Positions 1 through 64,000 of a stretch of 64,000 nucleotides of DNA are shown piece after piece. Position 1 is the stretch's first letter, and the number at the start of each line of letters is the position of its first letter. This stretch comes from Pseudoprimorskyibacter insulae. Lineage in GTDB: Bacteria > Pseudomonadota > Alphaproteobacteria > Rhodobacterales > Rhodobacteraceae. The position numbers and the translations under genes were made by a program. The stretch lies in NCBI RefSeq assembly GCF_900302505.1, contig NZ_OMOJ01000005.1:62001-126000 (forward strand). Direction: 5' to 3'. The notes below the pieces were generated by a model. The model was not told the DNA's origin and ran no database searches. It saw only the letters and a list, made by a program, of their open reading frames with translations.

Positions 1-1
1 T

Positions 2-343
2 CTGCAACTGGGCATGGCCGCGATTGCCGCAGCACTGACCGTGTCCTTTGTTCTGCTGATCAAGCACATCCTGACCGGACTTCTGCGCGCGCGCGGGTAC
101 TATGACAGCGGCGCAATCCTGATGGGCTTTGCCGTGGCGCTGACGCTGCAAACAATCCCAACCGACACTTATCGTGCAGGCTACAACCTGATAGGCGACG
201 ACGCACAAGAGGCCCTGTCCCGCGTTCAGACCCGCGCCCGCGATATTGATTGGACCACGGTCATCAACACCGCATCAGACGTCACCACGCAGGCAAACTT
301 GCGCGGTGGGTCGCAAGAGGTCAAAAAGGTACGGCTGGACTAA
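2..343 (+). CDS. Hypothetical membrane protein, C-terminal part
   Basis: The frame is open from the first base of the window, so the gene is cut at its 5' end and the Met at 14 is not necessarily the start. The visible part (about 113 residues) has two hydrophobic stretches, near visible residues 5-30 and 41-55, joined by a short basic loop (LLRARGYYDSG). A soluble tail of about 55 residues rich in Asp, Arg and Thr follows. I do not recognise a family. It ends 15 bases before the hydrolase gene on the same strand and may be cotranscribed with it. The segment upstream is needed to name it. Confidence 0.55.
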   Translation: MQLGMAAIAAALTVSFVLLIKHILTGLLRARGYYDSGAILMGFAVALTLQTIPTDTYRAGYNLIGDDAQEALSRVQTRARDIDWTTVINTASDVTTQANLRGGSQEVKKVRLD

Positions 344-358
344 TTCGAAAGGCCCGCC

Positions 359-1222
359 ATGACCGACGCTGCCTCTTTGACATTTGCCAATGGCGATCAA
401 ACCGTCGCCTATGACGTTTCAGGTAATGGCCCGCCTGTTTTGCTGCTCCACGGGTTCCCGCAGACCCGCGCCATGTGGCGGCCCATCGCGGCGCAGCTTC
501 GAACCCGCTTCACCGTGATCACCGCCGATCTGCGCGGCTATGGCGATAGCAGTGCGCCGCCCCGGATGGAGGACATGAGCTTTCGCGCCATGAGCGATGA
601 CATGATCGCCCTGATGGCGCATCTGGGGCATGACAGGTTTCATCTGGTTGGCCATGATCGCGGCGCACGAACCGCGCACCGGATGGCGCTGGATCATGCC
701 GGGGCCATTCAGACTCTGACCGTGATGGACATCGTGCCGACGCATCTTCTGTTGGACCAAATGACCACGCCCATTGCCCGCGCCTATTACCACTGGTTCT
801 TTCTGGCCCAGCCCGCGCCCTTGCCCGAAACCATGATCGGCCATGACCCAGACGCCTATTTCGAGCGCTGTCTTTTGGGCTTTGGCAAAGCCGAACTGAG
901 CGATTTTGACCCCGTGCTGTTGGACGACTATCGCCGGGCATGGCGCGACCCGCGGAAAATCGCCGCGATGTGCAATGATTATAGGGCGGCGATTGATGTG
1001 GATTTCGCGCTGGATGCCGCCGACCTGAACCGCCGCGTCACCTGTCCGTCGCTGGTGCTGTTCGGCAAGGATGGCGCAGTGGCCCGCACATTGGACGTGG
1101 GCGCGACATGGCTGGACCGGCTGACCGAGATGCAGGCAAAGCCCATACCCGGCGGTCATTTCTTTCCCGATCAATACCCAGATGAAACCGCGCAGGCGCT
1201 GCTGGACTTTTTGCCCGGCTGA
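359..1222 (+). CDS. Alpha/beta hydrolase, fluoroacetate dehalogenase-like
   Basis: A 287-residue alpha/beta hydrolase resembling haloacetate/fluoroacetate dehalogenases, which replace the halogen of short 2-haloacids by hydroxyl through an Asp-ester intermediate. Visible landmarks match that family: oxyanion segment HGFPQ (31-35), nucleophile Asp100 in GHDRGAR with Arg101 and Arg104 as carboxylate binders, Asp124 (MDIVPT), the halide-pocket pair His145-Trp146 (YYHWFF), Tyr208 (NDYRAA) and catalytic His267 (PGGHFF). These equivalences come from memory of the Rhodopseudomonas enzyme. The substrate is inferred; an epoxide or other hydrolase is the alternative. The gene converges on the polysaccharide deacetylase gene with no gap. 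Confidence 0.8.
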   Translation: MTDAASLTFANGDQTVAYDVSGNGPPVLLLHGFPQTRAMWRPIAAQLRTRFTVITADLRGYGDSSAPPRMEDMSFRAMSDDMIALMAHLGHDRFHLVGHDRGARTAHRMALDHAGAIQTLTVMDIVPTHLLLDQMTTPIARAYYHWFFLAQPAPLPETMIGHDPDAYFERCLLGFGKAELSDFDPVLLDDYRRAWRDPRKIAAMCNDYRAAIDVDFALDAADLNRRVTCPSLVLFGKDGAVARTLDVGATWLDRLTEMQAKPIPGGHFFPDQYPDETAQALLDFLPG

Positions 1223-2902
1223 TCACTGATCGGACAGCACCATCGACACCGGCACCATGGCGATGGTGCCTGCCCGGTCCTGCAAACCCCAGATCACCAA
1301 GGATGACAGGGTGTCGGGCTGCATCCGGCCCAGCATGACCACGCCGCCGGTTTCATTGCGGGCACGGAACGCCGCCTGATCAAGGAACCGGCGGATCACC
1401 CGCCCGTCCTGCCCGGCCCCGTCGAAATCGCGAAACACACTGGCAGACGGCACACCGTTCTTGGCGGCAAGTGACTGCGCGGTGTTCAGGCCCTTGGGCT
1501 GCATCACCAATCCATGCCCGCTGGAAAGCGCGATCTCGGCCACTTGTTCGGCCATTTCGCGCGTGGCCTGAAAGCCAGCGCCGACGCCCTCCATGATCCC
1601 GACCGACTCTGGCACCGCGTTCAGCGTCGCGGCCAACGCGACCTCAATATCGGCGGGCAACGCGCCTTGCGGAATGTTCGGCACGGCCAATACTTCGACC
1701 CCTTGCGCGCGATAGGCCTGCATGATCGCGGTCGCGTCAATCATCGTGGCATCAACGGCGACAGTGACAGGGATCGGGAAGGCGGCCAGCGCCTCAGGGC
1801 CGACGGAGCTATTGGCATCATGCAGCAGAACAATCGCCATGCGCGGCAAGGCCGGGTCCACCTCAATCGGTTCGGCGAATTTCACCAAAGGCGGCGCGTT
1901 CGGGTCAACGTCATCCAAGGGCAAGCTGCCGTCCGAAGGCGGCGCCTCAGGCGCGGCGGCGGTGCCGATGCTGGGCAAACGGCCCGTCGGCACTGCCCCT
2001 TCGCGGTCAGTCAAAGTGCCCGCAGGCCGACCGATGCGCGGCGCGGTTTCCCCTGACGGGCGGCGGATCACCGGCGCGGGGTCAGCCTCGGGCATGTCTG
2101 GCTCAATCGTGGCAGGGGCGACAGGATCCGGTGCCACGACAGCGACGTCGGGCGTAACCACTGGCGCGGGAATGGGCGCAGGTGCCGGGTCTGGTGCGAC
2201 TATGGTCGCCGGAGGCGCGGCCAGCGCGTCCACTTCGGGGGCGGTTGCAGGTTCAGGTTGCTGCACAGCAGGCGGCGGCGTGACTTGCGCGGTAGGCAAT
2301 GCCTCGGGCGCTTGGGTCGCCGGGGCCTGAGGTACGGAAATCCGTTCCGGCGCGGCGGGCTGTGCGTTCTCAACCACAGGCACAGCTTCAACGGTTTGCG
2401 GCGCATCCGTCATCGCAGGCGCATCGCCAACCGCAGGCATCGCGGCACCAACCTGTGCATCGGGCGCAACATCCTGCGCTTCGGCGACGGGCATCGGCGC
2501 GGGTGCGGGGCTTTCCGGCGTCTCATCCCCTGTGGCACTGGCGACCGGCAAGGCGCTTTCGCTTGGCAAGGTCGGCTCAGACACCACATCCGCATCTTTC
2601 GGCTTCGGCGCAGCGGCCTGCGCCTCGGGGGCTATCGGGCTGGCCTCTTCGACGGCATTGGTGTCCATCTCGGCCATCGGCGCGGCCTCAATCGCGGCAT
2701 CGGGTGCAGGGGCAACCGGGGCCTCGCCGACAGGGGCATCGGCCAATTCGCTTTCGGTCATCGGGGCCGGTTCGACAATCGGGCGCGGTGCAGATAGCGC
2801 CTTGAGCCGTTCGGGCAGGCCAATCATCAAAGACGCGCCGCCAGCCACAACTGCCGCAACGGATGTTCCGACCAAAAGACCCCCAAGAAATCCCCGTGCC
2901 AT
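1223..2902 (-). CDS. Divergent polysaccharide deacetylase family protein
   Basis: A 559-residue envelope protein. Residues 1-30 form a hydrophobic N-terminal anchor or uncleaved signal (GLLVGTSVAAVVAGGASLM). Residues about 40-335 are a low-complexity linker dominated by Ala, Pro, Val and Glu. The C-terminal domain (about 345-559) begins LPRMAIVLLHDAN and matches the divergent polysaccharide deacetylase family, thought to act on cell-wall or surface glycans. Substrate and activity are unproven, since this family often lacks the classical metal-binding triad. The start is supported by a GAGGAAGAG ribosome binding site. It is divergent from trpG, with 128 bases between the two starts holding both promoters. 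Confidence 0.8.
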   Translation of the reverse strand: MARGFLGGLLVGTSVAAVVAGGASLMIGLPERLKALSAPRPIVEPAPMTESELADAPVGEAPVAPAPDAAIEAAPMAEMDTNAVEEASPIAPEAQAAAPKPKDADVVSEPTLPSESALPVASATGDETPESPAPAPMPVAEAQDVAPDAQVGAAMPAVGDAPAMTDAPQTVEAVPVVENAQPAAPERISVPQAPATQAPEALPTAQVTPPPAVQQPEPATAPEVDALAAPPATIVAPDPAPAPIPAPVVTPDVAVVAPDPVAPATIEPDMPEADPAPVIRRPSGETAPRIGRPAGTLTDREGAVPTGRLPSIGTAAAPEAPPSDGSLPLDDVDPNAPPLVKFAEPIEVDPALPRMAIVLLHDANSSVGPEALAAFPIPVTVAVDATMIDATAIMQAYRAQGVEVLAVPNIPQGALPADIEVALAATLNAVPESVGIMEGVGAGFQATREMAEQVAEIALSSGHGLVMQPKGLNTAQSLAAKNGVPSASVFRDFDGAGQDGRVIRRFLDQAAFRARNETGGVVMLGRMQPDTLSSLVIWGLQDRAGTIAMVPVSMVLSDQ

Positions 2903-3030
2903 AGCTCTTCCTCACTCTCCTGCGCCTTGTCCCTGCGCAATTGCCGTTGACCCTTGACGGTCCGACGGTGGCCTGTGCATGTATAGCCCGATGTGCCCAA
3001 AGACGACAGCCCCCCGAAGGACAACAGAAC

Positions 3031-3612
3031 ATGCTTCTGCTCATCGATAATTATGACAGTTTCACCTACAACCTTGTTCACTATATTGGCGAACTTGGCA
3101 CTGAGGTGAAGGTTGTTCGCAACGATGCGCTGAATGTGCAAGAGGCGATGGCGCTGAAACCGGCAGGAATTCTGCTCTCGCCCGGGCCGTGCGACCCCGA
3201 TCAGGCTGGCATTTGCCTGGCCATTACCGCCGCTGCCGCCGAAACGCGGATGCCGCTGATGGGTGTCTGCCTTGGTCACCAGACCATCGGGCAAGCCTTT
3301 GGCGGCAAGGTCGTTCGCCATAGCCAGATTGTTCACGGCAAGATGGGCACCATGCATCACACGGGCAAGGGCCTGTTTGCGGGCCTGCCCTCGCCCTTTG
3401 AGGCGACGCGTTATCACTCGCTGGTCGTAGAACGCGATAGCCTGCCCGATTGCCTAGACGTCACCGCCCATCTGGAGGACGGCACCATCATGGGCCTGCA
3501 ACACAAGGAATTGCCGATCCACGGCGTGCAGTTCCACCCCGAGTCCATTGCCTCGCAGCATGGGCACGCATTGATCCAGAATTTCCTGAACGAATTGAAG
3601 GTACCGGCATGA
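3031..3612 (+). CDS. trpG: Anthranilate synthase component II (glutamine amidotransferase)
   Basis: TrpG is the glutaminase subunit that feeds ammonia to TrpE for anthranilate synthesis in the cytoplasm. The 193 residues show the class I amidotransferase triad: Cys80 in GVCLGHQ, and His169 and Glu171 in QFHPES. The N-terminus [16 protein letters not shown] is typical of the family. I chose ATG 3031 because GAAGGA lies 10 bases upstream; an in-frame upstream start (2941) would add 30 unrelated residues. Its stop overlaps the trpD start (ATGA). trpE is not adjacent in this window: the gene upstream is the divergent deacetylase, so trpE must lie outside. Confidence 0.96.
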
Positions 3613-4625
3613 GCGACGCGATGAAGCCCCTGATCTATGCCGCCTCGGAAGGCCCGCTGAGCCATGCGCAAGCGGTAGAGGCATTTAATCTGCTGTTTGA
3701 CGGGGCCGCAACGCCCGCCCAAGTGGGCGGTTTCCTGATGGCAATGCGCGCGCGCGGTGAAAGCGTTGCCGAATACGCCGCCGCCGCCGAAGTGATGCGC
3801 GCCAAGTGCGTGCCGGTTGCCGCCCCTGCGGGCGCGATGGACATCGTTGGCACCGGCGGTGATGGGCTGGGCACGCTCAATATCTCGACTGCGACGGCCT
3901 TTGTTGTGGCGGGCGCTGGCGTGACGGTGGCCAAGCACGGCAACCGGAACCTGTCGTCGAAATCCGGCTCGGCCGATGCGCTGGGGCAAATGGGCATCGA
4001 CGTGATGAAAGACGCCGCCGTTGTCGAACGCGCGATCCAAGAGATCGGCATCGGGTTCATGATGGCCCCGATGCACCACCCAGCGATGAAACACGTCGGC
4101 CCCGTTCGTGCCGAACTCGGCTGCAAGACGATCTTCAATATTCTTGGCCCCCTTACCAACCCCGCAGGCGTAAAGCGCCAGCTGACCGGGGCTTTCGCGG
4201 TCGACCTGATTTTCCCGATGGCCGAAGTGCTGCAACAGCTCGGCTCGGAAAAGGCGTGGCTGGTGCATGGCTCGGACGGCTCGGACGAGATTGCGATCAC
4301 CGGCGAAACCGCCGTCGCCGCGCTGGAAAACGGCAAGATCACCTCGAAAACCCTGCACCCCGAGGATGCGGGCCTGCCCGTTCATCGCCTGCGCGATATC
4401 CTTGGCGGCACGCCTGAAGAAAACGGACTGGCCTTCAAAGCGCTGCTTGAGGGCGAAGCCTCGGCCTATCGTGATGCGGTTCTGCTGAATACCGCCGCCG
4501 CGTTGGTGATTGCCGATAAGGCCGCCGATCTGAAGGAAGGCGTGGCCATGGGGATCGAGAGCATCGATTCCGGCGCCGCCAAAGCCAAGGTCGAGGCTCT
4601 GGCCAAAGCCACCCAAGCCGCGTGA
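3609..4625 (+). CDS. trpD: Anthranilate phosphoribosyltransferase
   Basis: TrpD transfers phosphoribosyl from PRPP to anthranilate, the second committed step of tryptophan synthesis. The 338-residue protein has the family glycine-rich PRPP loop ([13 protein letters not shown], about residues 79-91) followed by the conserved [15 protein letters not shown] segment, which binds anthranilate and PRPP. Length is normal. The ATG overlaps the trpG stop by four bases, implying translational coupling. The next gene, ung, begins after an 87-base gap that contains a GC-rich hairpin (about 4645-4672) without a U-run. That is the only real spacing in this otherwise overlapping operon. Confidence 0.96.
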
Positions 4626-4712
4626 TCCTAGACAGCGGAGCACCGCGCCCCCCGGCTATCGAGGCCGGGCGCCACGGGCATGATCGCGCATGCGATAAGG
4701 CAGGGGCGACCA

Positions 4713-5375
4713 ATGTCTAAGGCCGCTGCGATGACCCCGCCCGCCGCGTGGGGCCACCTGCCGTTCTGGGCAGACCGCCTACCGCAGATCGAGGCCGCGC
4801 TGGCCGCAGACGACCGGGTGATCTTGCCGCCCGCCAATCAACGCTTTGCGGCGCTGGCCCGATGCGCCCCCGATGCCGCGCGCGTGGTGATCCTTGGTCA
4901 AGACCCGTACCCAACGCCCGGCCACGCGCATGGGCTGGCCTTTTCGGTTGAGCCGGACGTGCGCCCCCTGCCCCGCAGTTTGACAAACATTTACAAAGAG
5001 ATGGACGCCGATCTTGGCGCACATCCTGACACCGGCGATCTGCGTTTTTGGGCCGATCAAGGCGTTTTGTTGCTGAACACCTGCCTGACCGTTCCGGCAG
5101 GCAGCGCGGGGGCCCATGCCAAGCTGGGCTGGGCCGATCTGACCGCGCAAGTTCTGGCGCGCCTGTCGGACAAGCCCCGTGCTTTCTTACTTTGGGGCGG
5201 CCATGCACAGAGCTTTGCCAAGCACATCCAAGGCCCCGATCACCTGATCCTGCAATCGGCACACCCATCACCGCTTTCGGCGCGGCGCGGCTTTTTCGGC
5301 TCGCGCCCCTTTTCCCGCATCAACGACTGGCTTACACATCAAGGCCAACAGCCCATCAACTGGACACGCCCATGA
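4713..5375 (+). CDS. ung: Uracil-DNA glycosylase, family 1
   Basis: Ung removes uracil from DNA at the start of base excision repair. The 220-residue protein carries the water-activating loop as GQDPYP (Asp general base; His in the E. coli loop is Pro here), then [10 protein letters not shown] with the uracil-stacking Phe, and the DNA-intercalating loop HPSPLSA near the C-terminus. I chose ATG 4713 because CAGGGGCG precedes it. An ATG at 4680 would add 11 residues without a good ribosome binding site. The gene sits between trpD and trpC and its stop overlaps the trpC start (ATGA), so it is cotranscribed with tryptophan genes although functionally unrelated. Confidence 0.93.
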
Positions 5376-6175
5376 CGACGACGATCCTCGACAAAATCAA
5401 AGCCTACAAGCTTGAGGAAGTGGCCGCCGACAAGGCCGCAAAACCGCTTTCGGACGTAGAAGCCGAGGCCCGCGCCGCCAGCCCCGTGCGCGGCTTTGGC
5501 AAGGCGTTGCGCCGCGCGCAGGAAACAGGCTACGGCCTGATTGCCGAGGTTAAGAAAGCTTCCCCCTCCAAAGGGTTGATCCGCGCCGATTTCGACCCCG
5601 CCACGCTGGCCCGCGCCTATGAGGCGGGCGGTGCAACCTGCCTTTCCGTGCTGACAGATACGCCCAGTTTCCAAGGGGCCAAACCCTTCCTTGTTGAGGC
5701 CCGCAGCGCGACCAGCCTGCCCGCGATCCGTAAAGATTTCATGTACGACACTTATCAAGTGGCCGAGGCCCGCGCACTTGGGGCCGATTGTATCCTGCTG
5801 ATCATGGCCAGCCTTTCGGACGCGCAAGCGGCTGAGCTTGAGGATGCGGCAATGGGCTGGGGCATGGATGTGCTGATCGAAACGCACGACGCCGAGGAAA
5901 TGGAACGCGCCCTGCGCCTGAAATCCGATCTGATCGGCGTCAACAATCGCAACCTCAAAACCTTTGAAACCAGCCTCGACACCACGCGTGATCTGGCGAA
6001 AATGGTCCCCAATGATCGCCTGCTGATCTCAGAAAGCGGGCTGTTCAGCCGCGAAGATCTGGCCTCGATGGCCGCATCCGGCGCACGCAGCTTCCTGATC
6101 GGCGAAAGCCTGATGCGTCAACAGGACGTGACCGCCGCAACCCGTGCGCTACTGTCCGATCCGGTGCTGGCATGA
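5372..6175 (+). CDS. trpC: Indole-3-glycerol-phosphate synthase
   Basis: TrpC closes the indole ring, converting carboxyphenylamino-deoxyribulose phosphate to indole-3-glycerol phosphate. The 267-residue TIM barrel shows the conserved [12 protein letters not shown] strand with the catalytic lysine, [34 protein letters not shown] and the phosphate-binding end [13 protein letters not shown]. It is monofunctional, without a TrpF domain. The ATG overlaps the ung stop and its own stop overlaps the moaC start, so the operon continues with molybdenum cofactor genes. Confidence 0.97.
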
Positions 6176-6648
6176 GCGGGCTGACCCATTTCGACGCCAA
6201 GGGCGACGCGCATATGGTGGACGTGTCGGACAAGGCCGTCACCAGCCGGATTGCCGTGGCCGAAGGCTACATTAAGATGGCGCAAGAAACCTTTGATATC
6301 ATTTCAGAAGGTCGCGCCAAGAAGGGCGATGTGATCGGCGTTGCCCGTCTTGCTGGCATCATGGGTGCCAAAAAGACATCGGACCTGATCCCGCTATGCC
6401 ACCCGCTGCCGATCACCAAAGTCGCGGTTGAATTCACCCAAGACCCGGGCCTGCCCGGCCTGCGGATCGAGGCGACTGTCAAGACCACCGGCCAGACCGG
6501 GGTTGAGATGGAGGCGTTGACCGCCGTTTCGACCGCGGCCCTCACCGTCTACGACATGTCCAAAGCCGTCGACAAAGCGATGGAGATCGGCGGCATCCGC
6601 GTGGTCCTGAAAGACGGCGGCAAATCCGGACGCTATGAGGCATCATGA
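6172..6648 (+). CDS. moaC: Cyclic pyranopterin monophosphate synthase
   Basis: MoaC converts the 3',8-cyclo-GTP made by MoaA into cyclic pyranopterin monophosphate in molybdenum cofactor synthesis. The 158-residue protein has the conserved elements: [13 protein letters not shown] near the N-terminus, [21 protein letters not shown] around residue 60-80, [12 protein letters not shown], and SKAVDKAM with a catalytic lysine. It overlaps trpC and the following GIY-YIG gene by ATGA junctions. moaA is not in the window. Confidence 0.97.
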
Positions 6649-7550
6649 GCAAGGGCCGGTCGCTTGAACTTTACTTCGTCGATGGCCGCCCCGAGGGAAT
6701 GCTGACGGCGGAGGTGTTCAACTGGACCGGCCATGTTCTGCGCATCCCGCGCCTGACGCTATCGGACGGGCTGTCGCGGGCCGAGGCACGCCAAACCGGT
6801 GTCTATATCCTGATCGGTGAAAACCACGACGGCCCGCTTGCCTATATCGGTGAGGCCGAAGATATGGCGACCCGCCTGCGCCAGCACGCCAAGGAAAAAC
6901 CGTGGTGGGATCAGGCGGTGTTGATTACAACGGCGGGCGATGCGTTGCACAAGGCGCATGTGAAGTATCTGGAAAGCCGTTTGGTTGAGACCGCGCTTGA
7001 TGCCGCCGCGATGCGGATCGAGAACGGCAACACGCCGCCCCGGTCCAGCCTGAACGAGGCCGCAACGGCCAATATGGAAAGCTTTCTGGACACGCTGCAT
7101 ATGGTCCTGCCCGCCATCCGCGTCGATCTGTTCCAGAGCGGCAAGCGGACGGCTGATAAGTCTTCGTCAGATGCCCTACCCGAGAAAGACATTCAACGCA
7201 TTGACCGTTCAGAAGTTTTTGAGTGCAGTGTTCAAAAGCTAGGAATAACAGCGAGGGCGAAAAGAGAAGGCGAACACTTCGTAGTTTTAGAACGCTCCTT
7301 CGCCGTGACCGCCTGGCGCTCATCGCCAGATCACCACTATAAAAAGTTACATCAACACTTGTTGAGTACTGGAATTTTGGCGACTGCCACCGATCATTGC
7401 GAGTTCACACAAGACTATGCATTCAAAAGTCCGTCGGCGGCTGCCGCCGTTGTCAAAGGGCAAGCAGGAAAACCTTCGGATTGGAAACTCCCAGACGGGC
7501 GCACCTATGCCGAGTGGGAAGAAGACGAACTGAACAAGGCCACATCATGA
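6645..7550 (+). CDS. GIY-YIG nuclease domain protein with C-terminal DUF4357
   Basis: A 301-residue protein inserted between moaC and moeA. Residues about 45-130 form a GIY-YIG fold: TGVYILIG, then [17 protein letters not shown], then YLESRLVE with a candidate metal-binding Glu. The C-terminal region (about 215-300) ends [18 protein letters not shown], resembling the DUF4357 module found behind GIY-YIG domains. Such proteins are usually tied to mobile or defence functions or to unknown nucleic-acid roles; no activity can be assigned. Both ends overlap neighbours by ATGA. The 3' half (about 7150-7470) is visibly richer in A and T than the surrounding genes, suggesting later acquisition. Confidence 0.8.
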
Positions 7551-8710
7551 TCTCTGTCACCGAAGCGCTTGACCACCTGTTTGCCTTGGCCGCCCCCTTA
7601 GGCGTCGAAGAGGTGCCGCTGATCCAGGCGGCGGGCCGCGTTCTGGCGCGGGATGTTTTGGCCAAGCGCACGCAGCCGCCGTTTCCGGCCTCGGCGATGG
7701 ATGGCTACGCGGTCGTCTCGGCGACCAACGGCCAGACCATGACCGTGATCGGGGAATCCGCCGCCGGGCATGGCTTTGACGGCGCGGTCGGCGACGGTCA
7801 GGCCGTGCGCATCTTTACCGGCGCGCCGGTGCCGACGGGCGCGACCCGCGTGGTGATCCAAGAGGATGTGACCCGCTCCGGCGACATGATCACCATCAAT
7901 AGCGCCGAGGACAGCAGCAACATCCGGCCCGCTGGCACCGATTTCGCCGAAGGCACCGCCCTGCGCGCGCCGCGCATCCTAGGTCCAAACGATGTGGCGC
8001 TGATGGCCGCGATGAACATCGACCTTGTGCCAGTGGCCCGCCGCCCCAAGGTGGCGCTGATTTCAACCGGGGATGAGCTGGTGATGCCCGGTGAGGTGCC
8101 CGGCCCCGACCAGATTATCGCGTCAAACACCTTTGGCCTGCACGCGCTTTTGGCCGCCAACGGGGCAGAGCCGCGCATCCTGCCGATCGCCCGCGACAAT
8201 GCCGCTTCGCTCAAAACCGCTTTTCGTCTGACGGATGACGCCGATCTGGTGATCACCATTGGCGGGGCCTCAGTCGGCGATCACGATCTGGTGGCCGATG
8301 TGGCCGCCGATCTGGGGATGGAGCGGGCGTTTTATAAGGTCGCGATGCGCCCCGGCAAACCGCTCATGTCCGGGCGGCTGAATGGCAAGATGATGATGGG
8401 CCTGCCCGGCAATCCTGTCTCGGCCATGGTCTGCGGGCATGTGTTTGTTCTGCCCGTTGTCCGCGCGATGCTTGGGCTGGGAAAGGCCCCTGCCGCGCGG
8501 ATGACCGCCACTTTGGCCGAACCGATTGACGCCAACGGGCCGCGCGAACATTACATGCGGGCGGTGCTGGGTGCCACGGGCATTCGCAGCTTTGAGCGGC
8601 AGGACAGTTCCTTGTTGTCGGTTCTGGGGCAGGCAAATGCACTGCTGATCCGCCCGCCGCATGATCCTGCACAAGCCATCGGGGCGACGGTGCCTTACCT
8701 GCCGATTTAA
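7547..8710 (+). CDS. moeA: Molybdopterin molybdenumtransferase
   Basis: MoeA inserts molybdate into adenylylated molybdopterin. The 387-residue protein has the usual layout: domain opening [11 protein letters not shown], the SAMDGYA motif (PPFPASAMDGYAV), the domain with FTGAPVPTGA, the MogA-like domain with STGDELVMPGE and GGASVGDHD, and the C-terminal domain after GLPGNPVSAMV. I chose ATG 7547, which overlaps the GIY-YIG stop; upstream in-frame sequence is the shadow of that gene. It is the last gene of the trp-mo operon: 147 bases separate it from lexA, which has its own promoter. Confidence 0.96.
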   Translation: MISVTEALDHLFALAAPLGVEEVPLIQAAGRVLARDVLAKRTQPPFPASAMDGYAVVSATNGQTMTVIGESAAGHGFDGAVGDGQAVRIFTGAPVPTGATRVVIQEDVTRSGDMITINSAEDSSNIRPAGTDFAEGTALRAPRILGPNDVALMAAMNIDLVPVARRPKVALISTGDELVMPGEVPGPDQIIASNTFGLHALLAANGAEPRILPIARDNAASLKTAFRLTDDADLVITIGGASVGDHDLVADVAADLGMERAFYKVAMRPGKPLMSGRLNGKMMMGLPGNPVSAMVCGHVFVLPVVRAMLGLGKAPAARMTATLAEPIDANGPREHYMRAVLGATGIRSFERQDSSLLSVLGQANALLIRPPHDPAQAIGATVPYLPI

Positions 8711-8798
8711 CCGGCCATTAACCAACCCGTGCGACACCGGACAGGCGCCCCTAGAAATGTGGGGCCCTTGTGACCGATTGCGTTTTACGCACCAGATG

Positions 8799-8827
8799 TT
8801 GACACAAAACAAGAACATGCGTAGAAC
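8799..8827 (+). promoter_or_regulatory. lexA promoter with embedded SOS box
   Basis: TTGACA (8799-8804) and TAGAAC (8822-8827) are spaced by 17 bases and form a plausible sigma70 promoter. GAAC-atgcgta-GAAC (8813-8827) is an exact match to the alphaproteobacterial LexA box GAAC-N7-GAAC, and it covers the spacer and the -10 element. LexA bound here would block its own promoter, giving standard autoregulation. The box lies 30 bases before the lexA ATG. Confidence 0.85.
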
Positions 8828-8857
8828 AAAACAAAACAAAACAGACGGAGGCAGCGC

Positions 8858-9553
8858 ATGTTGACAAAGAAACAGCTCGACTTGCTGGATTTTATCAATC
8901 GCAGGATGCAGCGCGATGGCGTGCCGCCCAGCTTTGATGAAATGAAGGATGCGTTGGATCTGAAATCCAAGTCGGGCATTCATCGTCTGATCACCGCATT
9001 GGAAGAACGCGGGTTTATTCGCCGTCTGGCCCACCGTGCCCGCGCGATTGAGATCGTGAAACTGCCCGATAGCATGGGCGGCCAGCCTGCCGGGTTTACG
9101 CCGCGCGTGATTGAAGGCGACCGGCCCGATACTGCTCCTGCCGCCACGCGTGAGGTGGCAAGCCTTGATGCGCTGGAACTGCCGCTGATGGGGCGCATCG
9201 CCGCCGGTGTTCCGATTGAAAGCATCGAAGACGCGCCGCCGCAGATCACCGTTCCGGGCCAGATGCTATCGGGGCGCGGCCGCCACTATGCGCTTGAGGT
9301 CAAGGGCGATTCCATGATTGAGGCCGGGATCAACGACGGCGACGTTGTGGTGATCCGCGAAACCTCTAGCGCCGATAATGGCGATATCGTTGTCGCGCAG
9401 GTCGAAGGCTATGAAGCCACGTTGAAACGCTTCCGCCGTAGTGGCGATAGCATCGTGCTTGAGGCGGCGAACCCCGCCTATGAGCCGCGCATCCTACCGG
9501 CTGGCCATGTTAAGGTGCAGGGGCGTCTGGTTGGGTTGATCCGCACTTACTGA
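8858..9553 (+). CDS. lexA: SOS repressor LexA
   Basis: LexA represses SOS genes and self-cleaves when RecA filaments form. The 231-residue protein has an N-terminal winged helix-turn-helix (1-65; [22 protein letters not shown]), a long linker, and the S24 peptidase domain. Visible catalytic features are the cleavage site Ala116-Gly117 (GRIAAGVP), nucleophile Ser152 (KGDSMIEAG) and general base Lys190 (ATLKRF). The ribosome binding site GACGGAGG precedes the start. An SOS box overlaps its promoter. Its last 60 bases overlap the 3' end of comEC on the opposite strand. Confidence 0.98.
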
Positions 9554-11545
9554 CCTTTGTGCCCATAACCTGCGGCCCGCCATTTGGGCCGCAGACGAGA
9601 TGCGCAAACCACCGCTTTCTGGGATGATCGCAATTGCGCCGGTTTGCTTTAGCATCTTCGGGCCGATGGTCGTGCACCCTGTCGCTGGCAACGGTTCCGA
9701 TGTGACGACCAAATCTCCGGGCTGGCAGCCCAGAAAAGCTGCGGCGCTGCGTTTTCCGTGGACATGGATCAACCGCGCCCCAACGCGCCCCGGCAACCCG
9801 CCATCCCAAAGCGACGACGACTGATCCCGGCCAAGGCCTTGGCCATCGTTTTCCAACCAGATCTTGGCGACAAAGCTATCGCCCTTGGGCCGGGACACCG
9901 CCCGCCCTTCGGCTGTCATGACGCCGACCAACCCACCGCCTTCGGCCACCAAGATCGCGGGGCGCACGCCCGTCATCCATAGCGCCCCGGCCACGATGAC
10001 CGGCACCGCACCCGCCCATCGCAACCGCCCTTGCCACAGCAGCACAAAGCATGCGCCCAAAGTCAGGATCGGCAGCACCATCGCTGGCGGTGCCATGATC
10101 GCCCCCACCGCGCCGGGCCAAGACGAGACGGTGGCCGCAACGGTCAAGATCCACTCAAGCCCCCAGCCCATCACCCAAAGCGGCACGGCCTCTAAGCCGA
10201 AGGGCATCAGCAGAACCGCGATCAGCCCAAAGGGCATGACCAATAGCCCCATCAGCGGCACCGTCAAAAGGTTGGCCAGCAACCCGTAATGCGAGACTTG
10301 GTTAAAATGCGCCATGGAATAGGGCGCGGTGGCCAGCCCCGCCACGGCCGAAGTCAGAACCAACGACACGCCCCAGCGCCGAAGTCGCCCTTGACCCGGG
10401 CGAACCGCGCCCAGCACAGCGACCAAGGCAGATGTGGCGGCGAAGGACATCTGAAACCCCGGCGACAAAAGCGCCTCAGGCCGGAGCAGCAGAACAAGCA
10501 TTGCGGCAAAGGCCACCGCGCGAAAGGTCAGCGCCCGGCGGTCCAGCAGAACGCCGACCAACACAACGGCCACCATGATAAACGCCCGTTCCGTTGCGAC
10601 GTTGCCGCCAGACAGCGCCAGATAGCCCGCGCCCGGAACCAGAGCGACAGCCGCCGCCAGCTTTTTGGCGCGCAACCGGTCGCCGAACAGCCCGACAAGG
10701 GCCAGTCGCAACGCGGCGAAGACCGTGCCAACAAGCAGCCCCATATGCAGGCCGGATATCGCCAGAAGATGCGCGATATTGGTTTGCCGCAGATGGCGCA
10801 ACACATCAGGGCTCAGCCCGCTACGATCCCCGGTGATCACGGCGGCGGCAAAGGCCCCGGCCTGCCCCGACAGCACGTTTTGCACCCTCTCAGACAAGGC
10901 CCAGCGTGCGCGGGCGACGGGCATTTTCCCTTGGTGCGGCATCAAAATCATCACCGGCGTGCGTGTATAGCCCACCGCGCCAAGCCGCAGAAACCAAGCG
11001 TGCCGACGGAAATCAAAGCCGCCCGGTTCCACCGCGCCACCGGGGGGCGATAGATGGCCGGTCATTTGCACAACCTGCCCCGGTTGCAAGTCGGGCATGT
11101 GCCATTCGCCGTGCAGGGATACGCGCACGCGGTCGGGCACTGAACGGGCATCGCGCCGCGCCAGAACCACATCGCGCAGGGTCAGGCGCAGAGCATGGCT
11201 GGCCGAGCGGTCAATCGCCACCAGTTGCCCGGTGATCGGCCCGTAGTAATGCCCCTTTAGAACGGGCGCAGATACATAATGCGCCCGCAGCCCAGCCCAA
11301 CCGGCCCCAAGCAACACAAGCGCAATGGCCAAGGCCAACGGCCGCGCGGTCTCTGGCAACCAGACCACCGCCACGGCCATGCCAAGGCCGACACCCATCA
11401 AACCGCATAAAACCGAAAACGCAGGCTCCACCGGCAGGGTAAAATACCCAGCAATCCCGCAGGAAAACACCACCGGCACCCATGGAAACAGATGCCCCCG
11501 CTGCGCCTGCAACACCTGCCACACCATTGAAAGCCAGCCCGCCAT
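9494..11545 (-). CDS. comEC: ComEC/Rec2 family DNA-uptake channel
   Basis: A 683-residue polytopic inner-membrane protein of the ComEC/Rec2 family, which carries single-stranded DNA through the cytoplasmic membrane in natural transformation. The N-terminus has two to three membrane segments, then a DUF4131-like OB region (about 95-200). The Competence core follows with the signature [14 protein letters not shown] and many helices up to about 545. The last 140 residues contain only a reduced version of the metallo-beta-lactamase-like domain of longer ComECs. It converges on lexA with a 60-base antisense overlap. Other competence genes are not in the window, so function in uptake is inferred. 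Confidence 0.88.
9571..9593 (+). terminator. Hairpin after lexA, inside the comEC 3' end
   Basis: The arms TGCGGCCC (9571-9578) and GGGCCGCA (9586-9593) pair perfectly around a 7-base loop, 17 bases after the lexA stop. No U-run follows on either strand, so it may be a stabilising hairpin or a weak terminator. It lies within comEC coding sequence. Confidence 0.4.
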
Positions 11546-11624
11546 GCTTGTGCCTTTGCTGAGGGATGGGTAAGGACAGGGCCAACGCTAGACCCATTAT
11601 GGTTTCCGAAAGGTTAACCCGCCC

Positions 11625-13034
11625 ATGACCGAGATCGTCACCCGTTTCGCCCCCTCCCCGACCGGATATCTGCATATCGGCGGCGCCCGCACCGCGCTGT
11701 TCAACTGGCTGTTCGCGCGTGGTCGCGGCGGTAAGTTCCTGCTGCGCATCGAAGACACGGACCGTGAACGGTCGACCCCTGAGGCCACTGCCGCCATTCT
11801 GAAGGGCATGGATTGGCTGGGGCTGGACCATGACGGCGAGGTGATCAGCCAGTTCGAACGCGCGAGCCGCCACGCCGAGGTCGCGCATGAGCTGCTGGCC
11901 AAGGGTGCCGCGTATAAGTGCTTTGCCACGCAGGATGAAATCCAAGCCTTCCGCGACGCGGCGCAGGCCGAAAAACGCTCGACCCTGTTTCAAAGCCCGT
12001 GGCGCGATGCCGACCCGGCCACGCACCCCGACGCACCTTTCGTGATCCGCCTGAAGACACCGCAGGACGGCGAGACCGTGATCGAAGATCAGGTGCAAGG
12101 CACTGTGCGCATTCGCAACGATCAGCTTGACGATATGATCCTGCTGCGCAGCGACGGCACCCCGGTCTACATGCTGGCAGTGGTTGTAGACGACCATGAC
12201 ATGGGCGTCACCCATGTCATTCGCGGCGATGACCACCTGAACAATGCCGCCCGCCAGATGGGGATCTATACGGCGATGGGCTGGCCCCTGCCCGTCTACG
12301 CCCATATCCCGCTGATCCACGGCCCCGACGGCAAAAAGCTGTCCAAGCGCCACGGCGCGCTTGGCGTCGAGGAATACCAGAAGATGGGCTATCCCGCCGC
12401 AGGCATGCGAAACTATCTGAACCGATTGGGCTGGAGCCACGGCGATGATGAATTTTTCACCGATGCGCAGGCCCGCGACTGGTTCAACCTTGAGGGAATC
12501 GGCAAAGCCCCTGCGCGTCTGGATTTCAAAAAATTGGAAAACTTGTGCGGTCAGCACATTGCGCAGTCGGACGATGCTGCGCTGCTGCATGAAATCGTCG
12601 CATACCTGGATGCGACAGATTTGCCCGCCCTGACAGATGCACAGGCCGAAAACCTGCAAAAAGCGATGTACTGCCTTAAGGAAAGGGCGAAAACCCTGCC
12701 GGAACTGCTGGAAAAAGGCCATTTTGCGCTAATCAGTTCGCCGGTTGAACCCGACGAAAAAGCGGCAAAATCGCTTGACCCTGTATCCCGTGGTATACTG
12801 TCTTCATTGACGCCGCACTTGCAAAATGCTAGCTGGTCGCGAGACGAATTGGAGGAGGTCACATCCCGCTTCGCTGAGGCGAACGGGACGAAATTCGGAA
12901 AGCTTGCAGGCCCCCTTCGGGCCGCGTTGGCAGGCCGGGCTGTGACCCCGAGTGTATTCGACATGATGCTTGTCCTGGGCCGCGATGAAACGCTGACGCG
13001 GCTGGCCCAGGCCTCGACCACCGGGGAAGAGTGA
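11625..13034 (+). CDS. gltX: Glutamyl-tRNA synthetase
   Basis: A class I synthetase charging tRNA-Glu with glutamate in the cytoplasm. The 469-residue protein has the HIGH-type motif as YLHIGGAR (about 16-23), IEDTDRERS, and the KMSKS-type loop as KKLSKRHG (about 239-246), followed by the alpha-helical anticodon-binding half. Many alphaproteobacteria carry two GltX paralogs, one of which can mischarge tRNA-Gln; I cannot tell which type this is. The start immediately precedes [14 protein letters not shown], the canonical N-terminus. It is divergent from comEC and upstream of gltA, as in related Rhodobacterales. Confidence 0.96.
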
Positions 13035-13120
13035 CGCCACGGCCTTACCCTTCTTTCATGGTCAGACACCTAGTATCCCCTGCGTGATCCGCGCGGGGGT
13101 TTCAGATGAAGGGACTTAGA

Positions 13121-14419
13121 ATGGCTGATACGACCAAAACTGCGACGCTGACGCTGGACGGCAAATCCTACGAATTGCCTGTTCACTCGCCCACCGCTGG
13201 CCCGGACGTCATTGATATCCGCAAGCTGTATGGCACCGCTGGCGTTTTCACCTACGACCCCGGCTTCACCTCAACCGCGAGCTGCGACAGCACGATTACC
13301 TTCATCGACGGCGAAGAAGGCGTTCTGCTGCACCGTGGCTACCCGATCGACCAGCTGGCCGGCAAATCGCATTACCTCGAAGTTTGCTACCTGCTGCTTT
13401 ACGGTGAACTGCCGACCGCGGCCCAGCTTGAGAAGTTCGAAACCACGATCACCCGTCACACGATGATCCATGAGCAGATGCACAACTTCTTCCGTGGCTT
13501 CCGCCGCGATGCGCATCCCATGGCAACCATGGTGGGTGTGATTGGTGCCATGTCGGCCTTCTACCACGACTCGACCGACATTTCGGACCCGCGCCAGCGC
13601 GAAATCGCGTCGCATCGTCTGATTGCCAAGATGCCGACCATCGCTGCGATGGCCTATAAGTACTCGATCGGTCAGCCCTTCGTGTATCCGCGCAACGATC
13701 TGGATTACGCGGCCAACTTCATCCACATGTGCTTTAGCGTTCCGGCCGAGGAATATCAGGTCGATCCGATCCTGAGCCGCGCGATGGACCGCATCTTTAC
13801 CCTGCATGCGGACCACGAACAGAACGCCTCGACCTCGACCGTGCGTCTGGCATCGTCCTCGGGTGCGAACCCGTTCGCCTGTATCGCCGCTGGCATTGCT
13901 TGCCTCTGGGGTCCGGCACATGGCGGCGCCAACCAGGCTTGCCTCGAAATGCTCAAGGAAATCGGCACCGTCGATCGCATCCCCGAGTATATCGCGCGCG
14001 CCAAGGACAAGAACGACCCGTTCCGTCTGATGGGCTTTGGTCACCGCGTCTATAAGAACATGGACCCGCGCGCGACCGTGATGAAAGAGTCGGCTGACGA
14101 AGTTCTGGAACTGCTGGGCGTCGAAGACAACCCGCTGCTTCAGGTCGCCAAAGAGCTGGAACAGATCGCGTTGAACGATCCCTACTTCAAAGAGAAGAAG
14201 CTGTTCCCGAACGTCGACTTCTATTCCGGCATCATCCTGGAGGCCATGGGCTTCCCGACCTCGATGTTCACCCCGATCTTCGCGCTGTCGCGCACCGTCG
14301 GCTGGATTTCGCAGTGGAAAGAGATGCTGAACGATCCGCAGAACAAAATCGGCCGTCCGCGTCAGCTGTATCTTGGCAGCACCCTGCGCGACTATGTCGA
14401 CATCGAGGATCGCGGCTAA
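13121..14419 (+). CDS. gltA: Citrate synthase
   Basis: Condenses acetyl-CoA and oxaloacetate to citrate at the entry of the TCA cycle. The 432-residue protein is of the hexameric, NADH-sensitive bacterial type, judged by length and the N-terminal beta domain ([14 protein letters not shown]). Catalytic segments are visible: [16 protein letters not shown] and [13 protein letters not shown] with the active-site histidines, and the [12 protein letters not shown] region with the Asp. I chose ATG 13121 because GAAGGGAC precedes it by a good distance; ATG 13106 would overlap that ribosome binding site. A strong terminator follows at 14448. Confidence 0.97.
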
Positions 14420-14447
14420 CACCGCCCCTTTTTCAACGAATCAAATC

Positions 14448-14478
14448 GGCCCGATCTGTTTCAGATCGGGCCTTTTTT
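14448..14478 (+). terminator. Rho-independent terminator of gltA
   Basis: Perfect 11-bp stem GGCCCGATCTG/CAGATCGGGCC around a TTT loop, followed by six T residues, 28 bases after the gltA stop. A textbook intrinsic terminator that isolates the acidic-protein genes downstream. Confidence 0.93.
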
Positions 14479-14497
14479 GTGGCAAGCCGCCACAATT

Positions 14498-14516
14498 GAA
14501 CCAAATTGATTGGTTC
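14498..14516 (+). promoter_or_regulatory. Inverted repeat upstream of the first acidic-protein gene
   Basis: GAACCAA-attga-TTGGTTC, a perfect 7-bp-arm inverted repeat, lies just after the gltA terminator and 184 bases before the first acidic-protein start. It has the shape of a dimeric repressor or activator site. The protein is unknown. The region that follows to 14700 is AT-rich and contains GGGCCAATTGTGTT (14576-14589), part of which recurs before the second acidic gene. Confidence 0.4.
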
Positions 14517-14700
14517 CATTTAGCCTCCAAAGATTGCAAATACTCTTTTGACGTTTCGGACAATTCCGTTCGAATGGGCCAATTGTGTTAATTATATGGC
14601 GGAAACACACTGTTTCCCCCAAATTGCGCCACATTCGTGCGGAATTAAGGCAAGTCTAAACTCGAAATTGCCTTATTCCCCACCGCAATGGAGCCCAACA

Positions 14701-16869
14701 ATGACCGATCAAACTCAGGAAGTCCTGCTAGGCTGTGACCCTCAGGTTCGCGTTGTCGTCAGCGAAGACGAGGGCAACCTTTTCATCCGCGTTTACGCCG
14801 AGAATGAAGAGGTGACCGATATTGATGCGCTGCTGTTTAATTTGAATGACGATGCCAAAGCCGGCGATCTGACGATTTATCCCGATGTCGACGTGAAAGA
14901 GATCACCGACTTCACCGTCTCGCCCGGCAGCATGAACCAGATCAACAACGGCGCCCAAACCAAAGACGCCTATGACGTGCGCGTCGAGTTCGGCCAAGAA
15001 CCTTATGGCACGCTGGGCGACACCGACACCGCCGCCTTCACCCTGTATATGGACAGCGATCAACCGCTGAGCTTGGCCGACATCGATTTCGGCAACATGA
15101 CCGCCATCATCAACTCGGACGGCGGCAACGGTCTGGCCCTGACCAACAATGGCGGCAACGGCGCAGATGCCACCTATGAAACCGTCGTGACCAAGGTCAT
15201 GAGCGAAGACTTCGAAAACATCTGGGCGCCCAAGCAGTCGGCCAACATCGACAGCGATGACAACTGGGCGATCAAGAACGGTCAGGCCTTCACCAACGGC
15301 TGCAAGGACGGCACGTTGGAGTTTGGCGAGGTCAAAGCCTGCGCCCCCGTCGCCCTGTCGCTGGACATGCGCGCCGAAGGCCTGTGCAACTTCGAACAGG
15401 ACGGCTGCTATGCCGACAGCCTGCGCCTTGAGGTGCAGATCGACGGCGGCGACTGGGTTCTGCTGGACGAATTCCGCATCAATGACGACAACACCGCGAT
15501 GGTTGGTTCGGAAACCGGCCAGTGCTTCACCGGCGACATGACCAACATCTGCTATTCGGGCGGCGTTCTGGATGGCGCGCAGGATAGCGTTCAGTTCCGC
15601 ATGGTGTCGGACATCTCGGCCGCCAACGAACAGATCTACATCGACAACGTCGAAATCCTGACCACCGAAGACGTGCTGGTCGAAGACGAACCGGAAACCA
15701 CGCTGGTTGACGTTGTGGGCATGGACGAAGACTTCGAAGGCATCTGCGATCCGGCGCAGTCGGACAATATCGTCAGCGATGGCAACTGGGCGATCCGCGG
15801 CGGCGAAGCCATGACAAACGGCTGCAAAGATGGTGAGCTGCTGTTCGACAAGGTTGAAACCGCCTGCAAGGCCGCGATCTCGCTGGATATGCGCGCGGAG
15901 GGCCTGCGTAACTTCGAAAACTGCGGCTGGGGCACCGACAAGGTCAGCCTTGAGGTGCAGATCGATGGCGGCGACTGGCAGCTGCTGGACACATTCATGA
16001 TCAACGACGCCAAGACCGCTCTGGTGGGCTGTGAGACCGGTCAAAGCTTTGGCTGCGACGCCACCACCCTGACCTATTCGGGCGGCGTGCTGGATGAGGC
16101 CACCGAAAGCGTGCAGTTCCGCATCGTGTCGGACATCACCGCGTGGAACGAAAAGGTCTATGTCGACAACGTCGAGATCATGACCACCGAAGAGGTGGCG
16201 GTCGAGGATGACACCCAGCCGATCACCGAAGATTTCGAAGGGGCCAGCGCTGGCGATACCGCCGACACCCAGTTCGAGAATTTCACCGTGTCGGCGCAGC
16301 GGGCTGGCGATGATGACGCCTCGGAAAACGACGCGATGATCTTTGACACCAACAACCCGACCGGCGGCGACTGGGATCTGTCCTACACCGATCAAGGCAA
16401 CGCGCTGATCATCTCGGAGGACAACGATGAATGCGATCCAGATGACAACGCCTGCGGCGGCACCATCTCGTTCGAATTCACTACCCCCGCTGCGGTTCTG
16501 AGCCTGAACGTTCTGGACGTCGAAGAAACCGGCGGCGCGATTGACCTCTATGACGTCAACGGCGGCCTGATCAAATCGGTTGAGATCCCGGCGGCAGGCA
16601 ACAACAGCGCGCAGACCATCGACATCGATGCTCGCGGCGTAGCGGCGATGGATGTGCATCTGGTCGGCTCGGGCGCGGTTGATGATCTGACCTACATCCC
16701 CGAAGCGGGCGGCGACGATTGCGAAACCGGCGATGACTGCGATCAATACGCCGTCACCTATGACGACTGGGTCGCGCCCACTGCCACCCCCGAGGAAGAA
16801 GACGACATCCAACTGCCCTGGCAGGAAGAGGAAGAAGAGGACGAGCTGGCCGACATTCAGTTCATCTAA
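14701..16869 (+). CDS. Large acidic repeat protein, putative secreted (paralog A)
   Basis: A 722-residue, strongly acidic protein of unknown function, with no Sec signal peptide. Domains seen: (1) residues about 5-145, starting LGCDPQVRVVVSEDEGNLFI, shared with the next gene and resembling modules near calcium-binding RTX-type proteins; (2) two tandem copies of a roughly 170-residue beta-rich module (about 168-340 and 341-509), sharing NGCKDG, LDMRAEGL, LEVQIDGGDW, YSGGVLD and VQFR..SDI; (3) a third module (about 510-675; NPTGGDWDLS, NALIISEDND, GSGAVDDLTY); (4) an acidic tail ending DELADIQFI. The many cysteines suggest disulfides outside the cell. The acidic residues followed by hydrophobic C-terminal residues suggest type I secretion (inference). 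GGAG at 14690-14693 supports ATG 14701. Confidence 0.75.
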   Translation: MTDQTQEVLLGCDPQVRVVVSEDEGNLFIRVYAENEEVTDIDALLFNLNDDAKAGDLTIYPDVDVKEITDFTVSPGSMNQINNGAQTKDAYDVRVEFGQEPYGTLGDTDTAAFTLYMDSDQPLSLADIDFGNMTAIINSDGGNGLALTNNGGNGADATYETVVTKVMSEDFENIWAPKQSANIDSDDNWAIKNGQAFTNGCKDGTLEFGEVKACAPVALSLDMRAEGLCNFEQDGCYADSLRLEVQIDGGDWVLLDEFRINDDNTAMVGSETGQCFTGDMTNICYSGGVLDGAQDSVQFRMVSDISAANEQIYIDNVEILTTEDVLVEDEPETTLVDVVGMDEDFEGICDPAQSDNIVSDGNWAIRGGEAMTNGCKDGELLFDKVETACKAAISLDMRAEGLRNFENCGWGTDKVSLEVQIDGGDWQLLDTFMINDAKTALVGCETGQSFGCDATTLTYSGGVLDEATESVQFRIVSDITAWNEKVYVDNVEIMTTEEVAVEDDTQPITEDFEGASAGDTADTQFENFTVSAQRAGDDDASENDAMIFDTNNPTGGDWDLSYTDQGNALIISEDNDECDPDDNACGGTISFEFTTPAAVLSLNVLDVEETGGAIDLYDVNGGLIKSVEIPAAGNNSAQTIDIDARGVAAMDVHLVGSGAVDDLTYIPEAGGDDCETGDDCDQYAVTYDDWVAPTATPEEEDDIQLPWQEEEEEDELADIQFI
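15205..16228 (+). repeat. Tandem intragenic duplication encoding two 170-residue modules
   Basis: Copy 1 (about 15205-15720) and copy 2 (about 15721-16228) encode collinear modules that both begin with an EDFE motif and end with DNVEI-TTE. They match at DNWAI/GNWAI, NGCKDG, LDMRAEGL, LEVQIDGGDW, YSGGVLD and VQFR. The DNA has diverged at many third positions, so the duplication is not recent, but the protein order is kept throughout. Confidence 0.85.
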
Positions 16870-16876
16870 TCGGGCA

Positions 16877-16900
16877 GCCGGGGTCAAATTCGACCCCGGC
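16877..16900 (+). terminator. GC-rich hairpin after the first acidic gene
   Basis: GCCGGGGTC/GACCCCGGC arms pair perfectly around AAATTC, seven bases after the stop. No U-run follows, so this may stabilise the mRNA end or act as a weak terminator. Confidence 0.5.
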
Positions 16901-17041
16901 GCGCCGCTCGATTCGCAAATAAGGCAAAATCGGACGCAATTGGGGCGATCCGGTTCTGCCACCTATTACCTAAAGTGAAGACAATAATTAAATATTACAC
17001 TTATTAATTCCAAAACGAAAATTAGAAAAAGGCATCGGCGG

Positions 17042-17103
17042 CCAAATTTGGGCCAAATCGGGCGAATTGGGGCAGTTCTGGCCAATTAGGGCGGAATTGT
17101 GTT
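17042..17103 (+). promoter_or_regulatory. Phased AATT-GGGC motif array before the second acidic gene
   Basis: Within 62 bases there is CCAAATTTGG (a perfect palindrome, 17042-17051), AAATCGGGC (17055), AATTGGGGC (17065), GGCCAATTAGGGC (17080) and GGAATTGTGTT (17093). The A/T cores recur at roughly 10-11 or 20 bases, i.e. on one face of the helix. GGCCAATT and AATTGTGTT also occur before the first acidic gene. This looks like a cooperative binding array; the binding protein is unknown. Confidence 0.45.
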
Positions 17104-17167
17104 GCCCCATGCCCAGATTGTGACGCATATACGTTTTGGGGGCACCGTTAACTCGGAGCCAAATAAA

Positions 17168-18058
17168 ATGTTCAACTTCGCATGCATCACCAAGCCGGCT
17201 GCAACTCTGGATCTGGGCTGTGATAAATCCATCAAGCTCTCGATCTTTGAAGATCAGGGTTCGCTCACTTTCCTGATGAAGCCCACGCTTAAAGGCATCT
17301 CGCCGGAGGCCATCAACGGCCTGTGCATGAACTTTTCCGAAAACTGCGATGTTGAAGACGTGACCATCTACCCCGAGGTTGCCGTTCAAGACGTCACCCC
17401 GATGGAAAACGACGACTGCCTGCGCGGCAGCGGTAAAAGCGCCGAAGATTTCGACATGGCCCTGCGGTTTGGCTCCACCGCAGGTTCGAGCGAAGGCGAG
17501 ACCACCGAAGTTGGCTTCACCCTGTTTGCAAACTGCGGCAAGGATCTGTCGCTCAAGGACATCGACCTGAAAAGCATTGGTGCTGCTTTCGAAGATGACC
17601 GCGGCGAAAACGCATGGGTGTGCGGCGACGACGAAGCGGAAACCGATGGCGACGACGATCATGGCGACCGTCACCACGGCGGCCGCAAAGGTCACCACGA
17701 CCGTGATGACCGCGACGACCGTGACTGCGGCAAGGATCGTGACGAGCGCGAAGAAGACACCCGCGAAGAAAAGACCTGCGACAAGACCGAAGAAGATGCT
17801 CCGGTTCAGGAAACCGAAGAAGTGATCGCAGAAGAAACCACCGAGGAAGAAACCTGCACCCCGGACATGGAAACCCCGGTTGTTGAAGAAACCCCGGTTG
17901 TTGAAGAAGTATGCCCGCCGGAAATGCCGGTAGCCGACGAAGAGGAAGCCGACATTCAGGAACTGATCCGCTTCATGTTCAACGGCGAAGAAGAAGACGA
18001 GCAGATGGAAGAAGAAGCCGACCTGTCGATGGAAGACGAAGTCGACTTCCTGTTCTGA
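17168..18058 (+). CDS. Acidic low-complexity protein, putative secreted (paralog B)
   Basis: A 296-residue protein of unknown function. Residues about 12-140 share a domain with the preceding gene (LDLGCD, EDQGSLTF, DVTIYPEVAV, DFDMALRFG, VGFTLF, LSLKDIDL, AAFEDD). Residues about 155-200 are a charged His/Asp/Arg/Gly stretch (for example HHDRDDRDDRDCGKDRDE). Residues about 200-296 are Glu-rich with two copies of TPVVEE, and the protein ends MEDEVDFLF. The terminal Asp-Phe-Leu-Phe after acidic residues recalls the DFLV-type ends of ABC-exported proteases (inference). I chose ATG 17168 because GGAG at 17155-17158 precedes it and the shared domain starts there. There is no signal peptide. Confidence 0.75.
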   Translation: MFNFACITKPAATLDLGCDKSIKLSIFEDQGSLTFLMKPTLKGISPEAINGLCMNFSENCDVEDVTIYPEVAVQDVTPMENDDCLRGSGKSAEDFDMALRFGSTAGSSEGETTEVGFTLFANCGKDLSLKDIDLKSIGAAFEDDRGENAWVCGDDEAETDGDDDHGDRHHGGRKGHHDRDDRDDRDCGKDRDEREEDTREEKTCDKTEEDAPVQETEEVIAEETTEEETCTPDMETPVVEETPVVEEVCPPEMPVADEEEADIQELIRFMFNGEEEDEQMEEEADLSMEDEVDFLF

Positions 18059-18077
18059 TTTGTCCGATCCCAAGTGA

Positions 18078-18105
18078 AAACGGCGGGCCCATCAGCCCGC
18101 CGTTT
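18078..18105. terminator. Shared bidirectional terminator
   Basis: AAACGGCGGGC (18078-18088) and GCCCGCCGTTT (18095-18105) form a perfect 11-bp stem between two convergent genes, 20 bases after the acidic-protein stop and 7 bases after the hydratase stop. The A/T ends of the stem give short U-runs in both directions. Confidence 0.85.
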
Positions 18106-18111
18106 CGCGTT

Positions 18112-18888
18112 TTACCGGCCTTCGTATTTGGCCGGGCGCTTTTCCAGGAAGGCCATGATGCCTTCTTTGAAGTCCCGCGTCTTGCCGCAGCTGCCTTGCA
18201 GCCGAGCCTCAAGCGCCAATTGTTCGTCGATCGTATTGTCAAACGACGCCCACAGAGCGGTTTTCAGATGGCGATACGCCTCGGACGGGCCTTTGGCCAG
18301 ATGCGCCGCGCGGGCCTTCCAATGCGCCTCAAACGCGTCATCGGCCACCGCTTCCCAGATCAAGCCCCAGTCATCGGCCTGCTGCGCGGTGATCTTTTCG
18401 GCAAACAGCGCCGCCCCCATGGATTTGGCCAGCCCCATCTGACGCGGCAAGAACCACGTGCCGCCTGCATCCGGGATCAGGCCGATCCGGGTAAAGGCCT
18501 GAAGGAAAAAGGCGCTTTGCGTCGCAATCACCACATCGGCCACAAGGGCAAGGTTCGCCCCTGCCCCCGCAGCGGCACCGTTCACAGCGCAGATCGTCGG
18601 CACCGGGCAATCAATGATCGCCCGAAGCATCGGCACATATTCGTCGCGCAAGGTACGCTCCAGATCAAGATTGGCGGCATTGCCACCGTCGCTCAGATCC
18701 TGACCCGAACAAAAAGCGCCGCCCGTTCCGGTCAGAACCACCACGCGCCCATCACGCCCGCCCTGGCGGACCGCATCGGTGATTTCGGCGCGCATTTGGC
18801 TGCTCAAGGCGTTCATCACCTCGGGCCGGTTCAGGGTGACAACGGCCACATCATCGGTCAGGTCGTACTGGATGGTATCGTAGTTCAT
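18112..18888 (-). CDS. Enoyl-CoA hydratase/isomerase family protein (PaaG-like)
   Basis: A 258-residue crotonase-fold enzyme. The oxyanion-hole segments are visible as GTGGAFCSGQDL and VNGAAAGAGANLALVAD, and LIPDAGGTWFLPRQMG is typical of the PaaG/enoyl-CoA hydratase group, where an Asp rather than Glu sits in the active site. It could act in phenylacetate breakdown as PaaG or in general beta-oxidation. No other paa gene is nearby, so the exact substrate is open. ATG 18888 is preferred because GGAGAG lies just upstream; alternative starts at 18903 and 18921 lack this. Confidence 0.85.
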   Translation of the reverse strand: MNYDTIQYDLTDDVAVVTLNRPEVMNALSSQMRAEITDAVRQGGRDGRVVVLTGTGGAFCSGQDLSDGGNAANLDLERTLRDEYVPMLRAIIDCPVPTICAVNGAAAGAGANLALVADVVIATQSAFFLQAFTRIGLIPDAGGTWFLPRQMGLAKSMGAALFAEKITAQQADDWGLIWEAVADDAFEAHWKARAAHLAKGPSEAYRHLKTALWASFDNTIDEQLALEARLQGSCGKTRDFKEGIMAFLEKRPAKYEGR

Positions 18889-18959
18889 GGGTCTCTCCGA
18901 CATTGGCTTTGGCCGCATCAAACACTGAACCGATCAGTTTGGCAAAGCGAAACGCGGCG

Positions 18960-19475
18960 TCAGTTTTGGCCCGATTTACGGCGCGCCAGAACCGCGCGAA
19001 TGACCAGCCGCGCCTCAGGGCTTGGCCCTTGTTCGACGCGATGATAGGCGCTGCCGTCGATGTTGCGACTGGCCAAGCGATGCTCGATCAATCCGCGGCG
19101 GATCTGCGCGGCGTCGCGAAACGCGGTCAGCGTGTCAATCCGCTGGCTGATCTGGCGTTCGGTCATCGCCTCGCGTGGTGGAAGCTGCGCCCAAACCGCC
19201 CAAAGGCACAGCCCCTGAAGGCTGTGTTTTCCCGGCCAACGCAGCATCAAACCGGCATCGTCAAACAGCCGCAGCGCACGTTCCACCCGGCGCAGATCGG
19301 CTTGCGGCTGCGGTTCGTGCCGCGCCCGTAGATGCTGGTAATTGCGATACCCCGCCGCGCGGGCAATATGGCCCAGCATTTCGGCGTGGCTCGGGCTGCC
19401 CTCCAACGACGAACGCAGCGCCTTGGCAAAGTGGGACAGGTCGGGAATCGTGAGTTCAATCACGTCACGTGTCAT
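18960..19475 (-). CDS. DUF2087 domain-containing protein
   Basis: A 171-residue cytoplasmic protein. The N-terminal part (about 1-55) has SHAEMLGHIARAAGYRNYQHL, like the small helical segment seen in some glyoxalase-superfamily proteins. The C-terminal part (about 75-150) matches DUF2087: the PGKHSLQGLCLWAVWAQLPP block followed by MTERQISQRI and an arginine-rich recognition region (RRGLIEHRLASRN-DGSAY). DUF2087 is often fused to regulators or acetyltransferases and may bind nucleic acid, but its role is unproven. It stands alone, with 71 bases before the hydratase gene and 164 bases up to ccmH. Confidence 0.75.
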   Translation of the reverse strand: MTRDVIELTIPDLSHFAKALRSSLEGSPSHAEMLGHIARAAGYRNYQHLRARHEPQPQADLRRVERALRLFDDAGLMLRWPGKHSLQGLCLWAVWAQLPPREAMTERQISQRIDTLTAFRDAAQIRRGLIEHRLASRNIDGSAYHRVEQGPSPEARLVIRAVLARRKSGQN

Positions 19476-19639
19476 AAGATCACCTCAGATCGGGATGCCG
19501 TCCCCTAACGGGGTGGAGGTCCGCCCTTGTCCGATGCCATCCCCAAGATGTCTCGGTGTCTTAAAACGCAGGTTTAGCCGTGGGCGGCGCCTAGGTGAAC
19601 TGCGGACCAAGGCCCTGATACCATAGGTTGCGCGCCCTG

Positions 19640-20125
19640 TCAGCCCTTCAATATTTCGTCCAGACGCGTCTGTTCTTCGGCACTCAACCCGTCAACAGGC
19701 TGCGGGGCCGAGGCCCGGCGGCGGATGTATACCATGGCCAAAAGCGCGGCGATCACAAACAGGATCGGACCTGCCGCCCAAAGCAGCCAGTTGCCCCCCG
19801 CCGTGGTCGGCTTCAGCAGGACAAATTCGCCATAGCGCTCGACCACGAAGTCAACGACCTGCTCATCCGTATCGCCTTCTTCCAGACGGTCACGCACCAA
19901 AATCCGCAGATCCCGCGCCAGCGAAGCGTTGGAATCGTCGATGTTTTCGTTCTGGCACACAAGGCAACGCAGCCCCTTGGAAATCTCACGTGCCCGCGCC
20001 TCAAGCGCCGGATCTTGCAGAACTTCGTCGGGCTGCACGGCGATGGCTACATTGGCCAGCATCGCAAAAATCAGCGCAAGGACGTAGGGTGGGTTTCTAA
20101 CCCACCGCTTGGAAATAACTGTCAT
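19640..20125 (-). CDS. ccmH: Cytochrome c maturation protein CcmH
   Basis: CcmH is the membrane-anchored thiol oxidoreductase that keeps the CXXCH of apocytochrome c reduced for haem attachment in the periplasm. The 161-residue protein has a signal segment (about 12-29), the redox motif LRCLVCQNENIDDS (about residues 52-65), and a C-terminal membrane helix (WLLWAAGPILFVIAALLAMVY) followed by a short basic tail. ATG 20125 overlaps the ccmF stop (ATGA). The first 20 codons contain an unusual 19-base palindrome (20088-20106) encoding RWVRNPPY, an atypical lead-in to the signal peptide. Confidence 0.92.
   Translation of the reverse strand: MTVISKRWVRNPPYVLALIFAMLANVAIAVQPDEVLQDPALEARAREISKGLRCLVCQNENIDDSNASLARDLRILVRDRLEEGDTDEQVVDFVVERYGEFVLLKPTTAGGNWLLWAAGPILFVIAALLAMVYIRRRASAPQPVDGLSAEEQTRLDEILKG
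20088..20106. repeat. Palindrome GGTGGGTT-tct-AACCCACC within the ccmH 5' end
   Basis: Perfect 8-bp arms around a 3-base loop, located in codons 7-13 of ccmH. I recall similar TAGGGTGGGTT...AACCCACC elements scattered in many bacterial genomes, often giving a W-V-x-N-P-P-Y peptide when read through. Here it could be an old insertion absorbed into the reading frame. Confidence 0.55.
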
Positions 20126-22083
20126 TCTGCGGGCACTCCTTCCGGGGCTTTGCGGGCACCTGCGGCCACGCGGGTCCGGCGATCCGACAGGCTCAGCCCG
20201 CCGCCAAGCGCCATCAGCAGACACCCGGCCCAGATCCAGTTGGCCAGCGGTTTGATATAGGTGCGCATGGCCCAGCCGCCGTTGTCCTGTTCGTCGCCCA
20301 GCACCACGTAAAGGTCGCGCATGAAACGGTAATCAATCGCGGCCTCGGTCGTGGGCATCTGCGCGACAGGATAGTTGCGCTTTTCAGGATGCAGGGTCGC
20401 AACGAAGGCCCCGTCCTTGGTCGCATTGACCGTCCCTGTGGTCGAGAAATAGTTGGGCCCTTGAATCTGCTGAACATCCGTCAGGGTCAGCTCAAACTGG
20501 CCAACGGTGAACGGCTCATTCAACTGAACGGTGCGGATGTCCTCCACCTCCCAAGCCATAAGCCCGGCAATGCCCAGCATCGTCACCCCAAGACCGCCAT
20601 GGGCCACGGCCTTGCCCCAATCGGCACGCGGCAGGCGCAAAAGACGGGTCAAATCACGGCTGCGGCCGGTGCGCGTGTAAAGGTCGGTCAAAGCCCCGGC
20701 GACAACCCAAGTGCCCAAGAACACCCCAATCGGACCCAGCAGTGTTTTGCCCGACTGCATCGCCCAAGCCAGACCGCCCAAGGCAACGGCCAAAGCCAAA
20801 GCCGGGTAAAGCACCGGGAAGCTGCGCGACAGGTTGGCCCGTTTCCACGGCAAGATCGCCCCGATTGGCAGGATCAGCCCCAGAACGATCATGAAGGGGG
20901 TAAAGGCCATCTCAAAGAACGGCGCACCAACGCTGAGTTTACGGTCAAAGAACATCTCGGCCACCAAAGGCCAGATCGTGCCGATGAACACGACGAAGGA
21001 ACTGACCGCCAAAAGGATGTTGTTCGCGACAAGCGCGCTTTCACGGCTGACGACCCCAAAGACGCCCTTCGCCTCCATCACATTGGCACGGGCCGCAAAG
21101 AGCGTCAGCGCACCGCCGGTGAAGAAAGCCAGAATCAGCAGGATGAACACCCCGCGCTCAGGATCATTGGCAAAGGCATGGACCGAGGTCAGAACGCCCG
21201 AGCGCACGATAAACGTGCCGATCAGGCTAAAGCCAAAGGCCAGAATCGCCAGAAGGATCGTCCAGCTTTTCAGGCTCTCGCGCTTTTCGACCACGATGGC
21301 CGAATGCAGAAGGGCCGCCGCGAACAGCCAAGGCATAAAGCTTGCGTTCTCAACCGGATCCCAGAACCAGAACCCGCCCCAGCCCAGCTCATAATAGGCC
21401 CACCAAGACCCAAGCGCGATACCGATGGTCAGGAAGATCCAAGCCGCCAGCGTCCAGGGCCGCACCCAGCGCCCCCAAGCCGCGTCAACCCGCCCTTCAA
21501 TCAAGGCGGCGACGGCAAAGCTAAAGCAAATGCTCAGCCCCACATAGCCAAGATACAGAAACGGCGGGTGGAACGCCAAACCGGGATCTTGCAACAGCGG
21601 GTTCAGGTCCTGCCCGTCAAAGGGCGGCACGGCCATGCGCAAAAACGGGTTCGATGTGAACAGGATAAAGGCCAGAAAGGCCACGCCGACCGCCGCCTGA
21701 ACCGACAAAACCCGCGCCCGCAGCGTCGGCGGCAGGTTGCCCCCAAACCATGCGGCCATCGCCCCAAACAGCGCCAGGATTAGCACCCACAGCAGCATTG
21801 ACCCTTCGTGGTTCCCCCAAACACCGCTGATTTTATACAGCATCGGCTTGGCCGAATGGCTGTTCAGCACCACCAGACGCAGGCTGAAATCCGAGGTGAC
21901 AAAGGCATGGGTCAAAGCCGCAAAACTGGCTCCAACCAGTAGAAACTGCGATGTGGCCGCAGGCTCGGCAACGGCCATCCATCCGGGCCAGCGCTTATAG
22001 GCACCAACCATGGGAACAACGGCCTGAATACAGGCCACAAGAAACGCGAGGATCAGGGCAACATGGCCAAATTCTGTAATCAT
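20122..22083 (-). CDS. ccmF: Haem lyase subunit CcmF
   Basis: CcmF is the large integral membrane subunit of the CcmFH haem lyase, which transfers haem from CcmE to apocytochrome c. The 653-residue protein has about 14-15 membrane helices and the WWD domain (GWGGFWFWDPVENASFMPW, about residues 230-250), with conserved histidines such as VWGNHEGSMLLW and LAFHPPFLYLGY. The large periplasmic loop near the C-terminus (about 535-620) is present. ATG 22083 gives the usual MITEFGHVALILA start; 12 residues upstream in frame look non-coding. It follows the GTA lysis pair and overlaps ccmH. Confidence 0.96.
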   Translation of the reverse strand: MITEFGHVALILAFLVACIQAVVPMVGAYKRWPGWMAVAEPAATSQFLLVGASFAALTHAFVTSDFSLRLVVLNSHSAKPMLYKISGVWGNHEGSMLLWVLILALFGAMAAWFGGNLPPTLRARVLSVQAAVGVAFLAFILFTSNPFLRMAVPPFDGQDLNPLLQDPGLAFHPPFLYLGYVGLSICFSFAVAALIEGRVDAAWGRWVRPWTLAAWIFLTIGIALGSWWAYYELGWGGFWFWDPVENASFMPWLFAAALLHSAIVVEKRESLKSWTILLAILAFGFSLIGTFIVRSGVLTSVHAFANDPERGVFILLILAFFTGGALTLFAARANVMEAKGVFGVVSRESALVANNILLAVSSFVVFIGTIWPLVAEMFFDRKLSVGAPFFEMAFTPFMIVLGLILPIGAILPWKRANLSRSFPVLYPALALAVALGGLAWAMQSGKTLLGPIGVFLGTWVVAGALTDLYTRTGRSRDLTRLLRLPRADWGKAVAHGGLGVTMLGIAGLMAWEVEDIRTVQLNEPFTVGQFELTLTDVQQIQGPNYFSTTGTVNATKDGAFVATLHPEKRNYPVAQMPTTEAAIDYRFMRDLYVVLGDEQDNGGWAMRTYIKPLANWIWAGCLLMALGGGLSLSDRRTRVAAGARKAPEGVPAE

Positions 22084-22142
22084 GACACAGGTTATAATCC
22101 GCGCGTTGCGGCGGGCCAATGGGATTCACGCCCGCCCGCCGA

Positions 22143-22667
22143 TCACATTGTCGCGCCCTCGCGCCGCCAGTCGGCCAGCGCAGGGTTGGCATCCGGCACG
22201 GCGCCGCCCTCCTCCAAGGCCTGAACCGTCCGCGCCACCGTTGGCGCCATGGCAACTGTCTGCACCAAATCGCGCTGAAACGCCTGCCCTTTGGCCTGAT
22301 GACGCGCGCCAAAATAGAATGACACGATCACCCCAAGCAGCCACCAAAGCGGCTCTGGCACCAGCGAAATCCCGGCCATCCGCGCGGCGAACCACACCGG
22401 ATCCACCATCGCCGCCACGAACAGCCCCAAAGTGCCAAGCGCCAAAGCCGGGCGCGGCAACCGGTTCACCCCATCCATGAACCGGTCAAACCGTCCGCGC
22501 TCGTCGGGGCGAAACTCTTGCGCGAATTGCTGCATCGCCGACCCGTGACGGCCCGCATTGCGCCCGGCCTCCGCCTCGGCATTCACTTGGAACACCTCAA
22601 TCGTTTCGCGCAGCGCATTGCGTCCGCCGCCAAACAGCGTGTTCAATATCGCCTCAATCATCCCCAT
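22143..22667 (-). CDS. GTA-type holin (3 TM family)
   Basis: A 174-residue protein similar to the holin of the Rhodobacter gene transfer agent, which opens the inner membrane so endolysin can reach the wall. After an amphipathic N-terminal region (MIEAILNTLFGGGRNALRETIEVF) come two or three membrane segments (ALALGTLGLFVAAM, about 90-108; LWWLLGVIVSFYFGARH, about 126-142), then a polar tail. It overlaps the endolysin gene by 10 bases, or by ATGA if the second Met is used. The pair lies within the ccm genes, away from any GTA structural genes. Assignment is by family memory and by context. Confidence 0.85.
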   Translation of the reverse strand: MGMIEAILNTLFGGGRNALRETIEVFQVNAEAEAGRNAGRHGSAMQQFAQEFRPDERGRFDRFMDGVNRLPRPALALGTLGLFVAAMVDPVWFAARMAGISLVPEPLWWLLGVIVSFYFGARHQAKGQAFQRDLVQTVAMAPTVARTVQALEEGGAVPDANPALADWRREGATM

Positions 22668-23278
22668 GACGCCACCCGCGCCTGAAATTCGGCGTCGCTC
22701 ATATGGTATTGCTTTGACACAAAACTTTCAGCACGGCGTACCCACCCGCCCTTGCCACCGTCCCGACGCCGGGCAAATTTTCGAAGCGCAGGCCGCCGGT
22801 CCGCCAGACGTAAGTAATAACTCCGCCGCGCAATCCCATAGGCATCCACAAACCGCTCAGGCGCACGGGCATAGGCCCGGTCTACCGCCGCCAGCGTCTG
22901 CGGCCCAAGCGCCCCATCCACCGCCACGTCAAACCCCATGTCGCACAGCAGCCGTTGCAGCAACCGCACCGCTTGGGCCCCGGCATTGACCTGCATGTCA
23001 AACACTGTGGGTTGGAGCCCTTCCGGCAACCGGTCCAAACCCGGCTTGTGAAAGTAATGCTCAAGATAGATCTCGGCCGCCTGATCTGGCCCAAGTTTGC
23101 GCAAATCGGCCACCGTCACCGCGCCATCCCCGTCCATATCGCGCCCAAGTCGCCGGAGTGTGCCAATCGTCACGCCGTAATTCGTCGCCCCGCCCGGATC
23201 GTCGGGATCGTTCACAAACCCGCCTTCCCGCTCGACAATCTCTTGCGCCATCTGGCGCAGCCGTTCCGATACAGCCAT
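22658..23278 (-). CDS. GTA-type endolysin (N-acetylmuramidase, GH108-like)
   Basis: A 206-residue peptidoglycan hydrolase. The N-terminus carries IVEREGGFVNDPDDPGG, with Glu in the Glu-Gly-Gly motif expected to be catalytic in GH108 lysozymes. The C-terminal half (GFDVAVDGALGPQT, about 119-132) is a peptidoglycan-binding-like region as in the ZliS/holin-associated muramidases. In Rhodobacter capsulatus the homologous holin/endolysin pair releases gene transfer agent particles by cell lysis (established knowledge); the same role here is inferred. AGAGG precedes the start. Its upstream region has a GGTTAACC element and lies just beyond the ccmE terminator, so it likely has its own promoter. Confidence 0.88.
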   Translation of the reverse strand: MAVSERLRQMAQEIVEREGGFVNDPDDPGGATNYGVTIGTLRRLGRDMDGDGAVTVADLRKLGPDQAAEIYLEHYFHKPGLDRLPEGLQPTVFDMQVNAGAQAVRLLQRLLCDMGFDVAVDGALGPQTLAAVDRAYARAPERFVDAYGIARRSYYLRLADRRPALRKFARRRDGGKGGWVRRAESFVSKQYHMSDAEFQARVASWG

Positions 23279-23327
23279 TTTCAGCCTCTTGCCCAGTTAC
23301 CTCTGAACATCAGCCTGCGCCCAAATT

Positions 23328-23335
23328 GGTTAACC
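23328..23335 (-). promoter_or_regulatory. GGTTAACC element before the GTA lysis genes
   Basis: A perfect 8-base palindrome containing TTAACC on both strands, 50 bases upstream of the endolysin ATG. TTAACC is a half-site of the CtrA consensus TTAA-N7-TTAA; no full site is seen. CtrA control of GTA lysis genes is known in Rhodobacter, so a weak CtrA site is possible here. Confidence 0.35.
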
Positions 23336-23360
23336 GCCCCTGCCCGGACCGCGCGGCACC

Positions 23361-23390
23361 CCCTGTTATTTTCTGACCAAAAAATATCCC
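23361..23390. repeat. Dispersed intergenic element, copy 1
   Basis: The 30-base segment matches 49132-49161 at 26 of 30 positions (core TATTTTCTGACCAAAAA). Both copies lie between genes and both are followed by a GC-rich inverted repeat. Here the A-run of the element provides the U-run of the ccmE terminator. Confidence 0.6.
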
Positions 23391-23411
23391 CGCCGGAGGC
23401 TCCGACGGGGA
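23378..23411 (-). terminator. Rho-independent terminator of ccmE
   Basis: Read on the minus strand: TCCCCGTCGG/CCGGCGGGGA arms (one G-U pair) around a 5-base loop, followed by TATTTTTT. It begins 28 bases after the ccmE stop and separates ccmE from the endolysin gene. Confidence 0.85.
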
Positions 23412-23439
23412 CGCAATCAACAACGATGAAAAGCTGGGG

Positions 23440-23889
23440 TCAGCTTTCAGGTTCGACGTAGACGCCTTGTTCCTTCAGCGCATCGACCACTTCTTTGGGC
23501 ATATAGGTCTCATCGTGCTTGGCCAAAATCTCGCTCGCCTCAAACACGCCGTTCACATAGCGCCCCGTGCCGACCATCCCCTGATTTTCGCCGAACAGAT
23601 CCGGCAATATCCCCGAGAACACCACCGGCACCGAGGCCCCGCCATCGGTCACGTTAAACGAGATCACCTCACCCTGACCGCGCAGCAAGGTGCCTTCCTC
23701 GACCAAACCGCCAATGCGGAACACTTCATTGGATTTGGGCGGGCTTTCGACCACTTGGCTGGGCGACCGGAAGAAGTTGATGCCGTCCTGAAAGGCATAG
23801 CCAATCAGCGCAACCGCCACCACCAAGGACACCGCCGCAAGGGCGATCACCTGAATGCGGCGTTTTTTCTTCAGCGATTTCAAGGCCAT
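23440..23889 (-). CDS. ccmE: Haem chaperone CcmE
   Basis: CcmE binds haem covalently in the periplasm and hands it to CcmFH. The 149-residue protein has a basic N-terminus and one membrane anchor (IQVIALAAVSLVVAVALIGYAF, about 12-33), then an OB-fold. The haem-binding histidine lies in LAKHDETYMP, with the conserved Tyr four residues on. It is followed by a terminator, so ccmE is transcriptionally separable from ccmFH, which lie beyond the GTA lysis pair. Upstream it is 18 bases from argC on the same strand. Confidence 0.96.
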   Translation of the reverse strand: MALKSLKKKRRIQVIALAAVSLVVAVALIGYAFQDGINFFRSPSQVVESPPKSNEVFRIGGLVEEGTLLRGQGEVISFNVTDGGASVPVVFSGILPDLFGENQGMVGTGRYVNGVFEASEILAKHDETYMPKEVVDALKEQGVYVEPES

Positions 23890-23907
23890 TATGGTCTCCT
23901 GATCGGG

Positions 23908-24936
23908 TTATGGGAAACAGGGCGCCAGCATCAGACCGGCGGTTTCCTCTTCACCTAACATCAAATTCGCATTTTGCAATGCTTGGCCCGAACTGCCCTT
24001 GCACAGGTTGTCCAGCGCGGCGACCACGATGGCGCGGCCTTCGATCCGGTCGCCGGTCACACCGATATGCACAAAGTTCGACCCACGGATGTTATGCGTG
24101 CTGGGGGTTGCGCCGAACGGCAGAACCTCGATGAACGGCTCGTCCTTATAGGCGTCGACCAGTGTCTGATAGACGGCTTTCGGATCGCCCTTCACATAGC
24201 CCGTCGCCAGAATACCCCGGTTCACCGGCATCAGGTGCGGCGTGAACTGGATGCGCACCGGTTCGCCCGCCAAGGCGCTGAATTCCTGATCGAATTCGCC
24301 AAGGTGACGATGCGTGCCGCCGACCGAATAGGCGTTATAGCCTTCGCTCAGCTCGGCATGCAGCAGGTTTTCCTTCAGGCTGCGGCCTGCGCCTGAAACG
24401 CCGCATTTCATGTCCAGAATGATGTCGTCCAGCGCAATGACCTTACCGGCAATCAAGGGACGCAGAATGAACTGCCCCGTTGCGGCGTTACAGCCCGTGC
24501 CCGCCACCAGACGCGCGCCTTTAATCTCATTACGATAGAATTCGGTCAGGCCATAGACCGCCTCTTTCTGGGTCTCAATCGCGATATGCGGGTTGCCGTA
24601 CCACTTGGTGTATTCCTCAGGATCGCGCAGCCGGAAATCCGCCGACAGATCGACGATCTTCAGATGACCCGGCAGTTTTGAGATCACTTCTTGGCTGGTC
24701 TTATGCGGCAGCGCGCAGAAACACAGGTCGATCTGGTCAAAGTCAATCTCTTCCCAAGTCACCAGCGCCGGCAGATCCAGATGTCGCAGATGCGGGAACA
24801 CGTCAGCCATCGACTGGCCAGCCTTCGAATTGGCCGCCAAGGCCTTGATCACAAAGGACGGATGCGTGGCCAACAGGCGGATCAATTCTGCCCCGGTATA
24901 GCCAGACGCCCCAATGATTGCGATATTCTTGGTCAT
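23908..24936 (-). CDS. argC: N-acetyl-gamma-glutamyl-phosphate reductase
   Basis: ArgC reduces N-acetylglutamyl phosphate to the semialdehyde in arginine synthesis, using NADPH. The 342-residue protein opens with the Rossmann motif [18 protein letters not shown]. The catalytic Cys lies in [14 protein letters not shown], a variant of the usual GCYPT motif that I recall as common in this order. The [13 protein letters not shown] and [11 protein letters not shown] segments and the C-terminal [15 protein letters not shown] are conserved. It reads toward ccmE 18 bases away and is 73 bases from murI. Confidence 0.95.
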
Positions 24937-25009
24937 GTCATCTCCTGCGGGGCCCGACGGACCCTCTGCTAGTTTGGCTCTTTCTGGGCGATATCGCCCA
25001 GAAATTCAA

Positions 25010-25822
25010 TCAGGCCTTTTGAAACGTGATCTTGCGTTTCAGAAATTGCGTCGCGCGGTCCGACACCTTTTTCGGATCGCCCGTGGTCAGGAACATCGAC
25101 TCGGTTCCACTGCCGATCATCTCGGGCCGACGGGTCAGGTAATCGGCCAGCGATTCTGCCACGATATTGGCCTGCGAATAGACCTGCACATGCTCCCCCA
25201 GCGCCTCTCGGAACTGGTCAGCCATCAGCGGGTAATGCGTGCAGCCCAGAATAGCCGCCTCGGGGTCGGGCATTTTGCGAAGCAAGGCGTCCACATGGCT
25301 ATGCACCAAGGCTTCGGCCAGGATCATATCGCCGTCTTCAATCGCATCGACCAAGCCGCCGCAGGCCTGCGCCTCAACATCCACACCGATGGCGCGGAAC
25401 GCCAATTCACGCTGAAACGCGCGGCTGCGCACAGTGGCGGGGGTGGCAAATAGCGCCACGTGCTTGACCGCGACCTCACGCGGGGGTGAGTTATCGCCCC
25501 ACTGCCGTTCTGTCAGCGCCTCGATCAACGGAACAAACACACCCAAGGCACGCTTGCCCGGCGGCAGCCAGCTTTCCTGCATTCGGCGCAGCGCCGCTGC
25601 CGACGCCGTGTTACAGGCCAAAATCACCAGATCGCAGCCCGCATCCCAAAGCCGTTCGGTCGCAGCGCAGGTCAGGTTGTAGACGTCATCGGCGTCGCGC
25701 ACGCCATAGGGCGCATGCAAATTGTCACCGAAATACACAAAAGGAACGTCTGGCAAACGTTTGGAGACAGCCTCCAACACCGTCAGACCGCCCAGCCCGC
25801 TATCAAATACACCTACTGCCAT
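25010..25822 (-). CDS. murI: Glutamate racemase
   Basis: MurI makes D-glutamate for peptidoglycan. The 270-residue protein has the two catalytic cysteines in context (LACNTASA and LGCTHYPLM) and the N-terminal [11 protein letters not shown] with the catalytic Asp-Ser. [10 protein letters not shown] is conserved. ATG 25822 is preceded by GGAAAGG; the 38 extra in-frame residues upstream look non-coding. The gene is on the minus strand between the large oxidoreductase and argC. Confidence 0.94.
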
Positions 25823-25956
25823 GGTGCGCCTTTCCGGGGTCTTCAGGCCCCTGCCGAAACTGTTTTTGTCATTACAAACCCAGTCATAATGCGCGGTGGC
25901 GACCAGCAAAAGGGCCTTTGCACCCGCCAGCGACAAAACGCAGGCGGGTGCGGCAG

Positions 25957-28900
25957 TTATTCGGCAGCGATACGGGTCGGCGTTCCGCCTGCGCGGATCA
26001 GGGCCAACAGGGCCTCCCGGCGCTTGGCGGCCTTGGCCTCATTGGCCTGTTTGACCGGGCCAAAGCCGCGAATTTGCAGCGGCAAACGGGCCAGTTCCTC
26101 AATCGCGGCACGGGTTTCGTCGGTCAGAAGCGGCGTCACCTCGTCCATGTCCCGCTCATATTGGCGGATCAAACCACGCTCCATCCGCCGCTCATCGGTG
26201 TATCCGAACACATCCAGCGGCGTGCCACGCAGCGATTTCATCCGCGCCAGCAGTTTTAGCAGCGGCAGCATCTTTTCCGAGAACTCACGTTTCTTCGGAC
26301 GCCCGTCGCTGCCCATCTTCGACAGGATCGGCGGGGCCATGTGGAACGACATGGAAAAATCACCGTCGAACTGCGTTGCGGCCTTGGCCCGCGATGACAG
26401 AAGCAAACGCGCAACCTCGTATTCGTCCTTATAGGCCAAGACCTTATGATAGCCTTCGGCCATCGCGGCCTGAAGCCCTGCATCCTCAACTTTGTCCAAA
26501 CGCTTGCGATAGCGCCGCGCAAGTCCGCGCCCCTGATACTCGGTCAAATGCGCCTCACGGAAGGCGGCCTTGTCCTGCGGCGCAGACGGCAGCGCCACCA
26601 CCGACGGGGCAATCAACTTGGCCGCGGCCTCAGGATCAACCACCGCCCAACGCCCGATTTCAAAGGCCCGCTGGTTCCGTTCAACCGCCGCGCCGTTTAG
26701 CGCAACCGCGTCCAGAATGGCCTGCCGCGACAGGGGCACCAGCCCGTTCTGCCACGCCGCGCCCAGCATCATCATGTTGGAAAAGATCGAATCTCCAAGC
26801 GTCACCCGCGCCAGTTCGGACGCATCGAACAGCCACAGCCGATCCTTCAGACGCGCTTGCAGCGACAGCTCCAACTGGTCCGATGGCAGGGTAAATTCGG
26901 TGTTGCGGGTGAAATCGCCGGTGATGATTTCATGATTGTTCACCACCGCCCCAGCGGAGCCAACACGCAACAGACCAAGCGTCTTGGCCCCGGCGCTGAC
27001 CACCAGATCACCGCCGATCAGCGCATCGCATTCGCCCGTGGTCACGCGAATGGCGTTGATATCCTCGGGCCGGTTGGCCAGACGGCAATGGATGTGCACC
27101 GCGCCGCCCTTTTGCGCCAGCCCGGCCATTTCCATCATGCCCGCGCCTTTGCCGTCGATCTGCGCCGCTTGGGCCAAGACCGCGCCGATGGTGACAACGC
27201 CTGTACCGCCAACGCCGGTGACCACCACATTGAACGTCCCATCGATCGCAGGCAAGGCCGGTTCAGGCATGTCCGGCAGCGTCAGATCGGCGGTTTCCAC
27301 CTTCTTCAGCCGCGCTCCCTCGACCGTCACGAACGACGGGCAAAACCCTTTGAGGCAAGAAAAATCCTTGTTGCAGCTGGATTGGTCAATCGCCCGTTTC
27401 CGCCCCAGTTCGGTTTCCACCGGCAGGATCGACACACAGTTCGACTGCACCCCACAATCGCCGCAGCCTTCGCAGACATCAGTGTTGATGAACACGCGCC
27501 GATCCGGGTCCGGGAAGGTGCCGCGCTTGCGACGGCGGCGCTTTTCGGCGGCGCAGGTCTGCACATAGACAATCGCCGACACGCCCGTTGTCTGGGCAAA
27601 GCTTTTCTGAACGCTGTCCAGTTCCGCCCGTTCTGAGATTTCAACGCCTTGCGGGAAAGACTTTACATCCAGCCCTTCCTTTTCGTCATGCACCACGGCT
27701 ATGCGCTTGACGCCCATGGCCTTCAACTCGGACACGATCTGCTGCGGTGTCAGCCCGCCATCGTTGGGCTGACCGCCTGTCATAGCGATCGCATCGTTGA
27801 ACAGGATCTTATAAGTGATTGTCGTATCAGCCAAAAGCGCGGCGCGGATCGCCTGAACGCCCGAATGGTTATAGGTGCCGTCGCCCAGGTTTTGGAACAC
27901 ATGCGGGCGGTTCGAAAACGGTGCCTCGCCGGTCCAATTGGCCCCTTCACCGCCCATATGCGTAAAGCCCGAGGTCGACCGATCCATCCATTGCGCCATG
28001 AAGTGGCAGCCAATTCCAGCATAGGCCCGGCTGCCCTCAGGCACTTTGGTCGATGAATTGTGCGGACAGCCCGAACAGAAATACGGCAGACGCGACGCCA
28101 GCTCCTGCGCGTTATCGGCGGTCTTGGCGACATCCAGCGCCTCCAACCCTTGGCGGACACCATCGGTGCAGCGCCCTTCCTCATCCAAAATTTTCCCAAG
28201 ATGCTGAGCGATATCAACAGGATCAAGCGCCATCTTCGTCGGGAACAGAACCTTGCCGTTCTTCATCCCGCCATAAACCCGCCGGCCTCGGCGATTGTCG
28301 AACAGCGCCTCTTTGATCTGCACTTCGATCAGCTTGCGCTTTTCCTCGACCACAACGATCAGGTCCAGCCCTTCGGCCCATTCGTTGAAGCCCTTCATAT
28401 CCAGCGGCCAGACCTGACCAACCTTATAGGTGGTCAGCCCAAGACGCTCGGCCTCGGCCTCATCAATGCCCAGCAGATCCAGCGCATGAACAAGGTCCAG
28501 CCAGTTCTTACCGGCCGCCACAAAGCCGATCTTGGCCCCCGGCTTCCCCCAGACACGACGGTCAATTTTGTTCGCATAAGCAAAGGCTTCGGCGGCGTGG
28601 CGCTTGTAATCCAGCAGCCGTGCCTCTTGGATAAAGCGGTCATCCACCAGCCGGATGTTCAGCCCGTCCTTCGGCATGTCGAAATGCGGGGTGACGACCT
28701 GAAACCGGTCCGGACGCCCATCCACGACCGAGGTCACCTCAACCGTGTCCTTCATCACCTTCAGACCGGCCCAAACGCCCGCAAACCGCGACAGCGCGAA
28801 GCCGTAAATCCCGTAGTCCAGAATTTCCTGAACGCCCGCAGGCGACAGAACCGGCATATAGGCATCGACCAGCGCAAATTCTGATTGGTGCAGAACGGTG

Positions 28901-29358
28901 GAGGATTCGCCGGTGTGGTCGTCGCCTAGGGCCATCAAAACCCCGCCATGCGCAGAGGTGCCCGCCATATTGGCATGGCGCATGACATCGCCAGACCGGT
29001 CAACCCCCGGCCCCTTGCCGTACCAAAGGCCAAACACACCATCGTATTTGCCCTCGCCGCGCAGTTCAGCCTGCTGGCTGCCCCAAAGCGCCGTCGCGGC
29101 CAGATCTTCGTTTAGACCTTCGCGGAACAAGATGTTGGATTGCTTAAGATATTTCTCGGCCCGGTGCATCTGCATATCAACCGCGCCAAGCGGCGATCCG
29201 CGATAGCCCGTGACATAGCCGGCGGTGTTCAGCCCCGCCGTTTTGTCCCGATGGGCCTGCATCAGCATTAGGCGAACCAATGCTTGTGTCCCATTCAACA
29301 GGACATTCCCCTTGGACAGATCGAACCGGTCTTGCAAAGTGATGCTGTGCTGGGTCAT
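25957..29358 (-). CDS. Indolepyruvate ferredoxin oxidoreductase, fused alpha/beta type
   Basis: A 1133-residue fusion of IorA- and IorB-like parts that oxidatively decarboxylates aryl or branched 2-oxoacids to acyl-CoA, reducing ferredoxin. N-terminal pyrimidine-binding region ([15 protein letters not shown], about 45-60), TPP-binding region around [20 protein letters not shown], cysteine cluster region ([19 protein letters not shown]; then [14 protein letters not shown]) for iron-sulfur centres, and a C-terminal gamma-type domain ([15 protein letters not shown]). The start at ATG 29358 is supported by GGGAGG; 41 upstream codons in frame overlap the divergent promoter region. It is divergent from a LysR gene, which may regulate it. 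Confidence 0.93.
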
Positions 29359-29484
29359 ACCGCGCCTCCCTAACCGCGCCATGATCGGCTTTTCATCAGA
29401 ATAGGTCACAAACCCTGACCAAAACAAGGAATATTGGTAAATTTCCCGTATCTTAAGCTGAAATCTTCTTAAAGTTTTCACAGA

Positions 29485-29496
29485 TGTCTGTAGACA
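29485..29496. promoter_or_regulatory. TGTCT-GT-AGACA palindrome between oxidoreductase and lysR
   Basis: 5-bp arms around a 2-base centre, 28 bases before the LysR ATG and 127 bases before the oxidoreductase start. Position and symmetry suit a LysR or other dimeric regulator acting on the divergent promoters. Evidence is the palindrome only. Confidence 0.35.
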
Positions 29497-29523
29497 AGGT
29501 ACGAAATTTGCAAAGTGTACGCC

Positions 29524-30429
29524 ATGGACTGGGATAAGCTAAGAATCTTTCACGCGGTTGCCGATGCCGGCAGCCTGACACATGCGGGCGAAGCGCTGCA
29601 TTTGTCGCAATCTGCTGTCTCACGCCAAATCCGCGCACTGGAAGAGTCACTGAACACCACGCTGTTTCACCGTCACGCACGGGGACTGATTCTCACCGAA
29701 CAGGGGGAACTGCTGTTCGACGCCACCTCGTCGATGCTCAAACGGATTGATGCCGCCACCGCCCGTATTCGCGACAGCGAAGAAGAGGTGTTTGGCGAAT
29801 TGCGTGTGACCACCACGGCGGGGTTCGGCTCGCTCTGGCTGGCGCCGCGCCTGCCCAAGTTCTACGAAAAATACCCCGACATCCGCATTGACCTGATGTT
29901 GGAAGAACGGGTTTTGGACCTTCCCATGCGAGAGGCCGACGTTGCCATCCGCATGAAAGAACCAAGCCAAGCAGACCTGATCCGCAAGCGCCTGATGTCG
30001 GTGCGCATGCGCCTGTATGCCTCCCCCGAATATCTGGCCAAGAATGGTGAGCCTGAAAAGCTTGAAGATCTGTCGACACATCGTCTGATATGTCAAAGCC
30101 CGTCTTCGGCGCAGGTCGGGGCTGGTCTGAACTTGATCCAAGAATTGATGACCTACGACGTTCGATCAACGCTGACCGTCAACAACTACTTTGGCGTGTT
30201 GCAGGCCGTGATCCACAACCTCGGGATTGGAGTGTTGCCGGATTACATCATTGAGGACTTCCCCACCGTGGTCCGCGTTCTGCCCGAGGTCGAAAGCGTC
30301 GAGGTGCCGGTGTTCTTGGCCTATCCCGAAGAATTGCGACAATCCAAACGAATTCAGGCATTTCGCGATTTTGTCCAGGATGAGATTTTCGCCCATCGCC
30401 GCCAATTGAGGGCAATGGGCGAAGAATAA
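29524..30429 (+). CDS. LysR family transcriptional regulator
   Basis: A 301-residue LysR-type regulator. The N-terminal winged helix-turn-helix (about 1-60) includes DWDKLRIFHAVADAGSLTHA and LSQSAVSRQIRALEE; the effector-binding domain begins near 90 (GELRVTTTAGFGSLWLAPRL). I chose ATG 29524 as the family-typical start; an upstream GTG at 29515 adds three residues. It is divergent from the oxidoreductase gene with 165 bases between starts, so regulation of that gene is plausible. The effector is unknown. Confidence 0.9.
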   Translation: MDWDKLRIFHAVADAGSLTHAGEALHLSQSAVSRQIRALEESLNTTLFHRHARGLILTEQGELLFDATSSMLKRIDAATARIRDSEEEVFGELRVTTTAGFGSLWLAPRLPKFYEKYPDIRIDLMLEERVLDLPMREADVAIRMKEPSQADLIRKRLMSVRMRLYASPEYLAKNGEPEKLEDLSTHRLICQSPSSAQVGAGLNLIQELMTYDVRSTLTVNNYFGVLQAVIHNLGIGVLPDYIIEDFPTVVRVLPEVESVEVPVFLAYPEELRQSKRIQAFRDFVQDEIFAHRRQLRAMGEE

Positions 30430-30486
30430 TCCTTAGCCATGCATTAGATGCATAGCGGACATGATGCACCTGCGGCATATAAAACC

Positions 30487-30515
30487 TTGATCGACTCGGA
30501 ACTGAACATTAATTC
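30487..30515 (+). promoter_or_regulatory. Candidate promoter of the small RNA
   Basis: TTGATC (30487-30492) and TAATTC (30510-30515) are separated by 17 bases, placing a start near 30521. Agreement with sigma70 consensus is moderate. Confidence 0.45.
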
Positions 30516-30520
30516 AGCTT

Positions 30521-30602
30521 TCGAACGATGAAACGCGCATTTGCGCATCATCTTCATACCTCCCTGTTGGACTTCGGCCGAGCTTTGTGCTCGGCCTTTT
30601 TT
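30521..30602 (+). ncRNA. Candidate small RNA with an exposed CCUCCC motif
   Basis: In the 262-base gap between the lysR stop and the next gene there is a compact RNA-like unit. It starts with a 5' hairpin (GATGA-aac-GCGC-attt-GCGC-a-TCATC, 30527-30552), followed by a linker predicted single-stranded and containing ACCTCCC (30558-30564, complementary to Shine-Dalgarno sequences). It ends with an intrinsic terminator (GGCCGAG/CTCGGCC stem, 30576-30596, then a T-run). A -35/-10 pair precedes it. Anti-Shine-Dalgarno motifs are a known feature of several alphaproteobacterial sRNAs. It could instead be processed from the lysR 3' UTR. I recognise no specific family. Confidence 0.55.
30576..30602 (+). 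terminator. Rho-independent terminator of the small RNA / lysR
   Basis: GGCCGAG (30576-30582) and CTCGGCC (30590-30596) pair around CTTTGTG, followed by six T residues. It lies 147 bases after the lysR stop and 90 bases before the next start. Confidence 0.9.
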
Positions 30603-30691
30603 CTTTCTCCCCCTCCGACCTGCCAAACGCCCGTGATATCACAGGGTCGCACAAGCGCATTTTCGTCTGCGCCTCAGATTCGGAGCACTTC

Positions 30692-31225
30692 ATGTCCCAC
30701 AAATTTCAATGCGATTGCGGCCAAACCAAATGGTCCATCAAGTCCGATACGCCCGGCACCGCGCTAATTTGCTATTGCACCGATTGCCAAAACGCCGCGA
30801 CCCATCTTGGATCGCAAACCACATTGGACTCGGCGGGCGGCACGACGATTTATCAGGCTATGCCCTCGGACATTACATTTGAGGCAGGTTTCGATACCGT
30901 TAAGATGTTCATGCATCGACCCGATGGAATTTTCCGCTGGTATGCCGGGTGCTGCAACACGCCTATCGCCAACACGTTGAAAACCACAAAGATCCCCTTT
31001 GCCGGATATGTGCTGCCTGCGGGAAATACCGCCTTTGGCAGTAACCCACCGCAAGTCATGACCAAATCCGCGCTTTCGCCGATCAAGCAGCACGGCTTTG
31101 CCAAGGTCGGCTTTGGTGTCATCAGTCGCGGCTTGATGGCAAAGCTGCGCGGCAACACGTCCGGCGCGCCCTTCTTTGTGGGCGGTGTCCCGGTACGAGA
31201 TCCCGAAGTGCTTTCGAAAAGCTAG
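30692..31225 (+). CDS. DUF6151 family protein (GFA-like zinc protein)
   Basis: A 177-residue protein with a GFA-like cysteine arrangement: CDCGQTKW at residues 6-13, CYCTDCQN near 28-35, and WYAGCCNTPIANTL near 87-100. These Cys pairs probably bind zinc. The overall pattern is that of DUF6151, whose function is unknown; GFA relatives handle glutathione-formaldehyde adducts, but the match is not close enough to assign that. ATG 30692 is preceded by GGAG. Upstream in-frame codons run through the small-RNA terminator and are not coding. Confidence 0.75.
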   Translation: MSHKFQCDCGQTKWSIKSDTPGTALICYCTDCQNAATHLGSQTTLDSAGGTTIYQAMPSDITFEAGFDTVKMFMHRPDGIFRWYAGCCNTPIANTLKTTKIPFAGYVLPAGNTAFGSNPPQVMTKSALSPIKQHGFAKVGFGVISRGLMAKLRGNTSGAPFFVGGVPVRDPEVLSKS

Positions 31226-31303
31226 GCCCCACCGCAACGCACCATTGTCCTTGGCCAGCAGTTGCCCTAAACGGAGCGCAATTCCAAGCCTGAGGACACG
31301 CCC

Positions 31304-33469
31304 ATGCAAGTGCAAGAGCCCGCCATCACCGAAGACCTGATCGCTTCCCATGGCATCAGCCCCGATGAATATGCCGAGATCCTGCGCATTCTGAACCGAG
31401 AGCCGAGCTTTACCGAGCTGGGCATCTTCTCGGCCATGTGGAACGAACACTGTTCTTATAAGTCCTCGAAGATCCACCTGAAGAAACTGCCGACCACCGG
31501 CCCGCAGGTCATTTGCGGCCCCGGCGAAAACGCGGGCGTGGTCGATATTGGCGATGGTCAGGCCGTGGTCTTCAAAATGGAAAGCCACAACCACCCGTCC
31601 TACATCGAACCCTATCAGGGTGCGGCAACCGGCGTTGGCGGCATTCTGCGCGACGTGTTCACCATGGGCGCACGTCCCATCGCAGCGATGAACGCGCTGA
31701 GCTTTGGCGAAAAAGACCACCACAAGACCCGCCAACTGGTGCATGGCGTGGTCGAAGGCGTGGGCGGCTATGGCAACTGCTTCGGCGTTCCGACCGTGGG
31801 CGGCGAAGTGCGCTTCCACCCAGCTTACAATGGCAACTGTCTGGTCAACGCCTTCGCGGCGGGTCTGGCCGATGCCGACAAAATCTTCTACTCGGCCGCC
31901 TCGGGCGTTGGTCGTCCGGTCGTGTACCTTGGCGCGAAAACTGGCCGTGACGGCGTTGGCGGCGCGACCATGGCCTCGGCCGAATTTGACGAAACGATCG
32001 AAGAAAAGCGTCCCACCGTTCAGGTTGGCGACCCCTTCACCGAAAAGCGCCTGATGGAAGCCACGCTGGAACTGATGCAGACTGGCGCTGTGATCTCGAT
32101 CCAGGATATGGGCGCGGCGGGCCTGACCTGCTCGGCGGTGGAAATGGGCGATAAGGGCCAACTGGGCATTCGCCTTGATCTGGAAAACGTCCCCCAGCGC
32201 GAAGCCAATATGACAGCCTATGAAATGATGCTGTCCGAAAGCCAGGAACGCATGCTGATGGTCCTCGACCCGGCGAAAGAGGCCGAGGCCCGCGCCGTGT
32301 TCGAAAAATGGGATCTGGATTTCGCCATCGTGGGCGAGACGATCTCCGAAGACCGCTTTTTGATCATGCACAATGGCACCTGCATGGCCGACCTGCCCCT
32401 GTCGAAACTGGCCTCTTCGGCCCCTGAATATGACCGCCCGTGGGTTCCGACCGAAGCCGTGGCAGACATGGCCGACGTGCCGGGCATCGACCCGATTGAC
32501 GGGCTGAAGGCGCTGATCGGGTCCGTGAACTACTGCGCACGTCAGTGGGTCTATGAACAGTATGACTCGATGGTGATGGGCGACACGGTCCGCAACCCCG
32601 GTTTCGGCGCTGGCCTGATCCGCGTGCACGGAACCGGCAAGATGCTGGCCTTCACGTCGGACGTGACGCCGCGCTATGTGCGGGCCAACCCGGTTGAGGG
32701 CGGCAAGCAGGCCGTGGCCGAAGCCTATCGCAACCTGACCGCCGTGGGTGCCAAGCCGCTGGCCACCACCGACAACCTGAACTTCGGCAATCCCGAAAAG
32801 CCGCAGATCATGGGCCAGTTCGTGGGCGCTCTGGACGGGATCGGCCAAGCCTGCCTTGCGCTGGATATGCCGATCGTGTCGGGCAACGTCTCGCTTTACA
32901 ACGAAACCGATGGCACGCCGATCCTGCCGACGCCGACTATTGGTGCGGTGGGCCTGGTGGCCGCCGACGAAACCCCGATCATCGGTACCGCCCGCGAAGG
33001 CCATGTCGCCCTTCTCGTGGGTGACACCGCCGGCCATCTGGGCCAATCGGCCCTGCTGGCCGAGGTGTTCAACCGCGAAGACGGCGATGCGCCCCATGTC
33101 GATCTGGACGCCGAGCGCCGCAACGGTGACTTCATCCGCGCCCAGCGTGACCTGATCCGCGCCTGTACTGACCTGTCTGACGGCGGTCTGATCATGGCCG
33201 CCTTTGAAATGGCCGAAGCCTCGAACGTTGGGGTCGCTTTGGATGATGCAGACACCGCAACACTCTTTGGCGAAGATCAGGCCCGCTACCTGATCGCCTG
33301 CAACTTCGATCAGGCCGAGGCGCTGATGACGGAAGCCGCGAAAGCCGGCGTTTCGATCAAATCGGTGGGCAAATTCACCGGCGATGCCTTCAAGGTTGGC
33401 AGCACCGAGGCGCCAATGGCGGATCTCAAAACGATCTACCGCGGCACCTTCGCGGACACCTTTGCCTAA
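31304..33469 (+). CDS. purL: Phosphoribosylformylglycinamidine synthase subunit PurL
   Basis: The synthetase subunit of FGAM synthase in purine synthesis; it works with separate PurQ and PurS. The 721-residue protein is of the small PurL type: [12 protein letters not shown] near residue 45, [22 protein letters not shown] near 92, two AIRS-like halves, and DLSDGGL near the C-terminal half. purQ and purS are not in the window. A terminator follows. The ATG lies after a 78-base gap from the DUF6151 gene. Confidence 0.97.
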
Positions 33470-33476
33470 GAAATTC

Positions 33477-33502
33477 AGGGCGGCCTACGGGTCGCCCTTT
33501 TT
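33477..33502 (+). terminator. Terminator of purL
   Basis: AGGGCG (33477-33482) and CGCCCT (33493-33498) pair around a 10-base loop, with a run of five T residues beginning at the end of the stem, 8 bases after the purL stop. Confidence 0.75.
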
Positions 33503-33525
33503 ATCTGTTCCGTATCTGGTGCCCC

Positions 33526-34032
33526 ATGTCTGAACACGCTTATGCGGTCAAAGGCGATTGCGCGAATTGCGCGGCGCTGTGCTGTATTGGGCTGGCCATC
33601 GACAAGGGCACCCGCTTTGCCATCGACAAACCGGCAGGCGTGCCCTGCCCCAATCTGGATGGCCACCTGTGCCGCATCCATGCCGATCTGGATGCACGCG
33701 GTTTTGGCGGATGCACCGCCTATGACTGCCAAGGCGCGGGTCAACGCGTCACACAGGAACTTTTTGACGGGGCCGACTGGCAAGACGACCCGCGCCTGAT
33801 TGCCCCGATGATGGACGCGTTCCGCGATCTGCGCACGCTGCACCAAATGCTGGCCTTGCTGGCCGTCATCCTGCCGCGCCTGCCCGAAGATGACGCCCGC
33901 AAAATATCGGACCTTGCCGCACCGATGATGGAACCTTTGACACCGGCAACTGCAAAGGCACTTGCCACCGGGCCGCTGCCGGACCAGATCAAATCGGCAC
34001 TACGCGCCTTTCCCCAACTGCTGCGGCCATGA
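33526..34032 (+). CDS. Cysteine-cluster protein (YkgJ-like)
   Basis: A 168-residue protein with eight cysteines in the N-terminal 75 residues: CANCAALCC (12-20), CPNLDGHLC, and GGCTAYDCQGAGQ. The pattern resembles YkgJ-type zinc or iron clusters and the N-terminal region of some pentapeptide-repeat proteins, but no pentapeptide repeats follow here. The C-terminal half is a plain helical segment. Function unknown; a metal-binding role is inferred from the cysteines. It lies between purL and bolA on the same strand. Confidence 0.65.
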   Translation: MSEHAYAVKGDCANCAALCCIGLAIDKGTRFAIDKPAGVPCPNLDGHLCRIHADLDARGFGGCTAYDCQGAGQRVTQELFDGADWQDDPRLIAPMMDAFRDLRTLHQMLALLAVILPRLPEDDARKISDLAAPMMEPLTPATAKALATGPLPDQIKSALRAFPQLLRP

Positions 34033-34098
34033 CTGCCCCTTGCAGCGCCCACTGCATCGGCTTAGATTTCCAGTTAAACCAAAACGGAGACACGCAAT

Positions 34099-34335
34099 AT
34101 GGCGATGCAGGCGCAGGACATTGAACAGCTCATTCGGGCCAGCTTTCCCGATGCTCAGATTGAGGTTCAGGGCGACGATGGCCAACATTTCGCCGCCATG
34201 GTCATTGACGAAAGCTTCCGTGGCAAGAACCGCGTCCAACAGCAGCGGGCCGTTTATGCCGCGCTGAAAGGCGCGATGGATGGCCCCGCAGGCGCGTTGC
34301 ATGCATTGGCGCTGACCACCAAAGCCCCCGAGTGA
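34099..34335 (+). CDS. BolA/IbaG family protein
   Basis: A 78-residue BolA-fold protein. BolA-like proteins pair with CGFS monothiol glutaredoxins to bind or transfer [2Fe-2S] clusters, and the next gene encodes exactly such a glutaredoxin, which supports the call. Visible are the KH-like core (AQIEVQGDDGQHFAAMVI) and FRGKNRVQQQRAVYAALKG, with a conserved His. No cysteine is present, so cluster binding would use the His. Confidence 0.92.
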   Translation: MAMQAQDIEQLIRASFPDAQIEVQGDDGQHFAAMVIDESFRGKNRVQQQRAVYAALKGAMDGPAGALHALALTTKAPE

Positions 34336-34444
34336 TCGAACACATATGGGCGCAATCGCGATTGTACCCTGATTGGATATGTCAAGCTGACCCCTTATAT
34401 CCGGGTCAACAAGGAACGGCTGGAGCGCCGGAAGGACAAAGAAA

Positions 34445-34807
34445 ATGACTGACGCGAAAACCCAAATCGACGAAACCGTCAAAGCCAATGACGTGGTGCT
34501 GTACATGAAAGGCACCAAGGAAATGCCGCAGTGCGGTTTTTCCAGCCGTGTCGCCGGTGTTCTGAACTACATGGGCGTTGACTACAAAGACGTGAACGTT
34601 CTGGCCGACGAAGGCATTCGTCAGGGCATCAAGGACTATTCCGACTGGCCGACCATCCCGCAGCTTTACGTCAAAGGCGAATTCGTCGGCGGCTGCGACA
34701 TCATCACCGAGATGACCCTGTCGGGCGAGTTGGACACTTTGTTTGAGACCAATGGCGTCGGCTACAACAAAGAAGCCGCTGACAAGATCCGCGAAGCCAA
34801 CGGCTGA
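34445..34807 (+). CDS. grxD: Monothiol glutaredoxin, Grx4/GrxD type
   Basis: A 120-residue monothiol glutaredoxin with the CGFS active site (MPQCGFSSRV, about residues 28-37), LYMKGTKE before it and the glutathione-binding WPTIPQLYV and GGCDII segments. Such proteins carry glutathione-ligated [2Fe-2S] clusters and work with BolA, encoded 110 bases upstream on the same strand. The typical residues and length are all present. Confidence 0.96.
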   Translation: MTDAKTQIDETVKANDVVLYMKGTKEMPQCGFSSRVAGVLNYMGVDYKDVNVLADEGIRQGIKDYSDWPTIPQLYVKGEFVGGCDIITEMTLSGELDTLFETNGVGYNKEAADKIREANG

Positions 34808-34826
34808 TCTGTCCCAGATCCAAAAC

Positions 34827-34862
34827 AAAACGCCCCGGCCTATGGCACGGGGCGTTTTTTGT
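34827..34862. terminator. Bidirectional terminator between grxD and zapA
   Basis: AAAACGCCCCG (34827-34837) and CGGGGCGTTTT (34848-34858) form an 11-bp stem with a 10-base loop. It is followed by T-runs on the plus strand (TTTTTT) and preceded by A residues that serve the minus-strand zapA transcript. Confidence 0.9.
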
Positions 34863-35251
34863 TAATTTCCGCTGGCGCGTTCTTCGATGGCGGCGGCTAA
34901 GGCTTCGGCCCGTGCGGCGATTTCGGCCATCGTGTCGGTCACCCCCGCAGGCAGAACCGGCACCTCAACACGCTCCGGCGGTTTTTCGCGCATCTCGCTC
35001 AGTTCATTCTGAAGAACGGCAACCCGATCCTCTAGTTCGCGCATTTTATCCTCAAGACCGGCGGTTTTATCGGCCAGCATCAGCCCCGACATCAACAACA
35101 TCCGTCCCTCGGGAACGCGGCCAATCTGGCCGACAACGGCACTGGCTTCGTTGTCGAGCATCTTGGCAGCTGCCAGCAGAAAATGCTCTTCACCCTCTTG
35201 GCAGGCCACTTCGAAACTGCGCCCACCGATGTTGATTTCGACCTCAGGCAT
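34862..35251 (-). CDS. zapA: Cell division protein ZapA
   Basis: ZapA binds FtsZ and bundles its filaments at mid-cell. The 129-residue protein has the N-terminal globular domain (EVEINIGGRSFEVAC, about 3-17; FLLAAAKMLDNEA) and a coiled coil (about 60-90; LEDKMRELEDRVAVLQNELSE). An extra C-terminal segment (about 90-129) extends beyond E. coli ZapA, as in alphaproteobacteria. It is 21 bases downstream of a coiled-coil partner gene on the same strand, the arrangement known for zapA/zauP in Caulobacter. Confidence 0.88.
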   Translation of the reverse strand: MPEVEINIGGRSFEVACQEGEEHFLLAAAKMLDNEASAVVGQIGRVPEGRMLLMSGLMLADKTAGLEDKMRELEDRVAVLQNELSEMREKPPERVEVPVLPAGVTDTMAEIAARAEALAAAIEERASGN

Positions 35252-35272
35252 GCCCGCCTCCGTTTTGATAGA

Positions 35273-35770
35273 TCATTGTGCCGCCTCGGCCAAAGGTTCC
35301 AGAACGGCCAGCGCCGCTTCAAGACTTGCCTGATCGGCTTCGCGCGCGGCGCGCAGGGCCTCAAGCTCTGTCTGGAGCGATGTGTTGATCGCCGCCGCAT
35401 CCGCAACACCGGCTTCCGCCGCTTCGCGCAGGGCGGCGTTGTTTTCGGCCAAAGCGGCATTCTTCTTTAGAAGCAATGACATACGATCATCAAGTGTTTG
35501 AAACGTGCCGTGCAGCATGCCCAATTCAGCCCGCACCGCCGCCAGTTCCGATTGCAGGGCATTGACCTGTTGTTCCTGCTTTTCGCGAATGGCTTTGACC
35601 CGCTCTTCCAACTGGGCATTTGCGGTGCGTTCTTCATCCAGCGCTGATTTCAGTGCCTCTACTTCGCCGGGATCTATCGCAGGTGTCGCGCTTTGCACCG
35701 CCTCAAGCCCACGGCCAATCCGGTCAAGCGCAGTGGTGATGCGCTGCTCCAGCTCAACGATATCGGTCAT
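35273..35770 (-). CDS. Coiled-coil protein, ZauP-like partner of ZapA
   Basis: A 165-residue protein that is almost entirely coiled coil (about 5-160): heptad-like LEQRITTALDRIGRGLEAV, then long Glu/Ala/Leu/Lys stretches. Its position directly upstream of zapA matches ZauP of Caulobacter, which works with ZapA at the division site; the assignment is by context because coiled coils align poorly. ATG 35770 is preceded by GGGGCA; 29 in-frame codons upstream have no ribosome binding site. Confidence 0.65.
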   Translation of the reverse strand: MTDIVELEQRITTALDRIGRGLEAVQSATPAIDPGEVEALKSALDEERTANAQLEERVKAIREKQEQQVNALQSELAAVRAELGMLHGTFQTLDDRMSLLLKKNAALAENNAALREAAEAGVADAAAINTSLQTELEALRAAREADQASLEAALAVLEPLAEAAQ

Positions 35771-35968
35771 CGATTGCCCCTTTGCCACGTTTGGCGCCTT
35801 GAATCCCCGCCAAAGCGAATCATTCAGGCCGTTCTTTGCAAAAATTCTATCAAGCATGGCCGAAAATTGCGCCCCCCTTTAACCTCAGTAGGTTACAAGG
35901 CGAGCTTAAGATAAGGCGTGACTGACAAAATTCTGCATACTTGCACTTCGCCGCGACGCTGGTATGAG

Positions 35969-35982
35969 CGTCATCGCTAACA
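35969..35982 (+). promoter_or_regulatory. LacI-type palindrome upstream of transketolase
   Basis: CGTCATCGCTAACA matches the pattern TGTTAnCGnTAACA at 10 of 12 fixed positions, 25 bases before the tkt GTG. The same pattern lies upstream of both GAPDH genes in this window, once as a perfect match (41216-41229). A central CG within TAACA arms is typical of LacI/GalR operators. Confidence 0.5.
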
Positions 35983-36007
35983 CCCCGGATAAAAGGAACG
36001 TTGTCCC

Positions 36008-38044
36008 GTGGATATCCAAGAGCTGCGCACCGCGCATCCCGAACACTGGAACAAAGCCGCCGCAATCCGCGCTCTGGCGCTTGACGCTGTGGCGCAGGCG
36101 AATTCTGGCCACTCGGGCATGCCGATCGGCATGGCTGACGTTGCCACGGTCCTGTTTGAAAAGCACATGAAGTTTGATGCCGCAGCCCCCGAATGGGCGG
36201 ACCGCGATCGCTTCATCCTGTCGGCCGGTCACGGCTCGATGCTGCTATATGCGCTGCTGTATCTGACCGGGGACGCCGAGATCACGCTCGATCAGGTCAA
36301 GAACTTCCGCCAGATGGGCGCGAAGACCGCAGGCCACCCGGAAAACTTCCTGGCCAAGGCGATTGAAACCACCACCGGCCCGCTGGGTCAGGGCGTCTCG
36401 ATGGCGGTTGGCTTTGCCATGGCCGAAGAAACGCTGCGCGGTCAGTTCGGCAAGAACGTCGTCGATCACCACACCTATGTGATCGCCGGTGACGGCTGCC
36501 TGATGGAAGGCGTCAGCCAAGAGGCGATCGGCATCGCGGGCCGCCAGAAGCTGGGCAAGCTGATCGTCCTGTGGGACAACAACAACATCACCATCGACGG
36601 CACCGTTGATCTGTCGGACCGCACCGACCAGATCAGCCGCTTCAAGGCATCGGGCTGGCATGTGCAGGAAATCGACGGCCACGATCCGGTTGCCATCGAC
36701 GAAGCGATTGCCGGGGCCAAGAAAGCCTCCAAGCCGTCGATGATCGCGTGCAAAACGCATATCGCCCTCGGCCACGCCGCGCAGGACACCTCCAAGGGCC
36801 ATGGCGCGCTGACCAACGGCGACCAGAACGCCGCCGCCAAACAGGCCTGGGGCTGGACCGCTGCGCCTTTTGACATCCCCGCTGACATCAAGTCGGCTTG
36901 GGAAGCGATTGGCAGCCGTGGTGCCGCGGACCGCGCCGAATGGCAGGACCGTCACGACAAACTGTCCACCGCCCGCCAAAAGCTGTTTGGCCGCGTGATG
37001 GACCGCGATGTGCCGACCAAGCTGAGCGCCGTGATCAAAGCGCTGAAGAAACAAGCCTCGGAAGACAAGCCCAAGGTCGCGACCCGCAAGGCATCGGAAA
37101 TGGTGCTGGAAGTCGTCAACCCGATCATGCCCGAAACCTTCGGCGGCTCGGCTGACTTGACCGGTTCGAACAACACCAAGACAGGCGGTCTGGGTGTGTT
37201 CGACGAAACCAACCGCAAGGGCCGTTACGTCTATTGGGGCATTCGCGAACATGGCATGGCCGCTGCCATGAACGGTATGGCGCTGCATGGCGGCATCCGC
37301 CCCTATGGCGGCACGTTCATGTGCTTTACCGACTATGCCCGCCCGGCCATGCGTCTGGCCGCGCTGCAACAGATCCCGACCGTGTTCGTTATGACCCACG
37401 ACAGCATCGGCCTTGGCGAAGATGGCCCGACTCACCAGCCGGTGGAACATCTGGCCATTAGCCGCGCGACCCCGAACACCTATGTGTTCCGTCCCGCCGA
37501 TCTGGTGGAAACCGCCGAAGCCTGGGAAATCGCGTTCAGCTCCAAGACCACGCCGTCGGTTTTGTCGCTGACCCGTCAAAACCTGCCGACTGTACGGACT
37601 GAACACAAAACCAAGAACATGACCGCCCAAGGCGCCTATGTTCTGGCCGAAGCCGACGGCAAGCGTCAGGCGATCCTCATCGCCACCGGCTCGGAAGTGG
37701 AAATCGCGCTGCAAGCCCGCGACCTGCTACAGGCCGAAGGCATTGGCACCCGCGTCGTGTCGATGCCCTGCTGGGAGCTGTTCGAAGAACAGGACGAAGC
37801 CACCCGCCGCCGCGTTCTGCCCGCAGGCCCCGTCCGCGTTGCGGTCGAAGCTGCTGGCCGCATGGGCTGGGATCGCTGGCTGTGTGGTGAAAACGGCAAC
37901 CGCAAGAAAGCCGGGTTCATCGGCATGGACGGCTTTGGCGCATCCGCCCCGGCAGAAGAGCTGTATGTCAAGTTCGGCATCACCGCCGAGGCAACGGCCG
38001 CCAAAGTGCGCGCGCTGCTGTCGGGCGAAGACACCGGCCTGTAA
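36008..38044 (+). CDS. tkt: Transketolase
   Basis: A thiamine-diphosphate enzyme moving two-carbon ketol units in the pentose phosphate pathway and, where present, the Calvin cycle. The 678-residue protein has the TPP-binding [13 protein letters not shown] segment with [10 protein letters not shown], the PYR-domain motif [15 protein letters not shown], and [10 protein letters not shown]. It begins with GTG at 36008; AAAGGAAC lies 10 bases upstream and the reading [18 protein letters not shown] starts there. A LacI-type operator-like site lies just before it. A perfect terminator follows at 38064. Confidence 0.95.
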
Positions 38045-38063
38045 GGCACCTGTCACCCAATCA

Positions 38064-38094
38064 AAAAGGGGCCCAAACGGGCCCCTTTTCTTTT
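38064..38094 (+). terminator. Terminator of tkt
   Basis: AAAAGGGGCCC/GGGCCCCTTTT, an 11-bp perfect stem with an AAAC loop, followed by CTTTT, 19 bases after the stop. Confidence 0.92.
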
Positions 38095-38110
38095 GCCTGA
38101 GTGTGTTAAC

Positions 38111-38470
38111 TCACATCCGGCATTTCTTGTTCTGCATCGCGGTGTGCAACGCATCCGCTTCGCCCTTGGCCGTTGCAAGGCGCGTGGCTTCGGCATCATT
38201 GCCATCCATGGCGAAAACAGCCGGCCAGAACAGAATCCAGGTCACGGCTTCCATGTTCTTGTCGTGCTTATAGGATTTGTCCACTTTGGTGGTCAGATCT
38301 TCAATGCTGGCCCGCAGACGGCGGTCTTCTTCGCGAAGCTGCGAACAGTTCAGCCCTTGGTATTTCGAAGACGGGACATAATTGACTCCCACCTCAGTCG
38401 ATTTTTGCGCATCTGAACAAGCTGATAGGCCCATGCTGGCTACAATCAATGCAACTGCTAAATTCCGCAC
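38111..38470 (-). CDS. Small lipoprotein, unknown function
   Basis: A 119-residue protein with a lipoprotein signal: VRNLAVALIVASMGLSAC, lipobox Leu-Ser-Ala-Cys, mature from Cys18. I chose the GTG start at 38470 because GGAG lies upstream and the lipobox is then correctly placed; a longer ATG reading from 38569 would put 33 residues ahead of the signal. The mature part has a coiled-coil-like stretch (NCSQLREEDRRLRASIEDLTTKVDK) and a hydrophobic segment (WILFWPAVFAM), ending in a Cys. No function is recognised. It is convergent with tkt. Confidence 0.65.
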   Translation of the reverse strand: MRNLAVALIVASMGLSACSDAQKSTEVGVNYVPSSKYQGLNCSQLREEDRRLRASIEDLTTKVDKSYKHDKNMEAVTWILFWPAVFAMDGNDAEATRLATAKGEADALHTAMQNKKCRM

Positions 38471-38539
38471 CTCAAACTCCTTAAAATTGGTCGCAGTGCG
38501 GTCATTTGCCGATGATTGACGCCAGTCAACGTCAGACCA

Positions 38540-38566
38540 TAAAAAGTGCCCCACAAGGGGGCACTT
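38540..38566 (-). terminator. Terminator of the DUF808 gene
   Basis: On the minus strand AAGTGCCCC/GGGGCACTT pair around a 5-base loop and are followed by TTTTA, about 31 bases after the DUF808 stop. Confidence 0.8.
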
Positions 38567-38596
38567 CAATTTAAAGAGTAGTCATCTTGCAACAGA

Positions 38597-39580
38597 TCAA
38601 TGATCGGCTGCGGCTTTTTTGCCAAAAATGCCCGCCCAGATCGGGGCGATGATCTTGGTGCCAATTGGTATCAAAATGAACCCGAGCACCAACCCCAGAA
38701 CCCCGTCCAGTGCGGCAGTGGTGATCCATTCGGCTGCGCCCATCAGGCTTTCTGGGACTTTTTGACCGACAAAAACAGCTGCGTCGTGGATGATATGTTC
38801 CGGCACATGCCAGCCCAGTTCGGCCAACCCGTGCACAATGATCGACCCCCCAACCCAGATCATCGCCGCCGTTCCGATGATCGTCAGCAGGCGCATCAGC
38901 ACCGGCATCGCTTTGACGATTCCCCGGCCAATGCCGCGCGTGATCCCCAAGCGTCCAACTCGTGCCAGCCACAGGCCAATGTCATCCAACTTCACGATCA
39001 GCGCGACCGAACCATAGACAACAACCGTAATCAGCACCGCAACCGCCGCCAGCGTCGCCGCCTCCATCCAGAAGGTGCTTTGGGGAATGGCCGCGAGCGA
39101 AATCGTCATGATCTCAGCCGACAGGATGAAATCGGTCTTGATGGCCCCTTGGACCTTTTGTTCTTCTAGGTGCGCGGGGTCGCCGATGTCATGGCTTCCG
39201 TCAGGCCCGCCGTCATGGTCGCCATGCGGGCCAAGCACATGGGCCACTTTTTCAGCCCCTTCAAAGCATAGGTACGCCCCGCCCAGCATCAACAGCGGCG
39301 CAATCAGCCACGGCGCAAAATTGGCCAGCAGCAAACCCACAGGCAGCAGAAAAACCAGTTTGTTGATGATCGAGCCGCGCGCGATTTTCCAGATGATCGG
39401 CAATTCGCGCTTGGCCTCGAAGCCTTGGACGTATTTCGGCGCAACAGCCGCATCGTCGATCACCGCGCCAGCCGCCTTGGACCCGGCCTTAACCGCCTGC
39501 CCCATCACATCATCCACCGAGGCCGCCGCAATCTTGGCGATTCCCGCCACATCATCCAGCAATGCCAGCAATCCGCTCAT
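38597..39580 (-). CDS. DUF808 family inner-membrane protein (YedI-like)
   Basis: A 327-residue membrane protein of the DUF808/YedI family. The N-terminus MSGLLALLDDVAGIAKIAAASVDDV is characteristic; a conserved basic-acidic soluble part follows, then about six membrane segments (for example LVFLLPVGLLLANFAPWLIAPLLMLGGAY). A His/Asp/Gly-rich loop (GPHGDHDGGPDGSHD, about residues 126-140) is extra or variable. Function is unknown. ATG 39580 is chosen because the family starts with MSGLLALLDD. Confidence 0.85.
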   Translation of the reverse strand: MSGLLALLDDVAGIAKIAAASVDDVMGQAVKAGSKAAGAVIDDAAVAPKYVQGFEAKRELPIIWKIARGSIINKLVFLLPVGLLLANFAPWLIAPLLMLGGAYLCFEGAEKVAHVLGPHGDHDGGPDGSHDIGDPAHLEEQKVQGAIKTDFILSAEIMTISLAAIPQSTFWMEAATLAAVAVLITVVVYGSVALIVKLDDIGLWLARVGRLGITRGIGRGIVKAMPVLMRLLTIIGTAAMIWVGGSIIVHGLAELGWHVPEHIIHDAAVFVGQKVPESLMGAAEWITTAALDGVLGLVLGFILIPIGTKIIAPIWAGIFGKKAAADH

Positions 39581-39643
39581 CTTCGTCTCCTTGCCTGTCG
39601 CGCCCAAACCCTAGCCCATCGGGCGAAATCTTCAACGCCACCT

Positions 39644-39755
39644 TGTCTGCGCTAACTGATTCTGGGCATTTTTCTGCGTTTGCGAAAACGTTACCGCAAA
39701 CCCTGCCCGACCGTTAGCGCCACCAGCCAAATGTGACACAGGTTTATCGCTAACA
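39644..39755 (+). promoter_or_regulatory. Cluster of LacI-type operator-like sites before gap (first copy)
   Basis: Four 14-base matches to TGTTAnCGnTAACA lie in the 261-base gap before the first GAPDH gene: 39644-39657, 39689-39702, 39712-39725 (9 of 12 fixed positions each) and 39742-39755 (GTTTATCGCTAACA, 10 of 12). All keep the central CG and one TTA or TAAC arm. Seen from the sequence; the protein is inferred to be LacI-like. Confidence 0.5.
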
Positions 39756-39841
39756 TGCTGGCAGAACACATTTTTTTCCTTTTTCCAAACACAATGCGCG
39801 CCTATGTAGTGTCCAACTCGGACATGCAGGAGAGCAGAGCC

Positions 39842-40846
39842 ATGACTGTCACGGTAGGTATCAACGGATTTGGCCGCATTGGCCGCTGCACGCTGGCACA
39901 TATTGCGGAAAGCGCGCGCAACGACGTTCAGGTCGTCAAGATCAACGCCCCCGGCCCGCTTGAAACCCACGCGCACCTGCTGCGGTACGACAGCGTGCAT
40001 GGCCGCTTCGGTGGCAACGTCACCGTCAAGGAAAACTCGCTTGATCTGGGCCGTGGCCCGATTGACGTGATGTCGACCTACGAATTGAACGAACTGGATT
40101 GGGATGGCTGCGATGTTGTTCTGGAATGCACCGGCAACTTCAACGACGGTCTGAAGGCAAACGCCCACCTGGATCGCGGCGCGAAAAAAGTTCTGATCTC
40201 TGCTCCTGCAAAGAACGTTGATCGCACCGTCGTCTATGGCGTGAACCACCGCGATATGCTGGCGGATGAGCGTATGATCTCGAACGGGTCGTGCACCACC
40301 AACTGCCTTGCTCCGCTGGCCAAAGTTCTGGACGAAGCCATCGGCATCGAATCCGGCATCATGACCACCATCCACAGCTACACCGGCGACCAGCCGACGC
40401 TGGACCGTCGCCACAAAGATCTGTACCGCGCCCGCGCCGCAGCCATGGCGATGATCCCCACCTCGACCGGCGCTGCAAAGGCTCTGGGCGAAGTGCTGCC
40501 GAACCTGAAGGGCAAGCTGGACGGGTCCGCCGTGCGCGTTCCCACCCCGAACGTCTCGGCTGTGGACCTGACCTTCTACGCCAGCAAAGAAGTCACCGTT
40601 GCTGACGTGAACGAAGTGGTCGCCGAAGCCGCCGCAGGTCGCATGGGCATGGTTCTGGGTTATGACCCCGAGCCCAAGGTTTCCATCGACTTCAACCACA
40701 CCACGCAATCGTCGATCTTCGCCCCCGACCAGACCAAAGTCACCGGCGGCCGTCTGGTGCGCGTGCTGGCATGGTACGACAACGAATGGGGCTTCTCGGC
40801 ACGTATGGCCGATGTTGCCGCTGCAATGGGCCGCTTGATGCACTAA
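39842..40846 (+). CDS. gap: Glyceraldehyde-3-phosphate dehydrogenase, likely NADP-preferring
   Basis: A 334-residue GAPDH with catalytic Cys151 (SNGSCTTNCLAP) and the usual His in TIHSYTGDQ. The cofactor-selecting Asp of NAD-specific enzymes is absent: residues 34-37 read INAP, where the second paralog has INDL. The S-loop positions usually Leu-Pro are Arg189-Arg190. Both changes point to NADP(H) use (inference from known GapB/GapA differences) and to a biosynthetic role. AGGAGAG precedes ATG 39842. Operator-like sites lie upstream and a terminator follows. Confidence 0.92.
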   Translation: MTVTVGINGFGRIGRCTLAHIAESARNDVQVVKINAPGPLETHAHLLRYDSVHGRFGGNVTVKENSLDLGRGPIDVMSTYELNELDWDGCDVVLECTGNFNDGLKANAHLDRGAKKVLISAPAKNVDRTVVYGVNHRDMLADERMISNGSCTTNCLAPLAKVLDEAIGIESGIMTTIHSYTGDQPTLDRRHKDLYRARAAAMAMIPTSTGAAKALGEVLPNLKGKLDGSAVRVPTPNVSAVDLTFYASKEVTVADVNEVVAEAAAGRMGMVLGYDPEPKVSIDFNHTTQSSIFAPDQTKVTGGRLVRVLAWYDNEWGFSARMADVAAAMGRLMH

Positions 40847-40870
40847 GCTGCGCCCACCCGGAAATTGCCC

Positions 40871-40898
40871 AAGGCCTGCCATATCGGCGGGCCTTTTG
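40871..40898 (+). terminator. Terminator of the first gap gene
   Basis: AAGGCCTGCC (40871-40880) pairs with GGCGGGCCTT (40886-40895; one G-U pair) around ATATC, with the stem ending in TTTT. Confidence 0.8.
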
Positions 40899-40989
40899 CA
40901 TTCTACCCTTCCGGCATACGGCACATCCAAGGTGACTTGGCCGCCGAAACCTGCCATCACAAGGCCAGACAGACCGGAGCCGCCCCCCA

Positions 40990-41133
40990 ATGACCAATCG
41001 CATTGCCCTTGTCCTTGGCATCGCCATCGTGGCCGCCCTGACAGTGGATCATATGATCTACGGCAACGATCACGCGATTTTTCTGGGCAAGCGCCTGTTC
41101 GACCTGATCGAATGGCTGGCCTTCTGGCGCTGA
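40990..41133 (+). CDS. 47-residue membrane protein between the gap genes
   Basis: A short gene encoding 47 residues: MTNRIALVLGIAIVAALTVD, one membrane helix (about 4-19), then a polar turn and an amphipathic stretch ending FDLIEWLAFWR. I recall similar small proteins beside gap genes in other Rhodobacterales, which supports its being real; no function is known. CCGGAGCCGCC precedes the start. Its stop lies 129 bases before the second gap start, in which the operator pair sits. Confidence 0.65.
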   Translation: MTNRIALVLGIAIVAALTVDHMIYGNDHAIFLGKRLFDLIEWLAFWR

Positions 41134-41195
41134 TCGGAAACCTTCCCCCGCAGAATTTGATGAATTGACCGTGCAGGCCCCGGACTTACGCTTGA

Positions 41196-41229
41196 CTTTA
41201 GCGCTACCATTTGATTGTTAGCGGTAACA
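41196..41229 (+). promoter_or_regulatory. Paired LacI-type operators before gap (second copy)
   Basis: TGTTAGCGGTAACA (41216-41229) is a perfect match to TGTTAnCGnTAACA and extends to TTGTTA...TAACAA. A weaker copy CTTTAGCGCTACCA lies at 41196-41209, exactly 20 bases away (about two helical turns), which would place two dimers on one face. The pair ends 33 bases before the second gap ATG. CceR, a LacI-family regulator of central carbon genes in Rhodobacter, is a candidate by analogy; I cannot confirm its motif here. Confidence 0.6.
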
Positions 41230-41262
41230 AGATTCATCCCGATTTCCCGGAGGGAGAGCCCA

Positions 41263-42264
41263 ATGACAGTCAAGGTCGCCATCAACGGATTTGGCCGGAT
41301 CGGACGCAATGTGCTGCGCGCCATCATCGAAAGCGGACGGACCGATATCTCGGTCGTTGCCATCAACGATCTGGGACCAGTGGAAACCAACGCCCACCTG
41401 CTGCGCTACGACAGCGTGCATGGCCGCTTCCCGGCCGAGGTGAAGGTCGATGGCAACACAATCGACGTAGGCCGCGGCCCGATCGAAGTGACCGCCATCC
41501 GCAACCCCGCCGAGCTGCCCTGGGGCGATGTTGACGTCATTCTGGAATGCACCGGCATTTTCACCTCGCGCGAAAAATGCCTGCCGCATCTGGAAACCGG
41601 TGCAAAACGCGTGTTGATCTCGGCCCCCGGCACCGATGCAGACAAAACCATCGTCTACGGCGTGAATCACAACACCCTGACCGCTGATGACCTGATCGTA
41701 TCCAACGCGTCCTGCACCACGAACTGCCTGTCGCCGGTGGCCAAAGTTCTGAACGACACCATCGGCATCAAGCGCGGCTTCATGACCACCATCCACAGCT
41801 ACACCGGCGACCAGCCGACGCTGGACACGATGCACAAGGATCTGTACCGCGCCCGCGCCGCAGCCCTGTCGATGATCCCCACCTCGACCGGCGCCGCCAA
41901 GGCCGTAGGTCTGGTGCTGCCCGAACTGAACGGCAAGCTGGACGGCGTGGCCATTCGCGTGCCAACCCCGAACGTGTCGGTGGTTGACCTGACCTTCGAA
42001 GCCGCGCGCGACACCACCGCCGAGGAAGTGAACGAAGCCATCCGCGCCGCCGCAAACGGCCCGCTGAAATGCATTCTCGGCGTCACCGATGAAAAGCTGG
42101 TCAGCCAGGATTTCAACCACGATCCGCATTCGTCGATCTTTGCGACCGATCAGACCAAGGTCATGGACGGGTCGATGGTGCGTATCCTGACGTGGTACGA
42201 CAATGAATGGGGCTTCTCGAACCGGATGGCGGACACCGCCGTTGCGATGGGCAAGTTCCTGTAA
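41263..42264 (+). CDS. gap: Glyceraldehyde-3-phosphate dehydrogenase, NAD type
   Basis: A 333-residue GAPDH with catalytic Cys151 ([12 protein letters not shown]). Residues 34-37 read INDL, keeping the Asp that selects NAD in glycolytic enzymes; the S-loop positions are Thr189-Met190. It is a clear paralog of the gene 416 bases upstream, and one stretch (41782-41825) is identical to the first copy at the DNA level. CCGGAGGGAGAG precedes ATG 41263. Two operator-like sites lie just upstream. Confidence 0.94.
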
Positions 42265-42289
42265 CCTGCCCCCTGCCCAACCAAAACAA

Positions 42290-42319
42290 AAGCCCCGGCC
42301 ATTGTGCCGGGGCTTATTG
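42290..42319 (+). terminator. Hairpin after the second gap gene
   Basis: AAGCCCCGGC (42290-42299) and GCCGGGGCTT (42306-42315) pair perfectly around CATTGT. The following tract ATT is only weakly U-rich. Confidence 0.7.
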
Positions 42320-42436
42320 CATTTCAGTGGGCCATGCATTTTCTGCAACGCGGCAATCGCAAAACCCCATCTACTTTCTGCGTCGCAGCATATCTATGTT
42401 AGGGCTATCAGAAACGCATGACACCAGGAGTTGACC

Positions 42437-42595
42437 ATGCAGATTGTCGAAACGCTCCGCGCCCGCATCGCACGCCACCGTCAGTATTCCCGCACCCTGA
42501 GCGAGCTGAAGTCCCTGCCGATGTCGATCAAGACCGATCTTGAGATCCTTGGCCGCGAAGAACAGCTTGCCCGCAAAGCGGTTTACGGCGCCTAA
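42437..42595 (+). CDS. Short DUF1127-like protein
   Basis: A 52-residue basic peptide (start MQIVETLRARIARHRQYSR) resembling the DUF1127 family of small arginine-rich proteins of alphaproteobacteria. One member in Rhodobacter (CcaF1) is linked to RNA metabolism and stress responses. The conserved pattern is an Arg/His-rich helix followed by EL...LP...K.DLEILGR. CAGGAG precedes the start. Its stop abuts the stop of coaD on the opposite strand with no base between. Confidence 0.75.
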   Translation: MQIVETLRARIARHRQYSRTLSELKSLPMSIKTDLEILGREEQLARKAVYGA

Positions 42596-43093
42596 TCAGG
42601 TCTGCCCAAACCGCTCTTTCAGGGCGGTATTGACGCGCGGCGTTACAAATTTGCTAACGTCGCCGCCAAGCCGGGAAATCTCTTTCACCAGTTTTGACGC
42701 GATTGCCTGATGGCGGGCTTCTGCCATCAGAAACACCGTTTCAATACTGTCATCCAGCGCCCGGTTCATACCAACCATTTGAAATTCATACTCGAAATCC
42801 GCGACGGCCCGCAGGCCGCGCACGATCACCTGCGCGTTCACATCGCGCGCGCAATCGATCAACAGGTTTTCGAAAGGATGAGCGATGATCTCGGTGCCGG
42901 TCTGTTCTGACAAGCTTGCACATTCAGATTCGATCATCGCGACCCGTTCTTCCAGCCCGAATAGCGGGCCTTTGTCACGGTTGATCGCAACCCCGATCAC
43001 CAAGCGGTCCACCAATGCCGAGGCCCGCCGGATAATGTCGATATGACCCAATGTTATTGGATCGAACGTTCCGGGATAAAGACCAATGCGCAT
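42596..43093 (-). CDS. coaD: Phosphopantetheine adenylyltransferase
   Basis: CoaD makes dephospho-CoA from phosphopantetheine and ATP. The 165-residue protein starts MRIGLYPGTFDPITLGHIDI, containing the T/HxGH nucleotidyl-transferase motif. RGLRAVADFEYEFQM and the C-terminal FVTP segment are conserved. I chose ATG 43093; in-frame codons upstream to 43132 do not match the family start. It is convergent with the DUF1127 peptide. Confidence 0.96.
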   Translation of the reverse strand: MRIGLYPGTFDPITLGHIDIIRRASALVDRLVIGVAINRDKGPLFGLEERVAMIESECASLSEQTGTEIIAHPFENLLIDCARDVNAQVIVRGLRAVADFEYEFQMVGMNRALDDSIETVFLMAEARHQAIASKLVKEISRLGGDVSKFVTPRVNTALKERFGQT

Positions 43094-43182
43094 CAGACCC
43101 CTCCTTTTGGTCAGCCTAGAGGGACGCAACATTATTGCGCGGGCAAATGCAACCCATTTAACGTAATAACCCAGATTTTTCT

Positions 43183-43215
43183 GCGATGCGGCAAGGGCAA
43201 CCCCTGCCGCATCGC
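43183..43215. repeat. Inverted repeat downstream of the CBS gene
   Basis: GCGATGCGGCA (43183-43193) and TGCCGCATCGC (43205-43215) form a perfect 11-bp stem with an 11-base loop, between the CBS-protein stop and coaD. On the minus strand the following bases (AGAAAAATC) lack a U-run, so it may be a transcript-end stabiliser rather than a strict terminator. Confidence 0.6.
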
Positions 43216-43222
43216 CCGGCCA

Positions 43223-43660
43223 TCAGTGGCCCATAATCATGCCTTCCAGCGCCGAATTCTCCATGGCGAGCTGTCCAAGCCGTGCTTTGACCACGTCACC
43301 AAGGGTGATCAGGCCAACCAACTTGCCATCTTCGACCACGGGCATATGGCGGAACCGGCCTTCGGTCATCTTCGACAGAATGTCATCGGCATTGTCCGCG
43401 CGGGTGCAAGTCACCAGTTTGGACGTCATAAAGGTTTCCACCGTCGCCGTCAGACAGCTGCCGCCGCGCCGCGCCAGTTCGCGGACAATGTCGCGTTCCG
43501 ACAAAATCCCCGCTGCCGTATCACCGCCGTCCGGTGAAATGACCACCGTCCCGATCCGCCGCTCTGCTAAGATTTTCGCCACTTCTGAAATCAGCGTCCC
43601 CGGCGGCACGGTGACAACACCGTCGTCGGCCTTGGATTTGAGGATTTGCAGTACTTGCAT
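43223..43660 (-). CDS. CBS domain pair protein
   Basis: A 145-residue protein consisting of two CBS domains (about 8-65 and 70-130), which together form a module that senses adenine nucleotides. Conserved pieces are RRIGTVVISPDGG, GILSERDIVRELARRG, FMTSKLVTCT and GRFRHMPVVEDGKLVGLITLGDVVK. There is no enzyme or transporter domain, so it likely regulates a partner or acts as a sensor. ATG 43660 is supported by GAGG; a longer reading from 43702 lacks one. Confidence 0.88.
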   Translation of the reverse strand: MQVLQILKSKADDGVVTVPPGTLISEVAKILAERRIGTVVISPDGGDTAAGILSERDIVRELARRGGSCLTATVETFMTSKLVTCTRADNADDILSKMTEGRFRHMPVVEDGKLVGLITLGDVVKARLGQLAMENSALEGMIMGH

Positions 43661-43720
43661 CGTGAACCTCCTCTTTTCTCGATTTGCATACCCCAGCGTC
43701 ATCCGCGGCGCGACATTCTG

Positions 43721-44614
43721 TCAAGCAAGACATTCAAGTCTTGCAGTTTCTGCGCGTATTTCCCCGACCAAAGTCTCAGCAAACCGGTTCAAACGTTCCA
43801 AACGACGGTCATCCGAGTGTCGAACGAGATAAAAAGACCGGGTCAAAGACACCTCATCAGGCAGAACCCGCACCAGATCCGGGGCCATGGGCAGGGCAAA
43901 GTCATGAACGATTCCTATTCCAACCCCCTGCCGGAGCCAGTGAAACTGCACCGCGACCGAATTGGACGCCAGCGACACATGCTCCACCCCAAGGTCGGCC
44001 AGATAGTCCAGTTCCTTGTCAAAAATCATATCCGGGATGTAGCCGACAACCTTGTGCCCAGCCAAATCCTCGATTCGATTGATTGGCGGATGGGTGTCCA
44101 GGTACTGGCGCGTTGCAGCCAGATGCAGCCGGTAATCGGTTAGTTTCTGTACAGTCAGCCGCCCCGCCGTTGGTGCCGAAACCGCGATCGCCATGTCAGC
44201 TTCGCGCTTGGACAGGTTCACCACGCGCGGCAAGGCGACGATCTGCACCTCTAGGTCTGGGTTATCGGCGATGATGCGGGCGCAGACCTGTGGCAATAGG
44301 AAATTTGCGCAACCATCCGGCGCACCGATGCGGATCTGCCCCGATAGCCCTTCGGTCGTCCCTGCCACGGCTTCGCCCGCCGCTTGCATGGCCTGCTCGG
44401 CCTCCTCGGCGTGGCCCTGCAACCGCGCGCCCGCATCCGTCAGCGCATAACCCTGCGGAGACTTGGCGAATAGCGGCGTGCCGAGCCCCTGTTCCAGCCG
44501 GGCAACGCGCCGCCCGACCGTGGCCGGGTCCATCCGCAACACCCGCCCCGCCGCGCTAAGGCTTTCGCCCCGCGCCACGGCCAGGAAAATCCGCATGTCA
44601 TCCCAACTGTCCAT
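43721..44614 (-). CDS. LysR family transcriptional regulator, divergent from mmsA
   Basis: A 297-residue LysR-type regulator: helix-turn-helix (about 1-60; DDMRIFLAVARGESLSAAGR, DPATVGRRVARLEQ) and a substrate-binding domain from about 90 (GQIRIGAPDGCANFLLP). ATG 44614 is chosen; a GTG two codons earlier is possible. It is divergent from mmsA with 110 bases between starts, holding a perfect palindrome (44624-44639), so control of valine catabolism genes is likely. The inducer is unknown. Confidence 0.88.
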   Translation of the reverse strand: MDSWDDMRIFLAVARGESLSAAGRVLRMDPATVGRRVARLEQGLGTPLFAKSPQGYALTDAGARLQGHAEEAEQAMQAAGEAVAGTTEGLSGQIRIGAPDGCANFLLPQVCARIIADNPDLEVQIVALPRVVNLSKREADMAIAVSAPTAGRLTVQKLTDYRLHLAATRQYLDTHPPINRIEDLAGHKVVGYIPDMIFDKELDYLADLGVEHVSLASNSVAVQFHWLRQGVGIGIVHDFALPMAPDLVRVLPDEVSLTRSFYLVRHSDDRRLERLNRFAETLVGEIRAETARLECLA

Positions 44615-44623
44615 CGGCACACC

Positions 44624-44639
44624 TTTGCATTATTGCAAA
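44624..44639. promoter_or_regulatory. TTTGCA-TTAT-TGCAAA palindrome between lysR and mmsA
   Basis: A perfect 16-base palindrome starting 10 bases upstream of the lysR start and 86 bases before the mmsA start. LysR proteins bind T-n11-A type dyads near their own start. Half copies (TTGCAA) recur toward mmsA at about 44674-44679. Confidence 0.55.
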
Positions 44640-44724
44640 ACAACAATGGAAACTTGCCTGTTTTCGCAGCATTTTTGCAAGACTAATCTGCCCGCAACGC
44701 GCAATTCTTACGGAGGAGTGAACC

Positions 44725-46224
44725 ATGGAAGAACTCTCGCATTTTGTGAACGGTGCCCGCGTCAAAGGCACCTCGGGCCGGTTTACCGATGTCATGAACC
44801 CCGCCACCGGCGAAGTTCAGGCCAAGGTGCCGCTGGCCACGGTCGAAGAAATCAACGACATCATCGCCAAAGCCGCTGAGGCTCAGGTCGCATGGGGTGC
44901 CACCAACCCGCAGCGCCGCGCCCGCGTGATGATGAAGTTCGGTCAGCTGATCAACGAACACATGGACGAACTGGCCGAGCTGGTCAGCCGTGAACACGGC
45001 AAAACCCTGCCCGACGCGCGCGGCGATGTGCAGCGTGGCCTCGAAGTGGTTGAGGTCTGCATGGGCGCGCCGAGCCTGCTGAAAGGTGAATTCACCGACG
45101 ACGGCGGCCCCGGCATTGACCTTTATTCCATGCGTCAGCCGCTGGGCGTGGTTGCGGGCATCACACCGTTCAACTTCCCCGCGATGATCCCGCTGTGGAA
45201 AATGGCGCCCGCCATTTCCGCCGGCAACGCCATGATCCTCAAGCCGTCCGAGCGTTGCCCCTCGACCGCGCTGCGTCTGGCTGAACTGATCACCGAAGCC
45301 GGTCTGCCCGAGGGCGTTCTGCAAGTGGTGAACGGCGACAAAGAGGCCGTCGACGCGCTGCTGGACAACGACACCATCCAAGCGGTTGGCTTTGTCGGCT
45401 CGACCCCGATCGCGCAGTATATCTATGGCCGAGCGGCGGCGAACGGCAAGCGCGCTCAGTGCTTTGGCGGTGCCAAGAACCACATGATCATCATGCCCGA
45501 CGCAGACATGGACAAGGCCGCCGATGCGCTGGTCGGTGCCAGCTATGGCGCGGCTGGCGAACGCTGCATGGCGATCTCGGTCGCGGTTCCGGTCGGCAAG
45601 GAAACCGCCGATACGCTGATCGAAAAGCTGATTCCGCGCATCGAAAAGCTGAAAGTCGGCCCCTACACCGCGGGCGACGACGTGGACTACGGCCCCGTCA
45701 TCACCAAGCAATCGCAAGAGCGGATCAAAGCGCTGATCACCTCGGGCGTGGATCAAGGCGCAACGCTGGTGCGCGATGGCCGCGACTTCAGCCTGCAAGG
45801 CTATGAGAGCGGCTTCTTCGTCGGCCCGACCCTGTTCGACAACGTGACCCCGGACATGGACATCTACAAAGAAGAAATCTTTGGCCCGGTCCTGAGCCAG
45901 GTGCGCACCGACAACTACGAAGAGGCGCTGAAGCTGACCATGGACAACCCCTATGGCAACGGCACGGCGATCTACACCGCCGATGGCGACACCGCCCGCG
46001 ACTTTGCGCACCGCGTGAACGTTGGCATGGTCGGCATCAACTTCCCGATCCCGGTGCCGCTGTCCTACCACACCTTCGGCGGCTGGAAGAAATCGGCCTT
46101 CGGCGATCTGAACCAATACGGCCCTGATGCCTTCCGGTTCTACACGAAAACCAAAACCGTCACGGCGCGTTGGTTCTCGGGCATCAAAGAAGGTGGCGAA
46201 TTCAACTTCAAGGCAATGGACTGA
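44725..46224 (+). CDS. mmsA: Methylmalonate-semialdehyde dehydrogenase (CoA-acylating)
   Basis: MmsA converts methylmalonate semialdehyde to propionyl-CoA in valine breakdown. The 499-residue protein has the aldehyde dehydrogenase features: GITPFNFPAMIPLWK (substrate and cofactor region), GFVGSTPIAQYIY, and the catalytic Cys in GAAGERCMAIS. It starts with an ACGGAGGAGTG ribosome binding site. A strong terminator follows. The neighbouring genes supply other steps of the same pathway. Confidence 0.95.
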   Translation: MEELSHFVNGARVKGTSGRFTDVMNPATGEVQAKVPLATVEEINDIIAKAAEAQVAWGATNPQRRARVMMKFGQLINEHMDELAELVSREHGKTLPDARGDVQRGLEVVEVCMGAPSLLKGEFTDDGGPGIDLYSMRQPLGVVAGITPFNFPAMIPLWKMAPAISAGNAMILKPSERCPSTALRLAELITEAGLPEGVLQVVNGDKEAVDALLDNDTIQAVGFVGSTPIAQYIYGRAAANGKRAQCFGGAKNHMIIMPDADMDKAADALVGASYGAAGERCMAISVAVPVGKETADTLIEKLIPRIEKLKVGPYTAGDDVDYGPVITKQSQERIKALITSGVDQGATLVRDGRDFSLQGYESGFFVGPTLFDNVTPDMDIYKEEIFGPVLSQVRTDNYEEALKLTMDNPYGNGTAIYTADGDTARDFAHRVNVGMVGINFPIPVPLSYHTFGGWKKSAFGDLNQYGPDAFRFYTKTKTVTARWFSGIKEGGEFNFKAMD

Positions 46225-46246
46225 TTGCTCTGAATTTGGTAATTTT

Positions 46247-46277
46247 AAATGCGCCCGGTTCCCGCCGGGCGCATTTT
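46247..46277 (+). terminator. Terminator of mmsA
   Basis: AAATGCGCCCGG (46247-46258) and CCGGGCGCATTT (46265-46276) form a 12-bp perfect stem around TTCCCG, ending in TTTT. Confidence 0.9.
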
Positions 46278-46291
46278 GCTTGGAGTGATAC

Positions 46292-46708
46292 GTGCCGGTC
46301 GATTATAAGATCATCCCCCAACAAGGGGTCGTTTTTGTCCGCTATTCGGGCTTTGCCCGGATGGAAGAAACCGGTCGAGCCTTGGGCCAATACCTGCAAG
46401 ACCCCAGCTATGTCCCCGGCCAAAAGCAACTGGTTGACCTGTCCGAAGTCACCGAAGTCGAACATAATTTTCCCCAATTGATGGAAATGCAGGCCCGCAA
46501 GCTCGACATTTTCCTAAGCGACAAGGGCCAGACCCTAATCGCCTATCATGCGCCGAACGACATATCGCTGGGCATGTCGGAAATGATCCTGAAATCATGG
46601 GACGGCATCTCGGGCATTGTGGCCCGCGTGTTCCGCACCGAGGAAGATTGCCTGCAATTCCTTGGGGTTGACGCCGTGACCTTCACCGCTTTGGTCGACG
46701 CCGACTAA
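46292..46708 (+). CDS. Conserved hypothetical protein
   Basis: A 138-residue soluble protein of alternating strands and helices (VDYKIIPQQGVVFVRYSGFA; LVDLSEVTEV; MEMQARKLDIFL), resembling the SpoIIAA/STAS-like fold in layout, though I could not match a family. It starts with GTG at 46292, preceded by TTGGAG. It lies between mmsA and the carboxylate-amine ligase and need not belong to either. Confidence 0.6.
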   Translation: MPVDYKIIPQQGVVFVRYSGFARMEETGRALGQYLQDPSYVPGQKQLVDLSEVTEVEHNFPQLMEMQARKLDIFLSDKGQTLIAYHAPNDISLGMSEMILKSWDGISGIVARVFRTEEDCLQFLGVDAVTFTALVDAD

Positions 46709-46767
46709 CTTCAAAGCTTGCGTTGTCCCGCCCGGATCGCTCAAATACCTGAGTGGAGGGCATACCC

Positions 46768-47883
46768 ATGACAGAACCTGATTTCACGCTTGGCATCGAA
46801 GAAGAATACCTTCTGGTCGATCTTGATAGCCTGATGCTGGCCGAGGCCCCGGACGGGCTGATGGAGGCTTGCGCGACTGAGTTGCAAGGCCAGGTCAGTC
46901 CAGAATTTCTGCAATGCCAGATCGAGATCGGCACCAAGGTCTGCACCGATATCGCCGCCGCGCGCGAAGATCTGCGCCGCCTGCGGGCGACGGTGGCCAA
47001 ACACGCCAAGGCGTTCAACCTTGCCCCCATCGCTGCCAGTTGCCACCCCGCCGCCGATTGGAAGCTGCAACGCCACACCGACAAAGACCGCTACAACACG
47101 CTGGCCCATGATCTGGGCGGCGTGGTGCGGCGGATGCTGATCTGCGGGATGCATGTGCATGTGGGCCTAGGCGATGACCCGCTGCGCGCCGATCTGATGC
47201 GGCAGATGTCCTATTTCCTGCCGCATCTACTGGCACTTAGCACCTCGTCGCCGTTCTGGCAGGGGCAAGACACCGGCATGGCCTCGTACCGCATTTCCGT
47301 CTTCGACAACCTGCCCCGCACCGGCCTGCCCCCACAGTTTGACAACTGGCAGGAGTATGAACGCTCAGTCGCCGCGCTGGTCGATCTGGGCGTGATCGAG
47401 GACAGCTCGAAAATCTGGTGGGATCTGCGCCCGTCCTCGCGCTTTCCAACGCTGGAAACCCGCATCATGGATGTCAGCCCGCGCATGGAGCACGCGCTCT
47501 CGCTGGCGGCGCTAAACCAATGCCTGTTGCGAATGCTGTGGCGGCTGCGCGTGCGCAACCAACGCTGGCGGATCTATGAGAATTTCCTGATCGGCGAAAA
47601 CCGCTGGCGCGCACAACGCTATGGCACCACCGAGGGCCTGATCGATTTCGGCCGCGGCGCCATCGTGCCCTTCCCAGAATTGATTGACGAAATGATCGAG
47701 TTGATCGAGGAAGACGCGGGCGTTCTGCGCTGTCTGCGCGAGGTGGAAAACGCTCGCGCCATCGCGATTGAAGGCACCTCAAGCCAACGCCAACGGGCTG
47801 CCGCCGCAGGGGCCCAAGACCATGATAGCGCTATGCGCGCGGTCGTGTCGCAACTGATCGAGGAATTCCACGCCGATCTCTGA
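46768..47883 (+). CDS. Carboxylate-amine ligase, YbdK/GCS2 type
   Basis: A 371-residue protein of the GCS2 family (glutamate-cysteine-ligase-like). Typical pieces are [52 protein letters not shown] and [21 protein letters not shown]. coli YbdK has weak glutamate-cysteine ligase activity; whether this protein makes gamma-glutamylcysteine or another amide is unknown. ATG 46768 has GTGGAGGG upstream. Confidence 0.88.
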
Positions 47884-47911
47884 CCGATTGGTCGGCTTTT
47901 CCGATTGCACG

Positions 47912-47930
47912 GTTGCAAAACTCCTGCAAC
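47912..47930. promoter_or_regulatory. GTTGCA-N7-TGCAAC dyad before the acyl-CoA dehydrogenase
   Basis: 6-bp arms around seven bases, 51 bases before the acyl-CoA dehydrogenase start. The TTGCA...TGCAA core is the same as in the palindrome beside mmsA (44624-44639), with a wider spacer. A shared LysR regulator is possible. Confidence 0.35.
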
Positions 47931-47981
47931 AATCCGTAATTAAACAGCCGTTCATTAAATCTGCCGAGGGAGGAGACACCG

Positions 47982-49121
47982 ATGGATTTCGCGCTGACCG
48001 AGGAACAAACCGCCATCTTCGATATGGCTCACGCGTTCGGCCAAGACCGCATCGCCCCCAACGCCAAAGCATGGGAGGCCGCAGGCACCATTCCCAAGGA
48101 ACTCTGGCCCGAAGTGGGCGCACTTGGCTTTGGCGGGCTTTACGTGTCCGAGGAATCGGGCGGCGCGGGCCTTGGCCGCCTCGATGCCACGCTGGTGTTT
48201 GAGGCGCTGTCGATGGCCTGCCCGTCGGTCGCGGCCTTCCTGTCGATCCACAATATGTGCGCCAAGATGATCGACACCTTCGCCAGCCAAGACCTCAAGG
48301 ATCGCTACCTGCCCAAAGTCCTGACGATGGACACCGTGCTCAGCTACTGCCTGACGGAACCCGGCAGCGGATCGGACGCAGCCGCCCTCAAAACCCGCGC
48401 CGAGCGCACGAATGAGGGCTATAACCTGAACGGCACCAAGGCCTTCATCTCGGGCGGCGGCTATTCCGATGCTTATGTCACCATGGTCCGCACCGGCGAT
48501 GACAGCCCGCGCGGCATCTCGACCGTGATCGTGGACGATGGCACGGCGGGCCTGTCCTTTGGCGGGCTTGAGGATAAGATGGGCTGGAAATCGCAACCCA
48601 CGCGCCAAGTGCAATTCGACGATTGCGTGGTCTCCCATGACAACCTGATCGGCGAAGAAGGCGCAGGCTTTAAATATGCCATGGCCGGCCTCGACGGCGG
48701 CCGCCTCAATATCTCGGCCTGCTCGCTGGGCGCGGCGCAAACCGCGCTGAACCTGACGCTTCAATACATGTCCGAGCGCAAAGCCTTCGGCAAATCCATC
48801 GACCAGTTCCAAGCCCTGCAATTCCGTCTGGCGGATATGGAGATCGAGCTGCAAGCCGCCCGCACCTTCCTGCGCCAAGCCGCATGGAAGCTGGACACCG
48901 GCGCGCCGGACGCCACCAAATTCTGCGCCATGGCCAAGAAGTTCGTGACCGAAGCGGGCAGCAAGATCGTCGACCAATGCCTGCAACTGCACGGCGGCTA
49001 CGGCTATCTGGCCGATTACGGGATCGAAAAACTGCACCGCGATCTCCGCGTGCACCAGATCCTCGAAGGCACCAATGAAATCATGCGCCTGATCGTCGCC
49101 CGCACCATGGTCGGCCGCTAA
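47982..49121 (+). CDS. Acyl-CoA dehydrogenase, probably isobutyryl-CoA dehydrogenase
   Basis: A 379-residue FAD flavoenzyme. Signatures: SYCLTEPGSGSDAA (about 124-137), GLDGGRLNISACSLG, CLQLHGGYGYLADYGIEKLHRD and LEGTNEIMRLIVAR near the C-terminus, with the base Glu expected in that last segment. Position in front of the HibCH-MmsB gene and near mmsA supports isobutyryl-CoA in valine breakdown; other branched acyl-CoAs are possible. GGGAGGAG precedes the start. Confidence 0.88.
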   Translation: MDFALTEEQTAIFDMAHAFGQDRIAPNAKAWEAAGTIPKELWPEVGALGFGGLYVSEESGGAGLGRLDATLVFEALSMACPSVAAFLSIHNMCAKMIDTFASQDLKDRYLPKVLTMDTVLSYCLTEPGSGSDAAALKTRAERTNEGYNLNGTKAFISGGGYSDAYVTMVRTGDDSPRGISTVIVDDGTAGLSFGGLEDKMGWKSQPTRQVQFDDCVVSHDNLIGEEGAGFKYAMAGLDGGRLNISACSLGAAQTALNLTLQYMSERKAFGKSIDQFQALQFRLADMEIELQAARTFLRQAAWKLDTGAPDATKFCAMAKKFVTEAGSKIVDQCLQLHGGYGYLADYGIEKLHRDLRVHQILEGTNEIMRLIVARTMVGR

Positions 49122-49131
49122 CGCGCCCCGT

Positions 49132-49161
49132 CCCTGGTATTTTCTGACCAAAAATATTCCC
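49132..49161. repeat. Dispersed intergenic element, copy 2
   Basis: 26 of 30 bases match 23361-23390. It lies between the acyl-CoA dehydrogenase stop and the next start and is followed by a perfect GC hairpin, CCGGGGGC-agc-GCCCCCGG (49168-49186). Both copies combine the near-palindrome TATTTTCTGACCAAAAATA with a GC-rich stem, which suggests a repeated element rather than chance. Confidence 0.6.
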
Positions 49162-49217
49162 GGGGGTCCGGGGGCAGCGCCCCCGGCCTCGGCCCGCCCA
49201 AAGCGAGACCTAAGCCC

Positions 49218-51125
49218 ATGACAAACCCCGACGTCCAAATCCGCATCAATGGCCGCGCAGGCCACATCACCCTGACCCGCCCGCAGGCGCTCAATGCGCT
49301 GAACCACGACATGTGCACCGCCATCGAACAGGCGCTGGACGCATGGCGCGATGATCCGGCTGTGCACCTCATCATCCTCGACGCGACAGGCGAACGGGCC
49401 TTCTGCGCGGGCGGCGATATTGCCGCCATGTACAACGCTGGTAAGGCGGGCGACTATGACACACCCCGCAGCTTCTGGCGCGAAGAATACCGCCTGAATA
49501 CCAAACTGGCCGAATATCCCAAACCCATCGTCAGCTTCCTGCATGGGTTTGTCATGGGCGGCGGCGTTGGGCTTGGCGGCCATGTCAGCCACCGCATCGT
49601 GGGCGAGTCCACCCAGATCGCCATGCCCGAATGCGGCATCGGCTTTGTGCCGGATGTCGGCGGCACCTATCGGCTTGCCCTCGCGCCCGGTCGCTTGGGT
49701 GAATATTTTGGCCTGACCGGCGCGCGCATGGGCCCTGCCGAGGCGATCCGCGCGGGCTTTGCCGATATGTTCATCCCCGAGGCCGACTGGCCCGAGTTGA
49801 AAAACGCGCTGGCCACCACCGGCAAACCCTCCGTCCTGATCCCGGCAACGCCCCCCGAAAGCACCCTGCCCGAGGACGACATCAACGCCCTCTTCGCTGG
49901 TGAGGCGCTGCAAGATATCCTCAACACCTTGCGCGCATCGGACAGCGAATTTGCCGCCAAAGCCCTCAAGACTTTGCAGCGCAACTCGCCCCTGTCGATG
50001 GCCGCTACGCTGGAAATGATCCATCGCCTGCGCAGCCCCTCTCTGGACATCCGCAAGGCGCTGGAGCTGGAATACCGCGTCAGCCACCGCATCATGGAAC
50101 ATGGCGACTTTATCGAAGGCGTGCGCGCGCAGATCATCGACAAAGATCGCACCCCCACTTGGAAACACGCGCTGGACAAGGTGCCCGCAGTCGATGTTTC
50201 CTTGCTGTTGCGCCCCTTGGGCAAAGAGGCTTGGACGTTTGAGGAGACCGGCATGAACATCGCATTTATCGGACTGGGCAATATGGGCGGGCCGATGGCC
50301 GCAAACCTGATCAAGGCAGGCCATAGCGTCACCGGCTTTGACGTGGCAGGCACCACGGTTGAGGGTGCACGCGTTGCCGCCAGCGCCGCCGAGGCCGCGA
50401 AGGGCGCCGATGTGGTCATCACCATGCTGCCCAATGGCGCAATCCTGCGTGCCGTCGCGGCGGATGTGATCCCGGCGATGACCCCCGGCGCGGTGTTGCT
50501 GGATTGTTCGACCGTCGATGTGGAAAGCGCCCGCGCCGTGGCCGATCTAGCCGCCGCCGCTGGCCTTGGCGCGCTGGATGCGCCCGTCTCGGGCGGGATC
50601 GGCGGCGCGGCGGCTGGCACGCTTACCTTCATGGTCGGCGGCTCGGATGAGGCCTTCGCCATCGCCAAGCCCCTGTTCGATATCATGGGCCAAAAGGCCG
50701 TGCATTGCGGCCCCTCGGGCAATGGTCAGGCGGCCAAGATCTGCAACAATATGATCCTTGGTGTCACCATGATCGCCACCTGCGAAGCCTTTGCTTTGGC
50801 GGACAAATTGGGCCTCGACCGCCAATCGATGTTCGACGTGGTCAGCACCTCGTCGGGCTATAGTTGGACGATGAACGCCTATTGCCCCGCCCCCGGCGTT
50901 GGCCCCAACAGCCCCGCCGACAATGGCTATAAACCGGGCTTCGCGTCTGAATTGATGCTGAAGGATCTGGGCCTCAGCCAACAAGCCGCCGAAGCCGCCG
51001 ACGCGGATACCCCCATGGGCCAACGCGCGCTGGAGCTGTACAAGCAGTTCGTCGAGGCCGAAGACGGCAAAGGCATGGACTTCAGCGCCATGCTGCCCCG
51101 CTTCGAAAAACGCGGACGCGGTTGA
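49218..51125 (+). CDS. Fused 3-hydroxyisobutyryl-CoA hydrolase / 3-hydroxyisobutyrate dehydrogenase
   Basis: A 635-residue frame joining two consecutive valine-pathway enzymes. Residues 1 to about 342 are HibCH-like (crotonase fold: FCAGGDIAAMYN, HGFVMGGGVGLGGH, CGIGFVPDVGGTY), hydrolysing 3-hydroxyisobutyryl-CoA. Residues 346-635 are MmsB-like (MNIAFIGLGNMGGPMAANL Rossmann start; DAPVSGGIGGAAAGTL; GNGQAAKICNNM with the catalytic Lys). These are normally separate genes. Here no stop lies between them, while the MmsB start codon (50253) and a GAGGAG ribosome binding site survive inside the frame. It is either a true fusion, a recently lost stop, or an error in the sequence. It overlaps the next gene by one base. 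Confidence 0.88.
   Translation: MTNPDVQIRINGRAGHITLTRPQALNALNHDMCTAIEQALDAWRDDPAVHLIILDATGERAFCAGGDIAAMYNAGKAGDYDTPRSFWREEYRLNTKLAEYPKPIVSFLHGFVMGGGVGLGGHVSHRIVGESTQIAMPECGIGFVPDVGGTYRLALAPGRLGEYFGLTGARMGPAEAIRAGFADMFIPEADWPELKNALATTGKPSVLIPATPPESTLPEDDINALFAGEALQDILNTLRASDSEFAAKALKTLQRNSPLSMAATLEMIHRLRSPSLDIRKALELEYRVSHRIMEHGDFIEGVRAQIIDKDRTPTWKHALDKVPAVDVSLLLRPLGKEAWTFEETGMNIAFIGLGNMGGPMAANLIKAGHSVTGFDVAGTTVEGARVAASAAEAAKGADVVITMLPNGAILRAVAADVIPAMTPGAVLLDCSTVDVESARAVADLAAAAGLGALDAPVSGGIGGAAAGTLTFMVGGSDEAFAIAKPLFDIMGQKAVHCGPSGNGQAAKICNNMILGVTMIATCEAFALADKLGLDRQSMFDVVSTSSGYSWTMNAYCPAPGVGPNSPADNGYKPGFASELMLKDLGLSQQAAEAADADTPMGQRALELYKQFVEAEDGKGMDFSAMLPRFEKRGRG
50241..50255 (+). promoter_or_regulatory. 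mmsB: Internal ribosome binding site and start for the MmsB part
   Basis: GAGGAG (50241-50246) lies six bases before ATG 50253, which begins MNIAFIGLGNMG, the normal MmsB N-terminus. Independent translation of a 290-residue MmsB from the fused mRNA is therefore possible. Confidence 0.55.
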
Positions 51126-51772
51126 TGACCTGGCTCGCCGAGGCTCCGCAATTGTCCGGCCTCGGCGCCGAGGCGAAGGCCGTTCTGGCTCGCCTCAGCC
51201 CTGTACAGGTGCCTCAGGGCACCGCGCTGTTTCACCCCGGCGATGTGGCGCAGGGCTTTGTGGTTGTGCTGCAAGGCCGGGTCGATGTGTTCATGACCGG
51301 ATCAACGGGGCGCGATATCTTGCTGTATTCGGTCGAACCCGGTCAAAGCTGCATCCAATCCACGCTGGGCCTTCTGGGCGGTGAGGCCTATTCCGGCGAG
51401 GCGATCACCTGTTCAGACTGCCGCCTTGTTCTGGTGCCGCGCCCGCAGTTCATGAGCCTGATGAATTCTAGCGCGGAATTTCGCGGCATCGTCTTTGCCG
51501 CCTTCGCGCAACGAATGCAGTCGATGATGACATTGCTTGATCGGCTGGCATTTCAGAAGGTCGAAAGCCGCCTCGCCCGCCTATTGCTGGAACGCGCCGA
51601 GCATGGCCATCTGCACGCCACCCAAGCCGAAATCGCCGTGATGATCGGCAGCGCCCGCGAGGTGGTGACCCGCCGCCTTGACGCCATGGCCAAACGCGGG
51701 CTGGTTCGGCTGGAACGTGGCACCGTGCATCTTGTGGCTTTGGAAGACCTTCAGGCGCTGGCCGAAGAGTAA
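51125..51772 (+). CDS. Crp/Fnr family transcriptional regulator
   Basis: A 215-residue regulator: cyclic-nucleotide-binding-like fold (about 10-115) and a helix-turn-helix (about 160-200; TQAEIAVMIGSAREVVTRRLDAM). The sensory domain holds Cys76, Cys96 and Cys99 (GQSCIQS; ITCSDC), unlike the N-terminal cysteine set of Fnr, so redox or sulfur sensing is possible. ATG 51125 overlaps the mmsB stop (TGATG); a TTG at 51122 is less likely. The downstream DUF2892 gene is preceded by a palindrome that may be its target. Confidence 0.85.
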   Translation: MTWLAEAPQLSGLGAEAKAVLARLSPVQVPQGTALFHPGDVAQGFVVVLQGRVDVFMTGSTGRDILLYSVEPGQSCIQSTLGLLGGEAYSGEAITCSDCRLVLVPRPQFMSLMNSSAEFRGIVFAAFAQRMQSMMTLLDRLAFQKVESRLARLLLERAEHGHLHATQAEIAVMIGSAREVVTRRLDAMAKRGLVRLERGTVHLVALEDLQALAEE

Positions 51773-51783
51773 TTCCGCCCCCA

Positions 51784-51798
51784 TGTGACCACGTCACA
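51784..51798. promoter_or_regulatory. TGTGAC-CAC-GTCACA palindrome before the DUF2892 gene
   Basis: Perfect 6-bp arms around a 3-base centre, 12 bases after the Crp/Fnr stop and 68 bases before the DUF2892 start. Its arms match Crp half-sites, but the spacing is one base shorter than TGTGA-N6-TCACA. It is a candidate site for the adjacent regulator. Confidence 0.5.
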
Positions 51799-51865
51799 GA
51801 CAGACCCCTATCTGACGTGGCATTCTGTATCCATCGACACCACTGGAACAGAATCGGGGGTTCCC

Positions 51866-52069
51866 ATGTTCGCAAAGAATGAAGGCGGTCTAGACCGCGC
51901 ACTTCGCATTATCGTTGGCCTTGCCCTGCTGGCGGGCTTCTTCATGAATACCGGCGCCACCTATGGCTGGCTCTACCTGATCGGCATCGTGCCGCTGGCC
52001 ACTGGCTTGCTTGGTTCCTGCCCGCTGTATTCCATTCTGGGCATCAACACCTGCCCGATGAAGAAATAA
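51866..52069 (+). CDS. DUF2892 family small membrane protein
   Basis: A 67-residue protein with two membrane helices (RIIVGLALLAGFFM; WLYLIGIVPLATGLLG) and two cysteines near the C-terminus (SCPLYSILGINTCPMKK). DUF2892 also forms the membrane part of rhodanese proteins such as YgaP, and is often found with sulfur-responsive genes. ATG 51866 gives the typical MFAKNEGGLDRALR start; longer in-frame readings have no support. The stop abuts the stop of the next, convergent gene. Confidence 0.85.
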   Translation: MFAKNEGGLDRALRIIVGLALLAGFFMNTGATYGWLYLIGIVPLATGLLGSCPLYSILGINTCPMKK

Positions 52070-53017
52070 CTAGCGGACTTCGCAATTGTCGAACCATTCA
52101 AACCGGCTCCATCGCCCGGTGAGAGAGGCCACGACAGGCGCGAAAACCACAGGAATTTCAAGCTCCTGTATCAGGTAATCAAAATAGCTGTTGCGGTGTT
52201 CGCGGCAGCTAATCACCGCGCGGTTGGTGCTGGGATCATAGGGATACGCGCGGGCCTCATAGCGGCCCGGTTCGATCCGAATGGGCGCAGCGCCATTGAT
52301 CGACACCGACACGTCATAGGGGTGCGGCTGGCGTTCCCATCCGCAGGGGCGACGGTCGATGATTTCGATGGTGCGGCCTGCGCCTTCCTCCATGAAGAAA
52401 CTGCGCGTCAGCTCGTATCCAGCGCGGATCGGCAACAAAGACCCCGCGTTCGGCTGCGGCACCTGCGCGGCCTCAATTCCCAGCCCCGGCTTGGCCTCAA
52501 GCACCAGCATTTCGTCATCGCGGATATTGCGGGCGCGATTGCACGCCTGCGTCGTCGGCAGGTACGCGCCCCGATCATTGGCCAATGACAGCAGACGCGG
52601 CGCGGTCTCAATCAACGCTTTGGCGCGGCCCACTTCATCAGAATACATGTCCTCTTCCCACTGAAGACGGTGGGTCCGAATGAAGGCCCAATAGCCCCCG
52701 TCTGACAGAACCAGAACGCGACTGGGATCGCCCGAAGGGTGCAGATCGGGGAAGGCGGCAAAATAGGTGCCGGGTTTAAAGAATATCCCCGCGCCGAAAT
52801 AGATCACTTCGCGCTGCTGATTGGCCAGAAAACCGGGCGCACCTTCGGGGGCATAGGCCAGCTTGGCCAACAACCGGCCTTTGTCCAGAATTTCGAAAAG
52901 CTCTGTTTCCGGCTGCACAGAATGATCTGACGACCAGTAAATCCGGGTGCTGTCGGCATGGGCCATGCCAGTGGCTGCGCCCAGCAGAACAGCGAATAAA
53001 AACAATTTCTTAAGCAT
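52070..53017 (-). CDS. Secreted hypothetical protein
   Basis: A 315-residue protein with a Sec signal peptide (MLKKLFLFAVLLGAATGMAHA, cleavage after residue 21). The mature part is beta-rich, with several cysteines (QACNRARN, RRPCGWER, VISCREH, FDNCEVR at the very C-terminus) likely forming disulfides in the periplasm. No family is recognised. ATG 53017 is the signal-peptide start; 20 more in-frame residues upstream are not hydrophobic. It is convergent with the DUF2892 gene with no gap. Confidence 0.7.
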   Translation of the reverse strand: MLKKLFLFAVLLGAATGMAHADSTRIYWSSDHSVQPETELFEILDKGRLLAKLAYAPEGAPGFLANQQREVIYFGAGIFFKPGTYFAAFPDLHPSGDPSRVLVLSDGGYWAFIRTHRLQWEEDMYSDEVGRAKALIETAPRLLSLANDRGAYLPTTQACNRARNIRDDEMLVLEAKPGLGIEAAQVPQPNAGSLLPIRAGYELTRSFFMEEGAGRTIEIIDRRPCGWERQPHPYDVSVSINGAAPIRIEPGRYEARAYPYDPSTNRAVISCREHRNSYFDYLIQELEIPVVFAPVVASLTGRWSRFEWFDNCEVR

Positions 53018-53133
53018 AAAGCCAAAACCTATCTCACGATGCGCGTGACAGGCGTAGCCTACACCAGTGCGGGGCAATCTGCCAAGGCAGAGCCTGCCAC
53101 GCCAACGGGCGGCGTGACAGTTGCGCCATGGGC

Positions 53134-55992
<2,859 letters not shown>

Positions 55993-56057
55993 GATGACCC
56001 TTTCTGGCAACGGTTAAGACATAGTTTACCCGTGCGCCAAGGCCAACCGAAAAATGA

Positions 56058-56072
56058 GAACAAGAGGCGAAC
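56058..56072 (-). promoter_or_regulatory. SOS box upstream of uvrA
   Basis: GAAC-aagaggc-GAAC on the plus strand (GTTC-N7-GTTC when read toward uvrA) is an exact alphaproteobacterial LexA site. lexA itself is in this window with the same box. Confidence 0.85.
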
Positions 56073-56086
56073 ATTCAACGCACCCC

Positions 56087-56114
56087 TTTACATTCTACTT
56101 TTAGAATGTATATT
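56087..56114 (+). promoter_or_regulatory. Rhodanese promoter with ATTC-N8-GAAT operator
   Basis: TTTACA (56087-56092) and TATATT (56109-56114) form a promoter with a 16-base spacer. A 20-base palindrome ACATTCTA-cttt-TAGAATGT (56090-56109) fills the spacer and contains ATTC-N8-GAAT, the motif I recall for the sulfide/persulfide-sensing ArsR-family repressors SqrR and BigR. Repression relieved by reactive sulfur is the likely logic. Confidence 0.65.
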
Positions 56115-56146
56115 CCTCTCAAACCCCTCAGACTCAGGTGAACCCA

Positions 56147-56506
56147 ATGTTCGCAATGTTCTCAAATACCCCCGCCCGCCCGACCTACACCGCTGCCGAC
56201 GCCGTTCGTGACGCAGCAGACGGCAAAATCGAGCTGATCGACATCCGTGACCCGATGGAACTGGCCGGTGGCCGCGCCGAAGGGTCGGTCAATGTGCCTC
56301 TGGCCACACTGTCCATGCGCGCCGATCCGCGCAGCCCCGAATGTATGGCCGCGTTCAAATCTGGTAAGCCGATTGTTCTGTACTGTGCCTCGGGCGGTCG
56401 CGCCTCGATGGCGCAGGGCATGCTTGAACAGATGGGCCATGCTGAAGTTCATAATATCGGCGGGCTGGCCCACTGGTATCAGGCTGGCGGCCAGATCGCC
56501 CGCTAA
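56147..56506 (+). CDS. Rhodanese-like sulfurtransferase
   Basis: A 119-residue single-domain rhodanese. The catalytic Cys80 lies in LYCASGGRASMA, a persulfide-forming loop; LIDIRDPMEL and the C-terminal GGLAHWYQAGG are typical of the family. It is small and cytoplasmic, so it may move sulfane sulfur to or from thiols. ATG 56147 has AGGTGA upstream; GTG 56138 is less likely. Its promoter carries a sulfide-repressor-type palindrome. A terminator follows. Confidence 0.88.
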   Translation: MFAMFSNTPARPTYTAADAVRDAADGKIELIDIRDPMELAGGRAEGSVNVPLATLSMRADPRSPECMAAFKSGKPIVLYCASGGRASMAQGMLEQMGHAEVHNIGGLAHWYQAGGQIAR

Positions 56507-56533
56507 CCCTTCGTCCCTGTCGTCACCAGTATG

Positions 56534-56564
56534 CGGGTCCGGTTTTCCGGACCCGTTTGTTTTT
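56534..56564 (+). terminator. Terminator of the rhodanese gene
   Basis: CGGGTCCGG (56534-56542) and CCGGACCCG (56547-56555) pair around TTTT and are followed by TTTGTTTTT. Confidence 0.92.
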
Positions 56565-56632
56565 GCGCTGGAACGGTGCAGAGCCTTGTGGAAGACTTGG
56601 GCCAACAGGTTTTGATTACTCGGATTTTCCAC

Positions 56633-58315
56633 ATGAAACGCACCGCTATTTCCGCGTTGGCCTTTGCCGTGGCCACCCTGCCCGCCTTTGCCCAAGAGGC
56701 CCCGAACACCATGCTGGTTCTGGATGCCTCGGGCTCGATGTGGGGGCAGATCGACGGGGTGAACAAGATCACCATCGCCCGCACGGTGCTGGATGATCTG
56801 CTGGCCACCCTGCCCGAAAACCAGAACCTCGGGCTAACGGTCTATGGCCACCGCACCAAGGGCGATTGCAGTGATATTGAAACGCTGGTCATGCCCGCGC
56901 CCGGCAACCGGGCCGATATTGCGGCCAAGGTGGCGGGCCTGAACCCCAAGGGCAAAACGCCCCTGTCGGCCGCGGTGATCGAAGCCGCCCGCGCCCTGCG
57001 CCACACCGAAGAGGCGGCCACCGTGATCCTGATTTCCGACGGGATCGAAACCTGCGAGGCCGATCCCTGCGCTGTCGGGGCCGAGCTTGAGGCCTCGGGC
57101 GTGAACTTTACCGCCCATGTGGTGGGCTTTGACGTGGCCGATCCGGTGGCGCAGGCGCAATTGCAGTGCTTGGCGCGCAACACCGGCGGCACCTATCTGC
57201 CCGCCAAGAACGCCCGCGAACTCTCGGATGCTTTGGCCACAGTGACAAAGGTGGTGGAGCCTACGCCAGTCAAGATCGGCTTTTCGGCTTCCGAGACCTT
57301 CGGCACCGCCACCCGCGCGGTCGATGTGGTGTGGGAGATATACGCCGATAGCGGTGATATCGTGATGGACGCCACGCAAACCGACAGCGGCACAATCACC
57401 CTGCCCGCTGGCAGCTATGTGGTGAAGGCCCTGCGGCTGAGTGATGAGACGCAATTGGAAAAGGCCGTCACCCTGACCGACACGGATAAAACCGTGCATC
57501 TGGACTTTGACGAACCTCTGCCGGAGGTCACGCTGGGCGCGCCCGATAGCGGCCCTGCGGGAACCGTGGTTCAAGTTACATGGGACGGGCCGAACGGCGA
57601 TGGCGACTATCTGGACACCGCCGTTCCGGGGGCCGAAAGCGGCCAGTATCTGACCTATACTTACACGATGGATGGCAACCCTGCCGCGTTGCGCCTGCCC
57701 GCCCAGCCCGGCATCTATGACATCCGCTATATCGCCGCCGATGGCTTGCAGGTTCTGGCAACGCGCCCTGTGACCGTGACAGAGCATCAAGCCGCGCTCT
57801 CGGCCCCTGCCTCGGTGCAGATCGGCGCGGTGTTTGCGGTGGTATGGCAAGGTGCGGGTCAGGCTGGCGATTATCTGGATATCGCCCTGCCCGGTGCTGC
57901 CCCGCTGGATTATGTCAGCTATGCCTATGTGGCCGATGGCAACCCGTTGCAAATAAAGGCACCTGTCACGCCGGGCGAGTACCAGATCCGTTATATCGTC
58001 GATCAGGACAGCAGCGTGTTTGCCTCGATCCCGCTGACCATCACCGATGTGCCCGCCACCCTGATCGCCCCGGCCGAGGCCACCGCTGGCCAACCCGTGA
58101 CGATCGCTTGGACAGGCCCCGGCAATGCGGGCGATTGGCTGACGATCACCACGCCCGATGACGGCCCGCTGGGCTATGTGACCTATGGCTATACCAACGA
58201 TGGCAACCCGCTGACCTTCAACGCCCCGGACACGCCCGGCAGCTATGTGATCCGCTATATCGCTGACGGACCGGAAAGCCGGGTGCTGACCGAAGTGCCG
58301 CTGGTGGTGAAGTAA
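56633..58315 (+). CDS. Secreted von Willebrand factor A domain protein with three C-terminal repeats
   Basis: A 560-residue protein with a signal peptide (MKRTAISALAFAVATLPAFA) and a VWA domain directly after it. The MIDAS metal site is visible as VLDASGSM (Asp31, Ser33, Ser35), with LISDGIETC further on. A middle region (about 220-300) is beta-rich. The C-terminal 260 residues hold three copies of a roughly 85-residue module with a shared pattern: PA-G--V-V-W-GP...GDYLDI...Y-YTMDGNP...PG-Y-IRYI. It acts outside the cytoplasm, probably in protein or surface binding. Function is unknown. ATG 56633 is set by the signal peptide. Confidence 0.82.
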   Translation: MKRTAISALAFAVATLPAFAQEAPNTMLVLDASGSMWGQIDGVNKITIARTVLDDLLATLPENQNLGLTVYGHRTKGDCSDIETLVMPAPGNRADIAAKVAGLNPKGKTPLSAAVIEAARALRHTEEAATVILISDGIETCEADPCAVGAELEASGVNFTAHVVGFDVADPVAQAQLQCLARNTGGTYLPAKNARELSDALATVTKVVEPTPVKIGFSASETFGTATRAVDVVWEIYADSGDIVMDATQTDSGTITLPAGSYVVKALRLSDETQLEKAVTLTDTDKTVHLDFDEPLPEVTLGAPDSGPAGTVVQVTWDGPNGDGDYLDTAVPGAESGQYLTYTYTMDGNPAALRLPAQPGIYDIRYIAADGLQVLATRPVTVTEHQAALSAPASVQIGAVFAVVWQGAGQAGDYLDIALPGAAPLDYVSYAYVADGNPLQIKAPVTPGEYQIRYIVDQDSSVFASIPLTITDVPATLIAPAEATAGQPVTIAWTGPGNAGDWLTITTPDDGPLGYVTYGYTNDGNPLTFNAPDTPGSYVIRYIADGPESRVLTEVPLVVK

Positions 58316-58317
58316 TC

Positions 58318-58345
58318 AAAAAGGGCCGGTCATCGCGACCGGCCC
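58318..58345 (-). terminator. Terminator of the agl operon
   Basis: GGGCCGGTC/GACCGGCCC (58323-58331, 58337-58345) pair around ATCGC. The U-run (TTTTT) exists only when read on the minus strand, so it ends the agl operon, 27 bases after the aglK stop. The plus-strand VWA gene shares the hairpin without a U-run. Confidence 0.85.
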
Positions 58346-58372
58346 AAACTCGTTACCTCCCCCACGTTCCGC

Positions 58373-59455
58373 TTAGCGATAGAGCAGCGATACCCCATCG
58401 GCGAACAGATGCACCTTGGACGGATCGGCCGTCAGGCGCACGGTCTGGCCGCGCATACCCTGATGGATGCCCGCCAGCTTGGCGATCACCTGCCCGTCGC
58501 CGTGACCGAAATAGAGCAGTGTCACTTCGCCCAAAGCCTCAGTAATCGACACCGCGCCCGTATAAATCGCATCGCCCTTGGCCGCGACCATATCTTCGGG
58601 ACGGACGCCGACATTAACCTTCAGGCCCATATCCGCATCGGTCGTGGGATAGTCGGACACGGCGACACAACCATCCGCCAGCTTGACCTTGGTCTGCGCC
58701 CCGGTTTCCACCACCTCACCGGGCAACAGGTTCATCGCGGGCGAGCCAATGAATTGCGCCACGAATTCACTGTTAGGCCGCTCGTAAAGCTCTAGCGGAG
58801 TGCCGACCTGCGCGATGCCCTTGTTGGCCAGAACCACAATCCGGCTGGCCAGCGTCATCGCTTCGACCTGATCGTGGGTGACGTAGATCATCGTGCTGTC
58901 GGGCATCTGTTCCTTCAGCTGGGCGATCTCGATCCGGGTGGCCACGCGCAGCGCTGCGTCAAGGTTCGAAAGCGGCTCATCGAACAGATAGACCTTGGGG
59001 TCGCGCACGATGGAGCGGCCAATCGCCACCCGCTGACGCTGCCCGCCCGACAGGGCCTTGGGCAGACGGTCCAGATAAGGTTCTAGCTGAAGGATACGCG
59101 CGGCCTTTTCGACGGCGGCGTCAATCTCGGCTTGCGATTTTTTGGCGATCTTCAGCGCAAAGCTCATGTTATCGCGCACCGTCATATGCGGATAAAGCGC
59201 ATAGGACTGGAACACCATGGCGATGCCACGCTTGGACGGCGGTACATCGTTCATCCGTTCGCCGTCGATGTCCAGCGTGCCGCCGGTGATCTTTTCCAGA
59301 CCCGCGATCATCCGCAGCAGCGTGGATTTCCCGCAGCCCGAAGGCCCGACGAACACAATCAGTTCGCCGGTTTTGATGTCGAGGTTGATGTTCTTCAGAA
59401 CATCGACCGTCCCGCCATAGGTCTTGGCGACATCCGTCAGTTTCAGATCGGCCAT
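58373..59455 (-). CDS. aglK: Sugar ABC transporter ATP-binding protein (AglK-like)
   Basis: A 360-residue MalK/UgpC-type ATPase powering the alpha-glucoside importer. Walker A GPSGCGKSTLL (about 36-46), signature LSGGQRQRVAIGRS, Walker B VYLFDEPLSNLD, switch His in YVTHDQVEA; the C-terminal quarter is the OB/TOBE regulatory part (VGVRPEDM). ATG 59455 is chosen because the family starts MADLKLTDVAKTYGG; the 40 upstream residues come from the aglA end. It is the last gene of the operon. Confidence 0.93.
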   Translation of the reverse strand: MADLKLTDVAKTYGGTVDVLKNINLDIKTGELIVFVGPSGCGKSTLLRMIAGLEKITGGTLDIDGERMNDVPPSKRGIAMVFQSYALYPHMTVRDNMSFALKIAKKSQAEIDAAVEKAARILQLEPYLDRLPKALSGGQRQRVAIGRSIVRDPKVYLFDEPLSNLDAALRVATRIEIAQLKEQMPDSTMIYVTHDQVEAMTLASRIVVLANKGIAQVGTPLELYERPNSEFVAQFIGSPAMNLLPGEVVETGAQTKVKLADGCVAVSDYPTTDADMGLKVNVGVRPEDMVAAKGDAIYTGAVSITEALGEVTLLYFGHGDGQVIAKLAGIHQGMRGQTVRLTADPSKVHLFADGVSLLYR

Positions 59456-59475
59456 ATCCTCCCCCTTCGCTTTGC

Positions 59476-61128
59476 TTATGCCTTGAGTTTCAGGCTGGGC
59501 TGCCACGGGCCCAGATGCAGTTTGCCGTCGGGCGCGACGGGCGCGCTGCCCAGCTCCAGCCCGATGTCGTGCCATGTGCCCGCGGGCATATCCATCACCG
59601 CCGGTTCGGCGCTTAGGTTAAACGCGCAGAAGATCACCTCATCCCCTTCAGTGCGGGTGAAATACAGGATCGAGCCTTCGGCCTGAACCGCGTCATGTGC
59701 CCCGCGCACCAGCGCAGCATGCGACCGGCGGAAGGCAATGGCGCGGCGGTAGTGATGGACCAGCGCAGTCGGGTCGTTTTCCTGCACGGCGACGGACCGG
59801 TTCACATGGTCATGGCTGACCGGCAACCACGGCTGGCCGGTGGTGAACCCGCCGCTTTGGTTGGACTTTTCCCAAACCATCGGCGTGCGGCATCCATCGC
59901 GGCCTTTGAATTCGGGCCAAAATTCGATGCCATAGGGGTCTTGTAGATCGTCAAAGCCGACCTCAGCCTCGGGCAGGCCCAGTTCCTCGCCCTGATAGAG
60001 GCAAACCGACCCCGGCAGGCACAGAAGCATCGTGGTGAACAGGCGCTGCGCGGCAGGCGTCAGATCCCAGCGCGAGGTGTGGCGCACCACGTCATGGTTC
60101 GAAAACGCCCAGCAGGCCCAGCCTTCGCTGGCCACGCGGTCTACATGGTCGAACACTTCGGACACGAACTGCGCCGTAGGCCGTTCGCCCGACAGCAGTT
60201 CAAACGCATAGCACATGTGCATCAGATCATCACCGGCGGTGTATTCGCCCATGATCTCAAGCCCGCGCTGCGCATCGCCCACTTCGCCCACGGCAGCGGC
60301 GCCATAAGGCTCCATCACCGCGCGCAATTTGCGCAGGAACGCAAAGTTCTCGGGGCGGTTCTTGTCGTAGAGGTGTTCTTGGTGGTTATAGGGGTTCACG
60401 CTGGGCGCGATTGTGGCATTGCGCAGCTCGGGCGCCAGGGGCGGGTTCGATCGGAGCTGTTGATCGTGGACGTAGAAGTTGATGGTATCGAGCCGGAACC
60501 CGTCGACACCCCGGTCCAGCCAGAACTTCGCCACGTCCAAAAGCGATGCCTGCACATCCGGGCAATGGAAGTTCAGGTCGGGTTGCGACACCAAGAAATT
60601 GTGCAGGTAATACTGTTCGCGTCTTGCGTCCCACTGCCAAGCCGAGCCGCCAAAGATCGACAGCCAATTGTTCGGCGGTGTGCCATCAGGCTTGGCATCG
60701 GCCCAGACGTACCAATCGGCCTTGTCGTTTGTCTTGTTGCTGCGCGATTGCTGGAACCATGCGTGCTGATCCGAGGTGTGCGACAGAACGAGGTCGATCA
60801 TCACCTTCAGGCCCAGCTTATGCGCGGTCTGGATCAACACGTCGAAATCGGCCAGCGATCCGAACATCGGATCAACGTCGCAATAATCGCTGACGTCATA
60901 GCCGAAGTCCTTCATCGGCGAGGTAAAGAACGGCGAGATCCAGATCGCATCAACACCAAGCGAGGCCACATGCGGCAGGCGCTGTGCGATGCCCAGCAGA
61001 TCGCCGATGCCATCGCCATTGCTATCCTGAAAGCTGCGCGGATAGATCTGATAGATCACCGCACCGCGCCACCAATCTTTTTGCCGGGACTCGATCGCTT
61101 CACTCATCTTGTTGTTTACCATATTCAT
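59476..61128 (-). CDS. aglA: Alpha-glucosidase, GH13 family (AglA-like)
   Basis: A 550-residue cytoplasmic glycoside hydrolase cleaving alpha-glucosides after import. The GH13 regions are present: YQIYPRSFQDSNGDGIGDL, DLVLSHTSDQH, the nucleophile Asp in DGFRLDTINFY, the acid Glu in AAVGEVGD, and the stabilising Asp in FSNHDVVR. The length and the lack of a signal peptide match AglA. AAGGAAACG precedes ATG 61128. Substrate range (trehalose, maltose, sucrose) cannot be read from sequence. Confidence 0.94.
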   Translation of the reverse strand: MNMVNNKMSEAIESRQKDWWRGAVIYQIYPRSFQDSNGDGIGDLLGIAQRLPHVASLGVDAIWISPFFTSPMKDFGYDVSDYCDVDPMFGSLADFDVLIQTAHKLGLKVMIDLVLSHTSDQHAWFQQSRSNKTNDKADWYVWADAKPDGTPPNNWLSIFGGSAWQWDARREQYYLHNFLVSQPDLNFHCPDVQASLLDVAKFWLDRGVDGFRLDTINFYVHDQQLRSNPPLAPELRNATIAPSVNPYNHQEHLYDKNRPENFAFLRKLRAVMEPYGAAAVGEVGDAQRGLEIMGEYTAGDDLMHMCYAFELLSGERPTAQFVSEVFDHVDRVASEGWACWAFSNHDVVRHTSRWDLTPAAQRLFTTMLLCLPGSVCLYQGEELGLPEAEVGFDDLQDPYGIEFWPEFKGRDGCRTPMVWEKSNQSGGFTTGQPWLPVSHDHVNRSVAVQENDPTALVHHYRRAIAFRRSHAALVRGAHDAVQAEGSILYFTRTEGDEVIFCAFNLSAEPAVMDMPAGTWHDIGLELGSAPVAPDGKLHLGPWQPSLKLKA

Positions 61129-61176
61129 ACGCGTTTCCTTTATGGGGCCGGAGGGAGGCCCCGCTCGTATTCGTTG

Positions 61177-62322
61177 TTATTTCACCGAGCCGGCCAACAG
61201 ACCGCGCACCAAGTAGCGTTGCATTGCAAAGAACACCACCAGCGGCACCGAGATCGACACGAAGGCCGCCGTGGCAAGGATTTCCCAGTTGCCGCCGCGC
61301 GTGCCCAGCAGTTCGACGATTTGCTTGGTCATCACCGTGGTCTGGCCGGTGGAATCGATCAGGAACACCAGCGCCACCAGCAGATCGTTCCACGTCCAGA
61401 GGAACTGAAAGATTGCAAAGCTGGCCAGTGCCGGGAAGGACAGCGGCAGGATGATCTTGACGAAGATCTGGAAATCCGTCGCGCCGTCCACACGGGCGTT
61501 CTCGATGATGTCGCGCGGCAGACCGACCATGTAGTTGCGCAGCAGATAGATCGCCAAGGGCAAACCAAAGCCGGTATGCGCCAGCCAGACGCCGAGATAC
61601 CCTTTGCCGATGCCAATGCCCAAGTGCAGCTTGAGCAGCGGGATCAGCGCCAGTTGCAGCGGCACCACCAGCAGGGCAACCACAAAGGCCACCAGCAGCG
61701 CACGGCCCGGAAAATCCATCCACGCCAGCGCATAGGCGGCGAAGGCAGCGATCACGATAGGAATGATCGTGGCAGGGATCGTCACGGTCAGCGTGTTGAA
61801 GAACGCCTTGGCCAAGCTGTCAGTATTGTCGCCTGAAAACAGCACCTTGCTGTAGTTTTCAAAAGTGAATTCAGGCGGCAATTCGGCGGTGACAAACACC
61901 CGCTGGCCGCGCGATCCGGTCATCTCGGTCGGGCTTTCCATACGGTAGGCCCCATCTGCCTGCACGGTGATGGTGCCCTCTTTCAGCTCAGCCGTTTGGC
62001 CGGGCGTATAGGCGTCGATCTCTCGCGATGAGGTGCCCCAGACGCTGATCACGGCGGGGCTGCCCTCTTCGAACAATTCGCCTTCGATCACAAACATCCC
62101 GCCCGTCTGCACCTGTATTGCCGGGTCGGCGGTGCGCAGCGTCAGGTTCTGTTCCGACGGGAACATCGACTTCCACCAGCCACTTGTCGCGATCTGGTCG
62201 GCGGTGCGGAAGGACGACACCAACAGGCCCACGGTTGGGAACAACCACAGCGCCACCAGCACAGCCACCGAGATATGAACGGCCCATGTCAGCGAAGATT
62301 TGGTTCCGGCGATATTATCCAT
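61177..62322 (-). CDS. aglG: Sugar ABC transporter permease (AglG-like)
   Basis: A 381-residue MalG-type permease with six membrane helices and the EAA-loop (DIIENARVDGATDFQIFVKIILPLS, about 275-299), which contacts the ATPase. A periplasmic insert of about 100 residues after helix 1 (about 46-150; DQIATSGWWKSMFP through AELPPEFTFENYS) is characteristic of AglG. ATG 62322 is preceded by AAGGAG; the upstream ATG 62337 would include that site. It is 27 bases after aglF. Confidence 0.93.
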   Translation of the reverse strand: MDNIAGTKSSLTWAVHISVAVLVALWLFPTVGLLVSSFRTADQIATSGWWKSMFPSEQNLTLRTADPAIQVQTGGMFVIEGELFEEGSPAVISVWGTSSREIDAYTPGQTAELKEGTITVQADGAYRMESPTEMTGSRGQRVFVTAELPPEFTFENYSKVLFSGDNTDSLAKAFFNTLTVTIPATIIPIVIAAFAAYALAWMDFPGRALLVAFVVALLVVPLQLALIPLLKLHLGIGIGKGYLGVWLAHTGFGLPLAIYLLRNYMVGLPRDIIENARVDGATDFQIFVKIILPLSFPALASFAIFQFLWTWNDLLVALVFLIDSTGQTTVMTKQIVELLGTRGGNWEILATAAFVSISVPLVVFFAMQRYLVRGLLAGSVK

Positions 62323-62349
62323 GACGTGCTCCTTCATAGTCGCGGGCCA

Positions 62350-63351
62350 TCAGCGCATCTCCTTGCGGGCGTTGTAGACGTTCCAGACAAGGATCGGCGT
62401 CACCAGCAGCATGATCACAATCGCCGCAGCCGACCCGACGCCCCAGTCATTGGCGCGGAACAGTTTGTCGTACATGTAATTGGCCAGAACTTGCGTTTCC
62501 CACTGGCCGTTGGTCATGGCGAAGACGATGTCAAAGACCTTCAGAACCACGATGGTGATCGTCGTCCAGACCACCACGATGGTGCCCATGATCTGCGGCA
62601 CCTTGATCTTAAAGAAGATCTGGAACGGGTTCGCGCCATCGACGATGGCCGCCTCGACCGTTTCTTCGGGAATACCGCGCAGGGCGGCGGACAGGATCAC
62701 CATGGCAAAGCCGGTCTGGATCCAGATCAGCACCGCCATCAGGAAGAAGTTGTTCCAGATCGGCAGGGTCAGCCATTGTTGTGGGTCATTGCCGGTCAGG
62801 CCCACATAGATCGCGTTCAGAATGCCGATCTGTTCGGTGCCCGGCGGACGGGCGTCATAGACCAGTTTCCAAATCACCGCCGCCCCGACGAAGGAAATCG
62901 CCATCGGCATAAAGATCAGCGACTTGGCGATATTGCCCCAACGGATGCGGTCGGTCAGCTGCGCAGCCAGCAGGCCAAACGCGGTCGAGGCCGCAGGCAC
63001 CACAACCAGCCACATCATGTTGTTGCGCATGGCTTCCCAGAACTTCGGCTCGCTCAGCATCTGGCTGTAGTTCGCCAGCCCGACAAAAGCGCCGTCCTGA
63101 TCGCGGTCGGTTACGGACATGCGCAGCGTCTCAAACACGGGATAGGCCAGATAGAGGCACAGCGCGAACAGCGCCGGAAACAGGAACAGCCAAGGGCGAA
63201 TGATATTGGCGCGGTTGATATTGCGCCCCGCATGCGGGCCTTTGGCCGGGAAAAGAACTTTGTCGAGGAACTGATTTGACAGGTAGAAATATCCCACACA
63301 GGCCCCAACGCCTATGACAATGGTCAGCAGCCCCTGAATGGCCGGATGCAT
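62350..63351 (-). CDS. aglF: Sugar ABC transporter permease (AglF-like)
   Basis: A 333-residue MalF-type permease. An N-terminal helix (LLTIVIGVGACVGYFYLSNQF) and a linker precede six core helices; the EAA-loop reads ETVEAAIVDGANPFQIFFKIKVPQI (about 239-263). It pairs with AglG. GGGAGGGGAC precedes ATG 63351. An intercistronic stem-loop (63391-63418) separates it from the upstream binding-protein gene. Confidence 0.94.
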   Translation of the reverse strand: MHPAIQGLLTIVIGVGACVGYFYLSNQFLDKVLFPAKGPHAGRNINRANIIRPWLFLFPALFALCLYLAYPVFETLRMSVTDRDQDGAFVGLANYSQMLSEPKFWEAMRNNMMWLVVVPAASTAFGLLAAQLTDRIRWGNIAKSLIFMPMAISFVGAAVIWKLVYDARPPGTEQIGILNAIYVGLTGNDPQQWLTLPIWNNFFLMAVLIWIQTGFAMVILSAALRGIPEETVEAAIVDGANPFQIFFKIKVPQIMGTIVVVWTTITIVVLKVFDIVFAMTNGQWETQVLANYMYDKLFRANDWGVGSAAAIVIMLLVTPILVWNVYNARKEMR

Positions 63352-63390
63352 GGTGTCCCCTCCCTGACAACAGATCGTTTAGAAACAGTT

Positions 63391-63418
63391 GGGGCGACCG
63401 GTTTGCACAGGTCGCCCC
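63391..63418 (-). terminator. Intercistronic stem-loop between aglE and aglF
   Basis: GGGGCGACC/GGTCGCCCC form a 9-bp stem with a 10-base loop, 13 bases after the aglE stop, with no U-run. Such structures after binding-protein genes protect the upstream message and lower expression of the permeases. Confidence 0.65.
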
Positions 63419-63431
63419 GAAAGGTGGCTGA

Positions 63432-64000
63432 TTATTTCAGCGCATCCCAGGATGCTTGGATCGCTTGGCCAACTTCTTCGGCCGATTTGCCGCCAGCATA
63501 GTCAACCATGCCGGTCCAGAACGACCCTGCGCCAACGCCGCCCGGCATCAGGTCAGAGCCGTCAAAGCGGAAGGTGGTCGCGCCCAGCAGGATTTCGTTC
63601 ATCTTGCGCAGGGTCGGATCGCTGAACGCATCGGGGTTCACGCCCTTGTGCGGGGTCAGGAAGCCCTTCTGAGCCATCCACGCTTCATGCGCTTCGGTGG
63701 TCTTCAGGAATTCGATGAACTGATGCGCTGCGGGCGAGTCGTTGGTGATCGCCCAAAGGGTGCCAGCGCCCAGAACCGGTGCGCCCAGATCCTTTTCAGC
63801 ATAGGCCGGGAAGTAGAAGAAATCTGCATCTTCACCAACCGAAGTGCCTTCGGGGAAGAACGCCGGAATGAACGAGGCCTGACGGTGCATGTAGCACTGC
63901 GGCGGCGAGGCAAACAGACCCTTGGGGCTGTCGCGGAAGTCGGTCGAGGCCACAGCACCAGCGCCGCCCGCAACATAGGCGTCGTTGCGCGCGAACCAGC
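63432..64000 (-). CDS. aglE: Alpha-glucoside ABC transporter binding protein, C-terminal part (AglE-like)
   Basis: The C-terminal 189 residues of a periplasmic sugar-binding protein; the start and signal peptide lie beyond the window. The visible part begins WFARNDAYVAGGAGAVASTD and includes FRDSPKGLFASPPQCYMHRQ, FFPEGTSVGEDADFFYFPA and the C-terminal SFWTGMVDYAGGKSAEEVGQA, which match AglE. It would be the first gene of the aglEFGAK operon read on the minus strand. A transcriptional regulator (AglR) often lies upstream but is outside this window. Confidence 0.9.
   Translation of the reverse strand, partial: WFARNDAYVAGGAGAVASTDFRDSPKGLFASPPQCYMHRQASFIPAFFPEGTSVGEDADFFYFPAYAEKDLGAPVLGAGTLWAITNDSPAAHQFIEFLKTTEAHEAWMAQKGFLTPHKGVNPDAFSDPTLRKMNEILLGATTFRFDGSDLMPGGVGAGSFWTGMVDYAGGKSAEEVGQAIQASWDALK

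Follow-up and report, generated by a model that had tools for sequence, protein, structure and literature searches.

The closest described systems come from Rhodobacter and from the Rhizobiales. In R. sphaeroides, SorX and SorY are controlled by RpoHI/RpoHII, and SorY binds Hfq, as do CcsR and Pos19 (PMC8307010); SorY has its own mapped start at 1,632,642 and acts on takP (PMC6238624), while SorX is processed out of the 3' UTR of the OmpR gene that precedes it. AbcR1 and AbcR2 (ar15, RF02345) have Hfq and a transporter theme in common with SorY (PMC8844928, PMC5461406). In Rhizobiales (Rhizobium, Agrobacterium, Brucella) AbcR RNAs are under the control of the LysR-type activator VtlR/LsrB. In S. 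meliloti, LsrB drives PabcR1, to which it binds, while abcR2 is driven by RpoH1 (PMC8844928).

We analyzed a 64,000-nt stretch of the Pseudoprimorskyibacter insulae genome (the window), in which an RNA follows a lysR gene on the same strand after a gap of 91 bp. Behind lysR come, in order, an inverted repeat, half-sites, CTTGAT, CATTAAT, a hairpin, the core and a terminator (GGCCGAGC-TTTGT-GCTCGGCC followed by T6), and then the next gene at 30692 (Table 1). The RNA is a real small regulatory RNA and an orthologue of the already known SorY, not a new kind. A preliminary description had proposed a candidate unannotated sRNA: an autonomous trans-type anti-Shine-Dalgarno (anti-SD) RNA of about 80 nt is indeed present, but it is the orthologue of the published SorY, and it is unannotated in the sequence record only, as Rfam detects it (SorX, above cut-off).

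Table 1. Features of the lysR–sRNA locus, in window coordinates.
Feature	Position	Strand	Remark
LysR-type regulator, VtlR/LsrB orthologue	29524..30429	+	proposed sRNA activator
Proposed VtlR/LsrB operator ATGC-N7-GCAT (ATGCATTAGATGCAT)	30439..30453	.	centre about -75
Second operator-like half-site set (CATGATGCACCTGCGGCAT)	30460..30478	.	between operator and -35
-35 element CTTGAT (RpoH-like CTTGAA)	30486..30491	+	aligned to R. sphaeroides
-10 element CATTAAT (R. sphaeroides: CCTAAAT)	30507..30513	+	aligned to R. sphaeroides
SorY-orthologue sRNA, about 82 nt	30521..30602	+	start placed by alignment
5' hairpin, 12 pairs	30523..30555	+	folding
Conserved targeting core ACCUCCCUGUUGGACUU / ACCTCCCTGTTGGACTT	30558..30574	+	invariance among relatives
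CCUCCC inside targeting core	30559..30564	+	mostly outside stems
Intrinsic terminator, 8-bp stem + U6	30576..30602	+	ends the RNA

The SorY covariance model matched the window at 30525-30604 over its full length (model 1-83; 57.3 bits, E 4e-11), a match seen only with the Rfam threshold lowered and scoring below the RF02651 gathering cut-off of 111. That cut-off is narrow: the R. sphaeroides SorY locus itself (genome G051, where SorX lies at 2,598,224 and SorY starts at 1,632,642, as published for strain 2.4.1; PMC6238624) reaches 115 bits, just above it, and none of the 61 other genomes searched passes it. The assignment therefore rests on synteny, and with the cut-off so near the founder's own score we file the RNA as a syntenic orthologue and do not claim formal RF02651 membership. 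The gene order IOR / LysR / sRNA / purL is common to the window and the R. sphaeroides SorY locus, although the window has a small extra gene ahead of purL. The two loci can be aligned from the operator through the terminator, and they agree in promoter layout, RNA length, core, terminator and order of parts but differ in the sequence of the 5' hairpin. In almost every Rhodobacterales SorY locus, the gene immediately before the sRNA encodes a LysR protein 64–87% identical.

By the Rfam cut-offs, the RNA would be labeled a second SorX, as the SorX model scores 48.8 bits at 30532-30602 (cut-off 46.6), and SorX (RF02784) has the same ACCUCCCUGUUGGAC core and terminator. We regard this label as very improbable: the SorY score is higher and covers the full model, the locus is that of SorY, and a better SorX (G000:C9:239579-239651, 69.9 bits) already lies behind an OmpR-type gene in the same genome; SorX is also derived from a 3' UTR, whereas the window RNA lies behind lysR and has a predicted promoter of its own. 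The shared locus, the full-length alignment and the location of SorX elsewhere therefore identify the window RNA as the SorY orthologue. Outside R. sphaeroides, Rfam at its current cut-offs calls SorY orthologues SorX or misses them.

The highest-scoring SorY relative among the genomes searched (L046, 78.6 bits) has no LysR gene within 1.5 kb. The window's genome also carries a third RNA-like element with CCUCCCUGU (G000:C8:21165-21242, plus strand; L078:2666-2743) that scores 25.8 bits with the SorX model and 22.6 bits with R1, a model described below, and adjoins an ATPase gene on the opposite strand.

Positions 30487-30602 fold at -40.5 kcal/mol, compared with -23.9 ± 2.9 kcal/mol for shuffled sequences (z -5.8); a second hairpin of this 116-nt fold, at 30496-30524, is promoter region and lies outside the RNA. 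In an alignment of 30 Rhodobacterales sequences, one of them the window's, the ACCTCCCTGTTG core never varies, with ACCUCCCUGUUG around CCUCCC invariant and the GGACUU tail nearly so. Almost all folds leave CCUCCC out of both main stems, and any pairing it enters is a weak CC/GG one of 2 bp at most. The 5' hairpin is kept 0–3 nt ahead of the core in 30/30 despite its varying sequence, and for each of the 30 the fold equals or beats those of 98% of its shuffles; these figures come from folding the sequences one at a time, a procedure that favors pairing. RNAalifold on a MAFFT alignment gave no useful consensus structure because the hairpin columns slide in the alignment. The 5' hairpin, single-stranded CCUCCC and strong terminator of the preliminary description are thus all present, and its suggested comparison of stem variation among relatives does not count against the RNA. 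The promoter-like pair that it reported is also there, but by alignment it is RpoH-like, and a sigma-70 promoter scan of the region found nothing.

The same description had set the RNA apart from the CcsR group by its one unpaired motif, a distinction borne out by the single CCUCCC between two stems. CcsR RNAs carry their anti-SD motifs in loops. An anti-SD motif in a Rhodobacterales host might still suggest a CcsR/cuckoo-type RNA, the anti-SD idea and the order of bacteria being common to both, but we consider this extremely improbable given the unpaired motif in place of loop motifs and an Rfam search in which no such family was matched. CcsR also differs in its four homologous copies, cotranscribed with ccaF1 (PMC8307010).

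CTTGAT-N15-CATTAAT stands at the place that aligns with the R. sphaeroides SorY promoter, and the start at about 30521 was obtained by alignment to the mapped SorY start (PMC6238624). The spacing between the elements is one base shorter than in R. sphaeroides, and the -10 element and spacer are imperfect; among relatives, CTTGWH occurs 60–82 nt before the core in 27 of 32, compared with 8% of shuffles. From these alignments we infer an RpoH-like promoter at 30486-30513. Closeness to lysR on the same strand could mean that the conserved stretch is merely the lysR 3' UTR with its terminator and has no separate RNA function. An invariant core, the operator and promoter elements that separate the RNA from lysR, and the separately mapped start of R. 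sphaeroides SorY (PMC6238624) all speak against this, and we give such a reading hardly any weight.

Judged from protein comparisons, the neighboring LysR is an orthologue of VtlR/LsrB. Searched with the Agrobacterium LysR encoded ahead of abcR1, the window's genome returns the window LysR first (258 bits, against 132 for the runner-up), and the corresponding LysR is likewise the top hit in R. sphaeroides; the window LysR and the Rhizobiaceae protein are reciprocal best hits. Strong matches to the window LysR were found in 37 of 76 class genomes, and almost every alphaproteobacterial genome that has the protein has just one match at E<=1e-60. This distribution agrees with papers describing VtlR as a conserved alphaproteobacterial regulator, but not with PMC11975290, where LsrB is said to occur in Rhizobiales only. 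A TrxB CxxC motif was detected beside LysR in 23 of 28 non-Rhodobacterales loci, and trxB next to VtlR is a published arrangement (PMC7486931); trxB is not next to the window LysR, where a divergent IOR gene stands instead. The redox cysteines of Rhizobiales LsrB occur in none of 30 Rhodobacterales LysR copies, and thus we do not claim the window LysR as a redox sensor. Another single cysteine is common to 22 of these 30 copies.

The inverted repeat ATGC-N7-GCAT, allowing 0–1 mismatch, was detected in 26/30 Rhodobacterales, 18/18 other alphaproteobacterial and 47/57 Rhizobiaceae-type loci, compared with 5–7% in shuffles, and in Rhodobacterales and Rhizobiaceae it mostly lies 100–115 nt ahead of the core. 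Read by eye, most relatives carry half-sites resembling ATGCTGCA..TGCGGCAT, and the published VtlR box GCAT-N3-TG-N3-T is matched with one mismatch by GCATAGCGGACAT at 30450-30462. SorY appears to combine an RpoH-type promoter with a LysR operator.

A LysR gene followed by a CCUCCC-bearing sRNA recurs across alphaproteobacteria. SorY is the sRNA behind LysR in Rhodobacterales; ar15/AbcR lies above cut-off directly downstream of LysR in Agrobacterium, Sinorhizobium, Ensifer, Brucella and Pleomorphomonas; and 20 of 27 other loci have a GTCTCCCAGACGTGAAGCCTCCCTGTT-type, SorX-like RNA with a terminator behind LysR. The named Rhizobiaceae loci are database records obtained with an alignment whose first row was an LsrB fragment (up to 89% identity to it), and they match ar15 strongly despite an ar15 search of 190 class genomes that found none, a negative that we ascribe to a limit of the search. 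Like the window RNA, AbcR1 and AbcR2 lie behind a VtlR/LsrB orthologue and its operator and have an unpaired anti-SD motif between stems; AbcR/ar15 RNAs differ in their core and in bearing two anti-SD motifs (loop and linker), of which the window RNA has only that in the linker. Because of the recurring arrangement and the upstream operator, SorY is probably the form that the VtlR-AbcR module takes in Rhodobacterales, with a putative role as an anti-SD repressor of transport mRNAs.

The RNAs themselves could nevertheless have arisen independently, SorY being as described above and its place behind VtlR/LsrB and its CCUCCC resembling AbcR by convergence. The ar15 model did not match the window RNA, the Rhizobiaceae linker reads GUUCCCCUCUGGAGG rather than CCUCCCUGUU, and in Ahrensia kielensis an ar14 RNA (NfeR1 family, 71 bits; L182:3492-3615) takes the position after the VtlR/LsrB orthologue that ar15 has in relatives. 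We nonetheless find convergence rather unlikely, given the same operator at a similar distance and the intermediate RNAs at the same place. Two of these intermediates score both with SorX and with mmgR/suhB (RF00519, in clan CL00108 with ar15), the latter at 35.1 and 34.3 bits against 24.1 for the window RNA and a cut-off of 41. Model R1, built only from non-Rhodobacterales RNAs and holding 4 base pairs, so nearly a sequence model, reaches ar15 loci weakly (L193, E 0.006; L159, E 0.016), and its best three hits in the window's 4-Mb genome are SorX, SorY and the third copy (E 0.0009, 0.006 and 0.010).

Locus, operator and intermediate RNAs together suggest that the window RNA is homologous to AbcR. 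We think it reasonably likely that SorY, SorX, AbcR (ar15) and the unnamed alphaproteobacterial CCUCCC RNAs descend from one ancestral VtlR/LsrB-activated anti-SD sRNA encoded behind VtlR/LsrB; Rhodobacterales would have kept the regulator and operator while lacking the loop motif and redox cysteines and carrying further copies, such as SorX, elsewhere. If this common ancestry is true, then LsrB is not a Rhizobiales specialty, contrary to PMC11975290. A limited literature search, with the primary SorX/SorY descriptions outside it, returned no paper stating a SorY-AbcR link.

We are confident in the overall reading of a SorY orthologue with an RpoH-type promoter, probable help from LysR, anti-SD action in trans and probable VtlR/LsrB-AbcR descent. 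RNA polymerase would start at the RpoH-type promoter, probably assisted by LysR from the upstream gene bound at ATGC-N7-GCAT, and the RNA of roughly 82 nt would end at the intrinsic terminator. It would then act in trans, as R. sphaeroides SorY does with Hfq, the unpaired ACCUCCCUGUUGGACUU pairing with the Shine-Dalgarno regions of mRNAs, above all those of transporters, and lowering their translation or stability; this step is drawn from the anatomy, from the published SorY-takP regulation and from AbcR. By descent, the RNA probably belongs among the VtlR/LsrB-linked sRNAs, of which AbcR is the Rhizobiaceae form, and lacks the anti-SD loop in its first hairpin. We did not locate takP and potA orthologues in P. 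insulae. The genome has only two perfect AACAGGGAGG sites beyond the sRNA genes. Both lie 5–9 nt before start codons, one of an enoyl-CoA-hydratase-like gene and one of a small secreted protein, with no transporter gene at either; their position fits Shine-Dalgarno pairing, but the sample is very small.

Taken alone, the window RNA adds another SorY. What the comparison brings together is two separate literatures, that of the Rhodobacter photooxidative-stress sRNAs and that of the Rhizobiales VtlR/LsrB-AbcR module; it predicts a direct activator of SorY (LysR) and, across the class, a regulator/sRNA unit serving nutrient uptake.

We observed two further RNA elements in these data. One locus (L081:2540-3180) has three tandem CCUCCC-bearing RNA-like units behind LysR, the second of which is very SorY-like (ATACCTCCCTGTTAGACTT). 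Elsewhere in the window, on the minus strand at 19566-19609, a COG3860 RNA (RF02940) scores 49.8 bits, above its Rfam cut-off.

Follow-up and report, generated by a model that had tools for sequence, protein, structure and literature searches.

The window, the whole stretch of 64,000 nucleotides analysed here, contains a divergent gene pair in which uvrA and a gene for a single-domain rhodanese are separated by a gap of 154 bp (uvrA ATG at 55992, rhodanese ATG at 56147). A longer uvrA reading from a TTG at 56010 is possible, and the rhodanese has an alternative GTG start at 56138. The features of the region are the following.

53134 to 55992, minus strand: uvrA, encoding UvrA domains, start ATG at 55992
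56018 to 56023, minus strand: possible uvrA -10 element TATGTC (weak), predicted from the sequence, with a 17-nt spacer to TTGGCC
56041 to 56046, minus strand: possible uvrA -35 element TTGGCC (weak), predicted from the sequence
56058 to 56072, no strand assigned: putative LexA (SOS) box GAACaagaggcGAAC for uvrA, identical to a box near recA
56087 to 56092, plus strand: predicted rhodanese -35 element TTTACA, sharing four bases with the palindrome
56089 to 56110, no strand assigned: candidate SqrR/SoxR-type operator, a perfect inverted repeat TACATTCTA-cttt-TAGAATGTA
56092 to 56107, no strand assigned: ATTC-N8-GAAT core of the candidate operator, present here and exact in 40 of 57 orthologous gaps
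56109 to 56114, plus strand: predicted rhodanese -10 element TATATT, sharing two bases with the palindrome
56147 to 56506, plus strand: single-domain rhodanese, 119 amino acids from a conserved ATG (PF00581, E 3.1e-15)

An ATTC-N8-GAAT palindrome at 56090-56109 had been described in the first-pass annotation; it is present, and its arms reach one base further on each side, so that they are 9 bp long and span 56089-56110. The same annotation had placed the operator exactly between the -35 and -10 elements of the rhodanese promoter. It does belong to that promoter, in which the predicted hexamers are separated by a 16-nt spacer, but it straddles the elements and overlaps both of them. The proximity of operator and LexA box, put earlier at about 155 bases for the whole intergenic region, agrees with the measured gap. 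Directly 3′ of the rhodanese stop, a perfect GC-rich hairpin with 9-bp arms (CGGGTCCGGTTTTCCGGACCCG, 56534-56555) is followed by a T run and is probably the rhodanese terminator, so that the rhodanese is likely to be expressed as a one-gene transcript.

The bare core is unremarkable in 64 kb, because the window contains one ATTC-N8-GAAT where shuffles predict 1.21; since its frequency is uninformative, the case for an operator rests on conservation. Palindromes with perfect 9-bp arms around a 4-nt loop number four in the window (simulated mean 0.43, maximum 2), and the other three are GC-rich. Across the 4.0-Mb genome, ATTC-N8-GAAT palindromes were found at 32 places, many of them intragenic according to a crude ORF-based call, and the full ACATTC-N8-GAATGT sequence is exact at only two promoters, those of the rhodanese and of a TsoY-family gene. 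A scan of named genomes yielded seven loci, six of them from Rhodobacteraceae; among these genomes, Sagittula salina, Pacificoceanicola onchidii and Rhodobacteraceae QY30 and AG16 carry the exact core. A homolog of the rhodanese was found in 73 of 198 genomes of Rhodobacteraceae, and 93 loci were read in all, comprising the six named ones and 87 places from the family scan, with paralogs counted. A divergent uvrA lies upstream of the rhodanese in 60 of the 93, and 42 of these 60 have an exact ATTC-N8-GAAT no more than 300 bp from the rhodanese; for rhodanese homologs without an adjacent uvrA the figure is 4/33. After removal of a duplicate (L131) and of two loci in which uvrA is more than 700 bp away (L053 and L084), 57 distinct gaps were compared, that of the window included. 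The exact core is present in 40/57 (shuffles: mean 0.31, maximum 2), a count that treats related genomes as independent, and an ATTC-N8-GCAT variant is present in another four. At the same place, seven of the remaining 13 gaps retain a degraded version, TTTACATT...ATGTA/ATATA, and in 6/57 no operator, degraded or otherwise, was recognised. A chance palindrome is thus ruled out by conservation across relatives. The ATTC-N8-GCAT variant recurs at the rhodanese promoter in G200:C1:1688274 (L190, L229), L079, L080, L090 and L111.

The arrangement of the conserved sites is that of an operator placed to interfere with transcription. In an alignment of the 40 exact sites, where ATTC and GAAT are fixed by the way in which the set was chosen, the positions not fixed in this way show a T at +18 in 39/40, an A at -1 in 31/40 and an AT-rich centre, and the complementarity of the bases flanking the arms is weak (21/40, against 13 expected). 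At 28 of the 40 sites the operator has promoter-like hexamers in register with it; for control anchors taken from the same gaps the share is 6.5%. A repressor that acts by blocking RNA polymerase has this layout. An operator of the SqrR/SoxR type should overlap the promoter of a reactive-sulfur gene and be conserved upstream of its orthologs; here the site overlaps the predicted rhodanese promoter and is kept in exact form at the frequency given above.

Elsewhere in the genome, the core recurs 84 bp in front of soxX, 40 bp in front of a gene for a TIGR01244 sulfurtransferase-SQR fusion, and before a SoxH-like hydrolase gene with a rhodanese-like ORF after it. Further ATTC-N8-GAAT sites, a search for which had been suggested in the first-pass annotation, are therefore found upstream of sulfur genes (sox, the SQR fusion, SoxH-like and TsoY-family genes). 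Others lie outside called genes, before an mscL-like gene, a urease-linked gene, a lactonase-like hydrolase and one ORF without an assigned family. Because sites also precede the lactonase-like, mscL-like and urease-linked genes, not every site is a sulfur site. The sox cluster (C12:1-12000, L025) contains an SqrR-type site, ATTCATGTCTGTGAAT, in the soxW-soxX gap. Two tandem operator-like sites stand before the TsoY-family gene (C17:385812-385856; L140, L143), and NCBIfam includes an ArsR-type regulator called TsoR as well.

The candidate repressors are encoded away from the rhodanese. Of the nine PF01022 matches in the genome, some belong to other helix-turn-helix families and two carry the SqrR cysteine pair. 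One is an orphan SqrR-like repressor at C9:485731, identical in 60/102 residues to SqrR (PDB group 13ct, 6o8l-6o8o), with Cys40 and Cys106 as sensor cysteines (C41 and C107 in SqrR); the other is SoxR at C12:4031, inside the sox cluster, with Cys42 and Cys108. We take the order around SoxR to be soxT-R-S-V-W-X-Y-Z-A-B-C, the names being assigned from family and order. The best NCBIfam match of both repressors is BigR, with 111.2 and 96.3 bits. Both scores fall below the 155-bit cut-off of the BigR equivalog NF040642, so that BigR in the strict sense is rejected and the proteins are classed as SqrR/SoxR-type. Thus, the absence of any SqrR/BigR homolog, named in advance as a result that would speak against a sulfide repressor, is not what the genome presents: it encodes two repressors of the superfamily with paired cysteines. 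Across the family, an SqrR-type match was found in 171/198 genomes, which makes co-occurrence a weak test because such proteins are nearly ubiquitous. The match is present in 71/73 genomes with a rhodanese homolog and 100/125 of the others (Fisher p 0.0004), in a tally made by eye that ignores phylogeny and genome completeness and uses a 1e-12 limit that admits other ArsR proteins.

Which of the two proteins would act at the rhodanese is a narrower matter, and repression by SoxR of the sox cluster, in place of the orphan paralog, is a serious candidate that we rate somewhat short of an even chance. In genomes G016, G024 and G113 the sole SqrR-type match is sox-linked and the exact operator is present, and the soxW-soxX gap contains a site with this core too; against this, G012 and G046 have single copies without detected sox neighbours, yet possess the exact site. 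In a tree of modest support (3/34 inner branches starred), SoxR of the window genome falls in a clade whose members are largely sox-linked, and the orphan, on a long branch, lies outside it in a poorly resolved part that includes SqrR of Rhodobacter capsulatus. Neighbourhood and tree, then, do not single out the orphan or SoxR as the repressor.

The closest experimental counterpart is the R. capsulatus rhodanese rcc01557, which, in the excerpted text of one study (PMC9995734), is raised over 10-fold both by sulfide and by disruption of sqrR. The excerpts of two others identify sqrR as rcc01453 (PMC10044876) and name 6O8N as SqrR (PMC9774590). The genome G200 is almost certainly R. capsulatus SB1003, its SqrR matching the PDB SqrR without a difference over 92 residues. 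There, sqrR is at 1,573,841 and the uvrA-divergent rhodanese at 1,687,816, and division by locus-tag number gives 1083.2 bp per tag for sqrR (rcc01453) and 1084.0 for the rhodanese (as rcc01557). From this match in position we infer that the uvrA-divergent rhodanese of G200 is rcc01557. Its candidate site, ATTCAAACCTTCGCAT, is of the variant ATTC-N8-GCAT form and is followed by TATAAT. The two systems therefore share a rhodanese divergent from uvrA and an ATTC-N8-G(A/C)AT site before the -10 element, and the R. capsulatus gene is SqrR-repressed according to the excerpt (PMC9995734). They differ in that the window has the exact core within perfect 9-bp arms, whereas G200 has the GCAT variant, and in that the window genome has two SqrR/SoxR-type repressors, whereas one was matched in G200. 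Position and gene type are all that connects two other G200 sites with the SqrR-linked rcc00528 and rcc01451: one at 566676, at an AhpD-like gene, and one at 1569090, in front of an RND efflux pair close to sqrR. A further site at 852039, considered as the sqr site, was rejected because it is intragenic and the gene is not sqr; sqr itself was not found in G200 at the sites among the matches listed, which extend to about 3.1 Mb.

Related switches are described in other bacteria. In the excerpted text of PMC9774250, the SqrR site is deduced to be ATTC-N8-GAAT, and it is reported that YgaV, an SqrR/BigR homolog of Escherichia coli, represses ygaVP from a site overlapping the RNA-polymerase recognition sequences, that an ATTC-N8-GAAT-like sequence lies within the YgaV footprint, and that YgaP is a rhodanese. 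The ygaVP system, as described there, thus resembles the window in SqrR/BigR-type control, in a promoter-overlapping ATTC-N8-GAAT-like site and in a rhodanese target; it differs in that ygaV lies in the operon that it controls, whereas the repressor genes of the window genome lie elsewhere and the neighbour of the rhodanese is uvrA. In Hyphomicrobium denitrificans, SoxR is a two-cysteine ArsR repressor of sulfur oxidation genes according to the excerpted part of PMC10451225. The window genome likewise has a soxR in its sox cluster and the same-core site in the soxW-soxX gap, but the H. denitrificans targets named in that part are sox and shdr genes (PMC10451225), and the target in the window is a rhodanese beside uvrA.

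Taken as a whole, comparison of sequences indicates that the palindrome very probably serves as operator for an SqrR/SoxR-type repressor of the ArsR family that senses sulfane sulfur and controls the rhodanese. The sulfide-repressor reading of the first-pass annotation appears right in kind, as judged from the repressors, the sites, their conservation and the R. capsulatus ortholog, and is narrowed to the SqrR/SoxR type in place of BigR proper. In a mechanism modelled on the published R. capsulatus work for binding, release by persulfide and induction, a reduced repressor dimer would occupy 56089-56110, cover parts of the -35 and -10 elements and shut out RNA polymerase. When sulfide is oxidised to persulfides or polysulfides, sulfur would bridge the two sensor cysteines, and the bridged repressor would leave the operator, allowing the rhodanese to be made and to move sulfane sulfur. 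On the other strand, uvrA would be served by its own LexA box and promoter.

The alphaproteobacterial LexA box has the form GAACN7GAAC. The window box has the same form and differs in sharing its gap with a sulfide operator. Its sequence is letter-for-letter that of a box at C5:90257, about 100 bp upstream of recA (C5:89364-90152) in the same genome, and a LexA box is found in 51/57 uvrA-rhodanese gaps (shuffles: mean 0.29, maximum 2). Because the bare pattern occurs genome-wide at control level (77/70 versus 84/61), the evidence for this box lies in its position and in its identity with the recA box. On these sequence grounds, the earlier assignment of a LexA box to uvrA is probably correct.

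The nearness of the two boxes, 16 bp edge to edge in the window (56072 to 56089), and the presence of a LexA box together with an exact or GCAT-variant operator in 40/57 gaps would suit an integrated element, in which LexA and the sulfide repressor affect one another's promoters, with reactive sulfur altering uvrA expression or DNA damage altering that of the rhodanese. We nevertheless consider such an element unlikely: the spacing between LexA box and operator core is anything from 19 to 115 bp, and 450 in a single outlier, and so speaks against a fixed joint complex; each box lies on the side of the predicted promoter of its own gene; and shared ancestry of the gene pair explains the joint conservation equally well. 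An equally improbable extension is that the neighbouring boxes form a family-wide device coupling the reactive-sulfur response with nucleotide-excision repair; if it were true, sulfide stress would prime DNA repair, or DNA damage would prime the handling of sulfane sulfur. Most likely, the sulfide and LexA switches act independently in an inherited gene pair.

A site for a different regulator, such as the Crp/Fnr-family product of the gene at 51122-51772, would draw on the TTCTA-N4-TAGAA sequence within the palindrome, whose 5-4-5 spacing we take to be that of Crp/Fnr sites, and on the presence of this regulator with a YgaP-like transmembrane gene 4 kb away. This is very unlikely, since the inner eight bases vary across the 40 exact sites, so that conserved half-sites of the Crp/Fnr type were not found inside the ATTC and GAAT arms, the recurring pattern is the one published for SqrR, and the excerpt of PMC9995734 describes the apparent R. 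capsulatus ortholog as repressed by SqrR. The Crp/Fnr-family regulator gene and the YgaP-like transmembrane gene (PF11127) that follows it occupy 51122-52069, 4 kb from the rhodanese, and may be a sulfur-linked pair in their own right.

Control of the rhodanese by an SqrR/SoxR-type repressor is of a known kind and joins the known SqrR regulon, and the switch, though well supported, is largely an ordinary one. The arrangement of that operator beside the uvrA SOS box recurs in many Rhodobacteraceae and, as far as was searched, an SqrR/LexA two-operator gap conserved across the family is new: no paper joining SqrR with uvrA was found in the open-licence literature searched, where the conserved gap appears unreported. 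The locus extends the sulfane-sulfur regulon of Rhodobacteraceae by a promoter that is well conserved, its 40 natural exact operator sequences make repressor specificity readable, and a gap with both boxes so close together is a place to measure any crosstalk.

A further ATTC-N8-GAAT lies about 75 bp upstream of hemA, encoding 5-aminolevulinate synthase (TIGR01821), at C7:59413-59428 (L027 7414-7429), which is 2.6 kb left of the window. The site is present in 17/30 loci of relatives, its own included (L230-L259; simulated null mean 0.17, maximum 2), the loci read being the best 30 of the matches in 97/100 genomes. In the Rhodobacter group, read over 170 bp, it is found in 2/12 genomes and is missing from G200. 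The inner bases, mostly ATTCA...TGAAT, differ from those of the rhodanese site, so that the same repressor may act at hemA. The palindrome is absent from the five genomes of the Rhodobacter group in which SqrR shares at least 95% identity with that of R. capsulatus, and another factor with a similar site is therefore possible. The site thus suggests either sulfide-repressor control of heme synthesis or such a factor. In the excerpted text of PMC9774250, YgaV is reported to bind heme and the same is cited for SqrR, and given this heme binding, the same-core site at hemA raises a link between the repressor and heme synthesis.
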